Positions 1 to 64,000 of a DNA stretch of 64,000 bases are shown piece after piece. The position numbers and the translations under genes are program-made. A model generated the notes under the pieces. It searched no databases. It was given only the letters and a program-made list of their open reading frames with translations, and had not been told where the DNA came from. Within the stretch, counting starts at the first letter, position 1. Every line of letters starts with the position of its first letter. Source of the stretch: Candidatus Eiseniibacteriota bacterium (GTDB lineage Bacteria; Eisenbacteria; RBG-16-71-46; JACRLI01); assembly GCA_025351485.1 (NCBI GenBank), contig JANXVU010000164.1:1-64000 (forward strand), read 5' to 3'.

Positions 1-291
1 TGTTGCCCCGCCCCCCACGGGAGTTGGGTGCTTTCACCATTCGCGGGGGAGAATTTCCCTTCTTTTGGAACCGGGGGCCTCCAGGGCCGCCTTCGGCCGC
101 ATTGCGCCCACGCAACGCGGGAGCGTCAATTTGCCATCCCAGTTCCCAACCCGGTCCAGGCCGGCGCGCCGAACTCGTGTTCCTTTCGCAAATTCCAACG
201 CCCGGCGCAGGCGCTTCGTGGCACGAAAGGTGCCATGTATCAGGAACAACACGCGGCTCCGAAGATTCCCAGGTCCACGAGGAGGCCTCCG

Positions 292-996
292 ATGTCCCGC
301 TGGAAAATTGATCGCCATTTCGCGGCCGCCACCGCCGCCCTGCTCGGCGCCACGCTCATCGCGGGGTGCCTGGCCGGTCCGTCCAGCACCGACATCCAGG
401 TGCCCCAGGTGTCGAAGCGGATCCTCGGCGGCGGGTCGTCGCAGAACTTCGGGACGCGGAGCCCCGGCGACATGATCTTGAGGCCCATCGTCATCGCCGC
501 GGATTCGGTAATCATGGATCTTCCCGCCTGGGTGCGATCCGACTCCACGCAAGCCCTCGGCTCGCAAAGCTTCACACTCGATGGTTCGGTGGGCGGGACA
601 TTCACATTCGGACGCTACAAGCTGGAATTTCCGCCCTACGCCGTGCGCGGCAACGGCGTAGTCACCATCTCCATACCGGACCCGGCGGTCGTCGGTTGCG
701 ACCTGAGCATCAGCCCCGCGAACTTGAACGGTTTCAACAAACCGGTGCGCCTGACCATCGAGTGCAGCAGGACCAACCTCGCGGACTCGGGCGTGGTGGC
801 GATCCACTCCCTGCCGCCGCTCTCCAATGGCGGCCGCGCGGCTCCGCTCGCCACGCCGGTCCACATCAAGCCGCCAACCGGCGTGTACTGGAGCTCCCCA
901 GCCGGGTGGATGTGGATGGGAGGCGAAGTCGACACCACCACCTGGGAAATCGCCGCGCCGCTGCAGCACTTTTCAACTTACCGGGCGGGTTGGTAG
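292..996 (+). CDS. putative lipoprotein of unknown function
   Basis: ORF continuing the 28..996 frame; internal ATG at 292 gives MSRWKIDRHFAAATAALLGATLIAGCLAG, a lipoprotein signal with lipobox IAGC. Confidence 0.6.
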   Translation: MSRWKIDRHFAAATAALLGATLIAGCLAGPSSTDIQVPQVSKRILGGGSSQNFGTRSPGDMILRPIVIAADSVIMDLPAWVRSDSTQALGSQSFTLDGSVGGTFTFGRYKLEFPPYAVRGNGVVTISIPDPAVVGCDLSISPANLNGFNKPVRLTIECSRTNLADSGVVAIHSLPPLSNGGRAAPLATPVHIKPPTGVYWSSPAGWMWMGGEVDTTTWEIAAPLQHFSTYRAGW

Positions 997-1140
997 GACC
1001 GGCCCCCGCACGGCCTTCAGCAAGTTCGAATCAGGCCCCCACGGGGCGGCGCGCGGGTAGGCGCGCCGCCCCGGATTCGTTTCCGCCGCCGCCTCGCATT
1101 CCAATGGCCGCCCGCCGCCCCTCATGGTAACTTCACGCGC

Positions 1141-2424
1141 ATGACCCAGCGCCACGCGCCGCACTTTCCCATCGACACCTACAAGCTTGCCAACGGCCTC
1201 ACGGTGGTCCTGAGCGAGGACCACGACGCGCCCATCGTGGCCACCAATCTGTGGTACCACGTGGGCGCCAAGGACGAAGAGCCCGGGCGCACCGGCTTTG
1301 CGCACCTCTTCGAGCACATGCTGTTCGAGGGCAGCGCGCACGTGGGCGACAAGGCCTACATCTCCGCCATCCAGCGGCTCGGCGGGGACGTGAACGGTTC
1401 CACCGGTCCCGACACCACCAACTACTCCGAGACGGTGCCGTCGGAGTATCTGCCGCTCGCGCTGTGGCTCGAAAGCGACCGCATGGGCTGGCTGCTCCCG
1501 GCGATGACCCAGGAAAAACTGGACAACCAGCGCTCGGTGGTGAAGAACGAGCGCAGCTGGCGCTACGACAACCAGCCCTACGGGCTGTGGCTGGAAAGCT
1601 TTCTGGAGCTCTCTTATCCCGAGGGCTTTCCCTACCGCCACAGCGTGATCGGCTCCATGGAGCACCTGGACCGCGCTTCGCTGGACGACATCGAGCGGTT
1701 CTTCAAGACCTACTACACGCCGCGGAACGCGGTACTCTCGGTGGTGGGGGACTTCGAGCCGGACGAAGCGAAGCGGTGGATCGAGGCCTACTTCGGGGAA
1801 ATCCCCGGCGGCCCACCCACGCCGCGGGTCCAGGCGCGCTTTTCGGGGCAGGCCGGCGAAAAGCGCCGGGAGTTCCACGACCCGGTGCAGGCCGCCCGGG
1901 TGCTGCTCGGCTACCACGTGCCGGCGATCGGAGATCCCGAGCACTACGCCGCCTCGGTCCTGACCGACGTGCTGGCCGCCGGCCGCTCCTCGCGCCTGTA
2001 CATGGAGATGGTGTATCGCCGCCAGATTGCCCAGCAGGCCTCCAGCTTCGTCTATCCCATGGAACTCACCTCGGCGCTGTTCCTGGACGGCATGGCCAAG
2101 CCCGAGGGCGGGCACGAGGAGATCGAGGCCGCGCTGCTCGTGGAGGTGGAAAAGCTCCAGCAGGAGGCGCCGTCGGACCGCGAGATGGACCGCATCCGCA
2201 ACCAGATCGCCTCGCACCAGTACCACTCCCTGCAGACCGTGAACGGCCGGGCCGACAGCCTGTCCGAAGCGGTCACGCATTTCGGAGATCCGTCCCGGGC
2301 GTTCAGCGAAGTCGACCGCTACATCGCGGTGACCGGATCCGATGTGCAGCAGGCCGCGCAGAAATTCCTGAAGGCGGACAATCGCACCGTCATCACCTAT
2401 ATCCCCAGCGGGAAGGAAGCCTGA
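1141..2424 (+). CDS. M16 family zinc metallopeptidase (catalytic subunit)
   Basis: HLFEH inverted zinc motif (FAHLFEHMLFEG), M16 architecture. Confidence 0.92.
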   Translation: MTQRHAPHFPIDTYKLANGLTVVLSEDHDAPIVATNLWYHVGAKDEEPGRTGFAHLFEHMLFEGSAHVGDKAYISAIQRLGGDVNGSTGPDTTNYSETVPSEYLPLALWLESDRMGWLLPAMTQEKLDNQRSVVKNERSWRYDNQPYGLWLESFLELSYPEGFPYRHSVIGSMEHLDRASLDDIERFFKTYYTPRNAVLSVVGDFEPDEAKRWIEAYFGEIPGGPPTPRVQARFSGQAGEKRREFHDPVQAARVLLGYHVPAIGDPEHYAASVLTDVLAAGRSSRLYMEMVYRRQIAQQASSFVYPMELTSALFLDGMAKPEGGHEEIEAALLVEVEKLQQEAPSDREMDRIRNQIASHQYHSLQTVNGRADSLSEAVTHFGDPSRAFSEVDRYIAVTGSDVQQAAQKFLKADNRTVITYIPSGKEA

Positions 2425-3803
2425 TGAGCGCGACCCAGGGGGCCCCGGTGGACCGCACGCGCGAGCCGGCCCCGCTCCAGCCCAAGCCTTTCCGCTTCCC
2501 GGCGGTCACCCGGGCCGGCCTCGCGAACGGGCTTCGGGTGTGCGTCGCCACCCGCAACCAGCTGCCGCTCGTTTCCGCGATGATCGCGTTCGAGTACGGA
2601 GGCACCGAGGACCCCGCGGGAGAAGCGGGGCTTGCGGTGATGACCTCGCGGCTGCTCTCCGAGGGCGCCGGCGCGAGGTCCGCCACGGAACTGGCGGAAG
2701 AGGCCGACCAACTGGGCCTGAGCCTGGACCACGCGTCCGGGTGGGACTCCAGCGCCGTGCGCATGCGCATGTTGCAGCAGAACCTGGATCCGGCCATGGC
2801 GCTCATGGCCGACATGACGCTGCGGCCCGGCTTTGCCGAATCGGAGTTCGAGCGCGAGCGCGACCTGCGAGTGGCCGAGATCCAGAGCGACCTGGACGAT
2901 CCCCGCAGCATCGTGATCGAGCGCAGCTCGCATTTCGTGTTCGGTGCGCACCGCTACGGCACCCCGCTGGCGGGCACGGAAGACTCCATCCGATCGCTCA
3001 CCGCCGCCCGGCTGAAGGAACGGCACGCCCAGATGTATCGGCCCGGGATCGCTTACTTGTTGCTGGTGGGCGACATTTCGGCCGACGAGGGCGTGCGGCT
3101 GGCGGAACGGCACTTCGGCGACTGGCAGGGCTCGGTGGCCCCCCGCGGGGCGGTGGCCGCCACGCCGGCGCCGGCCGCCACGCGGATCTACCTGGTGGAC
3201 AAGCCGGGCTCGGCCCAGAGCGAAATCCGGATCGCCCAGCCGGGCGTGACCCGCGATGATCCCGACTACTTCAAGCTGCTGGTCCTGAACGCGGTGCTGG
3301 GAGAGGCCTTCGGATCGCGGCTCTACTTCAACCTTCGCGAGAAGAACGGTTTCACCTACGGGGCCGGCTCCAACTTCCAGATGCGCCGCGGGCGCGGGCC
3401 GTTCGTGGCCTCGGCCGCCGTGGGCACCGAGGTGACCGACAAGGCGGTGGTGGAGTTCATGCGCGAGATCCGGGGCATCCGCGAGATCGCGCCCACGGAT
3501 GCGGAAATGCGCGACGCCAAGGGCTATCTGTCCGGAGGCCTGGCGGTGGATCTGCAGTCCAACGGCAGCGTGGCCGACCGCATTTCGGAGACCGAGTTGT
3601 TCAAGCTCCCGCACGACCACATGGACCACTACCGCGACCTGATCCTGGCGGTCACTTCCGAGGAAGTGATCGCCACCGCCATCCGGGCCATCGATCCGGA
3701 CCACTTGGCCATCACGGTGGTGGGGGACGCGGAAAAGATCCGTCCCGGCCTGGAAAAGCTCATGCCGGTGGAGGTGTTCGACGTGGCGGGAAACCCGAAG
3801 TAG
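2424..3803 (+). CDS. M16 family peptidase-like protein lacking HXXEH (partner subunit)
   Basis: ATGA overlap with upstream M16 gene; contains NLREKNGFTYGAGSNFQMRRGRGPF typical of the M16 R/Y subunit, no HXXEH. Confidence 0.88.
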   Translation: MSATQGAPVDRTREPAPLQPKPFRFPAVTRAGLANGLRVCVATRNQLPLVSAMIAFEYGGTEDPAGEAGLAVMTSRLLSEGAGARSATELAEEADQLGLSLDHASGWDSSAVRMRMLQQNLDPAMALMADMTLRPGFAESEFERERDLRVAEIQSDLDDPRSIVIERSSHFVFGAHRYGTPLAGTEDSIRSLTAARLKERHAQMYRPGIAYLLLVGDISADEGVRLAERHFGDWQGSVAPRGAVAATPAPAATRIYLVDKPGSAQSEIRIAQPGVTRDDPDYFKLLVLNAVLGEAFGSRLYFNLREKNGFTYGAGSNFQMRRGRGPFVASAAVGTEVTDKAVVEFMREIRGIREIAPTDAEMRDAKGYLSGGLAVDLQSNGSVADRISETELFKLPHDHMDHYRDLILAVTSEEVIATAIRAIDPDHLAITVVGDAEKIRPGLEKLMPVEVFDVAGNPK

Positions 3804-3818
3804 GCTCCAAAAAACATG

Positions 3819-3851
3819 ACGCCCGGAGGGACCGTGGGTCTCTCCGGGCGT
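3819..3851. terminator. bidirectional intrinsic terminator hairpin
   Basis: ACGCCCGGAG...CTCCGGGCGT inverted repeat between convergent genes. Confidence 0.6.
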
Positions 3852-3882
3852 TACTGTTTCCGGGCGCCCTGGGCGCCGCGGG

Positions 3883-5985
3883 TCAGTCCAGCTCGCTCGG
3901 CAGTTCCACTTCCAGTTCGTCCCCGTTCTTGGCCAGGCTCGCCAGCTTGCCGTCCCACCGGTGCAGCGTGGCGGACGTCGCGGGGAAGCGCGCCCCGGAG
4001 TGCATCAGGCGCGGCGCGGTGTCGCCGTGCACCAGCCGCAGCCGCTTTTCCAGGTACTGGAGCACCGTGGTCACGAAGGTCGCATGGCTCCAGGTGAGCG
4101 GCGAGACCGAGATCGGCGTGTCGTTGTAGGGGTGCACCTGCTCGGCCATCACCCCCGAGGGCAGGGCGCGCGCGGCCGCCCACTGCAAGTACTCCAGCGC
4201 CCGCTCCAGTTCCGGAAGGTTGGTGGCGCGGGCGATCTCATACTGGGCCAGCCACAGCGTGCAGATCAGCCACGGGTTGCCGGGCACGTTCTCGATGTCG
4301 CGGCTGACCTGGTGGTAATAGTCGTTCTCGTAGCGGGCCACGCCGCCCACCTTGGTCCGTACCCACAGCTTTTCCCGCACCGCCTTCATGGTGCCTTCCA
4401 CGCGCGGGTCGCGGGCTCCCAGCGCCTCGAACATGAACAGACCGGCGAGGCTCGCGTCCACGGTCATGTCCAGCTTGTAGCCGTCCCCCTCGCGGGTCCC
4501 CATGCGGGCGAAGCGCCCCAGTTCCGGGTTGTAGAGATGCTTGACCATGGCTTCCCGGATCTCGTCGGCGGCCTGGAAGTAGCGGGCCGAGGCGTCGATT
4601 TCGCCAAAGGCGGACGTGAAGTTGCCGGCGGCCTGGAGCCCCGCGATGACCGCCGCCACGGTGAACGTGTGCACCCCCCAGCGCTCCTCCCACAGGTCGT
4701 GCGAAGGGCGGGGCAGGCCCGTGGCAGGGTCGCGGTAGCGCGCCAGGAAGTCCCCCATGCGCCGCACCACCGGCCGGTACAGGGGCTTGATGAAGTCGAT
4801 CTCGCGGAAGCGCGCGAAGTGCTTCCACAGGGCCCACACCACCAGGGCGGTCTCGTCCTCCTGGATCGGGAGCGCTTCCCGGCCGTTGCGCAGCCACGGG
4901 TGCCACGAGCTCGCGAGCGTGCCGTCGGGGTTGTACTTGTGCAGCAGGAAGCCGCCGGATTCCAGCACCCGTCCGCAGAAGTTGAAGAACCGCTGTGAAG
5001 GCTCGCTATAGCCGGTGCGGATGAGCGCGTCGGCCACCAGGGCGCCGTCGCGCGGCCACAGGTACGAGTAGTGGTCGCGCGAATACATCATCACGTCGGA
5101 ATCGTTGGCCGCCAGGATGGCCCCGTCGTTGTCGGTCTGGGTGCGGATCACCAGCAGGCTGCGGCGGAACAGCCTCGCGATCTCCGGGGGGATGCCCTCG
5201 AAGGTGAACTCTTCCTTCTGCACCCACAGGCGCCAGTAGGCGTCGGTGCGGGCCAGCAGGCTCTCGGGGGACTTGGCCAGCAGCGCGGCCTGCATGCGCT
5301 CGACGTCGTCGTACTTGGTCCCCAGCAACATCCAGTAATAGAGCGTGGCGCTGGAGTGGGACGGGACCGTCAGGTGAAACCCGGCCGTGGAGTCCACGGC
5401 CCCCTGGGCGATGGGATTGCGTCCCAGTTCGCCGTCCTCGGCGTCGCGCCAGGTGCCTTCCGCTCCGTTGACCGCCTTGAGCCCGGTGGCAAAGTCCTGC
5501 ACACCGATGCGCTCGGGCGTCATGCCGCCCATCAGAAACCAGCGCTCACCCTTGTAATGAAGGATGGATTGCGTGTTGGGGTCGAAGTAGGCGGTGTCGC
5601 CCACGTCGGTGCCGAAGATGTGGAAGTCGTGATGAAAGAAGACCCGCACGTCGCGCGGGGTGTCCCGCAGGTTGGTCACGGTCAACCGCCGCACGAACGC
5701 GTTCATGTGGAAATCCACGACGTCGTGCGACTCGAAGGAAAGCCCCATGGAGTCGTTGCTGCCGGTCACCTTGGTGGACAGGGTGTCGTCGGCGTAGCGG
5801 CGGTCCAGGTTCCAGTCGGGCCCCACCCAGCTGAGGCGGCCGTCGGCCCAGAAGCCGAAGCGGAAGGGGTGGCCGGCGGTGTGGTTCTCCATGCCCACAT
5901 GCGGGAAGTACACGTCCCGGATGCGGTAGTCCATGTCGAATGTGACCAGCATCTGCCCATTTCCGACCGGGATGTCGCGAGGCAT
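3883..5985 (-). CDS. glycoside hydrolase family 15-like (glucoamylase/glucan glucohydrolase)
   Basis: 700 aa ORF with (alpha/alpha)6-type motifs such as YSYLWPRDGALVADALIRTGY. Confidence 0.85.
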   Translation of the reverse strand: MPRDIPVGNGQMLVTFDMDYRIRDVYFPHVGMENHTAGHPFRFGFWADGRLSWVGPDWNLDRRYADDTLSTKVTGSNDSMGLSFESHDVVDFHMNAFVRRLTVTNLRDTPRDVRVFFHHDFHIFGTDVGDTAYFDPNTQSILHYKGERWFLMGGMTPERIGVQDFATGLKAVNGAEGTWRDAEDGELGRNPIAQGAVDSTAGFHLTVPSHSSATLYYWMLLGTKYDDVERMQAALLAKSPESLLARTDAYWRLWVQKEEFTFEGIPPEIARLFRRSLLVIRTQTDNDGAILAANDSDVMMYSRDHYSYLWPRDGALVADALIRTGYSEPSQRFFNFCGRVLESGGFLLHKYNPDGTLASSWHPWLRNGREALPIQEDETALVVWALWKHFARFREIDFIKPLYRPVVRRMGDFLARYRDPATGLPRPSHDLWEERWGVHTFTVAAVIAGLQAAGNFTSAFGEIDASARYFQAADEIREAMVKHLYNPELGRFARMGTREGDGYKLDMTVDASLAGLFMFEALGARDPRVEGTMKAVREKLWVRTKVGGVARYENDYYHQVSRDIENVPGNPWLICTLWLAQYEIARATNLPELERALEYLQWAAARALPSGVMAEQVHPYNDTPISVSPLTWSHATFVTTVLQYLEKRLRLVHGDTAPRLMHSGARFPATSATLHRWDGKLASLAKNGDELEVELPSELD

Positions 5986-6112
5986 GAGGTGTCGTCCTTC
6001 GAGAGGTCCTGGTGCGATTCGACCGGCAAGCGCGGGGCACGGGATCGCCGCGCCCCTTCCCTTGGGAATCGGCGCGGAGAGCGGCCATCTTTATGGGCTT
6101 AACGGTCCGATG

Positions 6113-6439
6113 TCATTTGGCAGGGCGCGTTTGGGCGCGGGCCTCCGCGGCGATCGGAGCGGGCTCGGGAACCATGACCACCGAGTTCTCGCTCCCCCAG
6201 GGGTTCGGCACGTATTTCGGCGCATCGTAGTCGTTATACCAGATCCGGCCCACCTTGAACTTGTACTCGTATTCGCCCGGGGCGATCTTCAGCTCCAGCG
6301 CGTGGCCGTGGTCGCCCACGCGTATCATCGGATGGGACAATTCGTTCCAGTCGTTGAAATCGCCCACCAGGAAGACGTCTTGATCGGTGGGGCGCACGAA
6401 GGTGAACCGGACGCGGCCGTTGGGCAGGATCTCGACCAT
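6113..6439 (-). CDS. CBM48/AMPK-type glycogen-binding domain protein
   Basis: VRFTFVRPTDQDVFLVGDFNDWNELSHPMIR...GEYEYKFKVGRIWYNDYDAPKYVPNPWGSENSVV. Confidence 0.82.
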   Translation of the reverse strand: MVEILPNGRVRFTFVRPTDQDVFLVGDFNDWNELSHPMIRVGDHGHALELKIAPGEYEYKFKVGRIWYNDYDAPKYVPNPWGSENSVVMVPEPAPIAAEARAQTRPAK

Positions 6440-6661
6440 GGGAAGCCTCAGGATTCGGGGGCAGGGCTGCATGAGACAAGGCAATATTGGCTCCCGGGGG
6501 GCCGGGGCGTCAAGGAGCAAACAGGCCCCGGAGCGCCCCTTTGGCGGCCGGGTCGGGGACCGAAAATTCCTATGCTAGACTCCGGGCAGGAGCGTGCCGT
6601 TAATAAGTGTGGCGGAGCGCCGGGGCTTCCCGCGCTGCCCCGGATTTTGTCCCAGCCACAC

Positions 6662-7735
6662 ATGCCCCGCGGTCGCCCCATGCGCCGCGCCGCTTTCCTG
6701 TTTCCCGGAGGTCGCTTGAGCCGGTTTCGCCTTTCAGGCTGCATCGCCGTGGTTGTCGCGCTCGCCCTTTCGGGCTGCGGTTTTGGCATCACCGGAACCA
6801 ACGGGGGTGGCGGCAACGGCAAGGGCGGCTGGGTCCAGCAGACCACGCCCACCCTCAACGACCTGCTCGCGGTGTCCTTCGCCGACACGCTTCACGGCTG
6901 GGCCGTGGGCGCGATCACCCTCCTGCACACCAGCGACGGCGGAAAGACCTGGATCAACCAGGTGGGCCAGGTCGGCGCGCTCACCCAGTGGAACGGCGCC
7001 AGCGCCACCGATTCGTCGCACTGCTGGATCGTGGGCGGGGACGGGTTCGTGCGCTGGACCGAGAACGGCGGCACCAGCTGGAGCGCGGTGCAGCCCAGCC
7101 CCTCCGGCAGCGCCACTTTCAACGCGGTCCAGTTCCTGGACCACCTGCGCGGCTGGGTATGCGGCCGGAAGAGCAACGGCGTGGGCGTGATCCTGTACAC
7201 CATCAACGGCGGGCTCTCGTGGTCCGAGGGCAACTACACCGGCTTGAAGGAAGTGCAGGCCATCAGCTTCACCACTCCCAGCACCGGCGTGGCCTGCGGC
7301 GTGCTGGGGCAGATCTACTACACCAGCGACGGCGGCCGCACCTGGACGGCGGGCACTTCTCCCACCACCCAGGCGCTCTTCGCCATCGCTTCGGCGCCGG
7401 CGTCCGCCGGGCAGTTCGGCCTCGCCGGCGGCATCGCGGGCGTGGGCGCGGCACTGGTCACCAGCGACGCGGGTCGCACCTGGACCCGGGGCCAGCCGCT
7501 TCCCCTGGGCATGGACGTGCGTGGCGCCTCCATGGTGGACTTCAATTCCGCCTTCATCGCCGGCTGGAGCAGCCGCGCGGAGATCGCCGCCAGCATCGAC
7601 GGCGGCCGCACCTGGATCTCCCAGTCGCCCACCTGGTCGCATCCGCTCAACGCCATCGACATGGTGGACGCCCGGCACGGCTGGGTTGTGGGCGACCTGG
7701 GCGCCATCTTCACCACCCGCACCGGCGGCAACTGA
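6662..7735 (+). CDS. Ycf48/BNR-repeat lipoprotein
   Basis: lipobox LALSGC; repeated TSDGGKTW / ENGGTSW / SDGGRTW / DAGRTW / DGGRTW motifs. Confidence 0.8.
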   Translation: MPRGRPMRRAAFLFPGGRLSRFRLSGCIAVVVALALSGCGFGITGTNGGGGNGKGGWVQQTTPTLNDLLAVSFADTLHGWAVGAITLLHTSDGGKTWINQVGQVGALTQWNGASATDSSHCWIVGGDGFVRWTENGGTSWSAVQPSPSGSATFNAVQFLDHLRGWVCGRKSNGVGVILYTINGGLSWSEGNYTGLKEVQAISFTTPSTGVACGVLGQIYYTSDGGRTWTAGTSPTTQALFAIASAPASAGQFGLAGGIAGVGAALVTSDAGRTWTRGQPLPLGMDVRGASMVDFNSAFIAGWSSRAEIAASIDGGRTWISQSPTWSHPLNAIDMVDARHGWVVGDLGAIFTTRTGGN

Positions 7736-7782
7736 CCCCCACGGACGTGAAAACCAACCCGAATCTGCCCGCACGGATCCAA

Positions 7783-9408
7783 ATGAGCCTTCGAGCGCCC
7801 ATTCTGGCGGCCGCGGCCGCGGCCGCCCTGGCCCTGCACCTTCCGGCGGAGGCCCTCCCCGCACCCATCGAACTGCCCGACGTGGCCGTTCCCATCCCGA
7901 CGCGCAACCTGAAGGAAGACGCCGCGCTCAGCGGCTTCATGGACCAGCTGGACTCCCGCTGGCGCGACCTGGAGCTGCGCATGCGCCGCTGCGAGGTCGA
8001 GACCTCGCAGCCCGACAGCTGCCAGAGCGACCGCTGGGCCCAGGAGCTTTCCGAGATGCTGGCCACGCCCGAGTACGTGGACGTGGTCTGGCGCCGGGGC
8101 CCCAAGGCCCACGATCCGGCGCTGCGAGAGCGTATGGAACGCGCGTTCCCGGCCATGCTCACGGCGGTCTTCGACCGCGACCCCTCTTTGCGCCAGCTGC
8201 TGGACCCCATCGCCGACACGGTGGCCTCGTTCCGTCCCGAGGTGGGCGGCATCCTGGTCACGCGCGAGCAGGCCCGCGAGATCATGCGGCGCGACGAGGA
8301 CCGCGCCCGCCGCCGGGCCGCCTACGAGAGCGGCGCGCCGCTTTCGCAGAGAATCGCCCCGGATCTGCGCGACCTGATGCGCCGGCGGAACCTGCTGGCG
8401 GAGCGCTTCGGGTATCACGACTTCGTGGAGATGAAGCTGGGGGGCGAGCTCTTGAGCTCGCAGCAGCTGAAGGCCATCGAGGATACCCTGGAGCGCGCCA
8501 CCCGGGTTCCCTACAGGCGCTTGTGCCAGCGCCTGCGGAGCCGCCTGGACGTTTTCCAACTGCACCCGTGGGACCTGGCTTACGGGCAGTCGCTGCTGGA
8601 CGAATCGGCCGACACCACGCTCAAGGGAGGCGACGCCGGGATCCGGCTGGCCTCGTTTGTCGCGGGGCTCGGGCTCAACCCTGACGCGCTCCCGATCCGG
8701 CTGGTGTTCAGCCAGGGAGGCGTGTACCGCACTCGCTGCGTCCCGGTGGATCCGCCTGCCGACATCCGGATCATCTCCAATCCCAGCGATGGCCTGGACG
8801 GCTATATTTCGCTCTTCCACGAGTACGGCCGCGGCATGCTGGAAGCGCACCTGCCGGATGCGCGGCCCTCCGTCCGCGCGCTCCCCGAGGTGTGGCGCGA
8901 GGCCCAGGGAGCACTGTTCGGAAACTTCACGGTGGAGCCGGACTGGCTCGCGGGCGGACTCAACCTCTCCGACTCTTCCGCCAGCGCCTACCGGCTCGAC
9001 TGGGTGGACTCCAGGCTGCTCTCGCTCCGAGGGCTGATCATGCTCTCGCGCTTCGAGCGCGAGCTCTACACCCGGCCCAATGCCCAGCCCGACAGCTTGT
9101 GGCGCTCCTACACCGAGCGGTATCTTGACGTGGAGGCGCCCGACGCTTCGCTGTGGGCTTCGGAGACCCCGCTCCTGGTGCAGCCGCTGGGCTATTCGCG
9201 CTACCTGGCGAGCGAGGTGATCGCGGCCCAGTTGCTGGTGGCGGCGCGCAGCCGCTTCGGGCGCGCCGAAGGGGGAGAGCTGGGGCAGTTCCTGGTGGAC
9301 GAAGTTTACAAGCCGGGAGCGACGCTGCCATGGAACGAGGTGCTGCTGCGGGCGACCGGATCCACTCTTGACGCCCACTTTCTGGCGCGCGAGCTGGGGG
9401 GACAGTGA
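7783..9408 (+). CDS. M3/M2-like peptidase homolog with degenerate zinc motif
   Basis: oligopeptidase-type layout (RNLLAERFGYHDFVEMKLG, LHPWDLAYG) but active-site segment reads HEYGRGML rather than HEXXH. Confidence 0.65.
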   Translation: MSLRAPILAAAAAAALALHLPAEALPAPIELPDVAVPIPTRNLKEDAALSGFMDQLDSRWRDLELRMRRCEVETSQPDSCQSDRWAQELSEMLATPEYVDVVWRRGPKAHDPALRERMERAFPAMLTAVFDRDPSLRQLLDPIADTVASFRPEVGGILVTREQAREIMRRDEDRARRRAAYESGAPLSQRIAPDLRDLMRRRNLLAERFGYHDFVEMKLGGELLSSQQLKAIEDTLERATRVPYRRLCQRLRSRLDVFQLHPWDLAYGQSLLDESADTTLKGGDAGIRLASFVAGLGLNPDALPIRLVFSQGGVYRTRCVPVDPPADIRIISNPSDGLDGYISLFHEYGRGMLEAHLPDARPSVRALPEVWREAQGALFGNFTVEPDWLAGGLNLSDSSASAYRLDWVDSRLLSLRGLIMLSRFERELYTRPNAQPDSLWRSYTERYLDVEAPDASLWASETPLLVQPLGYSRYLASEVIAAQLLVAARSRFGRAEGGELGQFLVDEVYKPGATLPWNEVLLRATGSTLDAHFLARELGGQ

Positions 9409-10001
9409 GCGGAGACTTCGACGAGGACGAACTGCCGATCGTGCCGGATCTGGAAACGGATCCCGACGGCGATCCGGGGCCCGAAGGCGAGGTCGGGCCG
9501 CAGATCGTGGTGGTGGACGGCCCCACGGTGATCGAGGGGGCCGAGCCGCTGCGCGCGCTGTGGACCTCCGACCCCTCGGACGCCGCGCTGCGCCTGGTAA
9601 ATTTGTTGAGCTGGGCGGTGGGGGATGAGACGGTCGAGTTCTCGGTCTACTTCGAACCGGCGGTGCAGGCGCGCGCCGCGGAGATCGGCGTGCGCCGCGT
9701 GAACTCCCTTCGGTCCGAGGAGGGCCAGACGGTGGCCGAGGCGGTGATGGACGAGCTTCGGCGCCTGGACGAGGCGGGCCGGGCGGCGCAGACCACCGTG
9801 GTCACCTCGGACCTTGAAACCGCGCGCTTTGCCAATGAACGGGGGATCCGAACCAATCTGGCCGACCTGTTCGCCGCCAGCCTCCTCGGCGGCTCCAGCG
9901 CCACCGAAGAAGACGAGTTCATCAAGCCGCCCGGCCTGAGCCCCAGGGAGGAAGCGGAGTGGGACGCGTTCGTGGCGGAATGGAAGAAGGGTCGCAAGTA
10001 G
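9405..10001 (+). CDS. conserved hypothetical protein, possible divergent NYN/YacP-like domain
   Basis: GTG start overlapping upstream stop; IVVVDGPTVIEG ... TTVVTSDLETARFANERGI ... LSPREEAEWDAF pattern. Confidence 0.5.
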   Translation: MSGDFDEDELPIVPDLETDPDGDPGPEGEVGPQIVVVDGPTVIEGAEPLRALWTSDPSDAALRLVNLLSWAVGDETVEFSVYFEPAVQARAAEIGVRRVNSLRSEEGQTVAEAVMDELRRLDEAGRAAQTTVVTSDLETARFANERGIRTNLADLFAASLLGGSSATEEDEFIKPPGLSPREEAEWDAFVAEWKKGRK

Positions 10002-10034
10002 GGGCCGGGACGGCGTTCCGACCGTGAAAAAAGA

Positions 10035-10069
10035 CAGCCGCCCCGCGGGCGGCTGCCTTTTTGTTTTGT
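10035..10069. terminator. bidirectional intrinsic terminator
   Basis: A-run, CAGCCGCCC/GGGCGGCTG stem, then CCTTTTTGTTTTGTT, between convergent genes. Confidence 0.8.
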
Positions 10070-10086
10070 TACCGGAAAGCCGGCGG

Positions 10087-10944
10087 CTACTTCACCGGCA
10101 CCTTCACCGGCTCGGTGAGCGTGATCCCGAACTTGTGGCCTAGGGCCAGCACCACCGGTTCGCCGCGCGAGGACAGGGCCAGGCCTGCGCCCGCCGCGCC
10201 GCCGATCACAGCACCCTTCTTGGCGTCGCCCGCAGCGCTTCCGATCAGGCCGCCGATCAGGGCGCCCGCGCCGGTCTTGACCACGTCGCCCTTGGTGTTG
10301 CCGCCGGCTTCGTAGGAGAAGGGTTTGGCCGCGATGTCCACCTTCGCCCCGGAGTCCAGCTCCAGCTGGTCGAACGCCAGGGCCAGCATCGCCTTGCTCT
10401 TTCCGCGGCCGGTGGAGTTCACGCCGGTCACGTGGCCGTGCACCTTGGCCCCTGCCGGAACTGCGACCGCGCCATCCACCACGATCGCGTTACCGATGGT
10501 GGCGGTGAACAGGTCACCTTCCTTGGCCGTTTCGCTGGACAGTTCGGCATTCAGCGAGGCCACCCCCGCGGTGCCCACCGGCACCGTGGCGTAGCGCGTC
10601 ACAGGGGCCTTGGGTTCGTGCGTGGCGCCGGAGCCGCTGCCGGCCGAACCGCCGCCATTGGCATCATGGCCACCCGTGGGCTTGTGCGGCCGGCGTGACT
10701 GCCGGGGAGCGCTTCCCGGGCCGAGTTCCTTGCCGGTGCCCCTTTCGGCGTCCGACACGGTTGCTGCCGTTCCGGCGGCTCCGCCGGCCGGCGCCGCCTG
10801 GTTATTCGCGGCCAGTATGGAATCCCGCACCTGCTGGGCCGTCAGGGAGTCGCCCCCCTTCGTGGACAAGTCCTCCTGCTTCTTTGCGCAGCCGAAGGCC
10901 ACCAGGCCAACGACAAAAGCCACTGCCACAAAACGAGTTCCCAT
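10087..10944 (-). CDS. glycine-zipper containing lipoprotein
   Basis: signal with lipobox VAFGC; C-terminal GALIGGLIGSAAGDAKKGAVIGGAAGAG. Confidence 0.7.
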   Translation of the reverse strand: MGTRFVAVAFVVGLVAFGCAKKQEDLSTKGGDSLTAQQVRDSILAANNQAAPAGGAAGTAATVSDAERGTGKELGPGSAPRQSRRPHKPTGGHDANGGGSAGSGSGATHEPKAPVTRYATVPVGTAGVASLNAELSSETAKEGDLFTATIGNAIVVDGAVAVPAGAKVHGHVTGVNSTGRGKSKAMLALAFDQLELDSGAKVDIAAKPFSYEAGGNTKGDVVKTGAGALIGGLIGSAAGDAKKGAVIGGAAGAGLALSSRGEPVVLALGHKFGITLTEPVKVPVK

Positions 10945-11206
10945 GAGTCTTTCTCCTCCTGGATCAGGTCCTACAGCCTTAACCCTTCCGGGGCGCTATG
11001 GTTCCGCCCCGGGTGGGGGCAGACGGTTAAGGAGTTGATCCAACAGATACATAAGTGGTATATTATAGATTCGGTCAGGCCAAGATGGCCGGGGGCCGTG
11101 TCCCTACTGTAGCCCCGGGACACGCGGCTGTCACCATCCCTTGCGGGGTGCCGTCGGGGCGACTACTCTGTACCCTTGATTTCCCCGGACCTTAAGGAGC
11201 CATTCT

Positions 11207-13195
11207 TTGTCGAGCCAGGCGACCAACCCGAACCGCTTCGAGCTGCCCGAACTGACCGTCCCCGTGGGACTGGGCCTGGCCCTCGTCCTGGCCCTGCTGA
11301 CCTTCGGGCGGGCCACGTTCCAGGCCTTCCCGTTCGTCTGGGACGATCGCTCGGCCATCGCGGGCTCCACGGAAATGCAGGGCGGGCAGGTGGCGGCCGT
11401 GGCTCGCCAGGCGTTCATGGGCCCGGCCGACCCCGCGGACCACACCCACGCCTACAGGCCGGTCGCCGCGGTCAGTTTTGCCCTGAACTCGATGCTGACC
11501 GGCTACCGTTCGCCGGCCTTCCACGCCGTCAATCTGCTGCTGCACCTCGTGGCGGTGGCGCTCCTGTTCTTCCTGGCCCGGGCCAGCCTGGAGAGCGTGG
11601 CGGGGGCCGCGGCGGCCGCGGCGATGCTGGCATCGCATCCCCTGGCCGCCGGCGTGGTGGGCTGGGTCGCCGGGCGGGCCGAGCTGCTGGGGCTGGTGTT
11701 TGCCCTAGGCGCCGCGCTGGTCTATCGCCGGAGCACCTCTTCCGGGCGCGATTCGATCGGGCTCCTCGCAGCGGCCTGGGTCCTGGCGCTTCTTTCCATG
11801 TTGTCCCACGAGTCCGGCCTGGCGCTACTCCTGGCGCTGCCGCTCCTGGACCGGTGGGCCCCGGGATTCCAGCCGGCCAGGGGAATGGGCTCGTTCTTCT
11901 CGCGGCAGGGCGGCCTGTGGGCCGCGGCATTCCTGTACCTCGCGCTTCGGGTGCATGCCCATCCGGCCGGCCTGGATGCGGGGATCGGGTCCGAGGCCCG
12001 GCCGCTCTTCGCCGCCCTGACCATCGGCCGCGCCCTGTTCTACGACGTGCTGGTGGCGCTGCTTCCCCTGCTCACCACGGTGCTTTCGCCCCTGGTGGTG
12101 TCCGGGCCGCGTGGCCTTGAGGTGGTGAACGAGGGCTCCGGGGCCCTGGGCGCCCTGGCCGTTCCGGCGCTGCTGGTCATGCTGGCGCTCTCCATCGGGG
12201 TGCTCATGCGTCACCGCGCCGCGGGTGTCGGGCTGCTCTGGTTCTGGCTCGCCCTGTTGCCGCTGCTGGACCTGTCCATCGTCACCGCCACCACGCCCGA
12301 CCGGGCGCTGTACATTCCGCTGGCCGGCCTGTCGATCGCCTTCGGAGCCCTGGCCATGTGGCTTTTCCGGCGCCTCCCGAGCCCCCGGACCGCGCTGGTC
12401 GCGGTGCTGGGGATCCTGCTGGTCCACACCGGCGTGGGGATCGCGCGCGTGGGGCTCTGGAAAGACGAAGTGTCGCTGCCGCAGACGCTGGCCGCGCGTC
12501 ACCCGCAGAACTCCACGGCGCTGACCGAACTGGGCGCCGCCTACGGCCGCTCGGGCAAGACGGAGGAGGCGCTGAAGACCTTCCGCGCCGCGCGAAGCGT
12601 GGATTCGCTGGATGCCCGCGCGGCGTGCAACCTGGCGCTGGCCTATGTGCGCGCCGGCAAGCCCGATTCGGCGATCCTGGTGCTCGGGCCGGCGCTGCGC
12701 AACTCTCCCGGCATGCCGGAGCTGCACCTGGCCGCGGCCGAGGCGCTGCTGGCCAAGGGCGAAGTGGCCGAGGCGATGTCCTCGTACGCCGACGTGCTGG
12801 ACCACGACACCACCAACGTCACGGCCCACATGGGCATGGCCCAGATCTACTACGGCCAGCACCAGCTGCCGGAGGCGGTCATCGAACTGCAGCGCGCCCT
12901 GGAGTTCGCCCCAAGGGACCCGCGCATCCACAACAACCTGGGGCTCGTCTACTTCGTTGCCCGCAGGTTCGACGAGGCCGACAAGGAGTTTCGCCGGGCG
13001 ATCCAGCTCGACGGCTCGGTGTCCCAGTTCTACTACAACCTGGCCCGCCTCAAGTACCAGCAGGGCCAGTACGCCGAGGCGATGCCGCCGGTGCAGAAGC
13101 TCATGGAATTGCTTCCCGGCAACCCGGGGCCGCGCGCGCTGCGGGACACCATCCAGGCGCGGCTTTCACGCGGGGCCCCCCGCCAGGACCGGTAG
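11207..13195 (+). CDS. TMTC-like GT-C membrane protein with C-terminal TPR repeats
   Basis: FPFVWDDRSAI, HAYRPVAAVSFALN, FHAVNLLLH motifs, multiple TM segments, then TPRs; TTG start. Confidence 0.75.
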   Translation: MSSQATNPNRFELPELTVPVGLGLALVLALLTFGRATFQAFPFVWDDRSAIAGSTEMQGGQVAAVARQAFMGPADPADHTHAYRPVAAVSFALNSMLTGYRSPAFHAVNLLLHLVAVALLFFLARASLESVAGAAAAAAMLASHPLAAGVVGWVAGRAELLGLVFALGAALVYRRSTSSGRDSIGLLAAAWVLALLSMLSHESGLALLLALPLLDRWAPGFQPARGMGSFFSRQGGLWAAAFLYLALRVHAHPAGLDAGIGSEARPLFAALTIGRALFYDVLVALLPLLTTVLSPLVVSGPRGLEVVNEGSGALGALAVPALLVMLALSIGVLMRHRAAGVGLLWFWLALLPLLDLSIVTATTPDRALYIPLAGLSIAFGALAMWLFRRLPSPRTALVAVLGILLVHTGVGIARVGLWKDEVSLPQTLAARHPQNSTALTELGAAYGRSGKTEEALKTFRAARSVDSLDARAACNLALAYVRAGKPDSAILVLGPALRNSPGMPELHLAAAEALLAKGEVAEAMSSYADVLDHDTTNVTAHMGMAQIYYGQHQLPEAVIELQRALEFAPRDPRIHNNLGLVYFVARRFDEADKEFRRAIQLDGSVSQFYYNLARLKYQQGQYAEAMPPVQKLMELLPGNPGPRALRDTIQARLSRGAPRQDR

Positions 13196-13216
13196 CTTCC
13201 GGCCCGGAAACATGAC

Positions 13217-15187
13217 ATGCGACTGACCGTTCCCTTCGACATGGCCCGGCGCCGCCGGCTGGTGGAGCGCGATCGCACCCGCGATGCCGTGGCCACGCGC
13301 GCGTTCCGGGTGCTGGGGTGGCTCATCCTGTCCGCGGCCACCCTGTGGCTGTACCTGCCGTCTGTCCGCGGCGAACTGGTGTGGGACGACCTCGCCCGCA
13401 TCGGCGTGCCGTCGGCCTCCGGGCACGCGCCATGGTTTCGCGACGTGCTGCCCCGCGACCTGGGATTGGGCGCCGGCCCTGAACGGTACCGTCCGCTCAC
13501 GCAGCTCTCGCTGCGGGCCGACCTGAAGCGCGCCGCAGGAGATTCCGCCGCGTTCCACTGGACGTCCATCCTGCTGCACCTGTTCAACGTGTTGCTGGTC
13601 AATATGCTGGCGCGCCGTCTCCGGCTGACGCGCGGCGCCTCATGGTTTGCCGCGCTGCTCTTCGCGGTCTATCCGCTCGGTACACTGGCCGTGGGCCACG
13701 TCGGTGGCCGGGAGGAAGTTCTGGCGCTCACCTTCCTGTTGATGGCCTTCCTGCTGCACGCGTCCCGCCGGTGGATCTACGAGCCGGTCGCGGTACTGAT
13801 GTTCACGCTGGCGCTGCTGGCCCGGCCGGCGGCGGCCGGCGGCGGCCTGGTGATGATCGCCTGGGAGCTCAAGCGCGGCCGGCCGCTTCGCGAGGCCCTG
13901 GCCCGGCTGGCCCCCTACGCGGTGGTTGGGGCGGTGGTGCTGTTCGCTGTCCGCCGCCACTTCGGGACGCTGGGATTCATGTCGGGAATGGAAGGGGATC
14001 CGCGGGCGCTCTTGCGCACCGTGCCGGTCGCGTTCTACCGGCTGTTCCAGGTGATGCTCCGTCCCTATGCCGTGTCGGAGCCCTCGGTGCTCAACTTCCG
14101 CGGCGAAAACCTCGTGCCCTGGGTGGCGGCCTCCTGGGAGCCGCGCCTGCTGGCCGGTCTCGCGTTCACCCTGGCCTACGGGGCCGCCGTTTGGCTCACC
14201 GTGCGCGGCCGCGGCCGCGCGCTGGTCCCCATGGTGGCGCTGCCGGTGCTGTGGCTGCCGCTGGACAGCATTTTCTTCGGGCGCGCGTTCGACCTGACCC
14301 ACAACTTGTACGCGCCTTCGGTGGCGTTCGTGCTGCTCATGGCCCTGATGGTGGAGCGCGCCGGTTTCGAGGGCCGGGCCGGTGGAGTGCGGCGCGCGCT
14401 GGTGGCGGCGGCGGCCGCCCTGGTGGCGCTCTCGTTCGTGGTGGCCACGCAGGCGAGGCTGGGAGTGTGGCACGACGAGGGCACCGTCTATCTGGAGGCG
14501 ATGAACCGGTATCCTTCCGTGGCCGCCTATCATGCCGGTTACGGAACCTGGCTGGCCCGCAAGGGAGACGATCTTCCCGCGGTGGACGAGCTTCGCCGGG
14601 CGGTGGAGATGGACCCCACCCTGGCCGCGGCGCACTACAACCTTGGTCTTCTCCATGCTTCCCTGGCGCGCGACGGCGAGGCCGCCTCCTCGTTCGAGCG
14701 CGCCGCCGCTCTGGATCCCAGGGACCCGGACGCGCTCCTGGGCCTGGCCCGCGCCTGCCTGCGGCTCGACCGGCCGGCCGAGGCGCTGGCCTCCGCGCAG
14801 CGGGCGGTGGCCCTGGACGGGTCACGCGCCGACCTGCACGAGGCCCTGGGAATGGCGCGGATGGAACGGGGCGACCTGAGCGAGGCCGAATTGGAAGTCG
14901 AGCGCGCGATCCAATTGGAGCCGCGGGGAGCCCGCCATCATGCGGCCCTGGCGGCGGTACTGCGGCGCGCCCGCCGGCTGGAAGAATCCCTGGTGGTGGC
15001 CACCAACGCGGTGCGCCTGGACGGCCGGAGCCCCGAGGCGGCGCTGGAGCGCGCCCGCACGCTGGACGCCCTTGGCCGACGGGGGGAAGCCCTGGAAGAC
15101 CTGAACCGCTACCAGGCGCTGGTGCAGTACCCGGATCCTGCCGCGCTTCGTCTGCTGGAATCCCTCAAGCAGAAGCTGGGCCGCTAG
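13217..15187 (+). CDS. TMTC-like GT-C membrane protein with C-terminal TPR repeats (tandem paralog)
   Basis: ELVWDDLARI, RYRPLTQLSLRADL, FHWTSILLHLFN motifs, TM segments, TPRs. Confidence 0.75.
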   Translation: MRLTVPFDMARRRRLVERDRTRDAVATRAFRVLGWLILSAATLWLYLPSVRGELVWDDLARIGVPSASGHAPWFRDVLPRDLGLGAGPERYRPLTQLSLRADLKRAAGDSAAFHWTSILLHLFNVLLVNMLARRLRLTRGASWFAALLFAVYPLGTLAVGHVGGREEVLALTFLLMAFLLHASRRWIYEPVAVLMFTLALLARPAAAGGGLVMIAWELKRGRPLREALARLAPYAVVGAVVLFAVRRHFGTLGFMSGMEGDPRALLRTVPVAFYRLFQVMLRPYAVSEPSVLNFRGENLVPWVAASWEPRLLAGLAFTLAYGAAVWLTVRGRGRALVPMVALPVLWLPLDSIFFGRAFDLTHNLYAPSVAFVLLMALMVERAGFEGRAGGVRRALVAAAAALVALSFVVATQARLGVWHDEGTVYLEAMNRYPSVAAYHAGYGTWLARKGDDLPAVDELRRAVEMDPTLAAAHYNLGLLHASLARDGEAASSFERAAALDPRDPDALLGLARACLRLDRPAEALASAQRAVALDGSRADLHEALGMARMERGDLSEAELEVERAIQLEPRGARHHAALAAVLRRARRLEESLVVATNAVRLDGRSPEAALERARTLDALGRRGEALEDLNRYQALVQYPDPAALRLLESLKQKLGR

Positions 15188-15387
15188 AATCCCCCGCCCG
15201 CCGACACCTGCCTCGGAATAATTCGGCGGGTCGCATTTTATTGACTTTTGGAACCCGCTCCACTAGCCTCTACAGCCACGCTGGACGGAACTCCAAATGC
15301 GCCCACGTCCGTCCCGCGCTCTCCCATCGAAGTCGGCACCCCGTTCCTCATCCGAGCATCCGTGCACCCTCACCGGAGGAGTCCCCT

Positions 15388-18300
15388 ATGACCTTGAAAC
15401 AGTTGGGTGCGGTTTGTCTCATCGCCGGCGCCTCGCTCTGCGCGCTGCTATCCGCGGCGCTGGCCGGTCCCCGCACCGATAACCGCCACCCCGTGGGCTG
15501 GGAGCGCATGCACCGCCCGGTCCGCGCCCAGCGCGCTCAGCTGGACCCCTACGGGACCGTCCAGATTCCCAAGGACATCCAGTCCTACTTTGACGGCGGC
15601 GCCGCGCCCGATGACCAGGTGGACAATCCAGAAGGCGACGGGCACGCTCCGCAGATCCTTCCGAACAACGGCCCCCGCCCGCAGCGCTCCGAACTGGTGG
15701 GCAGCAACGTGCGGGTAAACAACACCGCCGGCGACCCGGCGGGCATTTGCAACTCCGAGACCCACATGGCCGCCCTGGGAAACTACATGGTGGCCGGCTG
15801 GAACGACGGCCTGAACTTTGGCACGCCTCCCGGCAACTCCGGCTACTCCTACTCGGTCGACGGCGGGCTCTCGTGGATTGACGGCGGCGTGCCGCCCAAC
15901 ACCGGCTACCCGACCGGCCGCTACGAGGGCGATCCTGTCCTGGCGGTGGATAACGCCGGCAATTTCTACTACGCGAACCTGTTCACGCCCGACGGTTCCC
16001 AGTCCGGGCTCTCGGTCAACCACGGCAAGTTCGCCGGCTTTGTCTTCACCTGGGACCCGCCGGTGGTGCCGGTGCAGACGGCCACCGACTTCCTGGACAA
16101 GGAATGGATCGCGGTCGACCCGGTGAACGGGAACATCTACATGAGCTACACACGCTTCCTGGGCGCGGGCGGAGACCAGGTCGAGTTCACGTACTCCACC
16201 AACCAGGGCGCCACCTGGAGCGTTCCCCAGGTGCTCACCAACCCGGCGCTCATCGGCATCCAGGGCTCGCGCCCGGTGGTGGACGCCGCGCACGGGGTGC
16301 ACGTGATCTACTACGCCGAAGACAACTTCACCTTCGTGGACGGGCAGCGCATGCGCTCCTCCAGCGACATGGGCGTGACCTTCGGAGCCGAGGCCGTGGT
16401 GGCCGCGCCGATCTACACCAACTACGGCTCGGGCCCCCCGGGATACAACCGGACCAACTGCAACGGATTCGCGTCCGTCGCCGTGGACCGCTCCGGCGGC
16501 CCGCGCAACGGCAACCTGTACGCCACCTGGGCCGAGGCCGTCGACTTCTACGATGACAACCTGGGCGGCAACGGCGTGGTCAACGAGGTCGAGAACAACG
16601 GCACGCCGGCCACCGCCAACCCCTTCACCCTGGGCAACAACCTGCTGGGATCCCTGGCCAGCACCGCCGACCAGGACTGGTTCAAGTTCAACGCGGTCGC
16701 GGGCCAGACCGTGGAATTCTACATGGCCCCCAACGGCAGCGCCGAGGAAGGCTTCCTGCGACTGTTCGCCTTTGGCGGCGCCACCGCGCAGCGCGTGGCG
16801 GTGAGCCACTTCTCGGGCGGCCAGGCGGTGATCGTCTACACCATCCCCACCAGCGGCACGTACTTCCTGCGGGCGCTGAACTTCGACGGCGTGGCGACCC
16901 ACGTGGGCGCCTACGTGGTCTACACCGGGCTGCACTTGCCGGTGGTGGCCGACGTGGCGCGGGACTGCCGCGACGTGATGCTCACCTCTTCCAGCGACGG
17001 CGGCGCGACTTGGACGCCGCGCACCGTGGTGAACGACGATGCGGCGCTGTTCGACAACTCCTTCCCGGAAGTGGCAGTGGACGGCATCGGCAAGGTGCAC
17101 GTGGACTGGTATGACCACCGCAACGACCCCGGGTCGGGCATCCTGACTGACATGTACTACTCCCGCTCGCAGGACGGCGGCGCCACGTTCCCGGCCTCGG
17201 TGCGGATCAACGACGGCCCGTCGCTCAACTGGAGCAACGTCAGCAGCAATCTGCAGCCGAACATGGGCGACTACAGCGCGCTGGTCGCGGACGGGATGAA
17301 CGTGTACGGCAACTTCGCGGACGGGCGGCAGGGGAGCCCGGACTCGTGGTTCGTCCCGATCTCGGGCGGCTTCACGGTGCAGTGCCCGACGGCTGTGGGC
17401 GCGCGCTGCCCGGGCGACACGGTCAGTTACACCTACCACGTGTGCAGCAACGACCCGTTCCCGGCGTACCTGATTTTCAGCTACACCAACTCGGCGGGGT
17501 CCGATTGCGCGCGGACTGACAGCGCGCTGATCAACCCGGGCGAGTGCCGGGACATCAGCTTCAGCTGCGTGATTCCGCGCTGCACCAAGGACAACGAGAT
17601 CGTGTTCGCCGCCGCCTACAGCCTGTCCAACTGCCGCGACCAGGTGGTCCGCTGTTCGCTGACCCAGCCGGTCAATCACAACCAGCTGTACACCTTCGGC
17701 AATTGCGCCCAGGGCAGGATCGCCCAGCCCGGGGAGAGCGTCGCTCTGAACTGGAACTTCTGCGTGCAAGGCGTGCTGGTCTGCCCGGACTCGCTGTTCT
17801 GCGACCTGTTTGACTCGCAGGGCTGGCTCTTTTCGGGACCGCAACACCAGGAGGGCCCGCTGGCCCTCGGGTGCGTGGGTGCCGGTGGACAGATCGACGT
17901 TCCGGCGAACTGCGCGCCGGGCGACTCCACGATCGTCTACTTCATCTGCCACAACACGTGCGGCGACATCGTGGACACGTGCGCGACGGTCATCAAGTGC
18001 CAGCCGATCACTCCGGTGCGGATGACCAACATCGACATCGAGGCCGGCCACCGGTTCATCGAGGTGAAGTGGACCGCGTTCATCGAGGGCGCCTCGTCGT
18101 TCCGGGTGTCCCGCTCCGCGACCCGCGCGGGCAGCTACGCGCAGATCGGATCGGACATCGACGGCGGCAGGGGCAGCGACTTCTCGCTGCGCGACGAGTC
18201 GGTGCGCCCGGCCACCGAGTACTGGTACAAGGTCGGATACAACACGAGCGGCAACTGGACCTGGTCGCAGCCGATCCGGGTGAAGACCCCGGCGGCGGTG

Positions 18301-18573
18301 TTCTCGTTCAGCGCGGCCCGTCCCAACCCGACCCGCGGCGCCACACGCCTCGATTACGAAATCGAGCGCACCGGCACGGCCAGGCTGGAAATCTACAACC
18401 TGAACGGACAGCGCATCCGGACCCTGCTGGACGGCCCGGCGGAAGCCGGAACCGGATCGGTCACCTGGGATGGACGCACCGCCTCGGGCGACCGCGCTCC
18501 GGCGGGCGCGTACTTCGCGCGCCTCAGCTCGGCGGGCAAGGTGGCGAACCAGCGGATCATGCTGCTCCGATAG
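15388..18573 (+). CDS. secreted BNR/sialidase-fold protein with PPC domain and FlgD-like C-terminal domain
   Basis: signal peptide; YSYSVDGGLSW, TSSSDGGATWTPR, YSRSQDGGATFP; PPC-like DQDWFKFNAVAGQTVEFYM; C-terminal RPNPTRGATRLDYEIERTGTARLEIYNLNGQRIRTLLDG...WDGRTASGDRAPAGAYFARL. Confidence 0.8.
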   Translation: MTLKQLGAVCLIAGASLCALLSAALAGPRTDNRHPVGWERMHRPVRAQRAQLDPYGTVQIPKDIQSYFDGGAAPDDQVDNPEGDGHAPQILPNNGPRPQRSELVGSNVRVNNTAGDPAGICNSETHMAALGNYMVAGWNDGLNFGTPPGNSGYSYSVDGGLSWIDGGVPPNTGYPTGRYEGDPVLAVDNAGNFYYANLFTPDGSQSGLSVNHGKFAGFVFTWDPPVVPVQTATDFLDKEWIAVDPVNGNIYMSYTRFLGAGGDQVEFTYSTNQGATWSVPQVLTNPALIGIQGSRPVVDAAHGVHVIYYAEDNFTFVDGQRMRSSSDMGVTFGAEAVVAAPIYTNYGSGPPGYNRTNCNGFASVAVDRSGGPRNGNLYATWAEAVDFYDDNLGGNGVVNEVENNGTPATANPFTLGNNLLGSLASTADQDWFKFNAVAGQTVEFYMAPNGSAEEGFLRLFAFGGATAQRVAVSHFSGGQAVIVYTIPTSGTYFLRALNFDGVATHVGAYVVYTGLHLPVVADVARDCRDVMLTSSSDGGATWTPRTVVNDDAALFDNSFPEVAVDGIGKVHVDWYDHRNDPGSGILTDMYYSRSQDGGATFPASVRINDGPSLNWSNVSSNLQPNMGDYSALVADGMNVYGNFADGRQGSPDSWFVPISGGFTVQCPTAVGARCPGDTVSYTYHVCSNDPFPAYLIFSYTNSAGSDCARTDSALINPGECRDISFSCVIPRCTKDNEIVFAAAYSLSNCRDQVVRCSLTQPVNHNQLYTFGNCAQGRIAQPGESVALNWNFCVQGVLVCPDSLFCDLFDSQGWLFSGPQHQEGPLALGCVGAGGQIDVPANCAPGDSTIVYFICHNTCGDIVDTCATVIKCQPITPVRMTNIDIEAGHRFIEVKWTAFIEGASSFRVSRSATRAGSYAQIGSDIDGGRGSDFSLRDESVRPATEYWYKVGYNTSGNWTWSQPIRVKTPAAVFSFSAARPNPTRGATRLDYEIERTGTARLEIYNLNGQRIRTLLDGPAEAGTGSVTWDGRTASGDRAPAGAYFARLSSAGKVANQRIMLLR

Positions 18574-18623
18574 TCCCATCAAGGTGAGGGGCGGGATGTT
18601 CCGCCCCTCAAGTGCCTCAAGTG

Positions 18624-18660
18624 AAAGGCCCCGGGGCTTGACTCCGGGGCCTTTCTTGTT
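18624..18660 (+). terminator. intrinsic terminator
   Basis: AAAGGCCCCGG/CCGGGGCCTTT stem followed by CTTGTT. Confidence 0.7.
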
Positions 18661-18677
18661 GAACTTGGTGGATCAGG

Positions 18678-19313
18678 ATGGAGATTCACCCCGGGACGAG
18701 GGACGCCATGTTTCAGAAAGATCTGCTGATTTACGCCGTGCACCTGCTGTTCTGGGGTTCCAGCGGCATCGGCCGGCTCTTCATCCGATCGCCGAAAGGC
18801 GCCGAGGCCGGGGCCGCTGCGCCGGCCCCGGAGGCGAAAGAGGAGCGCTCCGCGCCCCATTCCCGGCTGCTGCTCGTCTTTCACTCGGTGGCGTTCGGCG
18901 CGATGTACCTCGGCGTGGGCCAGTTCGCGATCCCGGGGCGCGTGCCGGCCTGGTTTCCGGGCCAGCGAATCGCGGGGACGGTGATCATCCTGGCGGGCGG
19001 TGCGATCATGGCGTGGGCCATGGCCACGTTTCAGTCGTGGCGGTTCCGCGCCAAGCTGGAGCAAGGGCATAAACTGGCCACCGGCGGCCCGTTCCGGCTC
19101 TTCCGGCATCCGATCTACCTGGCCCTGGATCTGCTGGCGCTGGGCACGGCGGTGTGGATCCCGTCCGCGGCCTGCTGGATCGGGTTCGTGCTGATGGTGA
19201 TTGGAAGCGATCTCAGGGCGCGCGCGGAAGAGTCGTTGCTCCGGGAGACTTTTGGGCAGGTCTACCTGGACTACTGCGCGCGCACCCGGCGTTTCATCCC
19301 GGGAGTGTACTGA
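18678..19313 (+). CDS. isoprenylcysteine carboxyl methyltransferase-family membrane protein
   Basis: LATGGPFRLFRHPIYLALDLLALG ... EESLLRETFGQVYLDYCARTRRFIPGVY. Confidence 0.75.
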   Translation: MEIHPGTRDAMFQKDLLIYAVHLLFWGSSGIGRLFIRSPKGAEAGAAAPAPEAKEERSAPHSRLLLVFHSVAFGAMYLGVGQFAIPGRVPAWFPGQRIAGTVIILAGGAIMAWAMATFQSWRFRAKLEQGHKLATGGPFRLFRHPIYLALDLLALGTAVWIPSAACWIGFVLMVIGSDLRARAEESLLRETFGQVYLDYCARTRRFIPGVY

Positions 19314-19332
19314 TCGGGTGGATGGCGCCGGA

Positions 19333-20850
19333 TCACTTCCACGGCGGGTCCACTACCTGGTAGACCACCAGGTGGTCGCCGCCGCCGGTGGTGTTGTGGT
19401 GTTCGGACCGGTGGACCTCCCGGAGCCACGGCCGGCTCGAAATCGCGGGATACCATTCCGGAAAGAAGATGCAGTAGTCCGGGCGGGCCTCGGCCAGGAA
19501 TTCCAGGATGACTTCCTCCCGCCCCGGCGCAGGCTGCACCCGCCGGCTCCGCAGATGCAGTTCCACCAGCCTTGAAGAGATCAAACCTTCGGTGTCGATG
19601 CAGTAGCGCCCGCCCAGGTAGGTGATGGCGCCCACGTCGTTGGTGGCCACCCGCGCCCCGGATGGCAGGTGAGCGCGGACCCAGTCGCCGGTCTCCACCT
19701 GCAGCGACAAGATGGTGTCCACGTCGGCCAGGTAGATGTCGTGCGCCAGTACGAAGCCCCGCAACCCGCCCGGCAGCAGCGCCAGGGCCAGGGAAGCCCC
19801 GGCGACTGCGCGCGCCGAAGCGCCGCGCAGCCGCGTCACGATCCACTCCGCCGCCCCCATCGCCAGCAGGAACTGGAACGGGATCAGCGGAATGCTGTAC
19901 CGGGACATGCTGAAGTGCCGCGGGTAGAGCGCCATGGAATAGATCCAGAACGCCACCGGCCACCATGCCACGACTCCCGCGCGCTCGCGCGCGTGCCGCC
20001 ACATCCAGGCCACGAGCCCCGGCACCAGGAGGACAGCCATGATCGCGTTGTCCTGCCACGCCCACGCCAGCATCCGCGGGAGATACCGGGACCGCTCCTG
20101 CCCCAGGATCCCATCCAGGGCCGGAAGCAGGCTCTTGGCGTAAAAGGTGTTGGGCAGCGGCCGGCCGGTGGTGGCCAGACAGAAGAGGGCGTAGGGAATC
20201 AGGAGCGCGATCAGCGTGGCCGCGTAGGCCAGGGCGTCGGTCCCCGCGCCGTGCCTGTTCGCGGCCGGGCGGGAGCGAAGGACTTCCATCGAGCCCACGA
20301 TCGCGGCCAGGATCAGCATCTCCGGACGGGCTGCCACGGCAAGCCCCGCGACCGCTCCCAGCAAGATCCCGCGGCGCCATCCCCGCCATTCCGCCATCTG
20401 GGCGCGCACCAGCAGCAGCGAAAGCGCGGCGGCCAGGCACGTCTCCATGCCCGAGAGCCCCGCCCACACCATTCGTCCGCATGCGGCCGTGCAGGTTCCC
20501 GCGAAGATCGCCGGCAACAGGGGCAGGCCCGCCGCGAGGCCGACCTCGAAGGTGAGCACGGCCGCGGCCGACATGGAAGCCATTCCCAGTCCGAGCGCCA
20601 GCCACTCGGCGCGCACGCCCAGGGTGTTGCCGAGCGCCAGCAGCAGCACCCAAAGCGGACTGGTCGCGCCAGGCGAGGGCTCCCCCGGGTTGAACGAAAA
20701 GCCCGCCCCGTGCGCCAGGTTCCGCGCGTACTGGAAGTGGATATACGGGTCGTCCATCGGAAAGCCCGGCCGCCCAAAGCCGGCCAGCTCATCCCGCAGG
20801 AACCACGCCGCCAGGGCCGCGGCCAGCACGGCGATGCCGGCCCGCGCCAC
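19333..20850 (-). CDS. GT-C type glycosyltransferase-like integral membrane protein
   Basis: N-terminal GFPMDDPYIHFQYARNLAHGAGFSFNPGEPSPGATSPLWVLLL and multiple TM segments. Confidence 0.7.
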   Translation of the reverse strand: MARAGIAVLAAALAAWFLRDELAGFGRPGFPMDDPYIHFQYARNLAHGAGFSFNPGEPSPGATSPLWVLLLALGNTLGVRAEWLALGLGMASMSAAAVLTFEVGLAAGLPLLPAIFAGTCTAACGRMVWAGLSGMETCLAAALSLLLVRAQMAEWRGWRRGILLGAVAGLAVAARPEMLILAAIVGSMEVLRSRPAANRHGAGTDALAYAATLIALLIPYALFCLATTGRPLPNTFYAKSLLPALDGILGQERSRYLPRMLAWAWQDNAIMAVLLVPGLVAWMWRHARERAGVVAWWPVAFWIYSMALYPRHFSMSRYSIPLIPFQFLLAMGAAEWIVTRLRGASARAVAGASLALALLPGGLRGFVLAHDIYLADVDTILSLQVETGDWVRAHLPSGARVATNDVGAITYLGGRYCIDTEGLISSRLVELHLRSRRVQPAPGREEVILEFLAEARPDYCIFFPEWYPAISSRPWLREVHRSEHHNTTGGGDHLVVYQVVDPPWK

Positions 20851-21166
20851 GAGGCGCGGAAGCGGTCTCTTGAACGCTGGGGCGCCCGCGGCGGGGACGG
20901 ATGTGGGTGCGGCGGCCAGTGCCAGGAATCCTCCTTGTGAAATTCGATCCCCGCCATCATAGCGGACCCGGCCAAGGGGTAAAGAGCGGGCTGAACGTGG
21001 ATCGGGATTGTCGCCGACAACGAAGGTTCACCCGTCGCCCCGCGCCCGCGGCGGCGCCGCGGCCTGCAAGTCCGCATGCTCTTGGGGTCGCGGGCGATTC
21101 CGCGGGCTGGCCCACTCCTTGCCATTCTTCTCCATTGCCCCACGCGCTCCTCCCCGGTGTCCCAAG

Positions 21167-22159
21167 ATGCGCGCAATCCCGCTGTTCATTCTTTTCGCGT
21201 GGCTTGTTCCCGCTCCCGTGCAAGCGGAGGGCGCGGCGGACTTCTTGTTGATGGGCTTCGGCGCCCGCTCTTTCGCGCTGGGCGACGGCATGCTCGCCTC
21301 CGAGCAGGACGCGTCCGCCATCTACTGGAATCCAGCCCTCCTGGCCCGCGCCGGGTGGCGCTCGGCCGAGGCGATGCACGCGGAGAGCTTCGCGGGCGCC
21401 GAAGGCTACGACGCCTTCGCCATCGCGGTGCCGGTGGGCACCGGCGGGGAGGCGGTCTCGCTCGGATTGCTCCGCCTGGCGGTGGACCACATCCCCGACA
21501 CGGGCAATTTCAGATTTGACGACAACGGAGCGGACGGGCTCCCCGGCACGCACGATTCCGGCGAGGGCAATGGCCGGTGGGATCCGGGCGAGCCGGTGAC
21601 GGCGGATCCCTCCGCGGTGCGCTGGCGCTCCGACGTGGAGTGGGCGCTGCTGGCCGGTTACGCCCGCCCGCTGGGCGCCCGCGGGGCCGTGGGGGTGTGC
21701 GCCAAGCTGGTCCGGCAGAGCCTGGCGGGCCAGGGCGCCTCGGGCCTGGGATTCGACGTGGGCGCCCACTGGGCCGGCCCCGCGGGGCTCGAGTTCGCCG
21801 CCCGGGCACGGGACCTCACCAGCACCCGCATTTCCTGGGACACCGGTGCGCGCGAAAGAATCGGTCCCAGCCTGGGACTCGCCGCGGGCCGGGAGATGCC
21901 GGCGGGTCCGCAGGCCCATCTGAAAGTTTCGCTGGAGGGATCTCTGGGCCGCTGGGACCTGGCCGGCGGTCGCTCCGAGTGGCACGCAGGGCTGGAGTAC
22001 GCGTGGCGAGAACTGATCTTTCTGCGCGCCGGCTCCTCCAGCGGAGATGCCGGATTCGGAGCCGGCCTTGGCCTGCGCGGATTCCGCGTGGACTACGCCA
22101 CCCGTCCTTTTCATCCACTCGGGGCGAGCCACCGGCTTTCGGCGCTCGCCCGCTGGTAA
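21167..22159 (+). CDS. PorV/PorQ-family outer membrane beta-barrel protein
   Basis: signal peptide then FLLMGFGARSFALGDGMLASEQDASAIYWNPALLAR; repeated barrel-like strands. Confidence 0.75.
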   Translation: MRAIPLFILFAWLVPAPVQAEGAADFLLMGFGARSFALGDGMLASEQDASAIYWNPALLARAGWRSAEAMHAESFAGAEGYDAFAIAVPVGTGGEAVSLGLLRLAVDHIPDTGNFRFDDNGADGLPGTHDSGEGNGRWDPGEPVTADPSAVRWRSDVEWALLAGYARPLGARGAVGVCAKLVRQSLAGQGASGLGFDVGAHWAGPAGLEFAARARDLTSTRISWDTGARERIGPSLGLAAGREMPAGPQAHLKVSLEGSLGRWDLAGGRSEWHAGLEYAWRELIFLRAGSSSGDAGFGAGLGLRGFRVDYATRPFHPLGASHRLSALARW

Positions 22160-22169
22160 GGGGGAAATC

Positions 22170-23870
22170 ATGAACGTACGCAGGATCTGCGCGATCATCC
22201 TGGTGGGCCTGGCTTGGGTGCGGGGCGCCTTCGCGCTTCCAGCCAGCATCTCGGCGGGCACCGGTCCCGGAACACCCGGGGCGCTGGTCGCCACGCGCGA
22301 CGATGGCGGCAGGATCGGGCTATGGGACTCGAAGGGAGCGTCCGTGCCGGGGTGGCCCGTCGCGGCGTCCGGCGCCTGGCCGGTTGGAACTCCGCGGCTC
22401 CAGGACCTCGACGGCGATGGCCGGCCGGAGGTGGTGTGCCTGATGAAGTCCGCGGACGGAAGCCGGACCCTGCGCGCCTGGCGCCTCGACGGGCTCACCC
22501 TGGCCGGATACGCGCCCATGCAGGCGCCCGCGGACATGGACGACACCCCGCAATCCGGGGACATCGAGCGGCGCGGTGGGCCCGACTGGGTGTGGCCCAC
22601 CCGGTCCGGCGAGGTGGCGGCATCGATGGTGGGGGATCCGATGCATCCGCGCCCTGGATTCCCGGTCTCGGTGGGCGGAAGTGGTCGGCTGCGCCTGCGC
22701 CTCGCCGACGTGGATGGCGATGGCGTGCCGGAGGTGCTGGGAGGGGTGGAAGCAGGCGCAGCCGGCCGGTGGTTCGTCCTTGGCGCGCTCGGCGGCGATC
22801 CCACCGCGTTCGTGCAGGGCTCCAGTTTCCCGGTCACCTCGCCCCCAGCGCCCGCGCAACTGGTCCCCGGGGGCACTCCGGAACTGCTGGTGAGCATGCG
22901 CGGCCGCCTCGAGGCCCGCGCCTCGGATGGGCTGCGCGGGTACAACATGCTGCCCGGATGGCCGGTGAATGCGGGGCCCGTCTCGGGCGGCGCGCTCAGC
23001 CTGCTCATCGATCCACAACGGCGGGTCCTGGCGAGTTCTCCCGAAGGGCGGCTGGCGGTCTATTCGTCCGAAGGCGAACTGCTGCGGGACTGGCCCGGGG
23101 AAGCGTGCCTGGGCTCGGCGGTGTCCCAGGCGGAAGCGGACACGCTCGGGGGTGTGGTCGCGCACCCGGGGGGATGCCTGCTGCGGATGGAATCGGATGC
23201 GGGAAACGACTCGACCGGCCGCCCCAGGCTTTTCACCCGGGTGCTCGGCGATCGGCACCACGGAGTGGGAACCCCGGCGCCGGTCGGGTTGCTCCCGTCT
23301 TCCAGGCTGCGGATCTGGATCAACGGCCGGGAGGCCTCCGGAAGCTCCTCGCTCACGGTGTCGGGCGGACGACTCCGATTTCACGCGGCGCTCGACGACC
23401 CGGTGGTTGCCGGCCGGCCCGAGATGGAGATGCGGGTGATGCGTGGCACGACTGCGCTCGGAAGCTGCCGGGGCCGCGACGCCATGGATCTCACGCTGGA
23501 GCTCCAGGGCGGCGACTACCTGGCCGTGGCCACGGCGCGCTCCGACACGCTGGCCCACGCGGCCTTCCGGGTGGAATCCGAGCTCACCCTGGAGAACCTG
23601 TGGTTCTACCCGAGCCCCATGCGGGAGCGCGGCGACATCCTGATGGACCTGGGCCAGGACGCCCAGGTGCGCGCCGAAATCTACACCGTGGCCGGGCGGC
23701 GCGTGCGCGCGCTGGAGGCCGCGCTGCCGGCCGGGCACGCGCAGCTTTCCTGGGATGGGCGCGACGGCCTCGGTGCGCCCGTCTCCAACGGCGTCTATTT
23801 CGTGCGGGTCCAGGCCCGATCAGGCAACCGGAACGTGGAATCCATGACCAGGCTGATTCGTCTCAACTGA
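22170..23870 (+). CDS. secreted FG-GAP-like protein with FlgD-like C-terminal domain
   Basis: LQDLDGDGRPEVVCLM, LADVDGDGVPEVLGGV; C-terminal WFYPSPMRERGDILMDLGQDAQVRAEIYTVAGRRVRALE...WDGRDGLGAPVSNGVYFVRV. Confidence 0.75.
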   Translation: MNVRRICAIILVGLAWVRGAFALPASISAGTGPGTPGALVATRDDGGRIGLWDSKGASVPGWPVAASGAWPVGTPRLQDLDGDGRPEVVCLMKSADGSRTLRAWRLDGLTLAGYAPMQAPADMDDTPQSGDIERRGGPDWVWPTRSGEVAASMVGDPMHPRPGFPVSVGGSGRLRLRLADVDGDGVPEVLGGVEAGAAGRWFVLGALGGDPTAFVQGSSFPVTSPPAPAQLVPGGTPELLVSMRGRLEARASDGLRGYNMLPGWPVNAGPVSGGALSLLIDPQRRVLASSPEGRLAVYSSEGELLRDWPGEACLGSAVSQAEADTLGGVVAHPGGCLLRMESDAGNDSTGRPRLFTRVLGDRHHGVGTPAPVGLLPSSRLRIWINGREASGSSSLTVSGGRLRFHAALDDPVVAGRPEMEMRVMRGTTALGSCRGRDAMDLTLELQGGDYLAVATARSDTLAHAAFRVESELTLENLWFYPSPMRERGDILMDLGQDAQVRAEIYTVAGRRVRALEAALPAGHAQLSWDGRDGLGAPVSNGVYFVRVQARSGNRNVESMTRLIRLN

Positions 23871-23888
23871 CGGTGGGAGGGGGGAACG

Positions 23889-26800
23889 ATGGGTGGTGGT
23901 TGGGTGAAAGGCGTGGTCGCCCTGGCGGCGGCCGCGGCGCTGGTGGCCACGGCGCGCGCGGAAGAACCGGGCGAGATGCGGGACGTCCGCGGATTCGACC
24001 TGGCCGGAGACACGCAGACGATCGGCCCGGGGGAGACCGTCGGACTGTTCCAGGGGAGCCCCTCCTACCGGCAACTCCTGTTGCGGTGGCCGGAGCCGGA
24101 AGGGCAGGAACTGGCGCTGACGCTGGAGTACTCGGGCGCGGTGGAGCACCGGCGGTTCGACTTTCGTTCCACTTCGGGCTACGTGAACGCCCCCGGCGTT
24201 TTCGGGGAATGGAGCCTGTGCCTGGACGGCCACGCCGTGTGGACCGGCAACCTGGCGCCCTATCTGTTCAACGGCGAGCTCCCGGGAGTGCCGCACCGCG
24301 ACTCGAGCGGGCAGCCCGTGGACGGCTGCTGGCGCACCTGCGGATTCGGCGTGTGCGACCTGGCCTACTCCTCGGGAGGCTCCAGCGGCGACGTGGAGTT
24401 GCTGGGTTCCGGCGGGGCCCTGGTCCAGTTCGGCTACCCCGGGAACAATCCCGCCGCAGGAAATCCGTGCATGCTGCCGAACGACCCTTCGCTCTCCTGG
24501 CGGGCCCAGCTCGCTCCGCCGGCCGGCAGCGGCCGGTCGCTCACGGTGAAGAAGCCCGACGGTTCCACCTGGCGCTTCGACGAAGTTCCGCTCACCCTCT
24601 ACTGGCCGGGCTACCTCTACAACGTGAGCCAGGGTCCGCGCGCCTTCCGCCTGGCCTACGCCTCCAGCCTGAGCGGGGCCTTCGAGGCGCACATAAACTA
24701 CGAGTACGCCGATTCGCTCCCCGGCCGGTGCGGCGGACTGCATCCCACCGCCATCCGCATCACCGACCAGGTAGGCCGGTCCATGGAGATACGCGTGGAC
24801 CAGCCTTCCGCGGGCGGATCCTGCGAGGTGACGGTGCTCTCCAGCACTTCGCCCGCGGCGCAGTGGCTGGAGTTCACCGAACGGAGTTACGCGGACCCGG
24901 CTTTCCACGTCCGGCGCAGCTATCTGTTCGACCTCGACTCGTGGACCGATCGCGCGGGCCGCGTGACCCGCTTCCGGTACGAAAACGACGACCGGCAGGA
25001 GGCTTTCTCCAACAACTGTTCCGACACGCTGCTGATCCGGGCGCGCCGGCTGGCGGAGGTGGACTATCCGACCGGGGGTAGCTCCAGCTATCTCTACGCT
25101 CCGCTTCCCGCCACACGCCCCGCCTGTCCGGATCCCAGGTACCGTTACCAGGATTCCGCATGGCGCTCCATGGGCCGGACGCCCGCCCTGCACCCCATGA
25201 CCCGGCGGGTGGAGGTCCGGGAAAGCGGCGGCGCGGCCCCGGTGCAAACGGTGGATTTTGCGTACTGGTGGAACTCCTCTCCGGCCGTGGGAGACCCGCT
25301 GGAATCGGAGGGCTATCGCTACCATACGTTAGTGTCCCTGGACCGCTCGGGCCCACCGATTCCCCGGCCGCTCCGCCCGCTCTCGATTGCTTCGGCGCAG
25401 GGAGTGTCGGTGGACTACGAGTTCATCAAGATCCCGCACCAGCCGCAGACGCATGGGGGGCCATCCTACAACCGATGGGCGCCGCGGGAGCTCACCGCCT
25501 CCCTCACGCTTGCCTCGGGGGAGACCCACACGCTGCTGTGTGCCTATGACGCCGTGGCATCGGGGTCTGGATATGCGGGCACGCTGCTGCCGGTCTCGCG
25601 AACCTGCCGCGTGACCTCGGTGCTTGGAACGGCGGAGTACACCACCAGCGTTGGTCACGACAGCCTCGCGCGCGTGACGTTCTTCACCGATCCCTCCGGC
25701 GCGCGCCACCAGCTGGACTATGACGAGGATCCGTCGCTCCACTCACCCTGGGCGGCGAGCGGGCACTATTCCGTGCGGTTGCTTGCGCGGGAGCGGACGT
25801 ATTCGGCCTCGACGGGGGCGCTTCTCGCCGAGGACTGGAGCGATCGGGAGCCGCTGCTGGGAAGGGTCATGGCCAGCCACCGGCGCCTGGATCCCGCTCG
25901 CGTGGCCACCACCACCTACGCCTACGATCCGGAGATTCCCTGGAGGGTGGTCCGGGCCGACGGCCCTGCCGGTGAGACCGCGGAGTTCAGCTACGGAGCG
26001 GAGCTCATCCCCAACACGCTCGGCTGGGCGGGATCACCCGGCGAGGAGGTCCCGGCGCGCATCACGCTGCGCCCGTCCGCGCAGGGCGCCCGGGTGTTCT
26101 TCCAGGGGTTCGACGGGGAGGGCCGCCTGCTGCGCACCGCCGATGGATCCGGCCACATGACCTCCCGCGGCTACGACGGGGACGGCCGCCCGCGCACGCT
26201 GGCCTTTCCCGGGGATGTCATGACCGGCCCGCCGCCCCCCGAAGGGAAGTTCCAGCCGCAGCTTCCGCCCTACGATCTCACGCCCTGGCCGTCCGGAGTG
26301 CGCACGTACTACGACGCTCCGGGCAATTCCTCGGTGCGGTCCACGTTCTACTCGGCGATGTCGGACAGCCTGCCCACGCAGTCGCTGCGGGACGGGCTGG
26401 GGCGGCTCCGCCTGCGCCGGTTCGTGGGAGGGCCGCAGGGCGCGCCCGAGAGTTTCGAGTACGACGCCTTCGGGCGCCTGTCCGTGGCCCACGATCCGGC
26501 GGGGGGCGAATGGAGCTACTCCCACGACGAACTGGGCCGCCTGACCGCGATGGGGGACGCCGGCGGGAACTCGAACCAGTTCGATTTTCATACCGTCCCT
26601 GACCTCGGCGCCTGGGGGGTCGTGCTTGATCCGGCGATTCCTCGCGGATACCTGGAGGCGCGGATCGCCCACATGGCCGGCGGGGCGGGCGCCATCCGGG
26701 CCGTGGATGCGGCCGGCCGCCTGCGGGTGACGGCGGTGCTGCCTTTCGGATCCAACGTCCCGGTGGGCATGCAGTCCTTCGAGTACGACGAGACCGGCAA

Positions 26801-29090
26801 TCTCACTGCGCTGCATGCCGCCGAGGGCCTCACCACCCGGGCGGACTACGACATGGCGGGGCATCTGCGGCACTCCCGCGGGGCCGATGGCGGTGGGCGC
26901 GCCTGGATCTACGATCTTGCGGGCCGGCCGGTTTTTGCCCAGGACGAGAACGGCGTGGGCCGCGGAAGCTGGACCTACTTTCGGTACGACGCCACGGGGA
27001 GGCTCCTGGAGGAGGGCAACGCGAGCGCATCCTCCGAGCCCCAGCTGCAGGCCCTGGCGGACGCGGGGCAGCTGCCTTCGGGAGCCTCCTGGCAGTTCCG
27101 GTACACGTACGATTCGTCCGCGGACCCGAACGGTGAGGGGGCGCTGACCCGGGTAGAGACCCGCCTCGCCGGCGCCTCCATCGACGCCGTGGATCTCCAG
27201 CACGATGCTCGCGGACGGGTCATCCGGAAGGATATGTCGTTTGCCGGGCTGGCCCGAGCGCTCATCGTGAGGTACGCCTACGACCGGCAGGGCCGCCGGA
27301 CGGCGGTCACCTATCCCGATGGCCGCGCCGCGAACTTCACCTACGACCGCTCGCTCGGGGGCATCGCGGGAATATCGATCGGATCGCTTTCCATGGTGGC
27401 GGTGACCTCCGATGGGGCCGGGCGCCCATCGCAGGTTCGAAACGGCGCGGTGAGCGAGTCGCGCCAGTACGGGCCACGCGGGGAGCTCGTTGGCCTGGAC
27501 GCGCGGATTGGCGGGCTCGTGCGCTTCGGCGAATGGCTCCAGCAGGATACGGACGGCCGCCTGGCGCATCGATCCACCCTCACGGACAGCCGCTGGGACA
27601 TCTCTCGCGACGACGCCTCGCGTATCTCCGGGGTGCGCTTCGCCGACGAAGGCGGCGCGCCCTCCCTGGAGTACCGCTACACCGCCGGGGGAGACCTGGA
27701 TTCCGTTGCATCGGACCTGGTGGGGCACCGCGCCACGTGGAGCGCCCACCGCCTGCTGGAGTGGTCCCGCGCCCCGCTCGGGCGCGACGTGTTCTTCTAT
27801 GATCCTCACGGAAACCTGGCTCGCCGGATCCGGCTGCTGGGCACCGACACGCTGGGCACGCTGGACCTGCGCTGGTCCTCGCGGAACGAACTGCTCGCGG
27901 TAACCGGTTGCGCGGACGGCCGCTGTGATTCGGCCACCTACGCCTGCGACGCCTGGGGAGGCCGCAGCCGGAAGACCTGCGCGGGTTCGCGAACACTTCT
28001 GGTGCGGGACGAGTCCGGGGACCTGCTCGCGGAGATCGACTCCGCCGGCAACACCGTGCGCGATTACGTGCGCGCCCGGGGCCGGCTCTACGGGTTTATC
28101 CGCCAGGACGGTTCCTACACCGCCTGCGTGCAGGACGCGCTGGGATCGGTTCGGCTCGGGGTGGATGCGGACGGGGCGGTGCGATTCAGGCAGGACTATC
28201 TGCCCTACGGAGAGCTCAGCCACGCCGAGTATGCGGAACGGCCATCGGTGGGCTATCTGGGCGCGGAGCAGGACGCGGAGACCGGATTCTGCTACTTCAA
28301 GAACAGGCTCTACGATCCAGGGACCGCGCGGTTTCTATCGCCCGACCCGCTGCGCTCGGCGGGCCTTCCCGAATATGCCTACGCGCTGGGGGATCCGCTC
28401 ACCTTCGTGGACGCGGACGGTCTGGCGCCCGACGGGATCGATTCCGAGATCAAGCCGTCGTTCTCCCTGCCGGAACTCATCGTTCGGGCCCACGGAATGT
28501 CCGGGGAAGGGATGGCCCGATGGGTGATGCTGCGCCTTGCGCGCTCGGTGCGGAGCGGGGACGACTTTTCGGATCCCGGCCGGTCGCGCGAGCCATCGGA
28601 GCTCCGTCCGCCCGGTCCGGTTCGCGAGATCGCGCGCGATCTCGGAGGCGGGATCGAGTCGGCGGTGCACGCGCTCCGCCGCGCGGGCCTTCCCACCTCG
28701 GGGCTGGCCCGGGCGCCGGGGATCTCCGCGCTCACCGGGGCCGCCGGATCCGCGCTGCGGCATGCGCTCATCGCCCACGAGTTGATCGCGCTCGCCAAGG
28801 TCGCTCCGGCCATCGACCGCCTGCAGGGCCTCACCCCGGCGCAGCGGGATGCCCTGCGGCTCAAGGCCGGCGTGGTGCTGCTCTCCGAGCTCACGCTGGA
28901 CTCGTTCACGCTGCTGGCGCTGGCGCTCGCCCCGGCAGGCGCGCACCACGCCGAAACGGTCGGTGGCCTGTTGGAGGGAAGAGGCGCCGTCTCCGACTAC
29001 GCCGACCGGTTGCTGGAGGGAATCGTGCCCGGCTACGACGACGTCTCGGTACTCGGCGACCTGGTCGAGGATGCCGGAGAGGAGCCCTGA
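23889..29090 (+). CDS. secreted RHS/YD-repeat protein
   Basis: 1733 aa; signal peptide; many YD repeats (YDETGNLTALHAAEG, YDMAGHLRHSRGADG, YDRQGRRTAVTYPDG); RHS core end GYLGAEQDAETGFCYFKNRLYDPGTARFLSPDPL. Confidence 0.9.
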   Translation: MGGGWVKGVVALAAAAALVATARAEEPGEMRDVRGFDLAGDTQTIGPGETVGLFQGSPSYRQLLLRWPEPEGQELALTLEYSGAVEHRRFDFRSTSGYVNAPGVFGEWSLCLDGHAVWTGNLAPYLFNGELPGVPHRDSSGQPVDGCWRTCGFGVCDLAYSSGGSSGDVELLGSGGALVQFGYPGNNPAAGNPCMLPNDPSLSWRAQLAPPAGSGRSLTVKKPDGSTWRFDEVPLTLYWPGYLYNVSQGPRAFRLAYASSLSGAFEAHINYEYADSLPGRCGGLHPTAIRITDQVGRSMEIRVDQPSAGGSCEVTVLSSTSPAAQWLEFTERSYADPAFHVRRSYLFDLDSWTDRAGRVTRFRYENDDRQEAFSNNCSDTLLIRARRLAEVDYPTGGSSSYLYAPLPATRPACPDPRYRYQDSAWRSMGRTPALHPMTRRVEVRESGGAAPVQTVDFAYWWNSSPAVGDPLESEGYRYHTLVSLDRSGPPIPRPLRPLSIASAQGVSVDYEFIKIPHQPQTHGGPSYNRWAPRELTASLTLASGETHTLLCAYDAVASGSGYAGTLLPVSRTCRVTSVLGTAEYTTSVGHDSLARVTFFTDPSGARHQLDYDEDPSLHSPWAASGHYSVRLLARERTYSASTGALLAEDWSDREPLLGRVMASHRRLDPARVATTTYAYDPEIPWRVVRADGPAGETAEFSYGAELIPNTLGWAGSPGEEVPARITLRPSAQGARVFFQGFDGEGRLLRTADGSGHMTSRGYDGDGRPRTLAFPGDVMTGPPPPEGKFQPQLPPYDLTPWPSGVRTYYDAPGNSSVRSTFYSAMSDSLPTQSLRDGLGRLRLRRFVGGPQGAPESFEYDAFGRLSVAHDPAGGEWSYSHDELGRLTAMGDAGGNSNQFDFHTVPDLGAWGVVLDPAIPRGYLEARIAHMAGGAGAIRAVDAAGRLRVTAVLPFGSNVPVGMQSFEYDETGNLTALHAAEGLTTRADYDMAGHLRHSRGADGGGRAWIYDLAGRPVFAQDENGVGRGSWTYFRYDATGRLLEEGNASASSEPQLQALADAGQLPSGASWQFRYTYDSSADPNGEGALTRVETRLAGASIDAVDLQHDARGRVIRKDMSFAGLARALIVRYAYDRQGRRTAVTYPDGRAANFTYDRSLGGIAGISIGSLSMVAVTSDGAGRPSQVRNGAVSESRQYGPRGELVGLDARIGGLVRFGEWLQQDTDGRLAHRSTLTDSRWDISRDDASRISGVRFADEGGAPSLEYRYTAGGDLDSVASDLVGHRATWSAHRLLEWSRAPLGRDVFFYDPHGNLARRIRLLGTDTLGTLDLRWSSRNELLAVTGCADGRCDSATYACDAWGGRSRKTCAGSRTLLVRDESGDLLAEIDSAGNTVRDYVRARGRLYGFIRQDGSYTACVQDALGSVRLGVDADGAVRFRQDYLPYGELSHAEYAERPSVGYLGAEQDAETGFCYFKNRLYDPGTARFLSPDPLRSAGLPEYAYALGDPLTFVDADGLAPDGIDSEIKPSFSLPELIVRAHGMSGEGMARWVMLRLARSVRSGDDFSDPGRSREPSELRPPGPVREIARDLGGGIESAVHALRRAGLPTSGLARAPGISALTGAAGSALRHALIAHELIALAKVAPAIDRLQGLTPAQRDALRLKAGVVLLSELTLDSFTLLALALAPAGAHHAETVGGLLEGRGAVSDYADRLLEGIVPGYDDVSVLGDLVEDAGEEP

Positions 29091-29167
29091 CCGCGGCGGG
29101 CGCGCGCCGCCCCGCGCGCCCGCCCTTGCTGGACTTTGCCCAAAGCCTCTGTTACCCTCCGCGTTCC

Positions 29168-29845
29168 ATGGCACCCGCACCATCACCCTTCGAGGCAGAG
29201 CCGGAAAACCGGGGGATTCTCTCGGCGATCCGCCGCATTTTCCTCCAGGGGCTGGTCATCACCATCCCGCTGGTCATCACCCTTTGGATCTTCAAGCTCT
29301 TCCTTGGAACGCTGGACGGCTACCTCGATCCGGTGTTCCGCCGCTACCTGGGGCGCCATATCTACGGCCTCGGGGTGATCTCGTCCATCATCACCGTTTT
29401 CCTGATCGGGCTGGTCACTCGCAATCTGGTGGGGCGCATGATCCTCACCGGCGTGGAGAGCCTGCTGCTGACGATCCCGGTGGTGAAGAACGTCTACTAC
29501 GCGGCCAAGGAGCTCATGGACGCCTTCTCGGGCGCCAATCGCTCCCGGATCTTCCGGGAGGTGCTCCTGGTGGAGTACCCGCGGCTCGGCATGTACTCGG
29601 TGGGATTCGTCACCAACCGGGTGCAGTTCCTGGCCGGCCAGCGCGGGGACGAACAGCTCGTGAACGTGTACATTCCGCACCCGCCCAACCCGACCTCCGG
29701 GATGCTGGTGCTGCTCCCGATCGACCAGGTCCACGCCCTGGACATCACCGTCGAAGAAGGGCTGAAGCTTGTCCTTTCGGGAGGCATCGTGTCCCCGGGA
29801 ACGCTCAAGGCCCGGGTTTCCGGGACGGCGCCGCCCCTCCCCTGA
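29168..29845 (+). CDS. DUF502 family membrane protein
   Basis: FLQGLVITIPLVITLWIFKLFLGTLDG...ESLLLTIPVVKNVYYAAKELMDAFSG. Confidence 0.9.
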   Translation: MAPAPSPFEAEPENRGILSAIRRIFLQGLVITIPLVITLWIFKLFLGTLDGYLDPVFRRYLGRHIYGLGVISSIITVFLIGLVTRNLVGRMILTGVESLLLTIPVVKNVYYAAKELMDAFSGANRSRIFREVLLVEYPRLGMYSVGFVTNRVQFLAGQRGDEQLVNVYIPHPPNPTSGMLVLLPIDQVHALDITVEEGLKLVLSGGIVSPGTLKARVSGTAPPLP

Positions 29846-29966
29846 GAGCTTGATTTATTCATCGTGACCGTCTAAAATCAGGCCTCCCCCAGTCTCCCTC
29901 GGTCAAGCTGGGAAGTTGTTGTTTGGCCCCGCCCGGTTGGCCGAAAATGCTCCGGAGGAATCGAGC

Positions 29967-30890
29967 ATGAAGGTCTCGCTTCTGGTTCTTGCACTGCTTC
30001 TTGCCATCACGCCGGTTTCCGGGGCCGCCGTCACCACCGTCCAGATCGTGGACGCCGGGGGCGGCACTTTTGCGTTTTCTCCCCAGGTGGTGTACGTGGC
30101 CCTCGGGGACACCGTGAAGTGGGTCAACACCACCGCGGCCATCCACACCACCACCAGCGGCATCGCTCCGACCGCGGACGGAACCTGGGACTCCGGGATC
30201 ATCGGGCTCGGGGGGACGTTCCAGTTCCAGTTCACTTCGTCGGGCTCCTATCGTTACTTCTGCGGGGTGCACACCACCATGGCGGGCGTGGTGCGGGTGA
30301 CGCGCGCGGTGGTGACCATCCAGGGATTCGCGTTTCACCCGGCCAGCCTGACCATGGTTCAGGGCGACACCGTCATTTTCAAGATGCAGGACTCCTTTAC
30401 CACTCACACCACCACCAGCGGGACCCCCTTCCCGGGCCCGGGCCCGGATGGGTTGTGGGATAGCGGCTTCCTGGGAACGGGGGGCCAGTTCGTGCTGACC
30501 ACGGGCTCCATTCCCGTCGGCCAGCATCCCTTCTTCTGCCAGGTCCACAATTCGATGAAGGGGACCCTCACCTTGATCGCGCCGGTCACCGGGGTCGGCC
30601 GTGGGGCCATTCCTCCGATCCGGCTGCTGGCGGCCCGGCCCAACCCGGCGCGCCACCAGGTGGAGCTGGCATTCGAGCTTCCGGTCGCGCGGACTGTTCG
30701 GCTGGCGCTCGCTGACGCCTCCGGCCGTTCGGTCCGGACGCTGCTGGAAGGGCCACAGGGCGCGGGACGCCATTCGGTCCGGTGGGACGGCCGCTCGGCT
30801 TCCGGCCGGTTGATGCCTGCGGGCGTGTACTTCTACCGGCTGGATGCGGGCGACTTCCACTCCACCCGGCGGTTCACCTGGGTGAGGTAG
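29967..30890 (+). CDS. tandem plastocyanin-like (cupredoxin) domain protein with FlgD-like C-terminal domain
   Basis: two copies of H...CxxHxxM copper ligands (IHTTTSG...YFCGVHTTMAG; THTTTSG...FFCQVHNSMKG); C-terminal WDGRSASGRLMPAGVYFYRL. Confidence 0.82.
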   Translation: MKVSLLVLALLLAITPVSGAAVTTVQIVDAGGGTFAFSPQVVYVALGDTVKWVNTTAAIHTTTSGIAPTADGTWDSGIIGLGGTFQFQFTSSGSYRYFCGVHTTMAGVVRVTRAVVTIQGFAFHPASLTMVQGDTVIFKMQDSFTTHTTTSGTPFPGPGPDGLWDSGFLGTGGQFVLTTGSIPVGQHPFFCQVHNSMKGTLTLIAPVTGVGRGAIPPIRLLAARPNPARHQVELAFELPVARTVRLALADASGRSVRTLLEGPQGAGRHSVRWDGRSASGRLMPAGVYFYRLDAGDFHSTRRFTWVR

Positions 30891-30911
30891 AGCGCCCGCG
30901 GCACTGAAGTC

Positions 30912-30946
30912 GAAGGGCCCGTGCCTGTCGGCGCGGGCCCTTCTTC
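30912..30946 (+). terminator. intrinsic terminator
   Basis: GAAGGGCCCG/CGGGCCCTTC stem followed by TTCAT. Confidence 0.6.
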
Positions 30947-30973
30947 ATGCTAGGATGAAGGCATGGAGGGAAA

Positions 30974-32098
30974 ATGAGCGTCACGCGATCCAGGGGCCTC
31001 TCCTTGCTGGGAGCGGCCCTGGTACTATCGGTGCTCCACCCGGCTCCACCCCGCGCCGGAACCATCCTGGCCGGCAATGGCTCGCCCGCGGGCCTGACCA
31101 TCCAGTCCGCCCTGGACCGGGCGCATGCCGGGGACACCGTGCTGGTGCTGCCCGGAACCTACAAAGGCCACCTGGCCATTTCCACAGGCGTAACCATGCG
31201 CAGCCGGGACGGCGCAGATTCCACGCGCCTGGTCGGCGACGGCCTGCGCGGGATCTTGCAGGCGGTGGGGTGCGACAGTTCGACCCGGGTGGAAGGCTTC
31301 ACCTTCACCGAGGGCCGCGGCACCAAGCTGGCGCAGCTTCGGTTCGAGGGCGGGGGCGGCATCCTGGCCTTCCGTTCCGCGCTGCGCGTGCGCGACAACA
31401 TCTTCTTCGCCAACCGGCTGGACGTGGGCAGCGGCGTGGGCGGAGGGATCGCGCTCTTTGACAGCCCCGCGCTCCTCGAGCGCAACGTGTTCGACTCCAA
31501 TTCGGCCAACCAGGGCGGGGCCTTGTACGCCCGGGGCTGCAGCCTGCTGGTGGTGCGCGGGAACCACGCCGTGCACAACAACGCGGACGGGGACGGTGGG
31601 GCGTTCATGTTCGACCTGAACACCGTGGGCCTGGTGGAGTTCAACGTGCTGGAGCGCAACCAGGCATCCTGGGGCGGGGGAATGGAAATCGGCCCGGTCA
31701 CCCGCATGGGAGTCGTGAACAACACCGTGGTCGCGAACTTCTCCCGGCAGTGGGGCGGGGGGATCTTCATCGTGGACTGCCGCCCGCTGGTGATCCGCAA
31801 CCTGGTGGCGGAAAACCGTTCCGAGTTCAAGGGCGGGGGAATCGCGGGCGGGCGTTCCGCGTTTCCGGACTTGAGATGCAACCTGGGCTGGCACAACACT
31901 CCCAGCAGTTTCTTCTTCGGCGAGGATTCGGTGGATGTCCCGGGCATCGCGAGCCAGGTGGAAGTGGATCCGGGCTTCTGCAACTACCTTACGGGCAACT
32001 TTCATCCAACGCCGGGCGGCCCCGCCGACACCGAACCTTGCGGCCTCATCGGCGCGCTCGAAGCGGATTGTCCGAAGCTTGAGAAGATCCTGCGCTGA
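30974..32098 (+). CDS. secreted right-handed parallel beta-helix protein
   Basis: signal peptide; LTIQSALDRAHAGDTVLVLPGTYKGHLAISTGVTMRSRDGADSTRLVGDG and repetitive NxF/GGGI coils. Confidence 0.8.
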   Translation: MSVTRSRGLSLLGAALVLSVLHPAPPRAGTILAGNGSPAGLTIQSALDRAHAGDTVLVLPGTYKGHLAISTGVTMRSRDGADSTRLVGDGLRGILQAVGCDSSTRVEGFTFTEGRGTKLAQLRFEGGGGILAFRSALRVRDNIFFANRLDVGSGVGGGIALFDSPALLERNVFDSNSANQGGALYARGCSLLVVRGNHAVHNNADGDGGAFMFDLNTVGLVEFNVLERNQASWGGGMEIGPVTRMGVVNNTVVANFSRQWGGGIFIVDCRPLVIRNLVAENRSEFKGGGIAGGRSAFPDLRCNLGWHNTPSSFFFGEDSVDVPGIASQVEVDPGFCNYLTGNFHPTPGGPADTEPCGLIGALEADCPKLEKILR

Positions 32099-32344
32099 TA
32101 CCGCGCGCCGATTGTGCGCACATCAAGTTGTGGAAAACTTCCATGCCATTCCCTATGTGCGAAAGTTTTCTGGTCCGCATGCACGTTTTTCATTGAAGCC
32201 GTTTCGACTGCGGTGCAATACTGCTCTTCGCTGATTACGAGTTTGGGAGTCGTTCTGGATTTTCATTGAGGGAGATTCAGGACGCGCCCTCGGTGGCGGG
32301 CCGCGGCAAGGATGCCGCACCGCCACCCTCGTCTTCGGTTCCGC

Positions 32345-32381
32345 CAAAAAAAAGGCCAGCCCGCGCAAGCGAGCTGGCCTT
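32345..32381 (-). terminator. intrinsic terminator of thioredoxin gene
   Basis: AAGGCCAGC/GCTGGCCTT stem with A8 on plus strand (T-run on minus). Confidence 0.75.
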
Positions 32382-32418
32382 CGTGTTTGTCGCAACTCCG
32401 CGCGCGGCGGATCCGTAC

Positions 32419-32745
32419 TTAGCCGAGGTGCGGGGTCAGCCTGTTGACCAGGTCCTGCTTGCGCATGTTGCCGACCATCTGCTCCACCACCTTGCCGCCC
32501 TTGAACACCAGCAACGTCGGAATGCTGCGCACCATGAAGTGGGTGGCGGTGGCCGGATTGTCGTCCACGTTCACCTTGACCACCTTGAGGGTGCTGGCGT
32601 TTTCGCGCGCCACTTCGTCGACGGTCGGCCCAAGGGCGCGGCACGGACCGCACCACTCGGCCCAGAAATCCACCAGGACCGGGGTGGAGGACTGGAGAAC
32701 TTCCTTTTCAAACGTGGCGTCCGTGACTTCCTGGGCGCTGGACAT
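32419..32745 (-). CDS. trxA: thioredoxin
   Basis: VDFWAEWCGPCRALGPTVDEVA...RSIPTLLVFKGGKVVEQMVG; start set at MSSAQEVTD. Confidence 0.93.
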   Translation of the reverse strand: MSSAQEVTDATFEKEVLQSSTPVLVDFWAEWCGPCRALGPTVDEVARENASTLKVVKVNVDDNPATATHFMVRSIPTLLVFKGGKVVEQMVGNMRKQDLVNRLTPHLG

Positions 32746-32926
32746 GCTCAAATGCTCCTTTCGGGTGCCAAAACGGTGCATCGCGGCCGGGGGGCCGGAC
32801 TCGTATCTGAATCATGAGATGCGGCGGACCCTGCATGCGATTCGCACTGGACGTTGCCATGTCACTCAATCCCCTGTCAATACGGGGGTTTACAGGGCCG
32901 GGCCACTGGCTTAGCCTCAGGAATCC

Positions 32927-34201
32927 ATGACCCCGAAAATCCGACGCCTTACAGTCCGCCGCGCGCGGCCGACCGACGTGCCCAACCTGGCGCGTATCTC
33001 CCATGACGCGTTCCCGGGGGCCGACCTCACCTTGGCCGAGCGGGAAGTCTTCATGAGCAAGTCAACCCTGCCCTGGAACACCCGGGCGGTGGTGGAGGTG
33101 GACGGCGTCCACGCCGGCCAGGCCACTGCCATCCCGTTCAGGATGTGGATGGCGGGCGCCGAGTTCCCGATGGGCGGCGTGGCCGGCGTGGCCGTGGCTC
33201 CCGAATCCCGCCGGGCGGGCGTGGCCCGCGCGCTCATGACCGAAATGCTGCGGATGATGCGCGGCCGGGGCGACGTGGTGTCCCTGCTCTATCCCTTCCG
33301 GCACAGCTTTTACCGCTCCTACGGCTATGGCCTGATCGGCGAGCGCCAGCTGTTCGACGTGGCCCCGGCGGTGCTGCCCCGCTACGACGGGCCCGAAAGT
33401 GTCCGGGCCCTGAAGCGCGAGGAGTACGCCCTGGCCATGGAGTGCTACGAACGGGTCATGAAGCGTTCCACCTGCTGGCTCGAGCGCAACGACCGCATGT
33501 GGGATGCGCTGTGGAAGCACGACGAAACCCGGGTGTTTGCGGTCATCCGTCCGGGCGAACCGGGCCGCATCGCCGGCTGCTTTCTGGCCGAGTACCGGGA
33601 CCGCTACGGCCGTCCCGCGATGGACGTGATGGACTACGCGATGGAGGACGAGGGCGCCATGCGCGCCATGCTCGACATGCTCCACTCGCAGCGCGACCAG
33701 GTCTCCCAGGTGCGCATCTTCGCGGCCCCCGACGAGTACTTCGCGCAGCGCCTGGTGGAGCCCGAGCGTCCCGCGCGCGAGAACATCCTTCCGCCCATGT
33801 ATTCCCTGGCGGGGACCCTGGGCTACGGCTACATGGGCCGGGTGCTGGACCTGGTGAAGTCGCTCAAGCTGCGTCCGTTCCATCCGGTCGAGCCGCTGGA
33901 GGCCCGCATCACCCTGCGCGATTCGTCGCTGCAGGGCGGCATCGCCCGCGCCACGCTGTCCCTGGGCCCGGGCGGTGGCCGCGCGCTCAAGACCGCCACC
34001 CCGTTGCGCTCGCGCTCGGGCGGCCCCGGCTCGATTTCCATCGATATCCCCGTGGATCTGTTCAGCCAGTGTTTTTTCGGCTACCTGCCGTGGACGGTGG
34101 CCGCCCGCGACGAACGCATGAAGGTGCGCGGAGAAGAATCCCTCCCCGCCCTGGACCGGGCGTTCCGCGTGGCGCTTCCGTCCATGCGCGATTTCTTCTA
34201 A
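32927..34201 (+). CDS. Eis-family GNAT N-acetyltransferase
   Basis: N-terminal GNAT (GVAGVAVAPESRRAGVARALMTEMLRMMRGRGDVVSLLYPFRHSFYRSYGYGLIG) plus Eis-like/SCP2-like C-terminus. Confidence 0.85.
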   Translation: MTPKIRRLTVRRARPTDVPNLARISHDAFPGADLTLAEREVFMSKSTLPWNTRAVVEVDGVHAGQATAIPFRMWMAGAEFPMGGVAGVAVAPESRRAGVARALMTEMLRMMRGRGDVVSLLYPFRHSFYRSYGYGLIGERQLFDVAPAVLPRYDGPESVRALKREEYALAMECYERVMKRSTCWLERNDRMWDALWKHDETRVFAVIRPGEPGRIAGCFLAEYRDRYGRPAMDVMDYAMEDEGAMRAMLDMLHSQRDQVSQVRIFAAPDEYFAQRLVEPERPARENILPPMYSLAGTLGYGYMGRVLDLVKSLKLRPFHPVEPLEARITLRDSSLQGGIARATLSLGPGGGRALKTATPLRSRSGGPGSISIDIPVDLFSQCFFGYLPWTVAARDERMKVRGEESLPALDRAFRVALPSMRDFF

Positions 34202-34217
34202 TCAGGAAGGGCCACGC

Positions 34218-34958
34218 ATGATCGAAGCCAAGGGCCTCACCAAGCAGTACGAGGACAAGAAGAAGGGGCCGTTCCGGGCCGCCGACAACATCAGCTTCAC
34301 GGCCCGCAAAGGGCAGGTGTTCGGATTGCTGGGCCGCAACGGGGCCGGCAAGACCACCACGCTGCGGATGCTGTCCACCATCCTCATGCCCACCGAAGGC
34401 ACAGCCGTCCTGAACGGGTTCGACATCCTGGAAAACGCGGCGGACGTGCGGCGCAGCATCGGCTTCCATACCAGCGACACCAAGCTGTACGACCGGCTCA
34501 CCGGGCGCGAGGCGCTGGAGTTCTACGGGCGCCTCCAAGGCATGACCGAGGCCGACGTGCGCGCGCGGGTGCAGGAGCTGGCGGCCGAGTTCAAGCTGGT
34601 CGAGTTCATCGACAACCGCATCGCGAAGCTCTCGGGGGGCCAGAAGCAGCGCATCTCACTGGCGCGCGTGGTGGTGCACCGGCCGCCCATCCTGATCCTG
34701 GACGAGCCCACCGTGGGCCTGGACATCATGGCCGCGCGCGAGGTGATGCTGTTCGTCCAGCGCTCGCGCGCCTCGGGCCACTGCGTGGTGCTTTCGACCC
34801 ACATCATGGCCGAGGTGGAAAAGCTGTGCGACGAGGTGGCGATCATCGAAAAGGGCCGGGTGATCGAGTCCGGCACCCTGGGCGCCATCAAGGAACGCCA
34901 CAAGGAAAACGAGATCGAGGAAGTCTTCTTCAAGCTGGTCGGGGAGGGCGTGCAGTGA
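34218..34958 (+). CDS. ABC transporter ATP-binding protein (NatA-like)
   Basis: Walker A GRNGAGKTT, signature LSGGQKQR, Walker B ILILDEPTVGLD. Confidence 0.93.
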   Translation: MIEAKGLTKQYEDKKKGPFRAADNISFTARKGQVFGLLGRNGAGKTTTLRMLSTILMPTEGTAVLNGFDILENAADVRRSIGFHTSDTKLYDRLTGREALEFYGRLQGMTEADVRARVQELAAEFKLVEFIDNRIAKLSGGQKQRISLARVVVHRPPILILDEPTVGLDIMAAREVMLFVQRSRASGHCVVLSTHIMAEVEKLCDEVAIIEKGRVIESGTLGAIKERHKENEIEEVFFKLVGEGVQ

Positions 34959-36145
34959 AAAACGTGGGCGTGGTCTACGGCAAGGAAATGAAGGACGCGC
35001 TGCGCGATCCCCGCACGCTGCTCCTGATGATCATCTTCCCGCTCATCATCAACCCGGTGATGATTCTGTTCATCGGAAAGATGTCCAAGAGCGAGGAGCA
35101 GCAGATCAAGAGCACCCGCGTGGTGGTGGCGCTCCAGCGCGGGGCGGAGCTCTCGGACCTGCGCGCGGTGCTGTCTTCCGAGCCCAACCTGGAAGTGATT
35201 GAGTCCGCCAACCCCGAGGCCGACGTGAATTCCAAGCGCGCCACCGCGGGCATCCAGGTTCCCGCGGGCGCCTCGGAATTGCTGCGGCAGGGCAAGGCGG
35301 TCAAGCTCATCGTGGTCTTCGACGGCACGCGCGAGATCAGCCGCCATGCGCGCGACCTGAGCGAGGAGGGGATTAAGAAGTTTGGCGAAAAGACTACGTC
35401 CAAGGCGCTCACCGACCGGGGCCAACCGGCGGACCTGGCCCGGCTGGTCACCGCCGAGCGCAAGGACGCGGCCTCCGCTTCGCGGCAGGCGGGCTATCTG
35501 CTGGGGGTGTTCCTGCCCTACATCCTGACCATCGGCGTGGCCAACGGCGTGACCTCCACGGCCATCGACGTGACCAGTGGCGAGAAGGACCGCAGCACCC
35601 TGGAGACCGTCCTGGTCAGCTCCGCGGGGAGGTCCGACATCCTTGTCGGAAAACTCCTGGCGGTGGTCACCACCGGGTTCGTGGCGGTGCTCTCGAGCGC
35701 GCTCAGCATGGCGCTCATGTTCCTGGGCGGGGGCATGCTCTTCGGGGCCGAAGCCAAGGGCGTGAGCATGAGCGTTTCTCCGGGCGCCCTCACCGGCGTG
35801 GTGCTGCTCTCGATCCCCCTGGCGGTGCTCTTTTCGGCGGTCCTCATGGCCCTCGGGTGCTTCGCCAAGAGCGCCAAGGAGGGCCAGACCCAGGCGGTGT
35901 ACGTGCAGATGGTGCTGATCTTCGCGGGCATCTCCACGCTGGTGAAGCAGACCGAGCCCACCGCGCAGAGCTTCATGGTGCCGGTCCTGGGAACGGCGCT
36001 GGCGCAGCGCGAGCTGCTGATGGGCGAGTTCCACCCTCAACACCTGATCATGGCGGTGCTATGCTCCAGCGTGCTGGCCGTGGTCGCGATCTTCGTGGCC
36101 GTGCGGCTCTTCGGCAACGAACAGGTGATGTTCCGCTCCAAATAG
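34955..36145 (+). CDS. ABC-2 type transporter permease (NatB-like)
   Basis: GTG start overlapping upstream stop; KNVGVVYGKEMKDALRDPRTLLLMIIFPLIINPVMILF; TSGEKDRSTLETVLVSS. Confidence 0.87.
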   Translation: MKNVGVVYGKEMKDALRDPRTLLLMIIFPLIINPVMILFIGKMSKSEEQQIKSTRVVVALQRGAELSDLRAVLSSEPNLEVIESANPEADVNSKRATAGIQVPAGASELLRQGKAVKLIVVFDGTREISRHARDLSEEGIKKFGEKTTSKALTDRGQPADLARLVTAERKDAASASRQAGYLLGVFLPYILTIGVANGVTSTAIDVTSGEKDRSTLETVLVSSAGRSDILVGKLLAVVTTGFVAVLSSALSMALMFLGGGMLFGAEAKGVSMSVSPGALTGVVLLSIPLAVLFSAVLMALGCFAKSAKEGQTQAVYVQMVLIFAGISTLVKQTEPTAQSFMVPVLGTALAQRELLMGEFHPQHLIMAVLCSSVLAVVAIFVAVRLFGNEQVMFRSK

Positions 36146-36155
36146 CGAGGACTTG

Positions 36156-37370
36156 ATGCGCAACGATCTCGAACGGCTCATGGAACAGCGGGGCCTGGAC
36201 GGCATGGCCGTGCTGGGCTCCTCCCTGCGGTCCGCCGCCCTCCGCTACCTGGTGAACGGCGCGGACCTGGGGGACTCGTGGTTCCTGGCCGGCCGGGGGC
36301 GCAAGCGCCACCTGGTCCACAATCCCATGGAGCGGGATTCCGCCGCCGGGGCAGGCGTGGAGATGTCCACCCCGGCGGACAACGACTTTCCGGCGCTGGC
36401 GGACCGCTCCGACTCCATCCAGCACGCTTGGGGCCGCATGCTCGGGGAGCGCCTGAAAAAGATGGGTATCTCGGGGAGCCTCGCGCTTTACGGAGTGGCC
36501 GACGTGGGGCTGGCCCTGGAAGTCCGGCGCACCCTGGAAGACGAGTACGGGCACAAGGTGGTGGGAGACATGCGGCTTCCGCTCACCGACGAGCTTCGCT
36601 ACACCAAGGACATGCACGAGATCGAAATACTGAAAGGCCTCTCGAAGATCACCTGCGAGGTGATGGGCCGGCTGCGCGACCACCTGGCCTCGCTCAAGCC
36701 CTCGGGAGGCAAGCTGGCCGGTCCGGACGGCTCCGCGGCCCGGATCGGCGACCTGCGGCGCATCGTCCGCATGGGCTTCGCCGAGCACGGGCTGATCCAG
36801 CCGCATGGATCGATCATCGCCCAGGGCCGCGACGCGGGCGTGCCGCACAACCACGGCAACGATGCCGAGGAAATCCGCCCCGGCGCGCCCATCGTGGTGG
36901 ACATCTTTCCCCAGGACACGGCCAGCGGCTACTACTACGACATGACCCGCACCTTCTGCGTGGGCCCGGCGCCCCAGGATCTGCGAGAACTCTTCGTCAC
37001 GGTGCACGACGCGCACCTGGCGGCTCTCGACACCTTCACCCTCGGATCGCTGGCGCGCGACTACCAGCACGCCGTGTGCGACTTTTTCGAATCCCGCGGG
37101 CACGCCACCCTTCGCAAGGACGACCGGGCGGAGGAGGGCTACGTGCACTCCCTGGGCCACGGGCTGGGCTTGGACCTGCACGAGCGGCCCCGGTTCAGCG
37201 CCTCGCCCATGAACACCGACGCGCTCCTGCCCGGCACGGTCTTCACCGTGGAGCCGGGGCTTTACTACCCGTCGCGGGGCCTCGGGGTGCGCCTGGAAGA
37301 TGTGGTGGTCGCGCACGGCGACGGCACCTTCGAGAACCTCACGGACTTCCCGCTGACCCTCGAAGTCTGA
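36156..37370 (+). CDS. M24 family Xaa-Pro peptidase
   Basis: pita-bread motifs: PHNHGNDAEEIRPGAPIVVDIFPQD, GHGLGLDLHERP, FTVEPGLYYP. Confidence 0.88.
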   Translation: MRNDLERLMEQRGLDGMAVLGSSLRSAALRYLVNGADLGDSWFLAGRGRKRHLVHNPMERDSAAGAGVEMSTPADNDFPALADRSDSIQHAWGRMLGERLKKMGISGSLALYGVADVGLALEVRRTLEDEYGHKVVGDMRLPLTDELRYTKDMHEIEILKGLSKITCEVMGRLRDHLASLKPSGGKLAGPDGSAARIGDLRRIVRMGFAEHGLIQPHGSIIAQGRDAGVPHNHGNDAEEIRPGAPIVVDIFPQDTASGYYYDMTRTFCVGPAPQDLRELFVTVHDAHLAALDTFTLGSLARDYQHAVCDFFESRGHATLRKDDRAEEGYVHSLGHGLGLDLHERPRFSASPMNTDALLPGTVFTVEPGLYYPSRGLGVRLEDVVVAHGDGTFENLTDFPLTLEV

Positions 37371-37381
37371 TCGCGAGCCTC

Positions 37382-38524
37382 ATGACACGAACTTTCCACG
37401 ACACCCGGTCGGCCAAGCGGCGCGAGCGCGCCGTGCTGGTGGGCTTCGAGACCAAGCGCCTGGTGGACCCGGGGGCCTCGCTCCGCGAACTGGCCCTGCT
37501 GGCCGACACCGCCGGCGCCGACGTGCGGGCCACCATGCGCCAGACGCGCGGACGGCCCAGCGCCTCCACCTTCCTCAGCAAGGGCAAGGTCGAGGAGGCC
37601 ACCGCGCTGCTCCAGAAGGTGGAAGGTGACCTGCTGATCTTCGACGACGACCTGAGCCCGGCCCAGGTGCGTAATCTTGAAAAAGCCACCGACGCCAAGG
37701 TGGTGGACCGCAGCGAGCTGATCCTGGCGATCTTTGCCCGGCGCGCCCGAACCCGCGAGAGCCGGGTGCAGGTGGAGCTCGCGCAACTCGAATACTCCCT
37801 GCCGCGTCTCATCGGCATGTGGAAGCACCTGGAGCGGCTGGGCGGCGGCATCGGCACCCGCGGTCCCGGAGAAACCCAGCTGGAAAGCGACCGCCGCGCG
37901 GTGCGCTCGCGCATCACCGCCCTGAAGCGGCAACTGGTCAAGGTGGAGGAAGAGCGCAACGTGCAGCGCAAGAAGCGCGAAGGCACCTACCGGGTGGCCA
38001 TCGTGGGCTACACCAACGCCGGCAAGTCCACCCTGATGAACGCGCTCACCGCCTCGGACGTGTTTACCGAGAACCGCCTGTTCGCCACGGTGGACTCCAC
38101 CACCCGGCGCCTCAAGGTGGACCACCTGGAACATCCCATCCTGGTCACCGACACCGTGGGGTTCATCCGCAAGCTGCCCCACCACCTGGTGGCCTCGTTC
38201 CGCTCCACGCTGACCGAAGTGGTGGAAGCCAACCTGCTCTACCACGTGGCGGACGGCACCGATCCGGCGCTCCCGGAGCAACTGTCGGCGGTGGAGTCGG
38301 TGCTCTCGGAGCTGGGCGCCGAGCACAGCCCCCGCATCCTGCTGCTGAACAAGGTGGACGCGCTCACGGACGAGCAGGCCGGGGAACTCCAGGGGCGCTA
38401 CCCCGAGGCGATCCTGATCTCGGCGCGCACCGGCCTGGGCCTGAAGAAGGTCAAGCAGCGGACCCTGGAGTCCCGGGAAGAGCGCACCGGACGGGCGCCC
38501 GCGACCACTGCTTCCGGGAATTAG
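37382..38524 (+). CDS. hflX: GTPase HflX
   Basis: DDDLSPAQVRNLEKAT, GIGTRGPGETQLESDRR, GYTNAGKSTLMNALT, DTVGFIRKLPHHLVASFRSTL. Confidence 0.95.
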   Translation: MTRTFHDTRSAKRRERAVLVGFETKRLVDPGASLRELALLADTAGADVRATMRQTRGRPSASTFLSKGKVEEATALLQKVEGDLLIFDDDLSPAQVRNLEKATDAKVVDRSELILAIFARRARTRESRVQVELAQLEYSLPRLIGMWKHLERLGGGIGTRGPGETQLESDRRAVRSRITALKRQLVKVEEERNVQRKKREGTYRVAIVGYTNAGKSTLMNALTASDVFTENRLFATVDSTTRRLKVDHLEHPILVTDTVGFIRKLPHHLVASFRSTLTEVVEANLLYHVADGTDPALPEQLSAVESVLSELGAEHSPRILLLNKVDALTDEQAGELQGRYPEAILISARTGLGLKKVKQRTLESREERTGRAPATTASGN

Positions 38525-38525
38525 C

Positions 38526-39551
38526 TTGAGATCGGCACGCCTCGCACTCACCTTGCTGCTGGTCGCCGGCGCATCGCGCGCCCAGGCCTCCCCGGCGCAC
38601 CCGCAGCCCGAGCCTGCCGCTGCGGCGCGGGCGCACGCGGATTCCACGGCCGAGGCCGCCCGCGACTCGCTGCGCGGCAAGCCGCTCCTGGTGGCTCCCA
38701 TGGACCCGACCTTCCACGAGCCGTTGATCTCCTTGAAGATCAACGGTGAGGGGCCGTTCCGATTCCGCGTGGACACTTCCTGGCCGCACTCGGTAATTTC
38801 CTCGGAGATCGCTTCCAGCCTCCGCCTGCATCCCGACGGCGAGGTCCGCCTGCGCCTTCCGGCCGGGGGAGTGGAGGACCACGAGGCCTACCTCGCCTCC
38901 AACGTGACCGCCGGCGAGGCGCGGATCCCCGCGCTGCGCATCGCCGGCATGGACCCCGCCGGGATCCAGGCGTGGAGCCGCAGCGACTACGACGGCGTGC
39001 TGGGCTACGATTTCGTGAAGCAGTTCGTGTTCGAGGTGGACTACCGCGTGAACCTGACCGCGATCTACGATCCGACAGCATTCGTGCCACCCGACTCAGG
39101 CTATCCGCTCCAGGCCGGCGCGGATGTGCCCGCGGTGCAGGCGATCTACGACGGAAAGCATCCCGCCTGGTTCGTCGTGGGCACCGGCCTGCGCAAGGTG
39201 CTGTTCCTGCGCCACCGGTTCGTGGAGAGCCGGCGGTTGTGGCGCGGCGGCGATCCCACCGAGGAAACACAGTTCTGGACGCCCGCCGGCACACGGCGCG
39301 CGAGGGTGTTCCGCCACCGCCGGCTCAGCTTCGGCGACCGGGCGCTGGAGGTGGGAACCGTGTTGGGCTCCATGGCCGAGGAGGAGCAGGGAGGCGACGC
39401 TCCCACCTTCGACGGCGAGCTCAGCGCGCTGGCTTTCCAGAACGAGGGGCTCCGGCTGACCTTCGACGGGCCACGCGGCCGCCTCTACATCGAGCAGCCC
39501 TTCGGCGGCAAGTCCGTGTTTGAAATGATGGAAGACGACTCGCCGCACTAG
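38526..39551 (+). CDS. secreted retropepsin-like aspartyl protease homolog with altered active site
   Basis: signal peptide; GEGPFRFRVDTSWPHSVISSEIASSL in place of DTG; YDGVLGYDFVKQFVFEVDY. Confidence 0.65.
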   Translation: MRSARLALTLLLVAGASRAQASPAHPQPEPAAAARAHADSTAEAARDSLRGKPLLVAPMDPTFHEPLISLKINGEGPFRFRVDTSWPHSVISSEIASSLRLHPDGEVRLRLPAGGVEDHEAYLASNVTAGEARIPALRIAGMDPAGIQAWSRSDYDGVLGYDFVKQFVFEVDYRVNLTAIYDPTAFVPPDSGYPLQAGADVPAVQAIYDGKHPAWFVVGTGLRKVLFLRHRFVESRRLWRGGDPTEETQFWTPAGTRRARVFRHRRLSFGDRALEVGTVLGSMAEEEQGGDAPTFDGELSALAFQNEGLRLTFDGPRGRLYIEQPFGGKSVFEMMEDDSPH

Positions 39552-39591
39552 CGCCTTCATCCCATCCCGCCCCATCCCACGGAGGGCCTGT

Positions 39592-41454
39592 ATGTACCGA
39601 ATCCGCTACCGCGCCCTGGCCCTGCTGGCGGGAGCGCTGCTCGCGCTTTCCCTGGCGCCTCGCGCCTCGGCGCAGGCACCCGACCTGAAAGAAGTCCTGC
39701 GCCGGCACGCCGAGGCGCTGGGCGGGCTCGAAAAGATCCGCGCCCTCAAGTGCCTCCGGGGCGAATCCGCCGTGCACGCGGGGGGCCTCGAGGGGCGATC
39801 GCTGAACTACTCCGAATTCCCGCGCCGGCTCCGGCAGGACCTGGACCTCAAGATCGTGAAGCTGACCGAAGTGCTCGACGATACCATCGCCTGGCAGCGC
39901 GATCCCAACGGACAACTCAAGAAGTTGGACGTGGAAGAGCGCAAACAACTGGTCTCCGAAAGCTGCTTCGGCTCCCTGGCCTACCTCACCGCGCCCGATT
40001 CCCTGGTGCACGTCTCGCTCTCTTCCGACCCCTCCGACAGCGCCCAGTACGTGACCTTGCAGGTGGAGCCCCGCAGCGGGGTGAAGATCCGGCTGGCGAT
40101 CTCGCCCGCCAATTGGCTGGTGGCCAAGATGATGATGACGGTCGTTACCGGCGAAGTGTCCATCTACCTGGACGACTATCGCCCGGTCGGCGGCGTGATG
40201 ACGGCTTTCCACACCGCGCAGGTGATCTCCGGGGACGCGGCGCACGCCATCACCACCGACATACTTCGGGCCGATGCGGTGGAGTCCCTGCCCGACACGC
40301 TGTGGCGCTACCCGCTGGATGCGGCGCGGGACTGGTCCCTGCCCGCCGGCCGCACCAGCCTGGCGGTCCCGATCGAGGTACACGAGCACCACGTGATCCT
40401 GAAGGCCCGCGTCAACGGCCGGGGTCCGTTCAACTTCGTGCTCGACACCGGGGCGGGCGCCACTACGCTGGACAAGGCCTTCGCCATCCAACTGGGGCTC
40501 AAGTCCCAGGGCCAGCTCGGAGTGCAGGGCGTGGGCGGCTCCACCGACTTCGGGTTCGTCCAGGTGGATTCCTTCGATGTCGGGGGCGCGGTGATGCGCG
40601 GACAGCGCGCGGTGACCGTGGACCTCTCGGCGATCCGCGAGGCGATCGGCTCGGACTTCGCCGGGATCCTGGGCTACGACTTCATTTCGCGCTTCGTGGT
40701 GACCGTGGATTATGCCGGCGGCACTCTGGGTCTGTCCGATCCCGCCGCATTCGCGGCGCCGCCCGGGACCCGGGAACTTTCGATCCAGCTGATGCAGAAC
40801 GTCCCCATCGTGGAAGCCGCCTTCAACGACGGGCCGGCCGGCCGGTTCATGCTGGACACCGGCAACAACGGCAGCCTGCTGCTGCACGGCGCGTTCGTGC
40901 GCGCCCACGACCTGGTGAACAGGGCGCCGAAGAAAATCGAGGGCCAGATGCGAGGGGCGGGAGGCCTGGAGGCCAACTACGTCACGCGCGCCGACAGCCT
41001 TTCCCTGGGCGGCTTCACCGTGAGCCGGCCGATCGCGGAGCTCTCCACTTCGGAGGCCGGGATCACCGGCGGGGCCGGGGACATCGCCGGGAACATCGGC
41101 GGTCGGATACTGGAGAAGTTCACGCTCACACTGGACTACGCCCGTCGCAGGATTTGCCTGTCGCCGAACGCGCACTTCGCGGACGAAATGATCTACGACC
41201 GGCTGGGCTGGGTGCTGGAGCGCAGGAACGGTTCGCTGACCGTCAGTGACGTCCGCCCCGGTTCTCCCGCCGAGCAGGCCGGGGTGGCTGTCGAAGACCT
41301 GGTCATGGAGATCGAGGGGAAGGATCTCTCCGGTTTGAAACCCGCCGAGGTCCGCGAGTACTCACAGCGGCCTGAAAATTCGGTGCTCCACCTCAAGCTC
41401 AAGCGAAAGAACAGGTTCGTAACCATGGAGGTCAAGCTCCAGGACATGATCTAG
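39592..41454 (+). CDS. secreted aspartyl protease with two DTG motifs and C-terminal PDZ domain
   Basis: FVLDTGAGATTLD, FMLDTGNNGSLLL, ILGYDFISRFVVTVDY; PDZ VSDVRPGSPAEQAGVAVEDLVMEIEG. Confidence 0.85.
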   Translation: MYRIRYRALALLAGALLALSLAPRASAQAPDLKEVLRRHAEALGGLEKIRALKCLRGESAVHAGGLEGRSLNYSEFPRRLRQDLDLKIVKLTEVLDDTIAWQRDPNGQLKKLDVEERKQLVSESCFGSLAYLTAPDSLVHVSLSSDPSDSAQYVTLQVEPRSGVKIRLAISPANWLVAKMMMTVVTGEVSIYLDDYRPVGGVMTAFHTAQVISGDAAHAITTDILRADAVESLPDTLWRYPLDAARDWSLPAGRTSLAVPIEVHEHHVILKARVNGRGPFNFVLDTGAGATTLDKAFAIQLGLKSQGQLGVQGVGGSTDFGFVQVDSFDVGGAVMRGQRAVTVDLSAIREAIGSDFAGILGYDFISRFVVTVDYAGGTLGLSDPAAFAAPPGTRELSIQLMQNVPIVEAAFNDGPAGRFMLDTGNNGSLLLHGAFVRAHDLVNRAPKKIEGQMRGAGGLEANYVTRADSLSLGGFTVSRPIAELSTSEAGITGGAGDIAGNIGGRILEKFTLTLDYARRRICLSPNAHFADEMIYDRLGWVLERRNGSLTVSDVRPGSPAEQAGVAVEDLVMEIEGKDLSGLKPAEVREYSQRPENSVLHLKLKRKNRFVTMEVKLQDMI

Positions 41455-41634
41455 GCCTTGTCCGGAGCATTCCGGGTGGCGCCGGTTTCTTCCGCGCTGG
41501 CGGCGCGCGGCGCGAAACGCTATAATCAACCATGAATCGAGGTTCCGCGCGGGCGAGGCTCGCCGCGGGATTTCCAGGTTCCACATAGATCCCGCCAGGC
41601 CCAGGCTTGTCGTGGTCCACCCAAAGGAGAACCC

Positions 41635-43815
41635 ATGAGCTCCCCTCGTGAAGCGGCGCAGCTTGCCGTGCAGAGCCGCCAGCCCCGCACCTTCGATGTT
41701 CCGCGCCAGCCCGACGGGCACCGCGCGCCGGTCAGCAGCTACTTCGGCCGGCACGTGCTCGACCTTCTCAAGCTGAAAGAGCGCCTTCCGCGCGAGAGCT
41801 ACCAGGCGCTGCTGTCCACGGTGCGCCACGGCAAGCCGCTGCCGAGAGAAGTCGCCGAATCCGTTGCCTCGGTGGCGCGGGAGTGGGCCACGTCCCACGG
41901 CGCCACGCACTTCACGCACTGGTTCCAGCCCATGACCGGGCTCACCGCCGAAAAGCACGACGGCTTCATCGACCTCAACGTGCAGATCCCGGGCGAGCTG
42001 CGCGTGCTGGAGCGTTTTTCCGGCTCCCAGCTATCGCAGGGCGAGCCGGACGCCAGCTCCTTCCCTTCGGGCGGAATGCGCTCCACCTTCGAGGCGCGCG
42101 GCTACACCGCCTGGGACCCGACCTCGCCGATGTTCCTGGTGGAGAGCGCCAACGGCCGCACGCTGTGCATCCCGTCGGTCTACATCAGCTACCACGGCCA
42201 GAGCCTGGACCACAAGACGCCGCTGCTCCGCTCGCTGGACGCGCTGAGCCGCCAGGCGGTCGCCTTCCTGAAGCTGCTGGGCGACGTGGACGTGCACTCG
42301 GTCTCGGCCACCCTGGGCTGCGAGCAGGAATACTTCCTGGTGGACCGCGACCACTTCGCGCTGCGTCCCGACCTGGTGCTGTGCGAGCGCACGCTGCTGG
42401 GGGCGGCTTCCCCGCGCGGCCAGCAGTTCGAGGACCACTACTTCGGTTCCATTCCGCCGCGCGCGCTGGCCTTCATGGAAGAACTGGAGTTCGAGTTGCA
42501 GCGCCTGGGCGTGCCGGTCAAGACGCGCCACAACGAGGTCGCGCCCATGCAGTTCGAGATGGCGCCGATCTTTGAAGACGTGAACATGGCCAACGACCAC
42601 AACGTGCTGGCCATGGACGTGGCCCGCAAGGTGGCGCTGCGGCACCACCTGGTGTGCCTGTTCCACGAAAAGCCCTTCGCGCGCCTGAACGGCAGCGGCA
42701 AGCACTGCAACTGGAGCATGGTCACCGACCGCGGCGATAACCTGTTGGAACCCGGCCACACCCCGCACCAGAACCTCCGCTTCCTGGCCTTCCTGGCCGC
42801 GTGCCTGAAAGCCGTGCACGAGCACGCGGTGGCGCTGCGCTACTCCATCGCCAACGCCAACAACGACCTGCGCCTGGGCGCCAACGAGGCCCCGCCGGCG
42901 ATCCTGAGCGTGTTCGTGGGCGACCTGATGACCGATATCATCGAGAAGATCATCTCGGGCAAGCCCGGCAAGGATCCCGACCACTTCGTGCTGGAGATGG
43001 GCGTCTCCAAGCTGCCCATGCTGGCGCGCGACAACACCGACCGCAACCGCACCTCGCCGTTCGCCTTCACCGGGAACAAGTTCGAGTACCGCGCCGTGGG
43101 CAGTTCGGCCAACTGCGCCGGCCCGGTGACCATGCTGAACGCGGCCATCGCAGACGTGCTGGGCAAGATGACCGCCCGGCTCAAGGCGAAGATCGACGCG
43201 GGCGAGGGCCGCGACGCCGCGGTGCTGTCGCTGCTCAAGGAAGTGTTCTCCGAGACCGCCCCGATCCGTTTCGAAGGCAACGGCTACAGCGACGAGTGGA
43301 AGGCCGAGGCGAAGAAGCGGGGGCTCCCAAACACGCCGGTGGCGCCCACCGCCATCGAGGCCATGCGCGATCCGAAGCAGAGCGGATTCCTGCTCGAGCT
43401 CGGGATCCTGTCCGAGATGGAGCTCTCGAGCCGGTTCAACGTGGAGATCGAGCGCTACATCAAGCAGGTGACGCTGGAGGCCAGCACCATGGTGGAGCTC
43501 CTGACCACCTTCGTGGTCCCGGCGGCCGAACGGCAACTGGTCGCGAGCGCCGGGGCCAAGGGCGCGCTGCTCAAGAAGCGCGCGGACGCGGTGGCCACGG
43601 GGCTCGAAAGCGTGCTGGGAGCGGCGCACAAGCTGGAAGCGCTGCTCGAGGAGCTGGACGGAGTGCACGACGAGTCGGTGCGCGCCGCGCGGCTGGCCGC
43701 GGAGCTGCGCCCGATCATGGACCACGCCCGAGACGCCGCCGACGGCCTGGAGAAGATCCTGGACGACGGCCTGTGGCCCATGCCCAAGTACCGCGAGATG
43801 CTGTTCATCCGCTGA
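41635..43815 (+). CDS. glnN: glutamine synthetase type III
   Basis: 726 aa; GSIII motifs: HFTHWFQPMTGLTAEKHD, TRHNEVAPMQFEMAPIFEDVN, HEKPFARLNGSGKHCNWSM. Confidence 0.95.
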   Translation: MSSPREAAQLAVQSRQPRTFDVPRQPDGHRAPVSSYFGRHVLDLLKLKERLPRESYQALLSTVRHGKPLPREVAESVASVAREWATSHGATHFTHWFQPMTGLTAEKHDGFIDLNVQIPGELRVLERFSGSQLSQGEPDASSFPSGGMRSTFEARGYTAWDPTSPMFLVESANGRTLCIPSVYISYHGQSLDHKTPLLRSLDALSRQAVAFLKLLGDVDVHSVSATLGCEQEYFLVDRDHFALRPDLVLCERTLLGAASPRGQQFEDHYFGSIPPRALAFMEELEFELQRLGVPVKTRHNEVAPMQFEMAPIFEDVNMANDHNVLAMDVARKVALRHHLVCLFHEKPFARLNGSGKHCNWSMVTDRGDNLLEPGHTPHQNLRFLAFLAACLKAVHEHAVALRYSIANANNDLRLGANEAPPAILSVFVGDLMTDIIEKIISGKPGKDPDHFVLEMGVSKLPMLARDNTDRNRTSPFAFTGNKFEYRAVGSSANCAGPVTMLNAAIADVLGKMTARLKAKIDAGEGRDAAVLSLLKEVFSETAPIRFEGNGYSDEWKAEAKKRGLPNTPVAPTAIEAMRDPKQSGFLLELGILSEMELSSRFNVEIERYIKQVTLEASTMVELLTTFVVPAAERQLVASAGAKGALLKKRADAVATGLESVLGAAHKLEALLEELDGVHDESVRAARLAAELRPIMDHARDAADGLEKILDDGLWPMPKYREMLFIR

Positions 43816-44036
43816 GCAATCCGGCGCGGGGAGGAATGCCCTCCCCGCGCCCGCCTTGCCGCTTTCCCGGCCCATCTGCTATTCTTTGGTCGTTCGGATG
43901 ATCCCGCCCTGGCGGGACCCCGCCGCAGACTTATCTCGCCCGCCGTGGTGTCCGTACAAGTCCTTATTGAATATCAACTTAGTACGTGACCCGGCCGCTG
44001 TGCCGCACACTTCACGCTCACAGGAGGTTTGTTTCC

Positions 44037-44603
44037 ATGCCCATTCCGGCCACTCAGATCAAGGTCGGCATGACCATTCTGTACAACAGCCAGCCCCACA
44101 AGGTGCTCCAGGTGGTGCACGTCACCCCGGGGAACTGGCGCGGCATGGTGCAGACCAAGATGGTCAACATCCAGACCGGATCCAGCGCGGAACACCGCTT
44201 CCGCTCGGAAGACAAGGTGGACAAGGCCGAGATGGAAACGCACCCGATGCGTTACCTCTACAAGGCCGGCGCCGAGTACATGTTCATGAACATGGAATCC
44301 TACGAGCAGGTGAGCATGACCGACGAGATGCTCGGGGAAGCCCGGGACTATCTGATCGAGAACATGGACATCACCGTGGATTACTTCGAGGGTAAGGCCG
44401 TGGGCGTGGAGCTGCCCATTTCGGTGACGCTGCAGATCGTGGAGTGCGACCCGCCGCTCAAGGGCGCCACCGCCAGCGGCAGCCCCAAGCCCGCCAAGCT
44501 CGAGACCGGCGTGGTGGTCAAGGTGCCCCAGCACATGAACGTGGGCGACAAGGTGATGGTGGACACCCGCGAGGGCACCTTCATCGGGCGCGCGGACTCC
44601 TAG
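44037..44603 (+). CDS. efp: elongation factor P
   Basis: ATQIKVGMTILYNSQPHKVLQVVHVTPGNWRGMVQTKMVNIQTG, GKAVGVELPISVTLQIVECDPPLKGATASG; SD AGGAGG upstream. Confidence 0.94.
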   Translation: MPIPATQIKVGMTILYNSQPHKVLQVVHVTPGNWRGMVQTKMVNIQTGSSAEHRFRSEDKVDKAEMETHPMRYLYKAGAEYMFMNMESYEQVSMTDEMLGEARDYLIENMDITVDYFEGKAVGVELPISVTLQIVECDPPLKGATASGSPKPAKLETGVVVKVPQHMNVGDKVMVDTREGTFIGRADS

Positions 44604-44666
44604 CGCGGAGCGCGGCTCCCGGGTGCGCGGATTCCCCCCAGGTGCCCGTTCGAACCCAAAATATCC

Positions 44667-44703
44667 AGGGCCGGCCCGCGATCGCGGACCGGCCCTTCCT
44701 TCA
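44667..44703. terminator. bidirectional intrinsic terminator
   Basis: AGGGCCGGCCCGCG/CGCGGACCGGCCCT hairpin between convergent genes. Confidence 0.7.
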
Positions 44704-44719
44704 TCCCGGATCGTCGCAT

Positions 44720-45445
44720 CTAATTTGAGGGATGCCGCTCCAGCTTCTGCTCCAGCTTCTTTCGCCTCCCACCGTTTCTCATGCCCTGCCAGGTGAGGAG
44801 CGGCCCATAGCTGAAATAGAGCCAGCCCGAAAAGCCGATCAATTTCTCCGGACACAGCGCGGCCCACGCCACCGACAGAAGCGGAACGGCCGCCATGGCC
44901 AGGTTCTGCCCGATCTCCGCGCGGGTGTCGTGGAGCTCGATCTCGTTCAGTTCGAGGCCGCCCTGCTCGCTCCACGCATGCCGGTACAGGAACACGAAGA
45001 TCACGAACACGGCCGCCGCACCCAGCCCGTAGAGCTCGAACAGCGCCCGGGCATCCGGGACGGTCAGCTCGAAGTGCCCGCCACCCGAGAGCATGTTCGA
45101 CCAGATGAACTTCAGCGGATAAGCTTAGAACAGCACCACGAACAGCAGCGCCGAATTCAGCCACTTGGTGGGGCCGTCCTGGAGCCCATAGCGGCGGAAG
45201 TACTCGCAGTGCTTGAACCACACCTGCAGGATGAAGAAGAAGCACACCGCGAATCCCGGAAACCCGCGGATGGTGCGCGTGAGTTCGGGGAAGGTTCGGG
45301 GCACTTCCAGGGACACCATGAGGAGTGTCAGGGTGAACGCGAACACTGCGTCGCTGAAGCCCTCCAGCCGGGTCACCTCGAGCCCCCGGGGACGGAAGCC
45401 CTTGTCCAGGCCGGTGTGGCGGTGATGAATGTACTCGCGGATCAT
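44720..45445 (-). pseudogene. TMEM175-family potassium channel gene interrupted by an in-frame TAA
   Basis: ORFs 45125..45445(-) and 44720..45094(-) are in the same frame; N-part carries EGFSDAVFAFTLTLLMVSLEVP; junction reads NSALLFVVLF*AYPLKFIWSNM. Confidence 0.75.
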
Positions 45446-45558
45446 GCGGCTTCCTCCCTCTTCGCCCGGCCGGGGCGCCGGAAGCGATGCCGCAGGATAT
45501 CAGAACCAAACCTTCGCCCACCGGTGATTTGCGGCCCGCTCCGTGCTATCCTGCCGCC

Positions 45559-46179
45559 ATGAAACTCGCGGACATGCTCCTCCAGGCGGCGCAGGTGAGC
45601 GGGCGCGTGAGCGCGCTGATCGTGTTTGACGTGCTCGCGGTCTTCCTTGCCGTGCACGCGGGTCGGGGGCTTTCCAGGCGCGGGACTGCCGTGCACGCAA
45701 ACCCACGTTCGCTTGCAGGCGCCGCGCTCACGATGGTGCTCGCGCTGTTCGTTGCCGGCTGTGTGTGGTGGCGCCTCGGCAGCATCCCGGTCGCCGGACC
45801 GCTGGTGGTGGCGCTCATCGGCCTTTGCAGCATCCTGGGCTCGGTGATGTGCTTCATGGCGCTCTCGTTCATCGTGTGGGGCTTTCTGGCGCTGGGCCCG
45901 TCCGGGCATGTGCTGGCGCGGGTGGACCGCGGGGCGAAGCTGGTCACCACGGGTCCGTATCTGCTGGTGCGGCACCCGGTCTATTTTGGAATCGGCCTGC
46001 TGTTCCTGGGTGCGGCCCTGGCGGTGGCTTCGTGGTGGGCGCTGGTGGGGGCGGTGGCGTGGTGGCCGTTGGCGCTGCACCGCGCGCGGCTGGAGGACGA
46101 GCTGCTGCGGCGGGCGTTCGGCGCGGAGTTCGAGGAGTATGCGCGGCGGGTGCCGGGGGTGGTGCCGGGATTCAAGTAG
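45559..46179 (+). CDS. isoprenylcysteine carboxyl methyltransferase-family membrane protein
   Basis: LVTTGPYLLVRHPVYFGIGLLFLG ... EDELLRRAFGAEFEEYARRVPGVVPGFK. Confidence 0.8.
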   Translation: MKLADMLLQAAQVSGRVSALIVFDVLAVFLAVHAGRGLSRRGTAVHANPRSLAGAALTMVLALFVAGCVWWRLGSIPVAGPLVVALIGLCSILGSVMCFMALSFIVWGFLALGPSGHVLARVDRGAKLVTTGPYLLVRHPVYFGIGLLFLGAALAVASWWALVGAVAWWPLALHRARLEDELLRRAFGAEFEEYARRVPGVVPGFK

Positions 46180-46215
46180 GCGATCCGGTTGTCCATTCCA
46201 GATCCAGGAAATTGA

Positions 46216-46250
46216 AAGGGCCGGTCCGCCATCGCGAACCGGCCCTTCTT
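46216..46250. terminator. bidirectional intrinsic terminator
   Basis: AAGGGCCGGTCCGC/GCGAACCGGCCCTT hairpin then CTTCATTTTC, between convergent genes. Confidence 0.75.
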
Positions 46251-46278
46251 CATTTTCTCAATCCCGTTGTTGCAGAAA

Positions 46279-47069
46279 CTACCGCTTTACGTTCCGCGCG
46301 ATCGCCAGTCCCGCCAGGCCCAGCGCCATGAAGCCAAGGGTGCGCGGCTCGGGCACCGGGCCCGCCGTGCCTTCGAGGGAAAAAGCCCCGTTGAACGGGC
46401 CCTGGTGGGTGATGTCCGTGCCCACCCGCAGCCAGTCCGGGGAAAGCGCTTCGTTGCGGATCCAGGTCTGCAGGTCGGGAACGAACGGCGTACCGTCCGC
46501 GCCGATCGGCTTGGGCGCCGACAGCCAGTAGAATTCGCCGTTCTGGGTGTCCACTTCGACCTGCGGCACAAAGAAGTAGTGGTCTGAGTCCAGATCGAGC
46601 GGGGCGCTGAACGTGAGGTCGAATTCCACCTCGGTGCCGCGCATGGCCCCCTCGCCGCCCGTGAACTGGTTCGGGATGGGGTTGATTCCGTTCAGCACGC
46701 TGTTGTTCGTGGTGAAGAGCGAGGCCAGGGTCTTGGTCGAGAAAGTCATGTTCGCGTCTGCGGACTGGCGAGAGGCAAAGACCACGTCCGAGGGCGAGTT
46801 CACTCGGGTCGGCACGTTTCCCGTGGGCGGGTTGTTCGAGTCCCCGGGGAACACCCGGTAGATCTCGACTCCCACGTTGAGGATGTCGGAGACGGTCGCG
46901 TTTCCGGAGAGAATCCCGGTGAAGGTCGCGTGCTGGATGCTGGTGGAACTCGTCAGGACGAAGTCGTCCGCGGCTTCGATCTCCATCTTACCGTTGGAGC
47001 CGGCCCGGTCACGCAGATCAGAGCCAACCCCGCGATGAGGGTCGGGATGGTTCGGCTGGAGCGGAACAC
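46279..47069 (-). pseudogene. PEP-CTERM sorting domain protein, probable frameshift between signal peptide and mature region
   Basis: 46279..46986(-) ends in PVPEPRTLGFMALGLAGLAIARNVKR; signal peptide VFRSSRTIPTLIAGLALICVTGPA with SD AGGAGGG starts at 47069(-) in another frame. Confidence 0.65.
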
Positions 47070-47254
47070 GGGAGCCCTCCTGGGTGCGGATGGATGTGGC
47101 CGATCGCCGTGCCCGTCCGCAGTCGCCCCGGTGGCGGCCGCTTGGGTGGCAGTGGACTCAGGAATGCTTTGTGAATTATACGCCCGCGGATCGCCCTGTC
47201 AACGCGCGGGGCAAGGCGCCAAAAATTTCCTGCCCATCCGTTCACTTTTTTCTT

Positions 47255-47280
47255 GCCTACTGCACGCCTGTGCAGTAGGC
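47255..47280. promoter_or_regulatory. 26-bp perfect inverted repeat containing putative LexA box TGCACGCCTGTGCA (47261..47274)
   Basis: GCCTACTGCA-CGCCTG-TGCAGTAGGC; core matches the Fibrobacter LexA box TGCNCN4GTGCA; about 100 bp upstream of lexA. Confidence 0.75.
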
Positions 47281-47377
47281 TTCTTTCCAGAGGCGTTGGA
47301 CGCGCCCTTGATCCATCTCTGGCCCCGGACGGCCGGGCATTCTGCGGCCCGGCACCCGGGAGTTTGAAAGAGGAACC

Positions 47378-48007
47378 ATGCTCACAGATCGGGAAAAGGA
47401 AATCCTGGGTCTCATCACCCGGCTTACGGAAGAGCGCGGTTTTCCGCCCACCCTGCGTGAAATCGGAGAGGCCGCGGGGATCAGTTCCACCAACGGCGTC
47501 CGCTACTTCCTGGACCGGCTGGAGGCCAAGGGACGGATCCGGCGGGGCGACGGGCTTTCTCGGGCGATCGAGCTCATCGATGGGCCGGCGCGGCCATCGG
47601 CCACCATCCGGCTGCCCGAGCCCGTGGCCGTGCCCCTGATCGGGCGGGTCGCGGCGGGTTACCCGGTGCTCTCGGATGAAAACATCGAAGAGCACATCAT
47701 GGTGGATCCGAGCCTGGCCACCCCGGGGCGCACATTCGCCCTGCGGGTGCGCGGTGAAAGCATGAAAGACGCCGGCATCCTCGAGGGCGACATGGTGGTG
47801 GTGCGGGAGCAGAAAGAGGCCCGCTCGGGAGAGATCGTGGTGGCCATCGTCAACGGCGAAGCCACGGTCAAGACCTACCGGGTCAAGCGCAACGGCTCCG
47901 TGATCCTGGAGCCGGCCAACCCGGACTTCGAGCCCATCGAGATTTCCGAAGAGGCGCCGCTGGAAATCCGGGGCAAGGTGATTGCGGTGCTGCGAAAGGT
48001 GGGGTGA
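47378..48007 (+). CDS. lexA: LexA repressor
   Basis: N-terminal HTH (PPTLREIGEAAGISSTNGVRYFLDRLEAKG), cleavage AAG (GRVAAGYPVLSDENIEE), Ser RGESMKDAGI, Lys ATVKTYR. Confidence 0.96.
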   Translation: MLTDREKEILGLITRLTEERGFPPTLREIGEAAGISSTNGVRYFLDRLEAKGRIRRGDGLSRAIELIDGPARPSATIRLPEPVAVPLIGRVAAGYPVLSDENIEEHIMVDPSLATPGRTFALRVRGESMKDAGILEGDMVVVREQKEARSGEIVVAIVNGEATVKTYRVKRNGSVILEPANPDFEPIEISEEAPLEIRGKVIAVLRKVG

Positions 48008-48372
48008 TGAGCCAGTCCGAACATGACCAGCGAGTGGATTACGTGGAGTTTCCGGCCACGGACATCCCTGCCACCAAGCGCTTCTACAACGCCGTGTTCG
48101 GCTGGAAGTTCGACGACTATGGCCCCGATTACATCGGCTTTCACGACGGGCGCCTGGGGGGCGGGTTCTACAAGGCGCCGCATGCCGGCCCGGGCGGGGC
48201 GCTGGTGGTGATCTACGCCGCAGACATGGAGGCGACCCAGGCGCGCGTGGTTCAGGCGGGCGGCAAGATCCTGCGCCCGACGTTTGATTTTCCAGGCGGC
48301 CGCAGGTTTCATTTTTCAGACCCGAGCGGAAACGAGCTCTCTGTCTGGTCGGAGCAGGTCGGTCACAGTTAG
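48007..48372 (+). CDS. VOC/glyoxalase family protein
   Basis: VDYVEFPATDIPATKRFYNAVFGWKFDDYGPDYIGFHDG ... RRFHFSDPSGNELSVWSE; overlaps lexA stop. Confidence 0.9.
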   Translation: MSQSEHDQRVDYVEFPATDIPATKRFYNAVFGWKFDDYGPDYIGFHDGRLGGGFYKAPHAGPGGALVVIYAADMEATQARVVQAGGKILRPTFDFPGGRRFHFSDPSGNELSVWSEQVGHS

Positions 48373-48458
48373 CGGTTCACCGTTCACCCCCTGAAAACCC
48401 GTGCGGGTCGATCGGACTGCCTTCGGGCTCGTCCCATTGGATTCGTGTTCCCCTCAAC

Positions 48459-48472
48459 TGCACATATGTGCA
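48459..48472. promoter_or_regulatory. putative LexA box TGCACATATGTGCA
   Basis: perfect 14-bp palindrome matching TGCNCN4GTGCA, ending 12 nt before the ATG at 48485. Confidence 0.75.
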
Positions 48473-48484
48473 AGGAGTTCCAAT

Positions 48485-48841
48485 ATGTCCGCTCCTATGA
48501 GTCATGAGATCGCCACCGAAGCCGGCAGCCGATCCCTGGGACCGATCCCCCTGGATCGACTGCACCTGGTCGCCCTCGAGCCGGTGGGACACAAGCCGGT
48601 GCTGAGCGGCGACGTGGCCGCGGAACTCACCCGCGCGTTCATGGAAATCGCCGCGCACTCCGGGTACCGGGTCATGTCGGTCTCCATCCTTCCGGATCAC
48701 GTGAACCTGGTCGTGGAGCTCGGCGGGCTGCACCGCGCGGAATCGGTCACGCGCGAGCTGCGCGGGCTTTCCAGCCTGCGCCTGATGCAGAGCTTTCCCT
48801 CGCTCCGTCTCAAGCTGCGCGCCAACCACCTCTGGATCTAG
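48485..48841 (+). CDS. truncated IS200/IS605 TnpA-like (Y1 HUH-derived) domain protein, likely non-catalytic
   Basis: DRLHLVALEPVGHKPVLSGDVAAELTRAFMEIAAHSGYRVMSVSILPDHVNLVVEL...LRGLSSLRLMQSFPSLRLKLRANHLWI*; HUH is HVN; ends before the Tyr helix. Confidence 0.7.
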   Translation: MSAPMSHEIATEAGSRSLGPIPLDRLHLVALEPVGHKPVLSGDVAAELTRAFMEIAAHSGYRVMSVSILPDHVNLVVELGGLHRAESVTRELRGLSSLRLMQSFPSLRLKLRANHLWI

Positions 48842-48894
48842 CCCGCCCGCGCGCGGCACTCGAAACATCCAATGGAAATGGGCGGGAGACGGAG

Positions 48895-49149
48895 ATGATC
48901 CAGGCTGTCCACGAGCCCATCGAAGTCATCACGGTTTTCTCCGAAGGCCATGCCCGGCCGCTGCGCTTCAAGTGGCGCAAGCGCGTGGTCAAGGTCGCCA
49001 AGGTGACCGGCGAATGGGTTCGCAACGAAGGAGATTCGCGGGTCCACTACTACTCGGTGCTCGGTGAAACCTCGGACTACTTCGAGATCGCCTACGACGC
49101 CCGCAAGGTGCTGTGGACCCTGATGAAAGTCTGGCTGGATGGAGCGTGA
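48895..49149 (+). CDS. DUF6504-like small protein
   Basis: EPIEVITVFSEGHARPLRFKWRKRVVKVAKVTGEWVRNEGDSRVHYYSVLGETSDYFEIAYDARKVLWTLMKVWLDGA; adjacent to a Y-family polymerase. Confidence 0.6.
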   Translation: MIQAVHEPIEVITVFSEGHARPLRFKWRKRVVKVAKVTGEWVRNEGDSRVHYYSVLGETSDYFEIAYDARKVLWTLMKVWLDGA

Positions 49150-49303
49150 GGATGGGATCGAGGGGAGCCACGGCGGAAGTCCCGCCGCCTTATTTCACAC
49201 CTCACGTTTCCGTCTGAGCCAGTTTCGGGATTGAAGCCCCGGCGCGGACCGCTTCTGCGCCACGCGCCACCTCCCGCGCCGGGGCCAACTCGTGGGGAGG
49301 ATC

Positions 49304-50587
49304 ATGGGGTTCTCGCCCTCCCGGGGAGAGGCGCGCCATGGGAAGGAGCCGGGCGCGACCCGGATCATATTCCACGTGGACATGGACGCATTCTTCGCCT
49401 CGGTGGAGCAATTGTTCAACCCGCACCTGCGCGGGAAACCGGTGCTGGTATGCGGCGATCCGGACGGACGCAGCGTGGTGGCGACCGCCTCGTACGAGGC
49501 GCGCCCCTACGGCATCCGCTGCGGCATGCCGGTGCGGGAGGCGCGGCGCCTGTGCCCCCACGCCACGTGCGTGGAAGGAGATCCGGGCAAGTACATCCAC
49601 ATCTCGCTGCAGGTGTTGGACCTGCTCAAGACGTTCAGCCCTTCGGTGGAGCCGTTTAGCATCGACGAGGCGTTCGTGGAAGTCACCGAACAGATCGAGA
49701 AGCGCAGCGAGATGCTGAATCTGGCCAATCGGATCCAGCGCCGGGTGCGGGCCACCGTGGGGGTGACCGCTTCCATCGGGATCGGACCCAACAAGTTCGT
49801 GGCCAAGATGGCCTCCGGGGTGCACAAGCCCGAGGGCATGACCTGCTTTTCCACCGCGGACTTCGTCCGGCACTTTGGGCCGCAGCCGGTCGGGGAACTG
49901 TGGGGGATTGGAAAAGCCACCTCCGAAATCCTGGGATCCCTGGGGCTTCGAACGGTGAATCAACTGGCTGCGGCGCCCCGGGAACTTCTGGCGGGAACCT
50001 TCGGTATCGTAGGACCGGGGCTTAAGCTGGTCGCCCAGGGGTTGGACGAGACCCCGGTGGTTCCGTATCACCAGGCGCCGGATGCCAAGTCCATCGGGCA
50101 CGAACACACGCTGGAACAGGACGAGTCCGATCCCGAGATCCTCGCCGGGCACATGCTGCGCCTCAGCGACATGGTCGCGCGGCGGGCGCGGCTGGACAGC
50201 TTCGCCGGCAAGGTGATCTCGCTCAAGCTCCGGAGCTCGGATTTCCAGACCTTCCAGGCACAGCAGGGGCTGGGGCATCCCACCAGCGATGGCCTGGAGA
50301 TCTACCGGGTGGCCCGGAGCCTGTTCGAGCGACTTAAAGATGGCCCCGCGGGAGATTTCCACCGGGGCCGTGTGCAAAAGAGGAAAACTGCCGCTGGACC
50401 GATTCGGGCGTTCCGGCTTCTTGGGATATCCCTGGGGGGACTGGTCCGCCTCGCGCCCGATCCGCAGCGGCTCTTATTTCCGGAAGAGCAGCGCTATCGC
50501 GATATGATGTCCGCAGTGGACCGCCTTCGCGGACGCCTAGGCGAGGGGATCCTCGTGCGGGCCGGCACCATGATTCTCGAACACTGA
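49304..50587 (+). CDS. dinB: Y-family DNA polymerase (DinB/Pol IV type)
   Basis: IIFHVDMDAFFASVEQ, VVATASYEARPYGIRCGMP, EPFSIDEAFVEVT, SIGIGPNKFVAKMAS; SD GGGGAGG upstream of ATG 49304. Confidence 0.93.
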   Translation: MGFSPSRGEARHGKEPGATRIIFHVDMDAFFASVEQLFNPHLRGKPVLVCGDPDGRSVVATASYEARPYGIRCGMPVREARRLCPHATCVEGDPGKYIHISLQVLDLLKTFSPSVEPFSIDEAFVEVTEQIEKRSEMLNLANRIQRRVRATVGVTASIGIGPNKFVAKMASGVHKPEGMTCFSTADFVRHFGPQPVGELWGIGKATSEILGSLGLRTVNQLAAAPRELLAGTFGIVGPGLKLVAQGLDETPVVPYHQAPDAKSIGHEHTLEQDESDPEILAGHMLRLSDMVARRARLDSFAGKVISLKLRSSDFQTFQAQQGLGHPTSDGLEIYRVARSLFERLKDGPAGDFHRGRVQKRKTAAGPIRAFRLLGISLGGLVRLAPDPQRLLFPEEQRYRDMMSAVDRLRGRLGEGILVRAGTMILEH

Positions 50588-50616
50588 GTCGATCGAGCCA
50601 CAACTCCGGAGGTCGC

Positions 50617-51105
50617 ATGGCCAGTAAGTTCCGACCCGGCGCCGTGGGCGCCATGATGGACGAATACGAGCGCGCCGCAGCGGAGCTCAAGGACCTGGTC
50701 CACGGCCTGACCGACGAGCAGTACGCGGCGCTCGCCGACCCCGACACCAAGGACGAGGATTGCCGAACCATCCAGACCATCATGCGCCACGTGGTGGGGG
50801 CGGGTTACGGCTACGCCAACTACCTGCGGGGCCACTTCGGGGATCCCCAGGTGACGCACGACAACGTGCTCGCTTCCCGTGAAGACTGCCTGCGGCGCTT
50901 CGACGAGATGATGGCCTTCACCGTGCGCACCCTTGAAAACCGCTGGCAGCTCCCGGACAAGGAAATCGACGGCGCCCAGATCCACGTTCGCTGGGGTCCC
51001 GTGTTCAATATCGAGCAGCTCATGGAGCACGCCATCGTCCACCTGCTCCGGCACCGCCGCCAGATCGAAAAGCTGCTGCTGCGCATGAGCGGGGAACCCG
51101 TCTAA
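50617..51105 (+). CDS. DinB/YfiT-like four-helix metalloenzyme family protein
   Basis: TIMRHVVGAGYGYANYLRG ... FNIEQLMEHAIVHLLRHRRQIEKLL. Confidence 0.75.
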   Translation: MASKFRPGAVGAMMDEYERAAAELKDLVHGLTDEQYAALADPDTKDEDCRTIQTIMRHVVGAGYGYANYLRGHFGDPQVTHDNVLASREDCLRRFDEMMAFTVRTLENRWQLPDKEIDGAQIHVRWGPVFNIEQLMEHAIVHLLRHRRQIEKLLLRMSGEPV

Positions 51106-51183
51106 ACGCAGAGAACCCCCCCAGAGGAGATCATCCGGCCGCCCGGCTTAGGATTCGGACAGCCACAGCCCCGGACCACCCCC

Positions 51184-51972
51184 ATGGGCGAAATTCTAGT
51201 TGGAACATCGGGCTACTCGTTTCCGGACTGGATCGGGCCCTTCTATCCCCCCGAACTCCCGCGGGCGGACCACCTGGCGTTCTACGCCCGCCACTTCAAA
51301 GTGGTCGAGGTGAACACCAGCTATTACCGGATTCCAGCCCCCGGGACCCTGGCCCGAATGGCCAGCCGAACTCCCCCGGACTTCAGGTTCATCCTCAAGC
51401 TGCATATGGACATGACTCACAAGGAATCCCGGGAGCCGGCCCTGTACCGGGAGTTCCAGGAAGCCCTCGAGCCCCTCCGGGAGTCCGGCAAGTTCCATGG
51501 CCTGCTGGCCCAGTTTCCGTGGGCATTCCGGGTGAGCCGGGACTCGGTCCGGCACCTTGCATTCCTCAGGGCTTCCTTTCCCGGAGATTCGCTCCACGTG
51601 GAGTTCCGGCGGGCCGAGTGGAACCGGCCCGATTGCTTCGACTTCTTGGAAGGGCGCGGAATCGGCTATTGTTGTGTGGATGAGCCCTCCCTGCCGGGGC
51701 TGATGCCGCCGCACACGGCCGTGACCACCCCGGTCGGGTACGCGCGGTTTCACGGTCGGAATTCCACCAACTGGTGGGGGCGTGGAGAAGGCGACCGCTA
51801 CGACTACAACTACAGCCGGAAGGAATTGAGCGAGTGGCTGGAAAAATTGAAGTCCATGGCCGAAAAGGCGCGAACGACCTATGTGTTCTTCAACAACTGC
51901 CACGCCGGGCATGCGGCGGCCAACGCCATGCTCATGAAGGAACTGCTGGCCCGGGAAGGGCTTCCATTTTGA
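51184..51972 (+). CDS. DUF72 family (YecE-like) protein
   Basis: ILVGTSGYSFPDWIGPFYPPELPRADHLAFYARHFKVVEVNTSYYRIP ... TYVFFNNCHAGHAAANAMLMKELL. Confidence 0.92.
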   Translation: MGEILVGTSGYSFPDWIGPFYPPELPRADHLAFYARHFKVVEVNTSYYRIPAPGTLARMASRTPPDFRFILKLHMDMTHKESREPALYREFQEALEPLRESGKFHGLLAQFPWAFRVSRDSVRHLAFLRASFPGDSLHVEFRRAEWNRPDCFDFLEGRGIGYCCVDEPSLPGLMPPHTAVTTPVGYARFHGRNSTNWWGRGEGDRYDYNYSRKELSEWLEKLKSMAEKARTTYVFFNNCHAGHAAANAMLMKELLAREGLPF

Positions 51973-53195
51973 AGGTGGTCCGCGTGGCGGTGGCTCTTGC
52001 GGCCATGCTGTGCCCCCGCGCCGGCCTCGCGCAGCAGGCGGCGGCCACTTCGACGGCGCAGGTGGCTCATTCCGCGCGGGTGAAGCCGGCTGCCCCGGCC
52101 CCGGCGTCCGCAGCTGCCGCCAAGATGCCGGAACCGGCCCCGGCCGTGATCACCCTGCCCAAGCCACTGGAAGACTCGCTTTCCACCGAACTGTCCGAGA
52201 TCCTGGCCTCTTTCATTCGCAAATCCGAACCGGGCTGGCCGCTCCAGGACCACCCGGAAGAGTACGCGCGTTGCGTGGCGGTGCTCGCGCGGCTCTTCAC
52301 CGTGGCAGGGGACACCCTGCTGGACGACGCCGGGGCTCAAAACTATTTCATCGACCGCAGCCTGTCGAACCTTCGCTACCCGACCAGTCCCCGGGGGCAA
52401 TTCCCCCGCACGGTGAGTTTTTCCAACCCGCGCCGGGCCGAGGAATGGGTTACCTATCTGGCGATCCGCAAACAGTCGGGCGGGATCGGCTTCCAACGTT
52501 TGGGCGAAGACGCGCCGTGTTGCTGGCGCGCGAGCGCCATCCAGACATGGGAGGAAGATGGCCGCGACCGGCTCATCGCCACCCTGATGCGCCAGGATTC
52601 CACCGGCGCCCATCAGCGGATCCAGTTCTTCACCCGCGAAGGGGACCGTTACAACCTTACCCGCACGGTCGGTAGCGAGGCCTACGGCGGCCGCTACATC
52701 CCGACTCTTCTGAACAAGGTGGAAAAGACGCCGCTGCTCAACATCATCTACCTGCAAACATCGAACCTGTTCGCAAATTTCCCGGCGGAGCAGATCGTGA
52801 AGCTGCGCGGCTTCTACCGGGTGCGCGGGGATTCCATCGAACTCATCCGCGACCAGTTCGGGGATTCCTACTTCGGGGCCCCGACCTGGGCCATGGAGTG
52901 CATGGCGCGCGGGCGCACCGACTGGGGCAAGCTCTGGACCGAGAACGAAGACGTGCTGCACCGCCTGGCGGCTCTTCCGTGGGACAAGGCGCGTTCCGGA
53001 TGGATCATGGAAAAGTTCTCCACCCGCCACGACACGCTCACCTGCTCGCACCCGTCCGTCGGCCGCATCACCCTCTATTCCGTCCGCTCCAACGGGCTGG
53101 ACCGGGTGAAGGACTTCAAGCTGGAACCGCTGGAAGCTGATACGGCGGCGACTACCCCGAAGCTGCCGGCATCCGGGAAGGATCACGGGCGTTGA
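51969..53195 (+). CDS. secreted protein of unknown function
   Basis: TTG start overlapping upstream stop; signal peptide KVVRVAVALAAMLCPRAGLAQ. Confidence 0.6.
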   Translation: MKVVRVAVALAAMLCPRAGLAQQAAATSTAQVAHSARVKPAAPAPASAAAAKMPEPAPAVITLPKPLEDSLSTELSEILASFIRKSEPGWPLQDHPEEYARCVAVLARLFTVAGDTLLDDAGAQNYFIDRSLSNLRYPTSPRGQFPRTVSFSNPRRAEEWVTYLAIRKQSGGIGFQRLGEDAPCCWRASAIQTWEEDGRDRLIATLMRQDSTGAHQRIQFFTREGDRYNLTRTVGSEAYGGRYIPTLLNKVEKTPLLNIIYLQTSNLFANFPAEQIVKLRGFYRVRGDSIELIRDQFGDSYFGAPTWAMECMARGRTDWGKLWTENEDVLHRLAALPWDKARSGWIMEKFSTRHDTLTCSHPSVGRITLYSVRSNGLDRVKDFKLEPLEADTAATTPKLPASGKDHGR

Positions 53196-54367
53196 GCCCG
53201 GACTCCCCGAAGCTGCCGGATGACCGTCCCCTGCCCGGCGGGGGGGGGGCTCCTCCTCCCCATGGCCCCAACCGCTGGGTCCTGGTCGGAGCGCTGGTCA
53301 TGTTCCTGCTGGCCGGAGTCATCCTGGCCATGGTGGTTTCGCGCCTCGGGTGCGCGCGCAAGAACGACATTCACCCCAGCTCGACCTTCGTGCCGGGGTC
53401 GGTCTCTCCGGATTCCATCGGGGCGTGGGTGGAGCAGGCCGATTCCATCATGGGCCTGGACGCCCAGACCGACTCGACGCGCTCCGGCCGGGCGTTCGAC
53501 CTGTGGGCGCGCGCGCTGGCCGCCAGCCTGCGCACGGCCGGGGACACGCTCCCGGGGGCGGAGGAAGCCCGGCGCACCATGGACTCCCTGCAGATTCGCG
53601 GCGAGGCGGAGCGCGCCGTTGGGAATGCGGGCGGCCTGGGCGTGAGCCTGCGTCCCCACGCGGCCAGCCGCACGCGCCGGACGTACTTCCTGTATTCCGA
53701 TCGGGGCCGTGTCGGCTACCTGCCGGTGGGGCTGGAAAACGTGGACCAGCTCCACTACGCGGCCTGGCGCGCCGGAACAGACCTGTTCCTCTCGGCGGTG
53801 GGCATGCGGCCGTTCGCGGGCGGAAGCCGCCTGGCGCTCACCTTCCTGAAATCGGCCGGCCCCGGCGGATGGGTCCCGTGGGACTCGCTTCCGCCCCTGG
53901 ACAGCCTGGGCACGCCGGGTTCGACGCCGTCCTTCGAGCAGCCGTCCGACGGCCCGCCGCTCCTGGTGTTCCGGTTCATGCGCGCCGGCAGCCCGTTCGA
54001 GGAGTGCCCCACCTGCCCACACCGCTGGTACGACCGGGTGTGGCGCCCGGAAGGGGCGACGCTGCGGTTCATGGGCGAGCAGATCGAGGACACGCCCTAC
54101 GCGGCCATGGTTTCGTTCGTGGAGGCGCTCGCGCGCGGCGACAACGACAATCTCTCGGTGCTCTCGGTCACTCCGGGCGCGGTGGAGAACGCCCGGGCGC
54201 TGCCGATTGAAAACAGCATCCCCGGAGGGTGGCAACTGGATCCGGGACAGCAGATGCAGGACAGCGTGCTGACCGTCTCGCGTCGGGGCGCCGGGAAGTA
54301 TGTGTTCCGGCTCCGCTACGACTCGGCGCGCTGGAAGGTGGATTCGGTCTATCCGCAGGCTCCCTGA
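53192..54367 (+). CDS. single-pass membrane protein of unknown function
   Basis: TTG start overlapping upstream stop; WVLVGALVMFLLAGVILAMVV TM helix; G10 tract at codons 16-20. Confidence 0.6.
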   Translation: MSPDSPKLPDDRPLPGGGGAPPPHGPNRWVLVGALVMFLLAGVILAMVVSRLGCARKNDIHPSSTFVPGSVSPDSIGAWVEQADSIMGLDAQTDSTRSGRAFDLWARALAASLRTAGDTLPGAEEARRTMDSLQIRGEAERAVGNAGGLGVSLRPHAASRTRRTYFLYSDRGRVGYLPVGLENVDQLHYAAWRAGTDLFLSAVGMRPFAGGSRLALTFLKSAGPGGWVPWDSLPPLDSLGTPGSTPSFEQPSDGPPLLVFRFMRAGSPFEECPTCPHRWYDRVWRPEGATLRFMGEQIEDTPYAAMVSFVEALARGDNDNLSVLSVTPGAVENARALPIENSIPGGWQLDPGQQMQDSVLTVSRRGAGKYVFRLRYDSARWKVDSVYPQAP

Positions 54368-54382
54368 CCCAACCGAGGCCTC

Positions 54383-56842
54383 ATGAACACCCCTCCCAAG
54401 AGCGGACACCTGGAATCGGGCTCGTGGCAGGAACCGCCCGCAAATCTCTTCGCGGAATTCGGCCTGGCCGGCGCCACCCGTTATCCCAAGGATGACACCG
54501 GCCGCCGACGGGCGCTCCCGGCCACCGACTTCGACCGCTTCCTGGGGGAGTTCACCGGGCGCCGCGACTACGGCGGCCAGGTGGTGCACGTGGAGCGCAT
54601 CCCGGCCCGCGATGCCCGGCACGCCCGTCCAGCCAAGCCGCTGCCCGAACCGCTGCGCGCCGCGCTGGCCGCCTCCGGCATCCACGAGTTGTACCTGCAC
54701 CAGGCACGCGCGATCGACCTCGCGCGCGACGGCCGCAGCTTCGTGGTGGTGAGCGGCACGGCCTCCGGCAAGACCCTGTGCTACAACCTGCCGGTGGCCG
54801 AGCGGCTCCTGGGCGAACCGGACGCGCACGCGTTCTATCTGTTTCCCACCAAGGCCCTGGCCCAGGACCAGCTCAAGAGCCTGCGGCGCCTGGCCGACGC
54901 GTCCCCGGAATTGAAAGACCTGATCCGCGCCGGCACCTACGACGGCGACACCACGCCGCACGCGCGCCGGAAGATGCGGGAAGAAGGCAACATCATCCTC
55001 ACCAACCCGGACATGCTCCACCAGGGCATCCTGCCCTACCACGCGCGCTGGTCGCGGTTCTTTTCCACGCTTCGCTACGTGGTGGTGGACGAGATCCACA
55101 CCTACCGGGGCATCTTTGGATCTCACGTGGCGCACGTGCTGCGGCGGCTCCGCCGGGTGGCGCGCCACTACGGCGCCGATCCCATCTTCATCGCCTCCAG
55201 CGCCACCATCCGCAATCCCTCCGAGCTGGCCGAAGGCCTGTTCGGGATGCCGGCGGAGCTGGTGGACCAGGACGGCTCGCCGCGCGGGCCGCGCCACTTC
55301 GTGTTCTGGAACCCGCCCTACATGGACACCGCCCGCATGGAGCGGCGGAGCTCCAACGTGGAGGCGCAGGAGCTCTTCACCGCGCTGGTCCGGCGCGGAG
55401 TTCAGAGCATCGTGTTCACCCGCGCCCGGGTGACCGCCGAGATCATCTATCGCTACGCGCGGGAGGCCCTGGAGCGGGAGCGGGGCGGGCTGGCCGCGGC
55501 CGTGAGCGCCTACCGGGGAGGTTACCTGCCCGAGGAGCGGCGCGAGATCGAGCGGCGGCTCTTTTCCGGCGAGCTCATGGGAGTGGTGAGCACCAACGCG
55601 CTGGAGCTGGGGATCGACGTGGGCAGCCTGGACGCGTCCATCCTGGTGGGTTTTCCGACCACCATTGCCTCGGCCTGGCAGCAGGCGGGGCGCGCGGGGC
55701 GCGGGCACGAGCCCTCGCTGGCGGTGCTGGTGGGCTACAACGATCCCATCGACCAGTACCTGATGCGCCACCCGGACTTCTTCTTTTCCGCCTCGCCCGA
55801 GGCCGCGGTGATCGACCCGGAAAACCCGCACATCCTGGCCGCGCACATCGCCTGCGCCGCCTACGAGCTGCCCATCCGGGCGGAGGACACCGAGTGGTTC
55901 GGCGAACTCACGCCGCAGGTCACCGCCATCCTGGCCGAGGAAGGGCAGCTCAAGGAACTGGATGGCCTGCACTACTGGTCCAGCACCGAATTTCCGGCCG
56001 CGAGGGCGCCGCTGCGGACCATCTCCGACGACACCTTCACCATCGTGGACGTGGAGCACGAGAACCGGGTGCTGGCCACCGTGGACGCCATCAGCGCCCC
56101 GGAGCTGGTCTATCCCGAGGCCATCTACCTGCACGAGGGCGACACCTGGTACGTCCGGCAGTTGGACCTGGAGCAGAAGGTCGCGTACGTCGAGCGCAAG
56201 ACCGTGGACTACTACACCAACGCGGTGCTCGACTCCAATCTGCGCATGACCCGGCGCGTCGAGCAGCGGGAGTTCAGCCCGGAGGAGTCGGTCCACTTCG
56301 GGGAAGCCACCGTCTCGTGGTGCACCGTGGGCTTCAAGAAGATCAAGTTCCACTCGCTCGATTCCATCGGCTACAAGGCGCTGGACCTGCCGCGCCTGAA
56401 GCTGGACACGCAGGCCATGTGGTTCCGGCCCGGCGAGCGGGCGTGGAAGGAAGTGATCTTCCAGGGGCGAAACCCGGTGGAGGGGCTCTCGGGGCTGCGC
56501 AATCTGCTGATCACCATCGTGCCGCTGTTGTCCATGTGCGACCGCTCGGACATCGGCGGCATCCTGGACTCCAGCAACTTCGGCTCGCCGCATATGTTCC
56601 TGTACGACCGCTATCCCGGTGGGCTGGGTTTCGTGGAGCAGGGCTACCGCCGCTTCGAGGAGGCCCTCGGGGCCGCGCGCGCGCTGCTGGAGGAGTGCGA
56701 GTGCGAGAGCGGATGTCCGGCCTGCGTGGGGCTGCCGGTGCTGCGCCCGCCGCAGCAGCAGGACCCGGACGTGATGGGCGGATGGCCGATTCCCGACAAG
56801 GCCGTCACGCGCATGCTGTTGCAGGCGATCCTTGGCGGATGA
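54383..56842 (+). CDS. mrfA: DEAD/DEAH-box helicase with C-terminal DUF1998/Cys4 region (MrfA/YprA/Hrq1 family)
   Basis: VVSGTASGKTLCYNLPV, VVVDEIHTYRG, STNALELGIDVGSLDASILVGFP, QAGRAGRG; C-terminal CECESGCPACVG. Confidence 0.88.
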   Translation: MNTPPKSGHLESGSWQEPPANLFAEFGLAGATRYPKDDTGRRRALPATDFDRFLGEFTGRRDYGGQVVHVERIPARDARHARPAKPLPEPLRAALAASGIHELYLHQARAIDLARDGRSFVVVSGTASGKTLCYNLPVAERLLGEPDAHAFYLFPTKALAQDQLKSLRRLADASPELKDLIRAGTYDGDTTPHARRKMREEGNIILTNPDMLHQGILPYHARWSRFFSTLRYVVVDEIHTYRGIFGSHVAHVLRRLRRVARHYGADPIFIASSATIRNPSELAEGLFGMPAELVDQDGSPRGPRHFVFWNPPYMDTARMERRSSNVEAQELFTALVRRGVQSIVFTRARVTAEIIYRYAREALERERGGLAAAVSAYRGGYLPEERREIERRLFSGELMGVVSTNALELGIDVGSLDASILVGFPTTIASAWQQAGRAGRGHEPSLAVLVGYNDPIDQYLMRHPDFFFSASPEAAVIDPENPHILAAHIACAAYELPIRAEDTEWFGELTPQVTAILAEEGQLKELDGLHYWSSTEFPAARAPLRTISDDTFTIVDVEHENRVLATVDAISAPELVYPEAIYLHEGDTWYVRQLDLEQKVAYVERKTVDYYTNAVLDSNLRMTRRVEQREFSPEESVHFGEATVSWCTVGFKKIKFHSLDSIGYKALDLPRLKLDTQAMWFRPGERAWKEVIFQGRNPVEGLSGLRNLLITIVPLLSMCDRSDIGGILDSSNFGSPHMFLYDRYPGGLGFVEQGYRRFEEALGAARALLEECECESGCPACVGLPVLRPPQQQDPDVMGGWPIPDKAVTRMLLQAILGG

Positions 56843-57686
56843 ACCCCTCAAGCGCAAACTCAGCGCGCTGAAGCGCGCCGGCACGCCGTCCGCCGCGCGC
56901 AAGCGGGCCAAGGCCGCCGGGGCCCGCGCCGGGGAAGAAGGGGTCACTCGCGAGCCGCTGGGCGTGGAGGCCTACCTCGCGGGCGCGGAGCTGCAGACGG
57001 CGCACGGCCGGATGTTCGTCCACCAGCGCACCCGCTCCGAGATGGACAAGGGCACGGCGAGGTTCCTGCGCCGGCTGGCCAAGCTCCAGGAAAGTTCCCT
57101 CAAGCTGGACTGCCACGAGCAAATTGCCCAACTGCTCACCGAAGGCCTCCACAAGGCGCTGTTCCTGGACCTGGAAACGACCGGGCTTTCCCAGTCGCCG
57201 GTGTTCCTCACCGGGGTGATGTACGCGGGCCGCACCGACTGGACGCTCCAGCAGTACTTCGCGCGCAACTACGCCGAGGAAAAGGCGCTGGTGCGCACCT
57301 CTCTGGATCTGCTGGACGAGCGGCCCAACCTGGTCACGTTCAACGGGCGCACCTTCGACTGGCCGTTCCTGAAGGTGCGGGCCGCCTACCACAAGCTGAA
57401 GCTCCCGCGGGAGCCCTTCCACGTGGACCTGTTGCACCATTCGCGTCGCCACTGGCGCGGAGCGTTCGAAAACTGCAAACTGCAGACACTGGAGTGGAAG
57501 GTGGTGGGGCGGCGCCGGGTAGGGGACGTGGGCGGGGCCGAGATCCCGGAGCGCTATCACCGCTTCGTCAAGGACGGCGATCCCTGGCCGCTGGCACCGG
57601 TCTTCCACCACAACCTGCTGGACCTTGTCACCATGGGCGACCTCCTGGTGGAAATCCTGGAACGCGAGATCGGGGAAGAGGCCTGA
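56832..57686 (+). CDS. mrfB: YprB/MrfB-type RNase H-like exonuclease
   Basis: FLDLETTGLSQSPVFLTGVMY, LVTFNGRTFDWPFLKVR, HVDLLHHSRRHWRG, HHNLLDLVTMGDL; overlaps mrfA end. Confidence 0.87.
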   Translation: MADEPLKRKLSALKRAGTPSAARKRAKAAGARAGEEGVTREPLGVEAYLAGAELQTAHGRMFVHQRTRSEMDKGTARFLRRLAKLQESSLKLDCHEQIAQLLTEGLHKALFLDLETTGLSQSPVFLTGVMYAGRTDWTLQQYFARNYAEEKALVRTSLDLLDERPNLVTFNGRTFDWPFLKVRAAYHKLKLPREPFHVDLLHHSRRHWRGAFENCKLQTLEWKVVGRRRVGDVGGAEIPERYHRFVKDGDPWPLAPVFHHNLLDLVTMGDLLVEILEREIGEEA

Positions 57687-58334
57687 ATGCCGGACGGCCA
57701 GCTGAACCTGGAAGAGCTGCTGGCCGACCTGGGCTTTGACTCCCCCGGGGCGCACCAGGCGGCTCTGGCGCTGCTCCGCGAGGAAGGCCTGGTCAGCAGC
57801 CGTCCCAAGACGTTCATTTCCCGGGACAAGAAGCCCCGGGTTCGCGAGATGCTCCAATCCCGCTTCCTGGCCCACTGCGCCGACGCCGAGTGTTCCCGCC
57901 TGGGCCGGGAGCGCGCCCGCTCTTCCGGGCTGGCCCCGGTGCTGGCCGGCCGCCGGGCCGCCTGCCAGATCTGCCAGGGGGCCAACAACCGGCGCGCGTT
58001 CGCGCGGGCCCGGCAGGCGTGCGTGGAGCACGGGATCACCCAGTGGCTCATCGTGGGCGGAAGTCCCAACCTGCGAAGCGACCTGGCGGCCTACCTGGCC
58101 GAGGCCCCGGAGCTGCGGATCGACGTGGACGAGGGCCGCTCCGGGGACTCCAAGTCCGACCGGGCCCGGGCCCGCCGCGTCCAGGCCATCGCGATTCTTT
58201 CCAGAAGCGAGATCAACCACAAGCACACGGCGGTGTATACTGGTGAATTCAAGGAGAAGGTGATTCTCATTCCCGCCCGCGGTCTCGAGGCGCTCTTCGA
58301 GGGCATGGAGCGGCACGCAAGGGGCGCCCGTTGA
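57687..58334 (+). CDS. uncharacterised winged-helix/Cys-cluster protein coupled to mrfAB
   Basis: ATG directly follows mrfB stop; N-terminal wHTH-like region, HCADAEC...CQIC putative Zn site, WLIVGGSPNLRSDL Rossmann-like strand. Confidence 0.6.
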   Translation: MPDGQLNLEELLADLGFDSPGAHQAALALLREEGLVSSRPKTFISRDKKPRVREMLQSRFLAHCADAECSRLGRERARSSGLAPVLAGRRAACQICQGANNRRAFARARQACVEHGITQWLIVGGSPNLRSDLAAYLAEAPELRIDVDEGRSGDSKSDRARARRVQAIAILSRSEINHKHTAVYTGEFKEKVILIPARGLEALFEGMERHARGAR

Positions 58335-58699
58335 AACTGAGACTCCTGTTCACCCTGGCCGTCGTCCTGTTGATGGCCGTCGCTTCCATGGCATCCGCCC
58401 GCGACGCGGGCTTCCGGGACTCCCGGCACCTGCACCAGCACTATCTCAAGCACGGGTCCGAATTCGGGCGCATCAGCGAGCAGCAGTACCTGGAGCTGGC
58501 CGTGGCGCTCCGCGACGCCCGGGTGGGCGGGGACATCCAGGAAATGCGCCGCCCGGATGGCCGGCTGTGCCGATTCGACCGGCGTTCGGGAGCTTTCATC
58601 GCCTTTGACGGCAATCGCACGATCCGAACGTTTTTCAAGCCGCGAGACGGCGAACGCTACTTCCACCGGCAGTCCCGGCGGGGCGATGACCAGCCCTAG
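58331..58699 (+). CDS. small secreted protein of unknown function
   Basis: TTG start overlapping upstream stop; signal peptide LLFTLAVVLLMAVASMASA. Confidence 0.55.
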   Translation: MKLRLLFTLAVVLLMAVASMASARDAGFRDSRHLHQHYLKHGSEFGRISEQQYLELAVALRDARVGGDIQEMRRPDGRLCRFDRRSGAFIAFDGNRTIRTFFKPRDGERYFHRQSRRGDDQP

Positions 58700-58718
58700 G
58701 GACAACGAAAGAGGCACC

Positions 58719-59144
58719 ATGGGCGCGAACGATGCTGTGAAGAACTACCTGGAAGGGCGCGGCTGCGATTTCGAGACCGTGGACGGCGGGCTCCCAGGGC
58801 TCGTCGCGGACTGGGAAGGCGTGGTCGAGGACATGGCCGAGGAAGGCTACGGGTTCGGCCTGGACGACCTCCTGAACGACATGGACGCCCGGGACATACT
58901 GGAGGGCGCTCTACTGGCGGCCGGAGTGGAAGCCGGAGCCGCCCGCGCCGCCACCCAGCTGGCCGACGACGAGTTCAAGTCGCTGAGCGTCCCCACCGAC
59001 AAGTGCCTATGGGGCGAGTCCATCGCCAAGAAGAACGGCTGGACGCACAAGAAGCAGTGGTGGTACTTCCGCGTGCCGGCCAAGCGCAACGAGGACCTGG
59101 ACGAGGACCTGGAGAGCGCCGGCATCAAGGCGATGAAGAGCTAG
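58719..59144 (+). CDS. conserved small acidic protein of unknown function
   Basis: ORF with RBS GAAAGAGG; MGANDAVKNYLEGRGCDFETVDGGLPGLVADWEGVVEDMAEEGYGFGLDDLLNDMDAR... Confidence 0.6.
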   Translation: MGANDAVKNYLEGRGCDFETVDGGLPGLVADWEGVVEDMAEEGYGFGLDDLLNDMDARDILEGALLAAGVEAGAARAATQLADDEFKSLSVPTDKCLWGESIAKKNGWTHKKQWWYFRVPAKRNEDLDEDLESAGIKAMKS

Positions 59145-60003
59145 CCTTGACCCGGTTGGCCTGCCACACCCCCAGCACCACCAGGAGGGCTCCCAGCAGG
59201 TAGTCCGCGCCCAGCGGTTCGTGCAGGTAGAGCCATCCCCAGAACAGCGCCAGGGGAGGCGTGACCAGTGAGATGGTGGAGGCCTTGGTGGCCTCCCAGT
59301 GGCGGAAGAGCCGGAACACCAGCACGAACGCCACCGCCGAGCCGAACACCGCCAGGTAGAGCAGGGAGAAGATCCCCCCGGGCGTGATCGCCCGGACCGG
59401 GTGCCTCTCCAGCAGCAGCGCCGGGAGCATCATCATCGCCCCGGCAAAGAGATGGGCCCAGCCCAGCCCGGTGAATTGCGGGCCGTGCCGCCCCAGCTTC
59501 TTGATGAACACCGCCATGTACCCCTGCACGAAGGCCGCGCCCACGATCGCCAGCGCTCCGCTCAGCGCTGCGTGCCCGTGAAGTTGCGAGCGGCACACCA
59601 GCACCACTCCGCCGACCCCCAGGAGCATCCCCACCAACTGCGCGGGGCGGAAACGCTCCCGGGCCAGCAGGAAGTGCGCGAACCCCACGGCGAACAGCGG
59701 CTGCAGGGAGAACAGCACCGCGGTGAGCCCGCTCGGAAGGCGACTCTCCCCCAGGTAGATGCAGGCATAGGGCAGGGCCAGTGTTCCAAAGCCGAGGATC
59801 CCTGCCAGGCACCATTCCTTGCGGTCGGGCGGCGTGAGCGGCTCACCGGTAAACCGGGCGGCCACGAGCAACACCGGCCCGGCGATCAGGAACCGTACCG
59901 CCAGAAAGGTGAGCGGGGAAAAGCACTCCAGGCCGGTCTTGATGAACAGCCAGGTGGTGCTCCAGATGAGGCAGCAACCGATGTAGGCGAGCAGGTTGGT
60001 CAT
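59125..60003 (-). CDS. DMT superfamily EamA transporter
   Basis: two EamA repeats, e.g. GCCLIWSTTWLFIKTGLECFSPLTFLAVRFLIAGPVLL; VTPPLALFWGWLYLHEPLGADYLLGALLVVLGV. Confidence 0.9.
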   Translation of the reverse strand: MTNLLAYIGCCLIWSTTWLFIKTGLECFSPLTFLAVRFLIAGPVLLVAARFTGEPLTPPDRKEWCLAGILGFGTLALPYACIYLGESRLPSGLTAVLFSLQPLFAVGFAHFLLARERFRPAQLVGMLLGVGGVVLVCRSQLHGHAALSGALAIVGAAFVQGYMAVFIKKLGRHGPQFTGLGWAHLFAGAMMMLPALLLERHPVRAITPGGIFSLLYLAVFGSAVAFVLVFRLFRHWEATKASTISLVTPPLALFWGWLYLHEPLGADYLLGALLVVLGVWQANRVKASSSSP

Positions 60004-60025
60004 GGGACTCCGGGCCCGAAACAGG

Positions 60026-60056
60026 AAGGGGGCGGCCCCATCGGAGCCGCCCCCTT
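60026..60056 (-). terminator. hairpin downstream of the cytochrome genes
   Basis: AAGGGGGCGGC/GCCGCCCCCTT stem. Confidence 0.5.
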
Positions 60057-60070
60057 GATCCAATCGGCGG

Positions 60071-60886
60071 CTACTTGACCGTGATCGTCACCATCTTGGC
60101 GAACTGGATGCGGCCCGATTCCGCGCCGCCTCCGCCCAGCGGGAACTTGCGGCCGTCGGGGGTCTGCACCGTGCCGAGCGGCGTGGACTTTTCCGTGCCG
60201 TACAGGAACGCCGCGGACACCGTGTATTCGCCGGGGGCGGTGGGGGCCTTGAGCGAGTACTCGACCTTGCAGTCGGCGTAGGTTCCCGCGACCGGATCGC
60301 TGTGCACATCGTAGATGTTCACGTAGTTGATGCCCTTCGGCAGTCCGGCGGCGCGTGCGTCGGTCCACTTGGTCTGGGCCTTGCCGTCCATCCCGGTGAC
60401 CTCGGGGGCCTTGGTGATCACGAAGCCTTCGGTCTGGATCGGGCCCGACTGGTTGCGGTAGTCGTTGTCGGTGAGCATCACGCCCACCACCGGGCCACCC
60501 CCGCCGTGGGTCTTCACCGTGACCGTCATGGCGGCGCCCGGCTTGACCGTGGTGGAAGAGAGGGTGAGCGTCACCGTGGAATTCTTGTCCACGGCTTTGA
60601 TGGCGTCCACGAGCTTGCCGCGGTCCGCTTCGCTCAGCTTGCCGTAGGACTCCTCGCCCTTGAGGATGCCGGGGTAGTGCTTCTTCTCCGGCGTCTGCGA
60701 AGCCTGCGCGGCGGCCGGCATTTCCCGAAGCTGCTCGGCGCTGGTCGAGGAGTGGCAGCGCGCGCAGTAGGGCGCGGCGTTGGTTACGCTGGACGGAGTG
60801 CCGCCGGGGTAGGCGGACAGATAGCCGGTGAGCCCCAGGGCTCCGGCCGCGGCGAGCCCGGCGGCAAGAAGAAGCGAACGATTCAT
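60071..60886 (-). CDS. secreted single-CXXCH (monoheme-like) protein with Ig-like domain
   Basis: signal peptide; YCARCHSS heme motif; beta-rich C-terminal region. Confidence 0.7.
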   Translation of the reverse strand: MNRSLLLAAGLAAAGALGLTGYLSAYPGGTPSSVTNAAPYCARCHSSTSAEQLREMPAAAQASQTPEKKHYPGILKGEESYGKLSEADRGKLVDAIKAVDKNSTVTLTLSSTTVKPGAAMTVTVKTHGGGGPVVGVMLTDNDYRNQSGPIQTEGFVITKAPEVTGMDGKAQTKWTDARAAGLPKGINYVNIYDVHSDPVAGTYADCKVEYSLKAPTAPGEYTVSAAFLYGTEKSTPLGTVQTPDGRKFPLGGGGAESGRIQFAKMVTITVK

Positions 60887-60935
60887 CAGGGTGACTCCTC
60901 TCGAGACGTGGATGATGGGAGAAACAGTTTCAAAT

Positions 60936-61505
60936 CTAGTCGGAACCTTCGCTCCCGGCGGGGCCGCCCGGGTGGCATTTCACGCACTGGGCCTGGACCA
61001 CGGCCGGATTCATGAAGATCCGCTCGCGCGGCCCTGCCGAGTGCACCGTGTGACAGTCCACGCAGCGCGTCGGGATCGAGCGGTGCTCGGCGAGGTCGTG
61101 AAAGCGGCCGCTGTCCGTGTGTAAACCGTGTCCGAGACGTCCGTGGCACTTGGTGCAGGCGGTGTTCTCCAGCTTCACCCTCATGGAGTCGGGCTCGTGC
61201 CGGTCGCCCAAGACCCACCGCGCCGCATCGTAGGCGGAGTAGGCGGTCACCGTGGTCCAGCCTGCCACGCCCTCTCCGCTGTGACAGGTGAAGCATCGCT
61301 CGGGATGGGCCGCGTGCCTGGCGCGGAAATGCCCTCCGGCCAGGGTGCCCGGGGTGGGGGCAATCGTCCTGCGATAGAGGTCTTCGTGCAGGTGGCACGA
61401 GATGCAAAACCGGTTGTCGTTGTCCTTGTGCTTCACAAAGGCTACCGAGCCGCCGGCCAGCAGGATGGCGGCCGCGAGGGCCCCGCCCAGGATGCGTTTT
61501 TGCAT
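60936..61505 (-). CDS. multiheme c-type cytochrome (NapC/NrfH-like, five CXXCH)
   Basis: N-terminal TM anchor; CISCH, CFTCH, CTKCH, CVDCH, CVKCH. Confidence 0.85.
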   Translation of the reverse strand: MQKRILGGALAAAILLAGGSVAFVKHKDNDNRFCISCHLHEDLYRRTIAPTPGTLAGGHFRARHAAHPERCFTCHSGEGVAGWTTVTAYSAYDAARWVLGDRHEPDSMRVKLENTACTKCHGRLGHGLHTDSGRFHDLAEHRSIPTRCVDCHTVHSAGPRERIFMNPAVVQAQCVKCHPGGPAGSEGSD

Positions 61506-61667
61506 GAAGCGGGAAGCGTGTCAGATTGCCGCCCGGGGCACAAGCGGGAATAGGGCCGGGCTTTCCGGCGTCCGCCCCCGGGCGGGCCGTGGGTGCCGCG
61601 GGGCGCAACCAGCGGGGCCCCGGCCAAGGTTTGACACACCGGAGGGGGGATTCCTATAGTGTTGAGC

Positions 61668-62378
61668 ATGGATATCTCCCGGCCGCGATTGGATTTCCGC
61701 GGAAGTCTCTTCTTTTCGGCGCTGCTCCACGCCTCTCTGCTGGCGGTTTTCGTTCTCACCCGCCCGCAGGTGATCGAAGTGGCCATGCCCGGCAACATCC
61801 CGATCGCCCTGGAGTCCGGGCCGGCCGGGCCTGTCGCCACGGCGGCGCCGGCGGCGGTGGCGCCTGCGGTCAAGCCGGCACCCCGGGAGATCAAGAAGGA
61901 CGAGGTGGCCGAAGCCCACAAGAAGAAGAAAGAGCCGCCCAAGGCGGTGCCGAAAAAACCCGAGCCGACCAGGCCCGTGCCTCCGAGCCAGACTCCGCCT
62001 TCCGCCTCCACCAGTACTTCGCCGGCCCCCGCGCCCGGGGGTGCCCCCGGCGCGGGCGAGGCCCGGATCGGCACCGCGGGCACGCCCGGGACCTCCGGGG
62101 ACACCCGCCTGGGCTATTACCTGCTGGCCGTTCGCAACAAGATCGGCAGCAACTGGAGTCCCCCGGGAGTGGACCGGCGCACCAAGGCCTCGGTTTTTTT
62201 CAAGGTGGATCGCCGCGGAGCCGTGACGGAGATCCAGTTGGAGCAGTCTTCCGGCTCGCCGGTCTTCGACCAATTGGCCATCCGCGCGGTCAAGAACGCC
62301 GCGCCGCTGCCTCCGCTACCCGACTTTTTCACGCAGCCCGAACTGGGAGTTCATTTTGATTTCGAACAGTCTCACTAG
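61668..62378 (+). CDS. TonB/TolA C-terminal family energy transducer
   Basis: single N-terminal TM, Pro/Lys-rich linker, C-terminal GYYLLAVRNKIGSNWSPPGVDRRTKASVFFKVDRRGAVTEIQLEQSSGSPVFDQLAIRAVKNAAPLPPLP. Confidence 0.85.
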   Translation: MDISRPRLDFRGSLFFSALLHASLLAVFVLTRPQVIEVAMPGNIPIALESGPAGPVATAAPAAVAPAVKPAPREIKKDEVAEAHKKKKEPPKAVPKKPEPTRPVPPSQTPPSASTSTSPAPAPGGAPGAGEARIGTAGTPGTSGDTRLGYYLLAVRNKIGSNWSPPGVDRRTKASVFFKVDRRGAVTEIQLEQSSGSPVFDQLAIRAVKNAAPLPPLPDFFTQPELGVHFDFEQSH

Positions 62379-63657
62379 AATCACCGTCGTCATCATGGTC
62401 GTGGCCGCGGCCGCCGCGCTGATCCTCCGTGCCTCCGTGCCACGCAAGGCCGAGGCCCGCAGCACCGAGGTGCGCATCGGCCTCAAGCGCGGCCTCAAGC
62501 GCGATCCGATTCCACTGCGCCTGGACGACTGGACCTCCGCCGGAGACATGGCCGGGGCGGCCAGCGCGACCACCACCGGAAAGCCGGTCCTGGAAAACGA
62601 CCTCACCATCAGCGGACTGTTCGGGGTCACTACCGGGAGCTCGGTGAGCGACAGCACCGCCGTGGCCGGCCTCTCGGGCTACGAGTTGGCCGTGGAGGTG
62701 CACGCCACCGGCCGGGACGAAGACCTGAACGTGCGGGTGTACAGCCTGCCCGGCCGCAGCGTGGTGTGGCAGAAGACCTACCGGGCCACCGACACCATCC
62801 TGCGCCGGGTGGTGCACGAGATCTCCGACGACGTGGTGTTCCAGCTCGCCGGGGAGACGGGGATCGCCCAGTCGCAGATCGCCTACTCCCTGGAGCTCGG
62901 GCGGGCCCGGGAGATTTTCATCGCCGACTACGACGGCTTCAATCCCCGCCAGGCCACCCGGGACCGGAACCTGGACTTTTCGCCGTCGCTCAGCTCGGAC
63001 GGGCGCTGGCTGGTGTACTCCTCGCTCCGCCGCCAGACCTACGCGATCGTACTCCAGGACATCTCGACCGGGCGCGAGCGGGTGCTGTTCGAGGGCCCGG
63101 GCAGCGCTCTTTCGCCGGCCTTTTCGCCAGACGGCGAATCGGTGGCTTTTGCCACCAGCCGCGACGGGAACCACGAAATCTACACCGTGAAGCGCGACGG
63201 AACCGGCCTGGCCCGGCTGACCCGGAGCGAGGCGATCGACGTGCAGCCCAGCTGGTCGCCCGACGGCCGCCAGATCGCGTTCTGCTCGGACCGGACCGGA
63301 ACCGCCGGTATCTACGTGATGGGCTCGGATGGGACCGATACCCGCCGGATCAGCCGGGACCGAAACCGCTGCGAAGCCCCGTCGTGGTCCCCCAAGGGGG
63401 TGCTGCTGGCCTACATGGCCCGGGTCAGCGGGACCTACGACACACGAATCGCTGACGTGGCGACCGGAAACGATTACAATCTGACCCAGGGGAACGGCAG
63501 CGACGAAAGCCCCCACTGGGCCGCCAACGGCCGTCACCTGGTCGTGGTGGCCCATCGCGGCGGCGAGACGGGCCTGTTCATCTTGAATTCGGAATCCGGC
63601 GAGACGTTCCACCTGCCCATCCGTGGCAACGTCGAAACGCCGACCTGGTATCGTTGA
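62356..63657 (+). CDS. tolB: TolB-like beta-propeller translocation protein
   Basis: TolB N-domain plus repeats FSPDGESVAFATSRDGNHEIYTVKRDGTGLARLT, WSPDGRQIAFCSDRTGTAGIYVMGSDG; TTG start overlapping upstream gene. Confidence 0.9.
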   Translation: MISNSLTRITVVIMVVAAAAALILRASVPRKAEARSTEVRIGLKRGLKRDPIPLRLDDWTSAGDMAGAASATTTGKPVLENDLTISGLFGVTTGSSVSDSTAVAGLSGYELAVEVHATGRDEDLNVRVYSLPGRSVVWQKTYRATDTILRRVVHEISDDVVFQLAGETGIAQSQIAYSLELGRAREIFIADYDGFNPRQATRDRNLDFSPSLSSDGRWLVYSSLRRQTYAIVLQDISTGRERVLFEGPGSALSPAFSPDGESVAFATSRDGNHEIYTVKRDGTGLARLTRSEAIDVQPSWSPDGRQIAFCSDRTGTAGIYVMGSDGTDTRRISRDRNRCEAPSWSPKGVLLAYMARVSGTYDTRIADVATGNDYNLTQGNGSDESPHWAANGRHLVVVAHRGGETGLFILNSESGETFHLPIRGNVETPTWYR

Positions 63658-63697
63658 TCCTTAGTCCCACCCAACAGCCTACATGGAGGTTCGCATC

Positions 63698-64000
63698 ATG
63701 ACTCGCTCCCTCAAGCTCTCCCTGATCTTCGCCCTGGCCGCGGGCCTCGCGGTTGCCGGTTGCGCCCGCAAGGGCAACGACAATCTCGTCAACACCAACC
63801 CGACGGATAAGAGCAAGACCGGCGCGGACGCCACGCCAACCCCGGTCACGAACGATCCGAACTCGCCCACCACCAGCACCGAGAAGGCCGGCGACGGCAA
63901 GCTCTACACCTACCAGGATGTCCGTTTCGCCTACGACGACGCCAGCCTGGACGCCGAGGCCAAGACCGTCCTGAAGGACATCGGGGACCACCTGGTCACT
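63698..64000 (+). CDS. pal: OmpA/Pal-type lipoprotein (truncated by window end)
   Basis: MTRSLKLSLIFALAAGLAVAGCARKGND lipobox; VRFAYDDASLDAEAKTVLKDIGDHLVT start of OmpA domain; follows tolB. Confidence 0.8.
   Translation, partial: MTRSLKLSLIFALAAGLAVAGCARKGNDNLVNTNPTDKSKTGADATPTPVTNDPNSPTTSTEKAGDGKLYTYQDVRFAYDDASLDAEAKTVLKDIGDHLVT

Follow-up and report, generated by a model that had tools for sequence, protein, structure and literature searches.

Gene content of the cassette

The window, by which we mean the entire 64,000-nucleotide stretch that we analyzed, is from Candidatus Eisenbacteria, an uncultured lineage that is found in soil and groundwater. On the + strand, it contains lexA with its own predicted LexA box (at 47261), a glyoxalase-like gene, another predicted LexA box (at 48459), a gene related to IS200/IS605 transposases, a DUF6504 gene, and dinB, in that order. 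We refer to the transposase-like (Y1_Tnp-like) gene at 48485..48841 as tnpL. All of our evidence is from sequences, and much of it is from draft metagenome-assembled genomes; the window's family is represented by just one genome.

LexA, the SOS repressor (47378..48007, + strand; 209 amino acids), has the Pfam domains LexA_DNA_bind and Peptidase_S24 and matches the NCBIfam equivalog model for lexA above its cut-off (8e-60). Its predicted box, TGCACGCCTGTGCA (47261..47274), is the core of a perfect palindrome, GCCTACTGCAC-GCCT-GTGCAGTAGGC, at 47255-47280. Also 5' of lexA is a weaker LexA-box-like site, TGCCCATCCGTTCA (47231..47244, + strand), with one mismatch to TACTGCMCN4GTKCA. An earlier note on this DNA, which had proposed an SOS cassette, did not include lexA or its box, so the SOS setting is stronger than was claimed. 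The glyoxalase-like gene (48007..48372, + strand; Pfam Glyoxalase, 1e-13) has a start that overlaps the stop of lexA. In relatives, we did not see such a gene at this place. In the window, 477 nt separate the end of lexA from the start of tnpL.

The predicted LexA box of tnpL, TGCACATATGTGCA, is at 48459..48472. As the note had stated, it is a perfect palindrome, with 12 nt between it and the start codon (ATG, 48485). The tnpL gene (48485..48841, + strand) encodes a protein of 118 amino acids, not 119, and it does have the transposase-type domain that was reported (Pfam Y1_Tnp, 1.3e-9), which makes it similar to TnpA of IS200/IS605 elements. The next two genes, on the same strand, were also correctly described. 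The first (48895..49149) encodes 84 amino acids, matches Pfam DUF6504 (4.5e-6), and appears to be a standalone ImuB-C-like domain. The second, dinB (49304..50587), encodes a Y-family polymerase of 427 amino acids from the ATG at 49304, or 431 from the GTG at 49292, with the Pfam domains IMS (1.8e-48) and IMS_C (5e-22). The dinB product contains the catalytic DxD and SIDEAF motifs and matches NCBIfam's models for DNA polymerase IV. The 154-nt gap between the DUF6504 gene and dinB contains a weak terminator-like hairpin (49171..49187, + strand; 4 such hairpins were found in the region and 2.7 were expected). Because of this gap and this hairpin, dinB is only a putative member of the tnpL-DUF6504 transcript in the window. 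There was no PADLOC match to a defence system at this locus and no Rfam match to a structured RNA in the cassette.

LexA-type boxes

TGCACATATGTGCA is the sole match in the window even if two mismatches are allowed (0.06 expected). Across the 3.44-Mb genome, TGCACN4GTGCA occurs exactly 4 times, with one site each at lexA and tnpL and two within coding frames. The control pattern, which is reversed, does not occur at all. As regulatory sites, the two boxes within coding frames (on contigs C46 and C77) were set aside as chance matches. A looser form, TACTGCMCN4GTKCA, is found in the same genome as TACTGCCCATATGTTCA upstream of recA and as TACTGCCCATATGTGCA at the start of dnaE2.

The LexA box of Fibrobacter succinogenes is TGCNCN4GTGCA. 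The sites at lexA, tnpL, and dnaE2 in the window's genome fit this pattern, while the recA site departs from it by one base.

Boxes are also found in the related genomes. A box lies 5' of lexA in all 19 of the sister-family genomes that carry tnpL, and in 18 of the 19 another box lies roughly 23 nt ahead of tnpL (consensus TGCACATNNGTKCA), equivalent in place to the box in the window. In those 18 genomes and in the window, the box before tnpL has at most one mismatch to TGCACN4GTGCA. The chance of this is 0.003 per region, or about 0.06 expected among the 20 regions (19 sister and the window). Membership of the cassette in the SOS regulon is well supported by sequence, and we infer that LexA binds these boxes and that the genes are induced by damage. 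For Candidatus Eisenbacteria, this would yield both a LexA box and an SOS regulon as predictions; our literature search found no SOS study of this group. A box of the TGCACN4GTGCA type was not found at loci L178-L188, from families f3-f7 and f10 of the phylum. Since the lexA-DUF6504-PolY order is kept there (PolY being the Y-family polymerase), LexA probably has a different specificity in these families.

Distribution of tnpL

We searched the proteins of 47 genomes from the phylum and found tnpL in the window's genome and in 19 of 20 genomes from a sister family in the same order, with one match each. There was no match in the remaining families among these 47 genomes. Beyond the phylum, a profile scan with two conserved peptides returned only Candidatus Eisenbacteria, which does not prove absence elsewhere. 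Y1_Tnp domains are also rare within these genomes: tnpL is the only match in the window's genome, and each sister genome has one match at lexA, with another match elsewhere in 2 of them.

A lack of conserved gene order or box in relatives, which the earlier note gave as grounds for refutation, is not what we found. In all 19 tnpL-bearing sister genomes, tnpL is directly 3' of lexA, with boxes as described above, and DUF6504 next to a Y-family polymerase is kept across the phylum, often after lexA or a box. Most of the gaps between lexA and tnpL in the sister family contain a terminator-like hairpin with a run of T, then the box, and then a strong ribosome-binding site. In 17 of 18 sister-family loci, a convergent gene lies 3' of tnpL, so tnpL probably forms a transcript of its own in this family. 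Because this convergent gene is conserved as well, a low rate of rearrangement could explain part of the synteny.

In the sister family, then, tnpL is a separate neighbor of lexA, set off by a box of its own and by what seems to be the terminator of lexA, and it is not in the polymerase operon. The earlier note had viewed the transposase-derived protein as a co-regulated accessory factor that binds single-stranded DNA for translesion synthesis. Because tnpL lies outside the polymerase operon in the sister family, a role in translesion synthesis is not established. The proposed binding of single-stranded DNA comes from fold and homology, and the window's copy is truncated.

One sister-family copy, L059 (G036:C83, 5570-6289, - strand), diverges out of frame after PELRA. 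No box can be recognized in front of it, though lexA in this genome has kept its own. This copy may have been lost naturally or misassembled.

The TnpL protein

The tnpL profile matches TnpA of ISDra2 from Deinococcus (hmmsearch, 2e-20). The AlphaFold2 model of a relative (pLDDT 83.5) matches structures of ISDra2 TnpA (Foldseek, 1.4e-10). Also, the tnpL relative that we compared to NCBIfam exceeds the cut-off for IS200 transposases (72 versus 55) and falls below that for RAYTs (39 versus 80). RAYTs, or TnpA-REP proteins, are likewise single-copy, host-kept relatives of Y1 transposases, but they retain the tyrosine, which TnpL does not. We rejected RAYT/REP identity because, with NCBIfam's REP_Tyr_transpos model, the window's protein reached 19 bits and the relative's 39 bits, as compared to the cut-off of 80.

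Although TnpL resembles the TnpA proteins of ISDra2 and IS608 in sequence and fold, its active site is altered. Both HUH histidines (H72 and H74) are invariant across the 18 intact sister proteins, which have the HxH form of the motif. At the position of ISDra2's Tyr132, however, 17 of these proteins have arginine and one has lysine, while all 14 of the IS200/IS605 TnpAs that we compared have the catalytic tyrosine. The metal-binding glutamine has been lost as well: its position is variable, and just after it comes an invariant histidine (H142; 18/18). According to Quentin et al. (PMC6006769), the HuH and Y motifs are common to every sequence of the superfamily that they classified. Also unlike IS200/IS605 transposases, tnpL is single-copy, lacks tnpB, and keeps a constant place by lexA behind a LexA-type box. 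Given the single copy and the missing tyrosine, we rejected an active insertion sequence. A tyrosine mutant of ISDra2 TnpA (Y132F) has been crystallized with DNA (PDB 2xo6). For the closest pair of tnpL genes, dN/dS is 0.085; the remaining pairs are too diverged to weigh.

We also noticed that TnpL from the sister family (for instance, L060:7497-7955) has a conserved C-terminal end, [LW]A-x-A-S, after a variable linker. Its conservation suggests a partner-binding or degradation tail. This motif is not in the window's copy.

The window's TnpL is more degenerate than the sister proteins, and it might instead be a decaying or independently captured IS200 remnant, with a box by chance. It is short (118 amino acids), it has HVN in place of the HUH pair, and it stops right after an invariant tryptophan, so that the last strand and the helix that would bear the tyrosine (alpha-D) are missing. 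It is as similar to some IS200 TnpAs (37-42% identity) as to the sister TnpLs (28-35%), or more so; its branch is very long (3.61), and a tree that nests it among TnpAs from insertion sequences is rejected barely, if at all (p-AU 0.05-0.12). On the other hand, the tree places it with the sister TnpLs (support 91/92), its position after lexA is shared with the sister family, and its perfect box is at a similar distance from the gene. It has a strong coding signature (GC3 of 0.85, as compared to 0.79-0.88 for its neighbors), and the genome has no further Y1_Tnp match. We therefore consider a remnant to be unlikely, albeit a serious alternative. Given its position, box, and coding signature, we favor orthology to the sister tnpL, which is moderately supported.

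TnpL might still cut DNA. It could be an active nuclease without the tyrosine: the HxH motif and the invariant histidine would bind a metal, water or another residue would attack, and the enzyme would trim or nick hairpins or forks during the SOS response. The invariance of H72, H74, and H142 fits this idea, and so does the strictly basic residue at the tyrosine position, a pattern that resembles remodelling more than decay. Furthermore, class 3 TnpAs have a metal-binding glutamine at Tyr+5 (PMC6006769), which is the position of H142. But we did not find a precedent for cutting without the tyrosine by a Y1-type HUH enzyme, and the window's copy lacks one of the HUH histidines and the entire last helix. 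We find it doubtful that TnpL is a nuclease, and a protein that binds DNA without forming the tyrosine-DNA link seems a better fit.

DUF6504 and the polymerases

Using an improved profile, we found DUF6504 in 41 of the 47 genomes from the phylum. A Y-family polymerase is 3' on the same strand at 43 of the 55 DUF6504 sites, and another 5 sites are cut by the ends of contigs or loci. LexA is encoded directly 5' at 18 of the 55 sites, and a box is upstream at 42. Outside the order that contains tnpL, the usual arrangement is lexA-DUF6504-PolY, often followed by dnaE2. In one genome (G001), DinB and DUF6504 are fused in a single protein of 488 amino acids. Another such pair is present in the window's genome, with DUF6504 at 17-262 and the polymerase at 270-1463 of contig C164; next comes dnaE2, which has a box of its own. 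At three loci (L166, L167, and L172), DUF6504 and a polymerase of a second type are separated by 996-1074 nt, which leaves room for an extra gene.

In sequence, DUF6504 resembles the published ImuB-C domain. When we aligned the DUF6504 profile with the C-termini of five ImuB proteins, hhalign gave 69% probability (E = 4.4e-5), as compared to 0.5% for tnpL as a control. Pfam's DUF6504 model also hits the C-terminus of ImuB from Agrobacterium, but with a score below the cut-off (E = 0.027). The structural model of DUF6504 is all-beta (pLDDT 92), and a Foldseek search with it gave nothing below E = 0.27. A tblastn search for DUF6504 in plasmids found none, and no paper that names DUF6504 turned up in our literature search. 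The resemblance would tie an unnamed domain to a polymerase partner.

This resemblance would make lexA-DUF6504-PolY(-dnaE2) a known kind of cassette. Operons of the form lexA-imuB-C-polY are in the literature, as is this context of the ImuB-C domain (Aravind et al. 2013, PMC3765255; Timinskas and Venclovas 2019, PMC6511836); the Geobacter operon, which Timinskas and Venclovas cite, is induced by damage. From the conserved gene order, the phylum-wide state looks like lexA-ImuB-C-PolY(-DnaE2). Like the locus in Geobacter sulfurreducens, the window has a standalone ImuB-C-like gene and a Y-family polymerase near lexA. It differs in having a transposase-derived gene, with its own box, between lexA and the ImuB-C-like gene, and the box in Eisenbacteria is TGCACN4GTGCA. 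In the parts of these two papers that we consulted, no TnpA-like member is mentioned. So, while the earlier note knew of no described system like this one, its lexA-DUF6504-PolY part appears to be known already, and tnpL is the new element.

The cassette also shares features with the imuA-imuB-dnaE2 mutasome, namely a Y-family protein predicted to be SOS-regulated, a putative ImuB-C domain, and DnaE2, which would act together. However, no imuA was seen at the Eisenbacteria loci, the ImuB-C-like domain is standalone, the polymerase retains its catalytic residues, and dnaE2, with its own box, is on another contig in the window's genome.

Could this be an ordinary lexA-imuB-C-polY cassette next to an incidental gene, so that only the host phylum is new? 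The published operons are consistent with this, as is the presence of the same order across families of Eisenbacteria. Yet throughout the order tnpL has been conserved along with a LexA-type box of its own, and its active site has been remodelled in a consistent way; incidental genes do not show this. We think that an incidental tnpL is improbable.

A proposed role for TnpL

Our preferred explanation, which we consider to be probable, is a lexA-centered SOS cassette in which a tyrosine-less TnpL binds single-stranded DNA or hairpins and assists damage tolerance or repair. Gene order, boxes, conservation, fold, and the loss of the tyrosine can be read from the sequences; DNA binding and a role at forks are by analogy, from fold and homology. 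LexA would bind TGCACN4GTGCA at lexA and tnpL and the near-matches at recA and dnaE2. Upon DNA damage, LexA would cleave itself, which would release lexA, tnpL-DUF6504, and probably dinB. DUF6504 would act as a standalone partner, of the ImuB-C type, for the Y-family polymerase. TnpL would be a single-copy and vertically kept descendant of an IS200/IS605 TnpA. It most likely no longer transposes, because the nucleophilic tyrosine is gone, there is no element, and there is just one copy. Y1 transposases need single-stranded DNA, favor replication forks, and are tied to the sliding clamp (PMC6006769). Without forming a tyrosine-DNA link, TnpL could plausibly still bind hairpins or single-stranded DNA at gaps or where forks have stalled, and there it would help or direct tolerance and repair.

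The arrangement varies: tnpL lies between lexA and DUF6504-dinB in the window, while in the sister family lexA-tnpL and box-DUF6504-PolY lie separately. Which way these changes went is something that we infer.

More specifically, and more tentatively, we suggest that a bacterial order domesticated an IS200/IS605 transposase as a dedicated, LexA-controlled SOS factor for single-stranded DNA or hairpins, with the tyrosine replaced by a basic residue and the histidines kept. The sequences do suggest that the enzyme of a jumping gene was recruited into the DNA damage response. If so, a single-strand transposase, which finds hairpins in the single-stranded DNA of forks, became a host factor under LexA control. 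A transposase would then clearly have been domesticated for the SOS response, as a new kind of component for the response to DNA damage, and a tyrosine-less HUH protein would have a function that can be tested.

A role for TnpL as a regulator or modulator of LexA, by binding LexA, RecA filaments, or operators, would explain why tnpL stays by lexA rather than by the polymerases (in 18 sister genomes it is an immediate neighbor with its own box and is never with the polymerase operon), but we think this is quite improbable, as adjacency to lexA is also typical of other SOS cassettes, we did not identify an interaction motif, and the TnpA fold points to nucleic acid.

Other features near the cassette

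Divergent from lexA is a perfect sigma-70 promoter, TTGACA-N16-TATAAT (47175-47202, - strand; 12/12 positions match). It points to an open reading frame at 46279-46986, and the weak box at 47231-47244 is just behind it. The C-terminus of this reading frame, VPEPRTLGFMALGLAGLAIARN, resembles a PEP-CTERM sorting signal.

Two genes lie 3' of dinB on the same strand. The first (50617-51105) belongs to the DinB family in the sense of DinB_2, the metal-hydrolase type, and is not a polymerase. The second (51184-51972) encodes a DUF72 protein. A Desulfosarcina plasmid (L190) has the gene order lexA-DUF72-PolY-dnaE2, so, with DUF72 near dinB in the window as well, DUF72 may be a recurrent neighbor of SOS genes.
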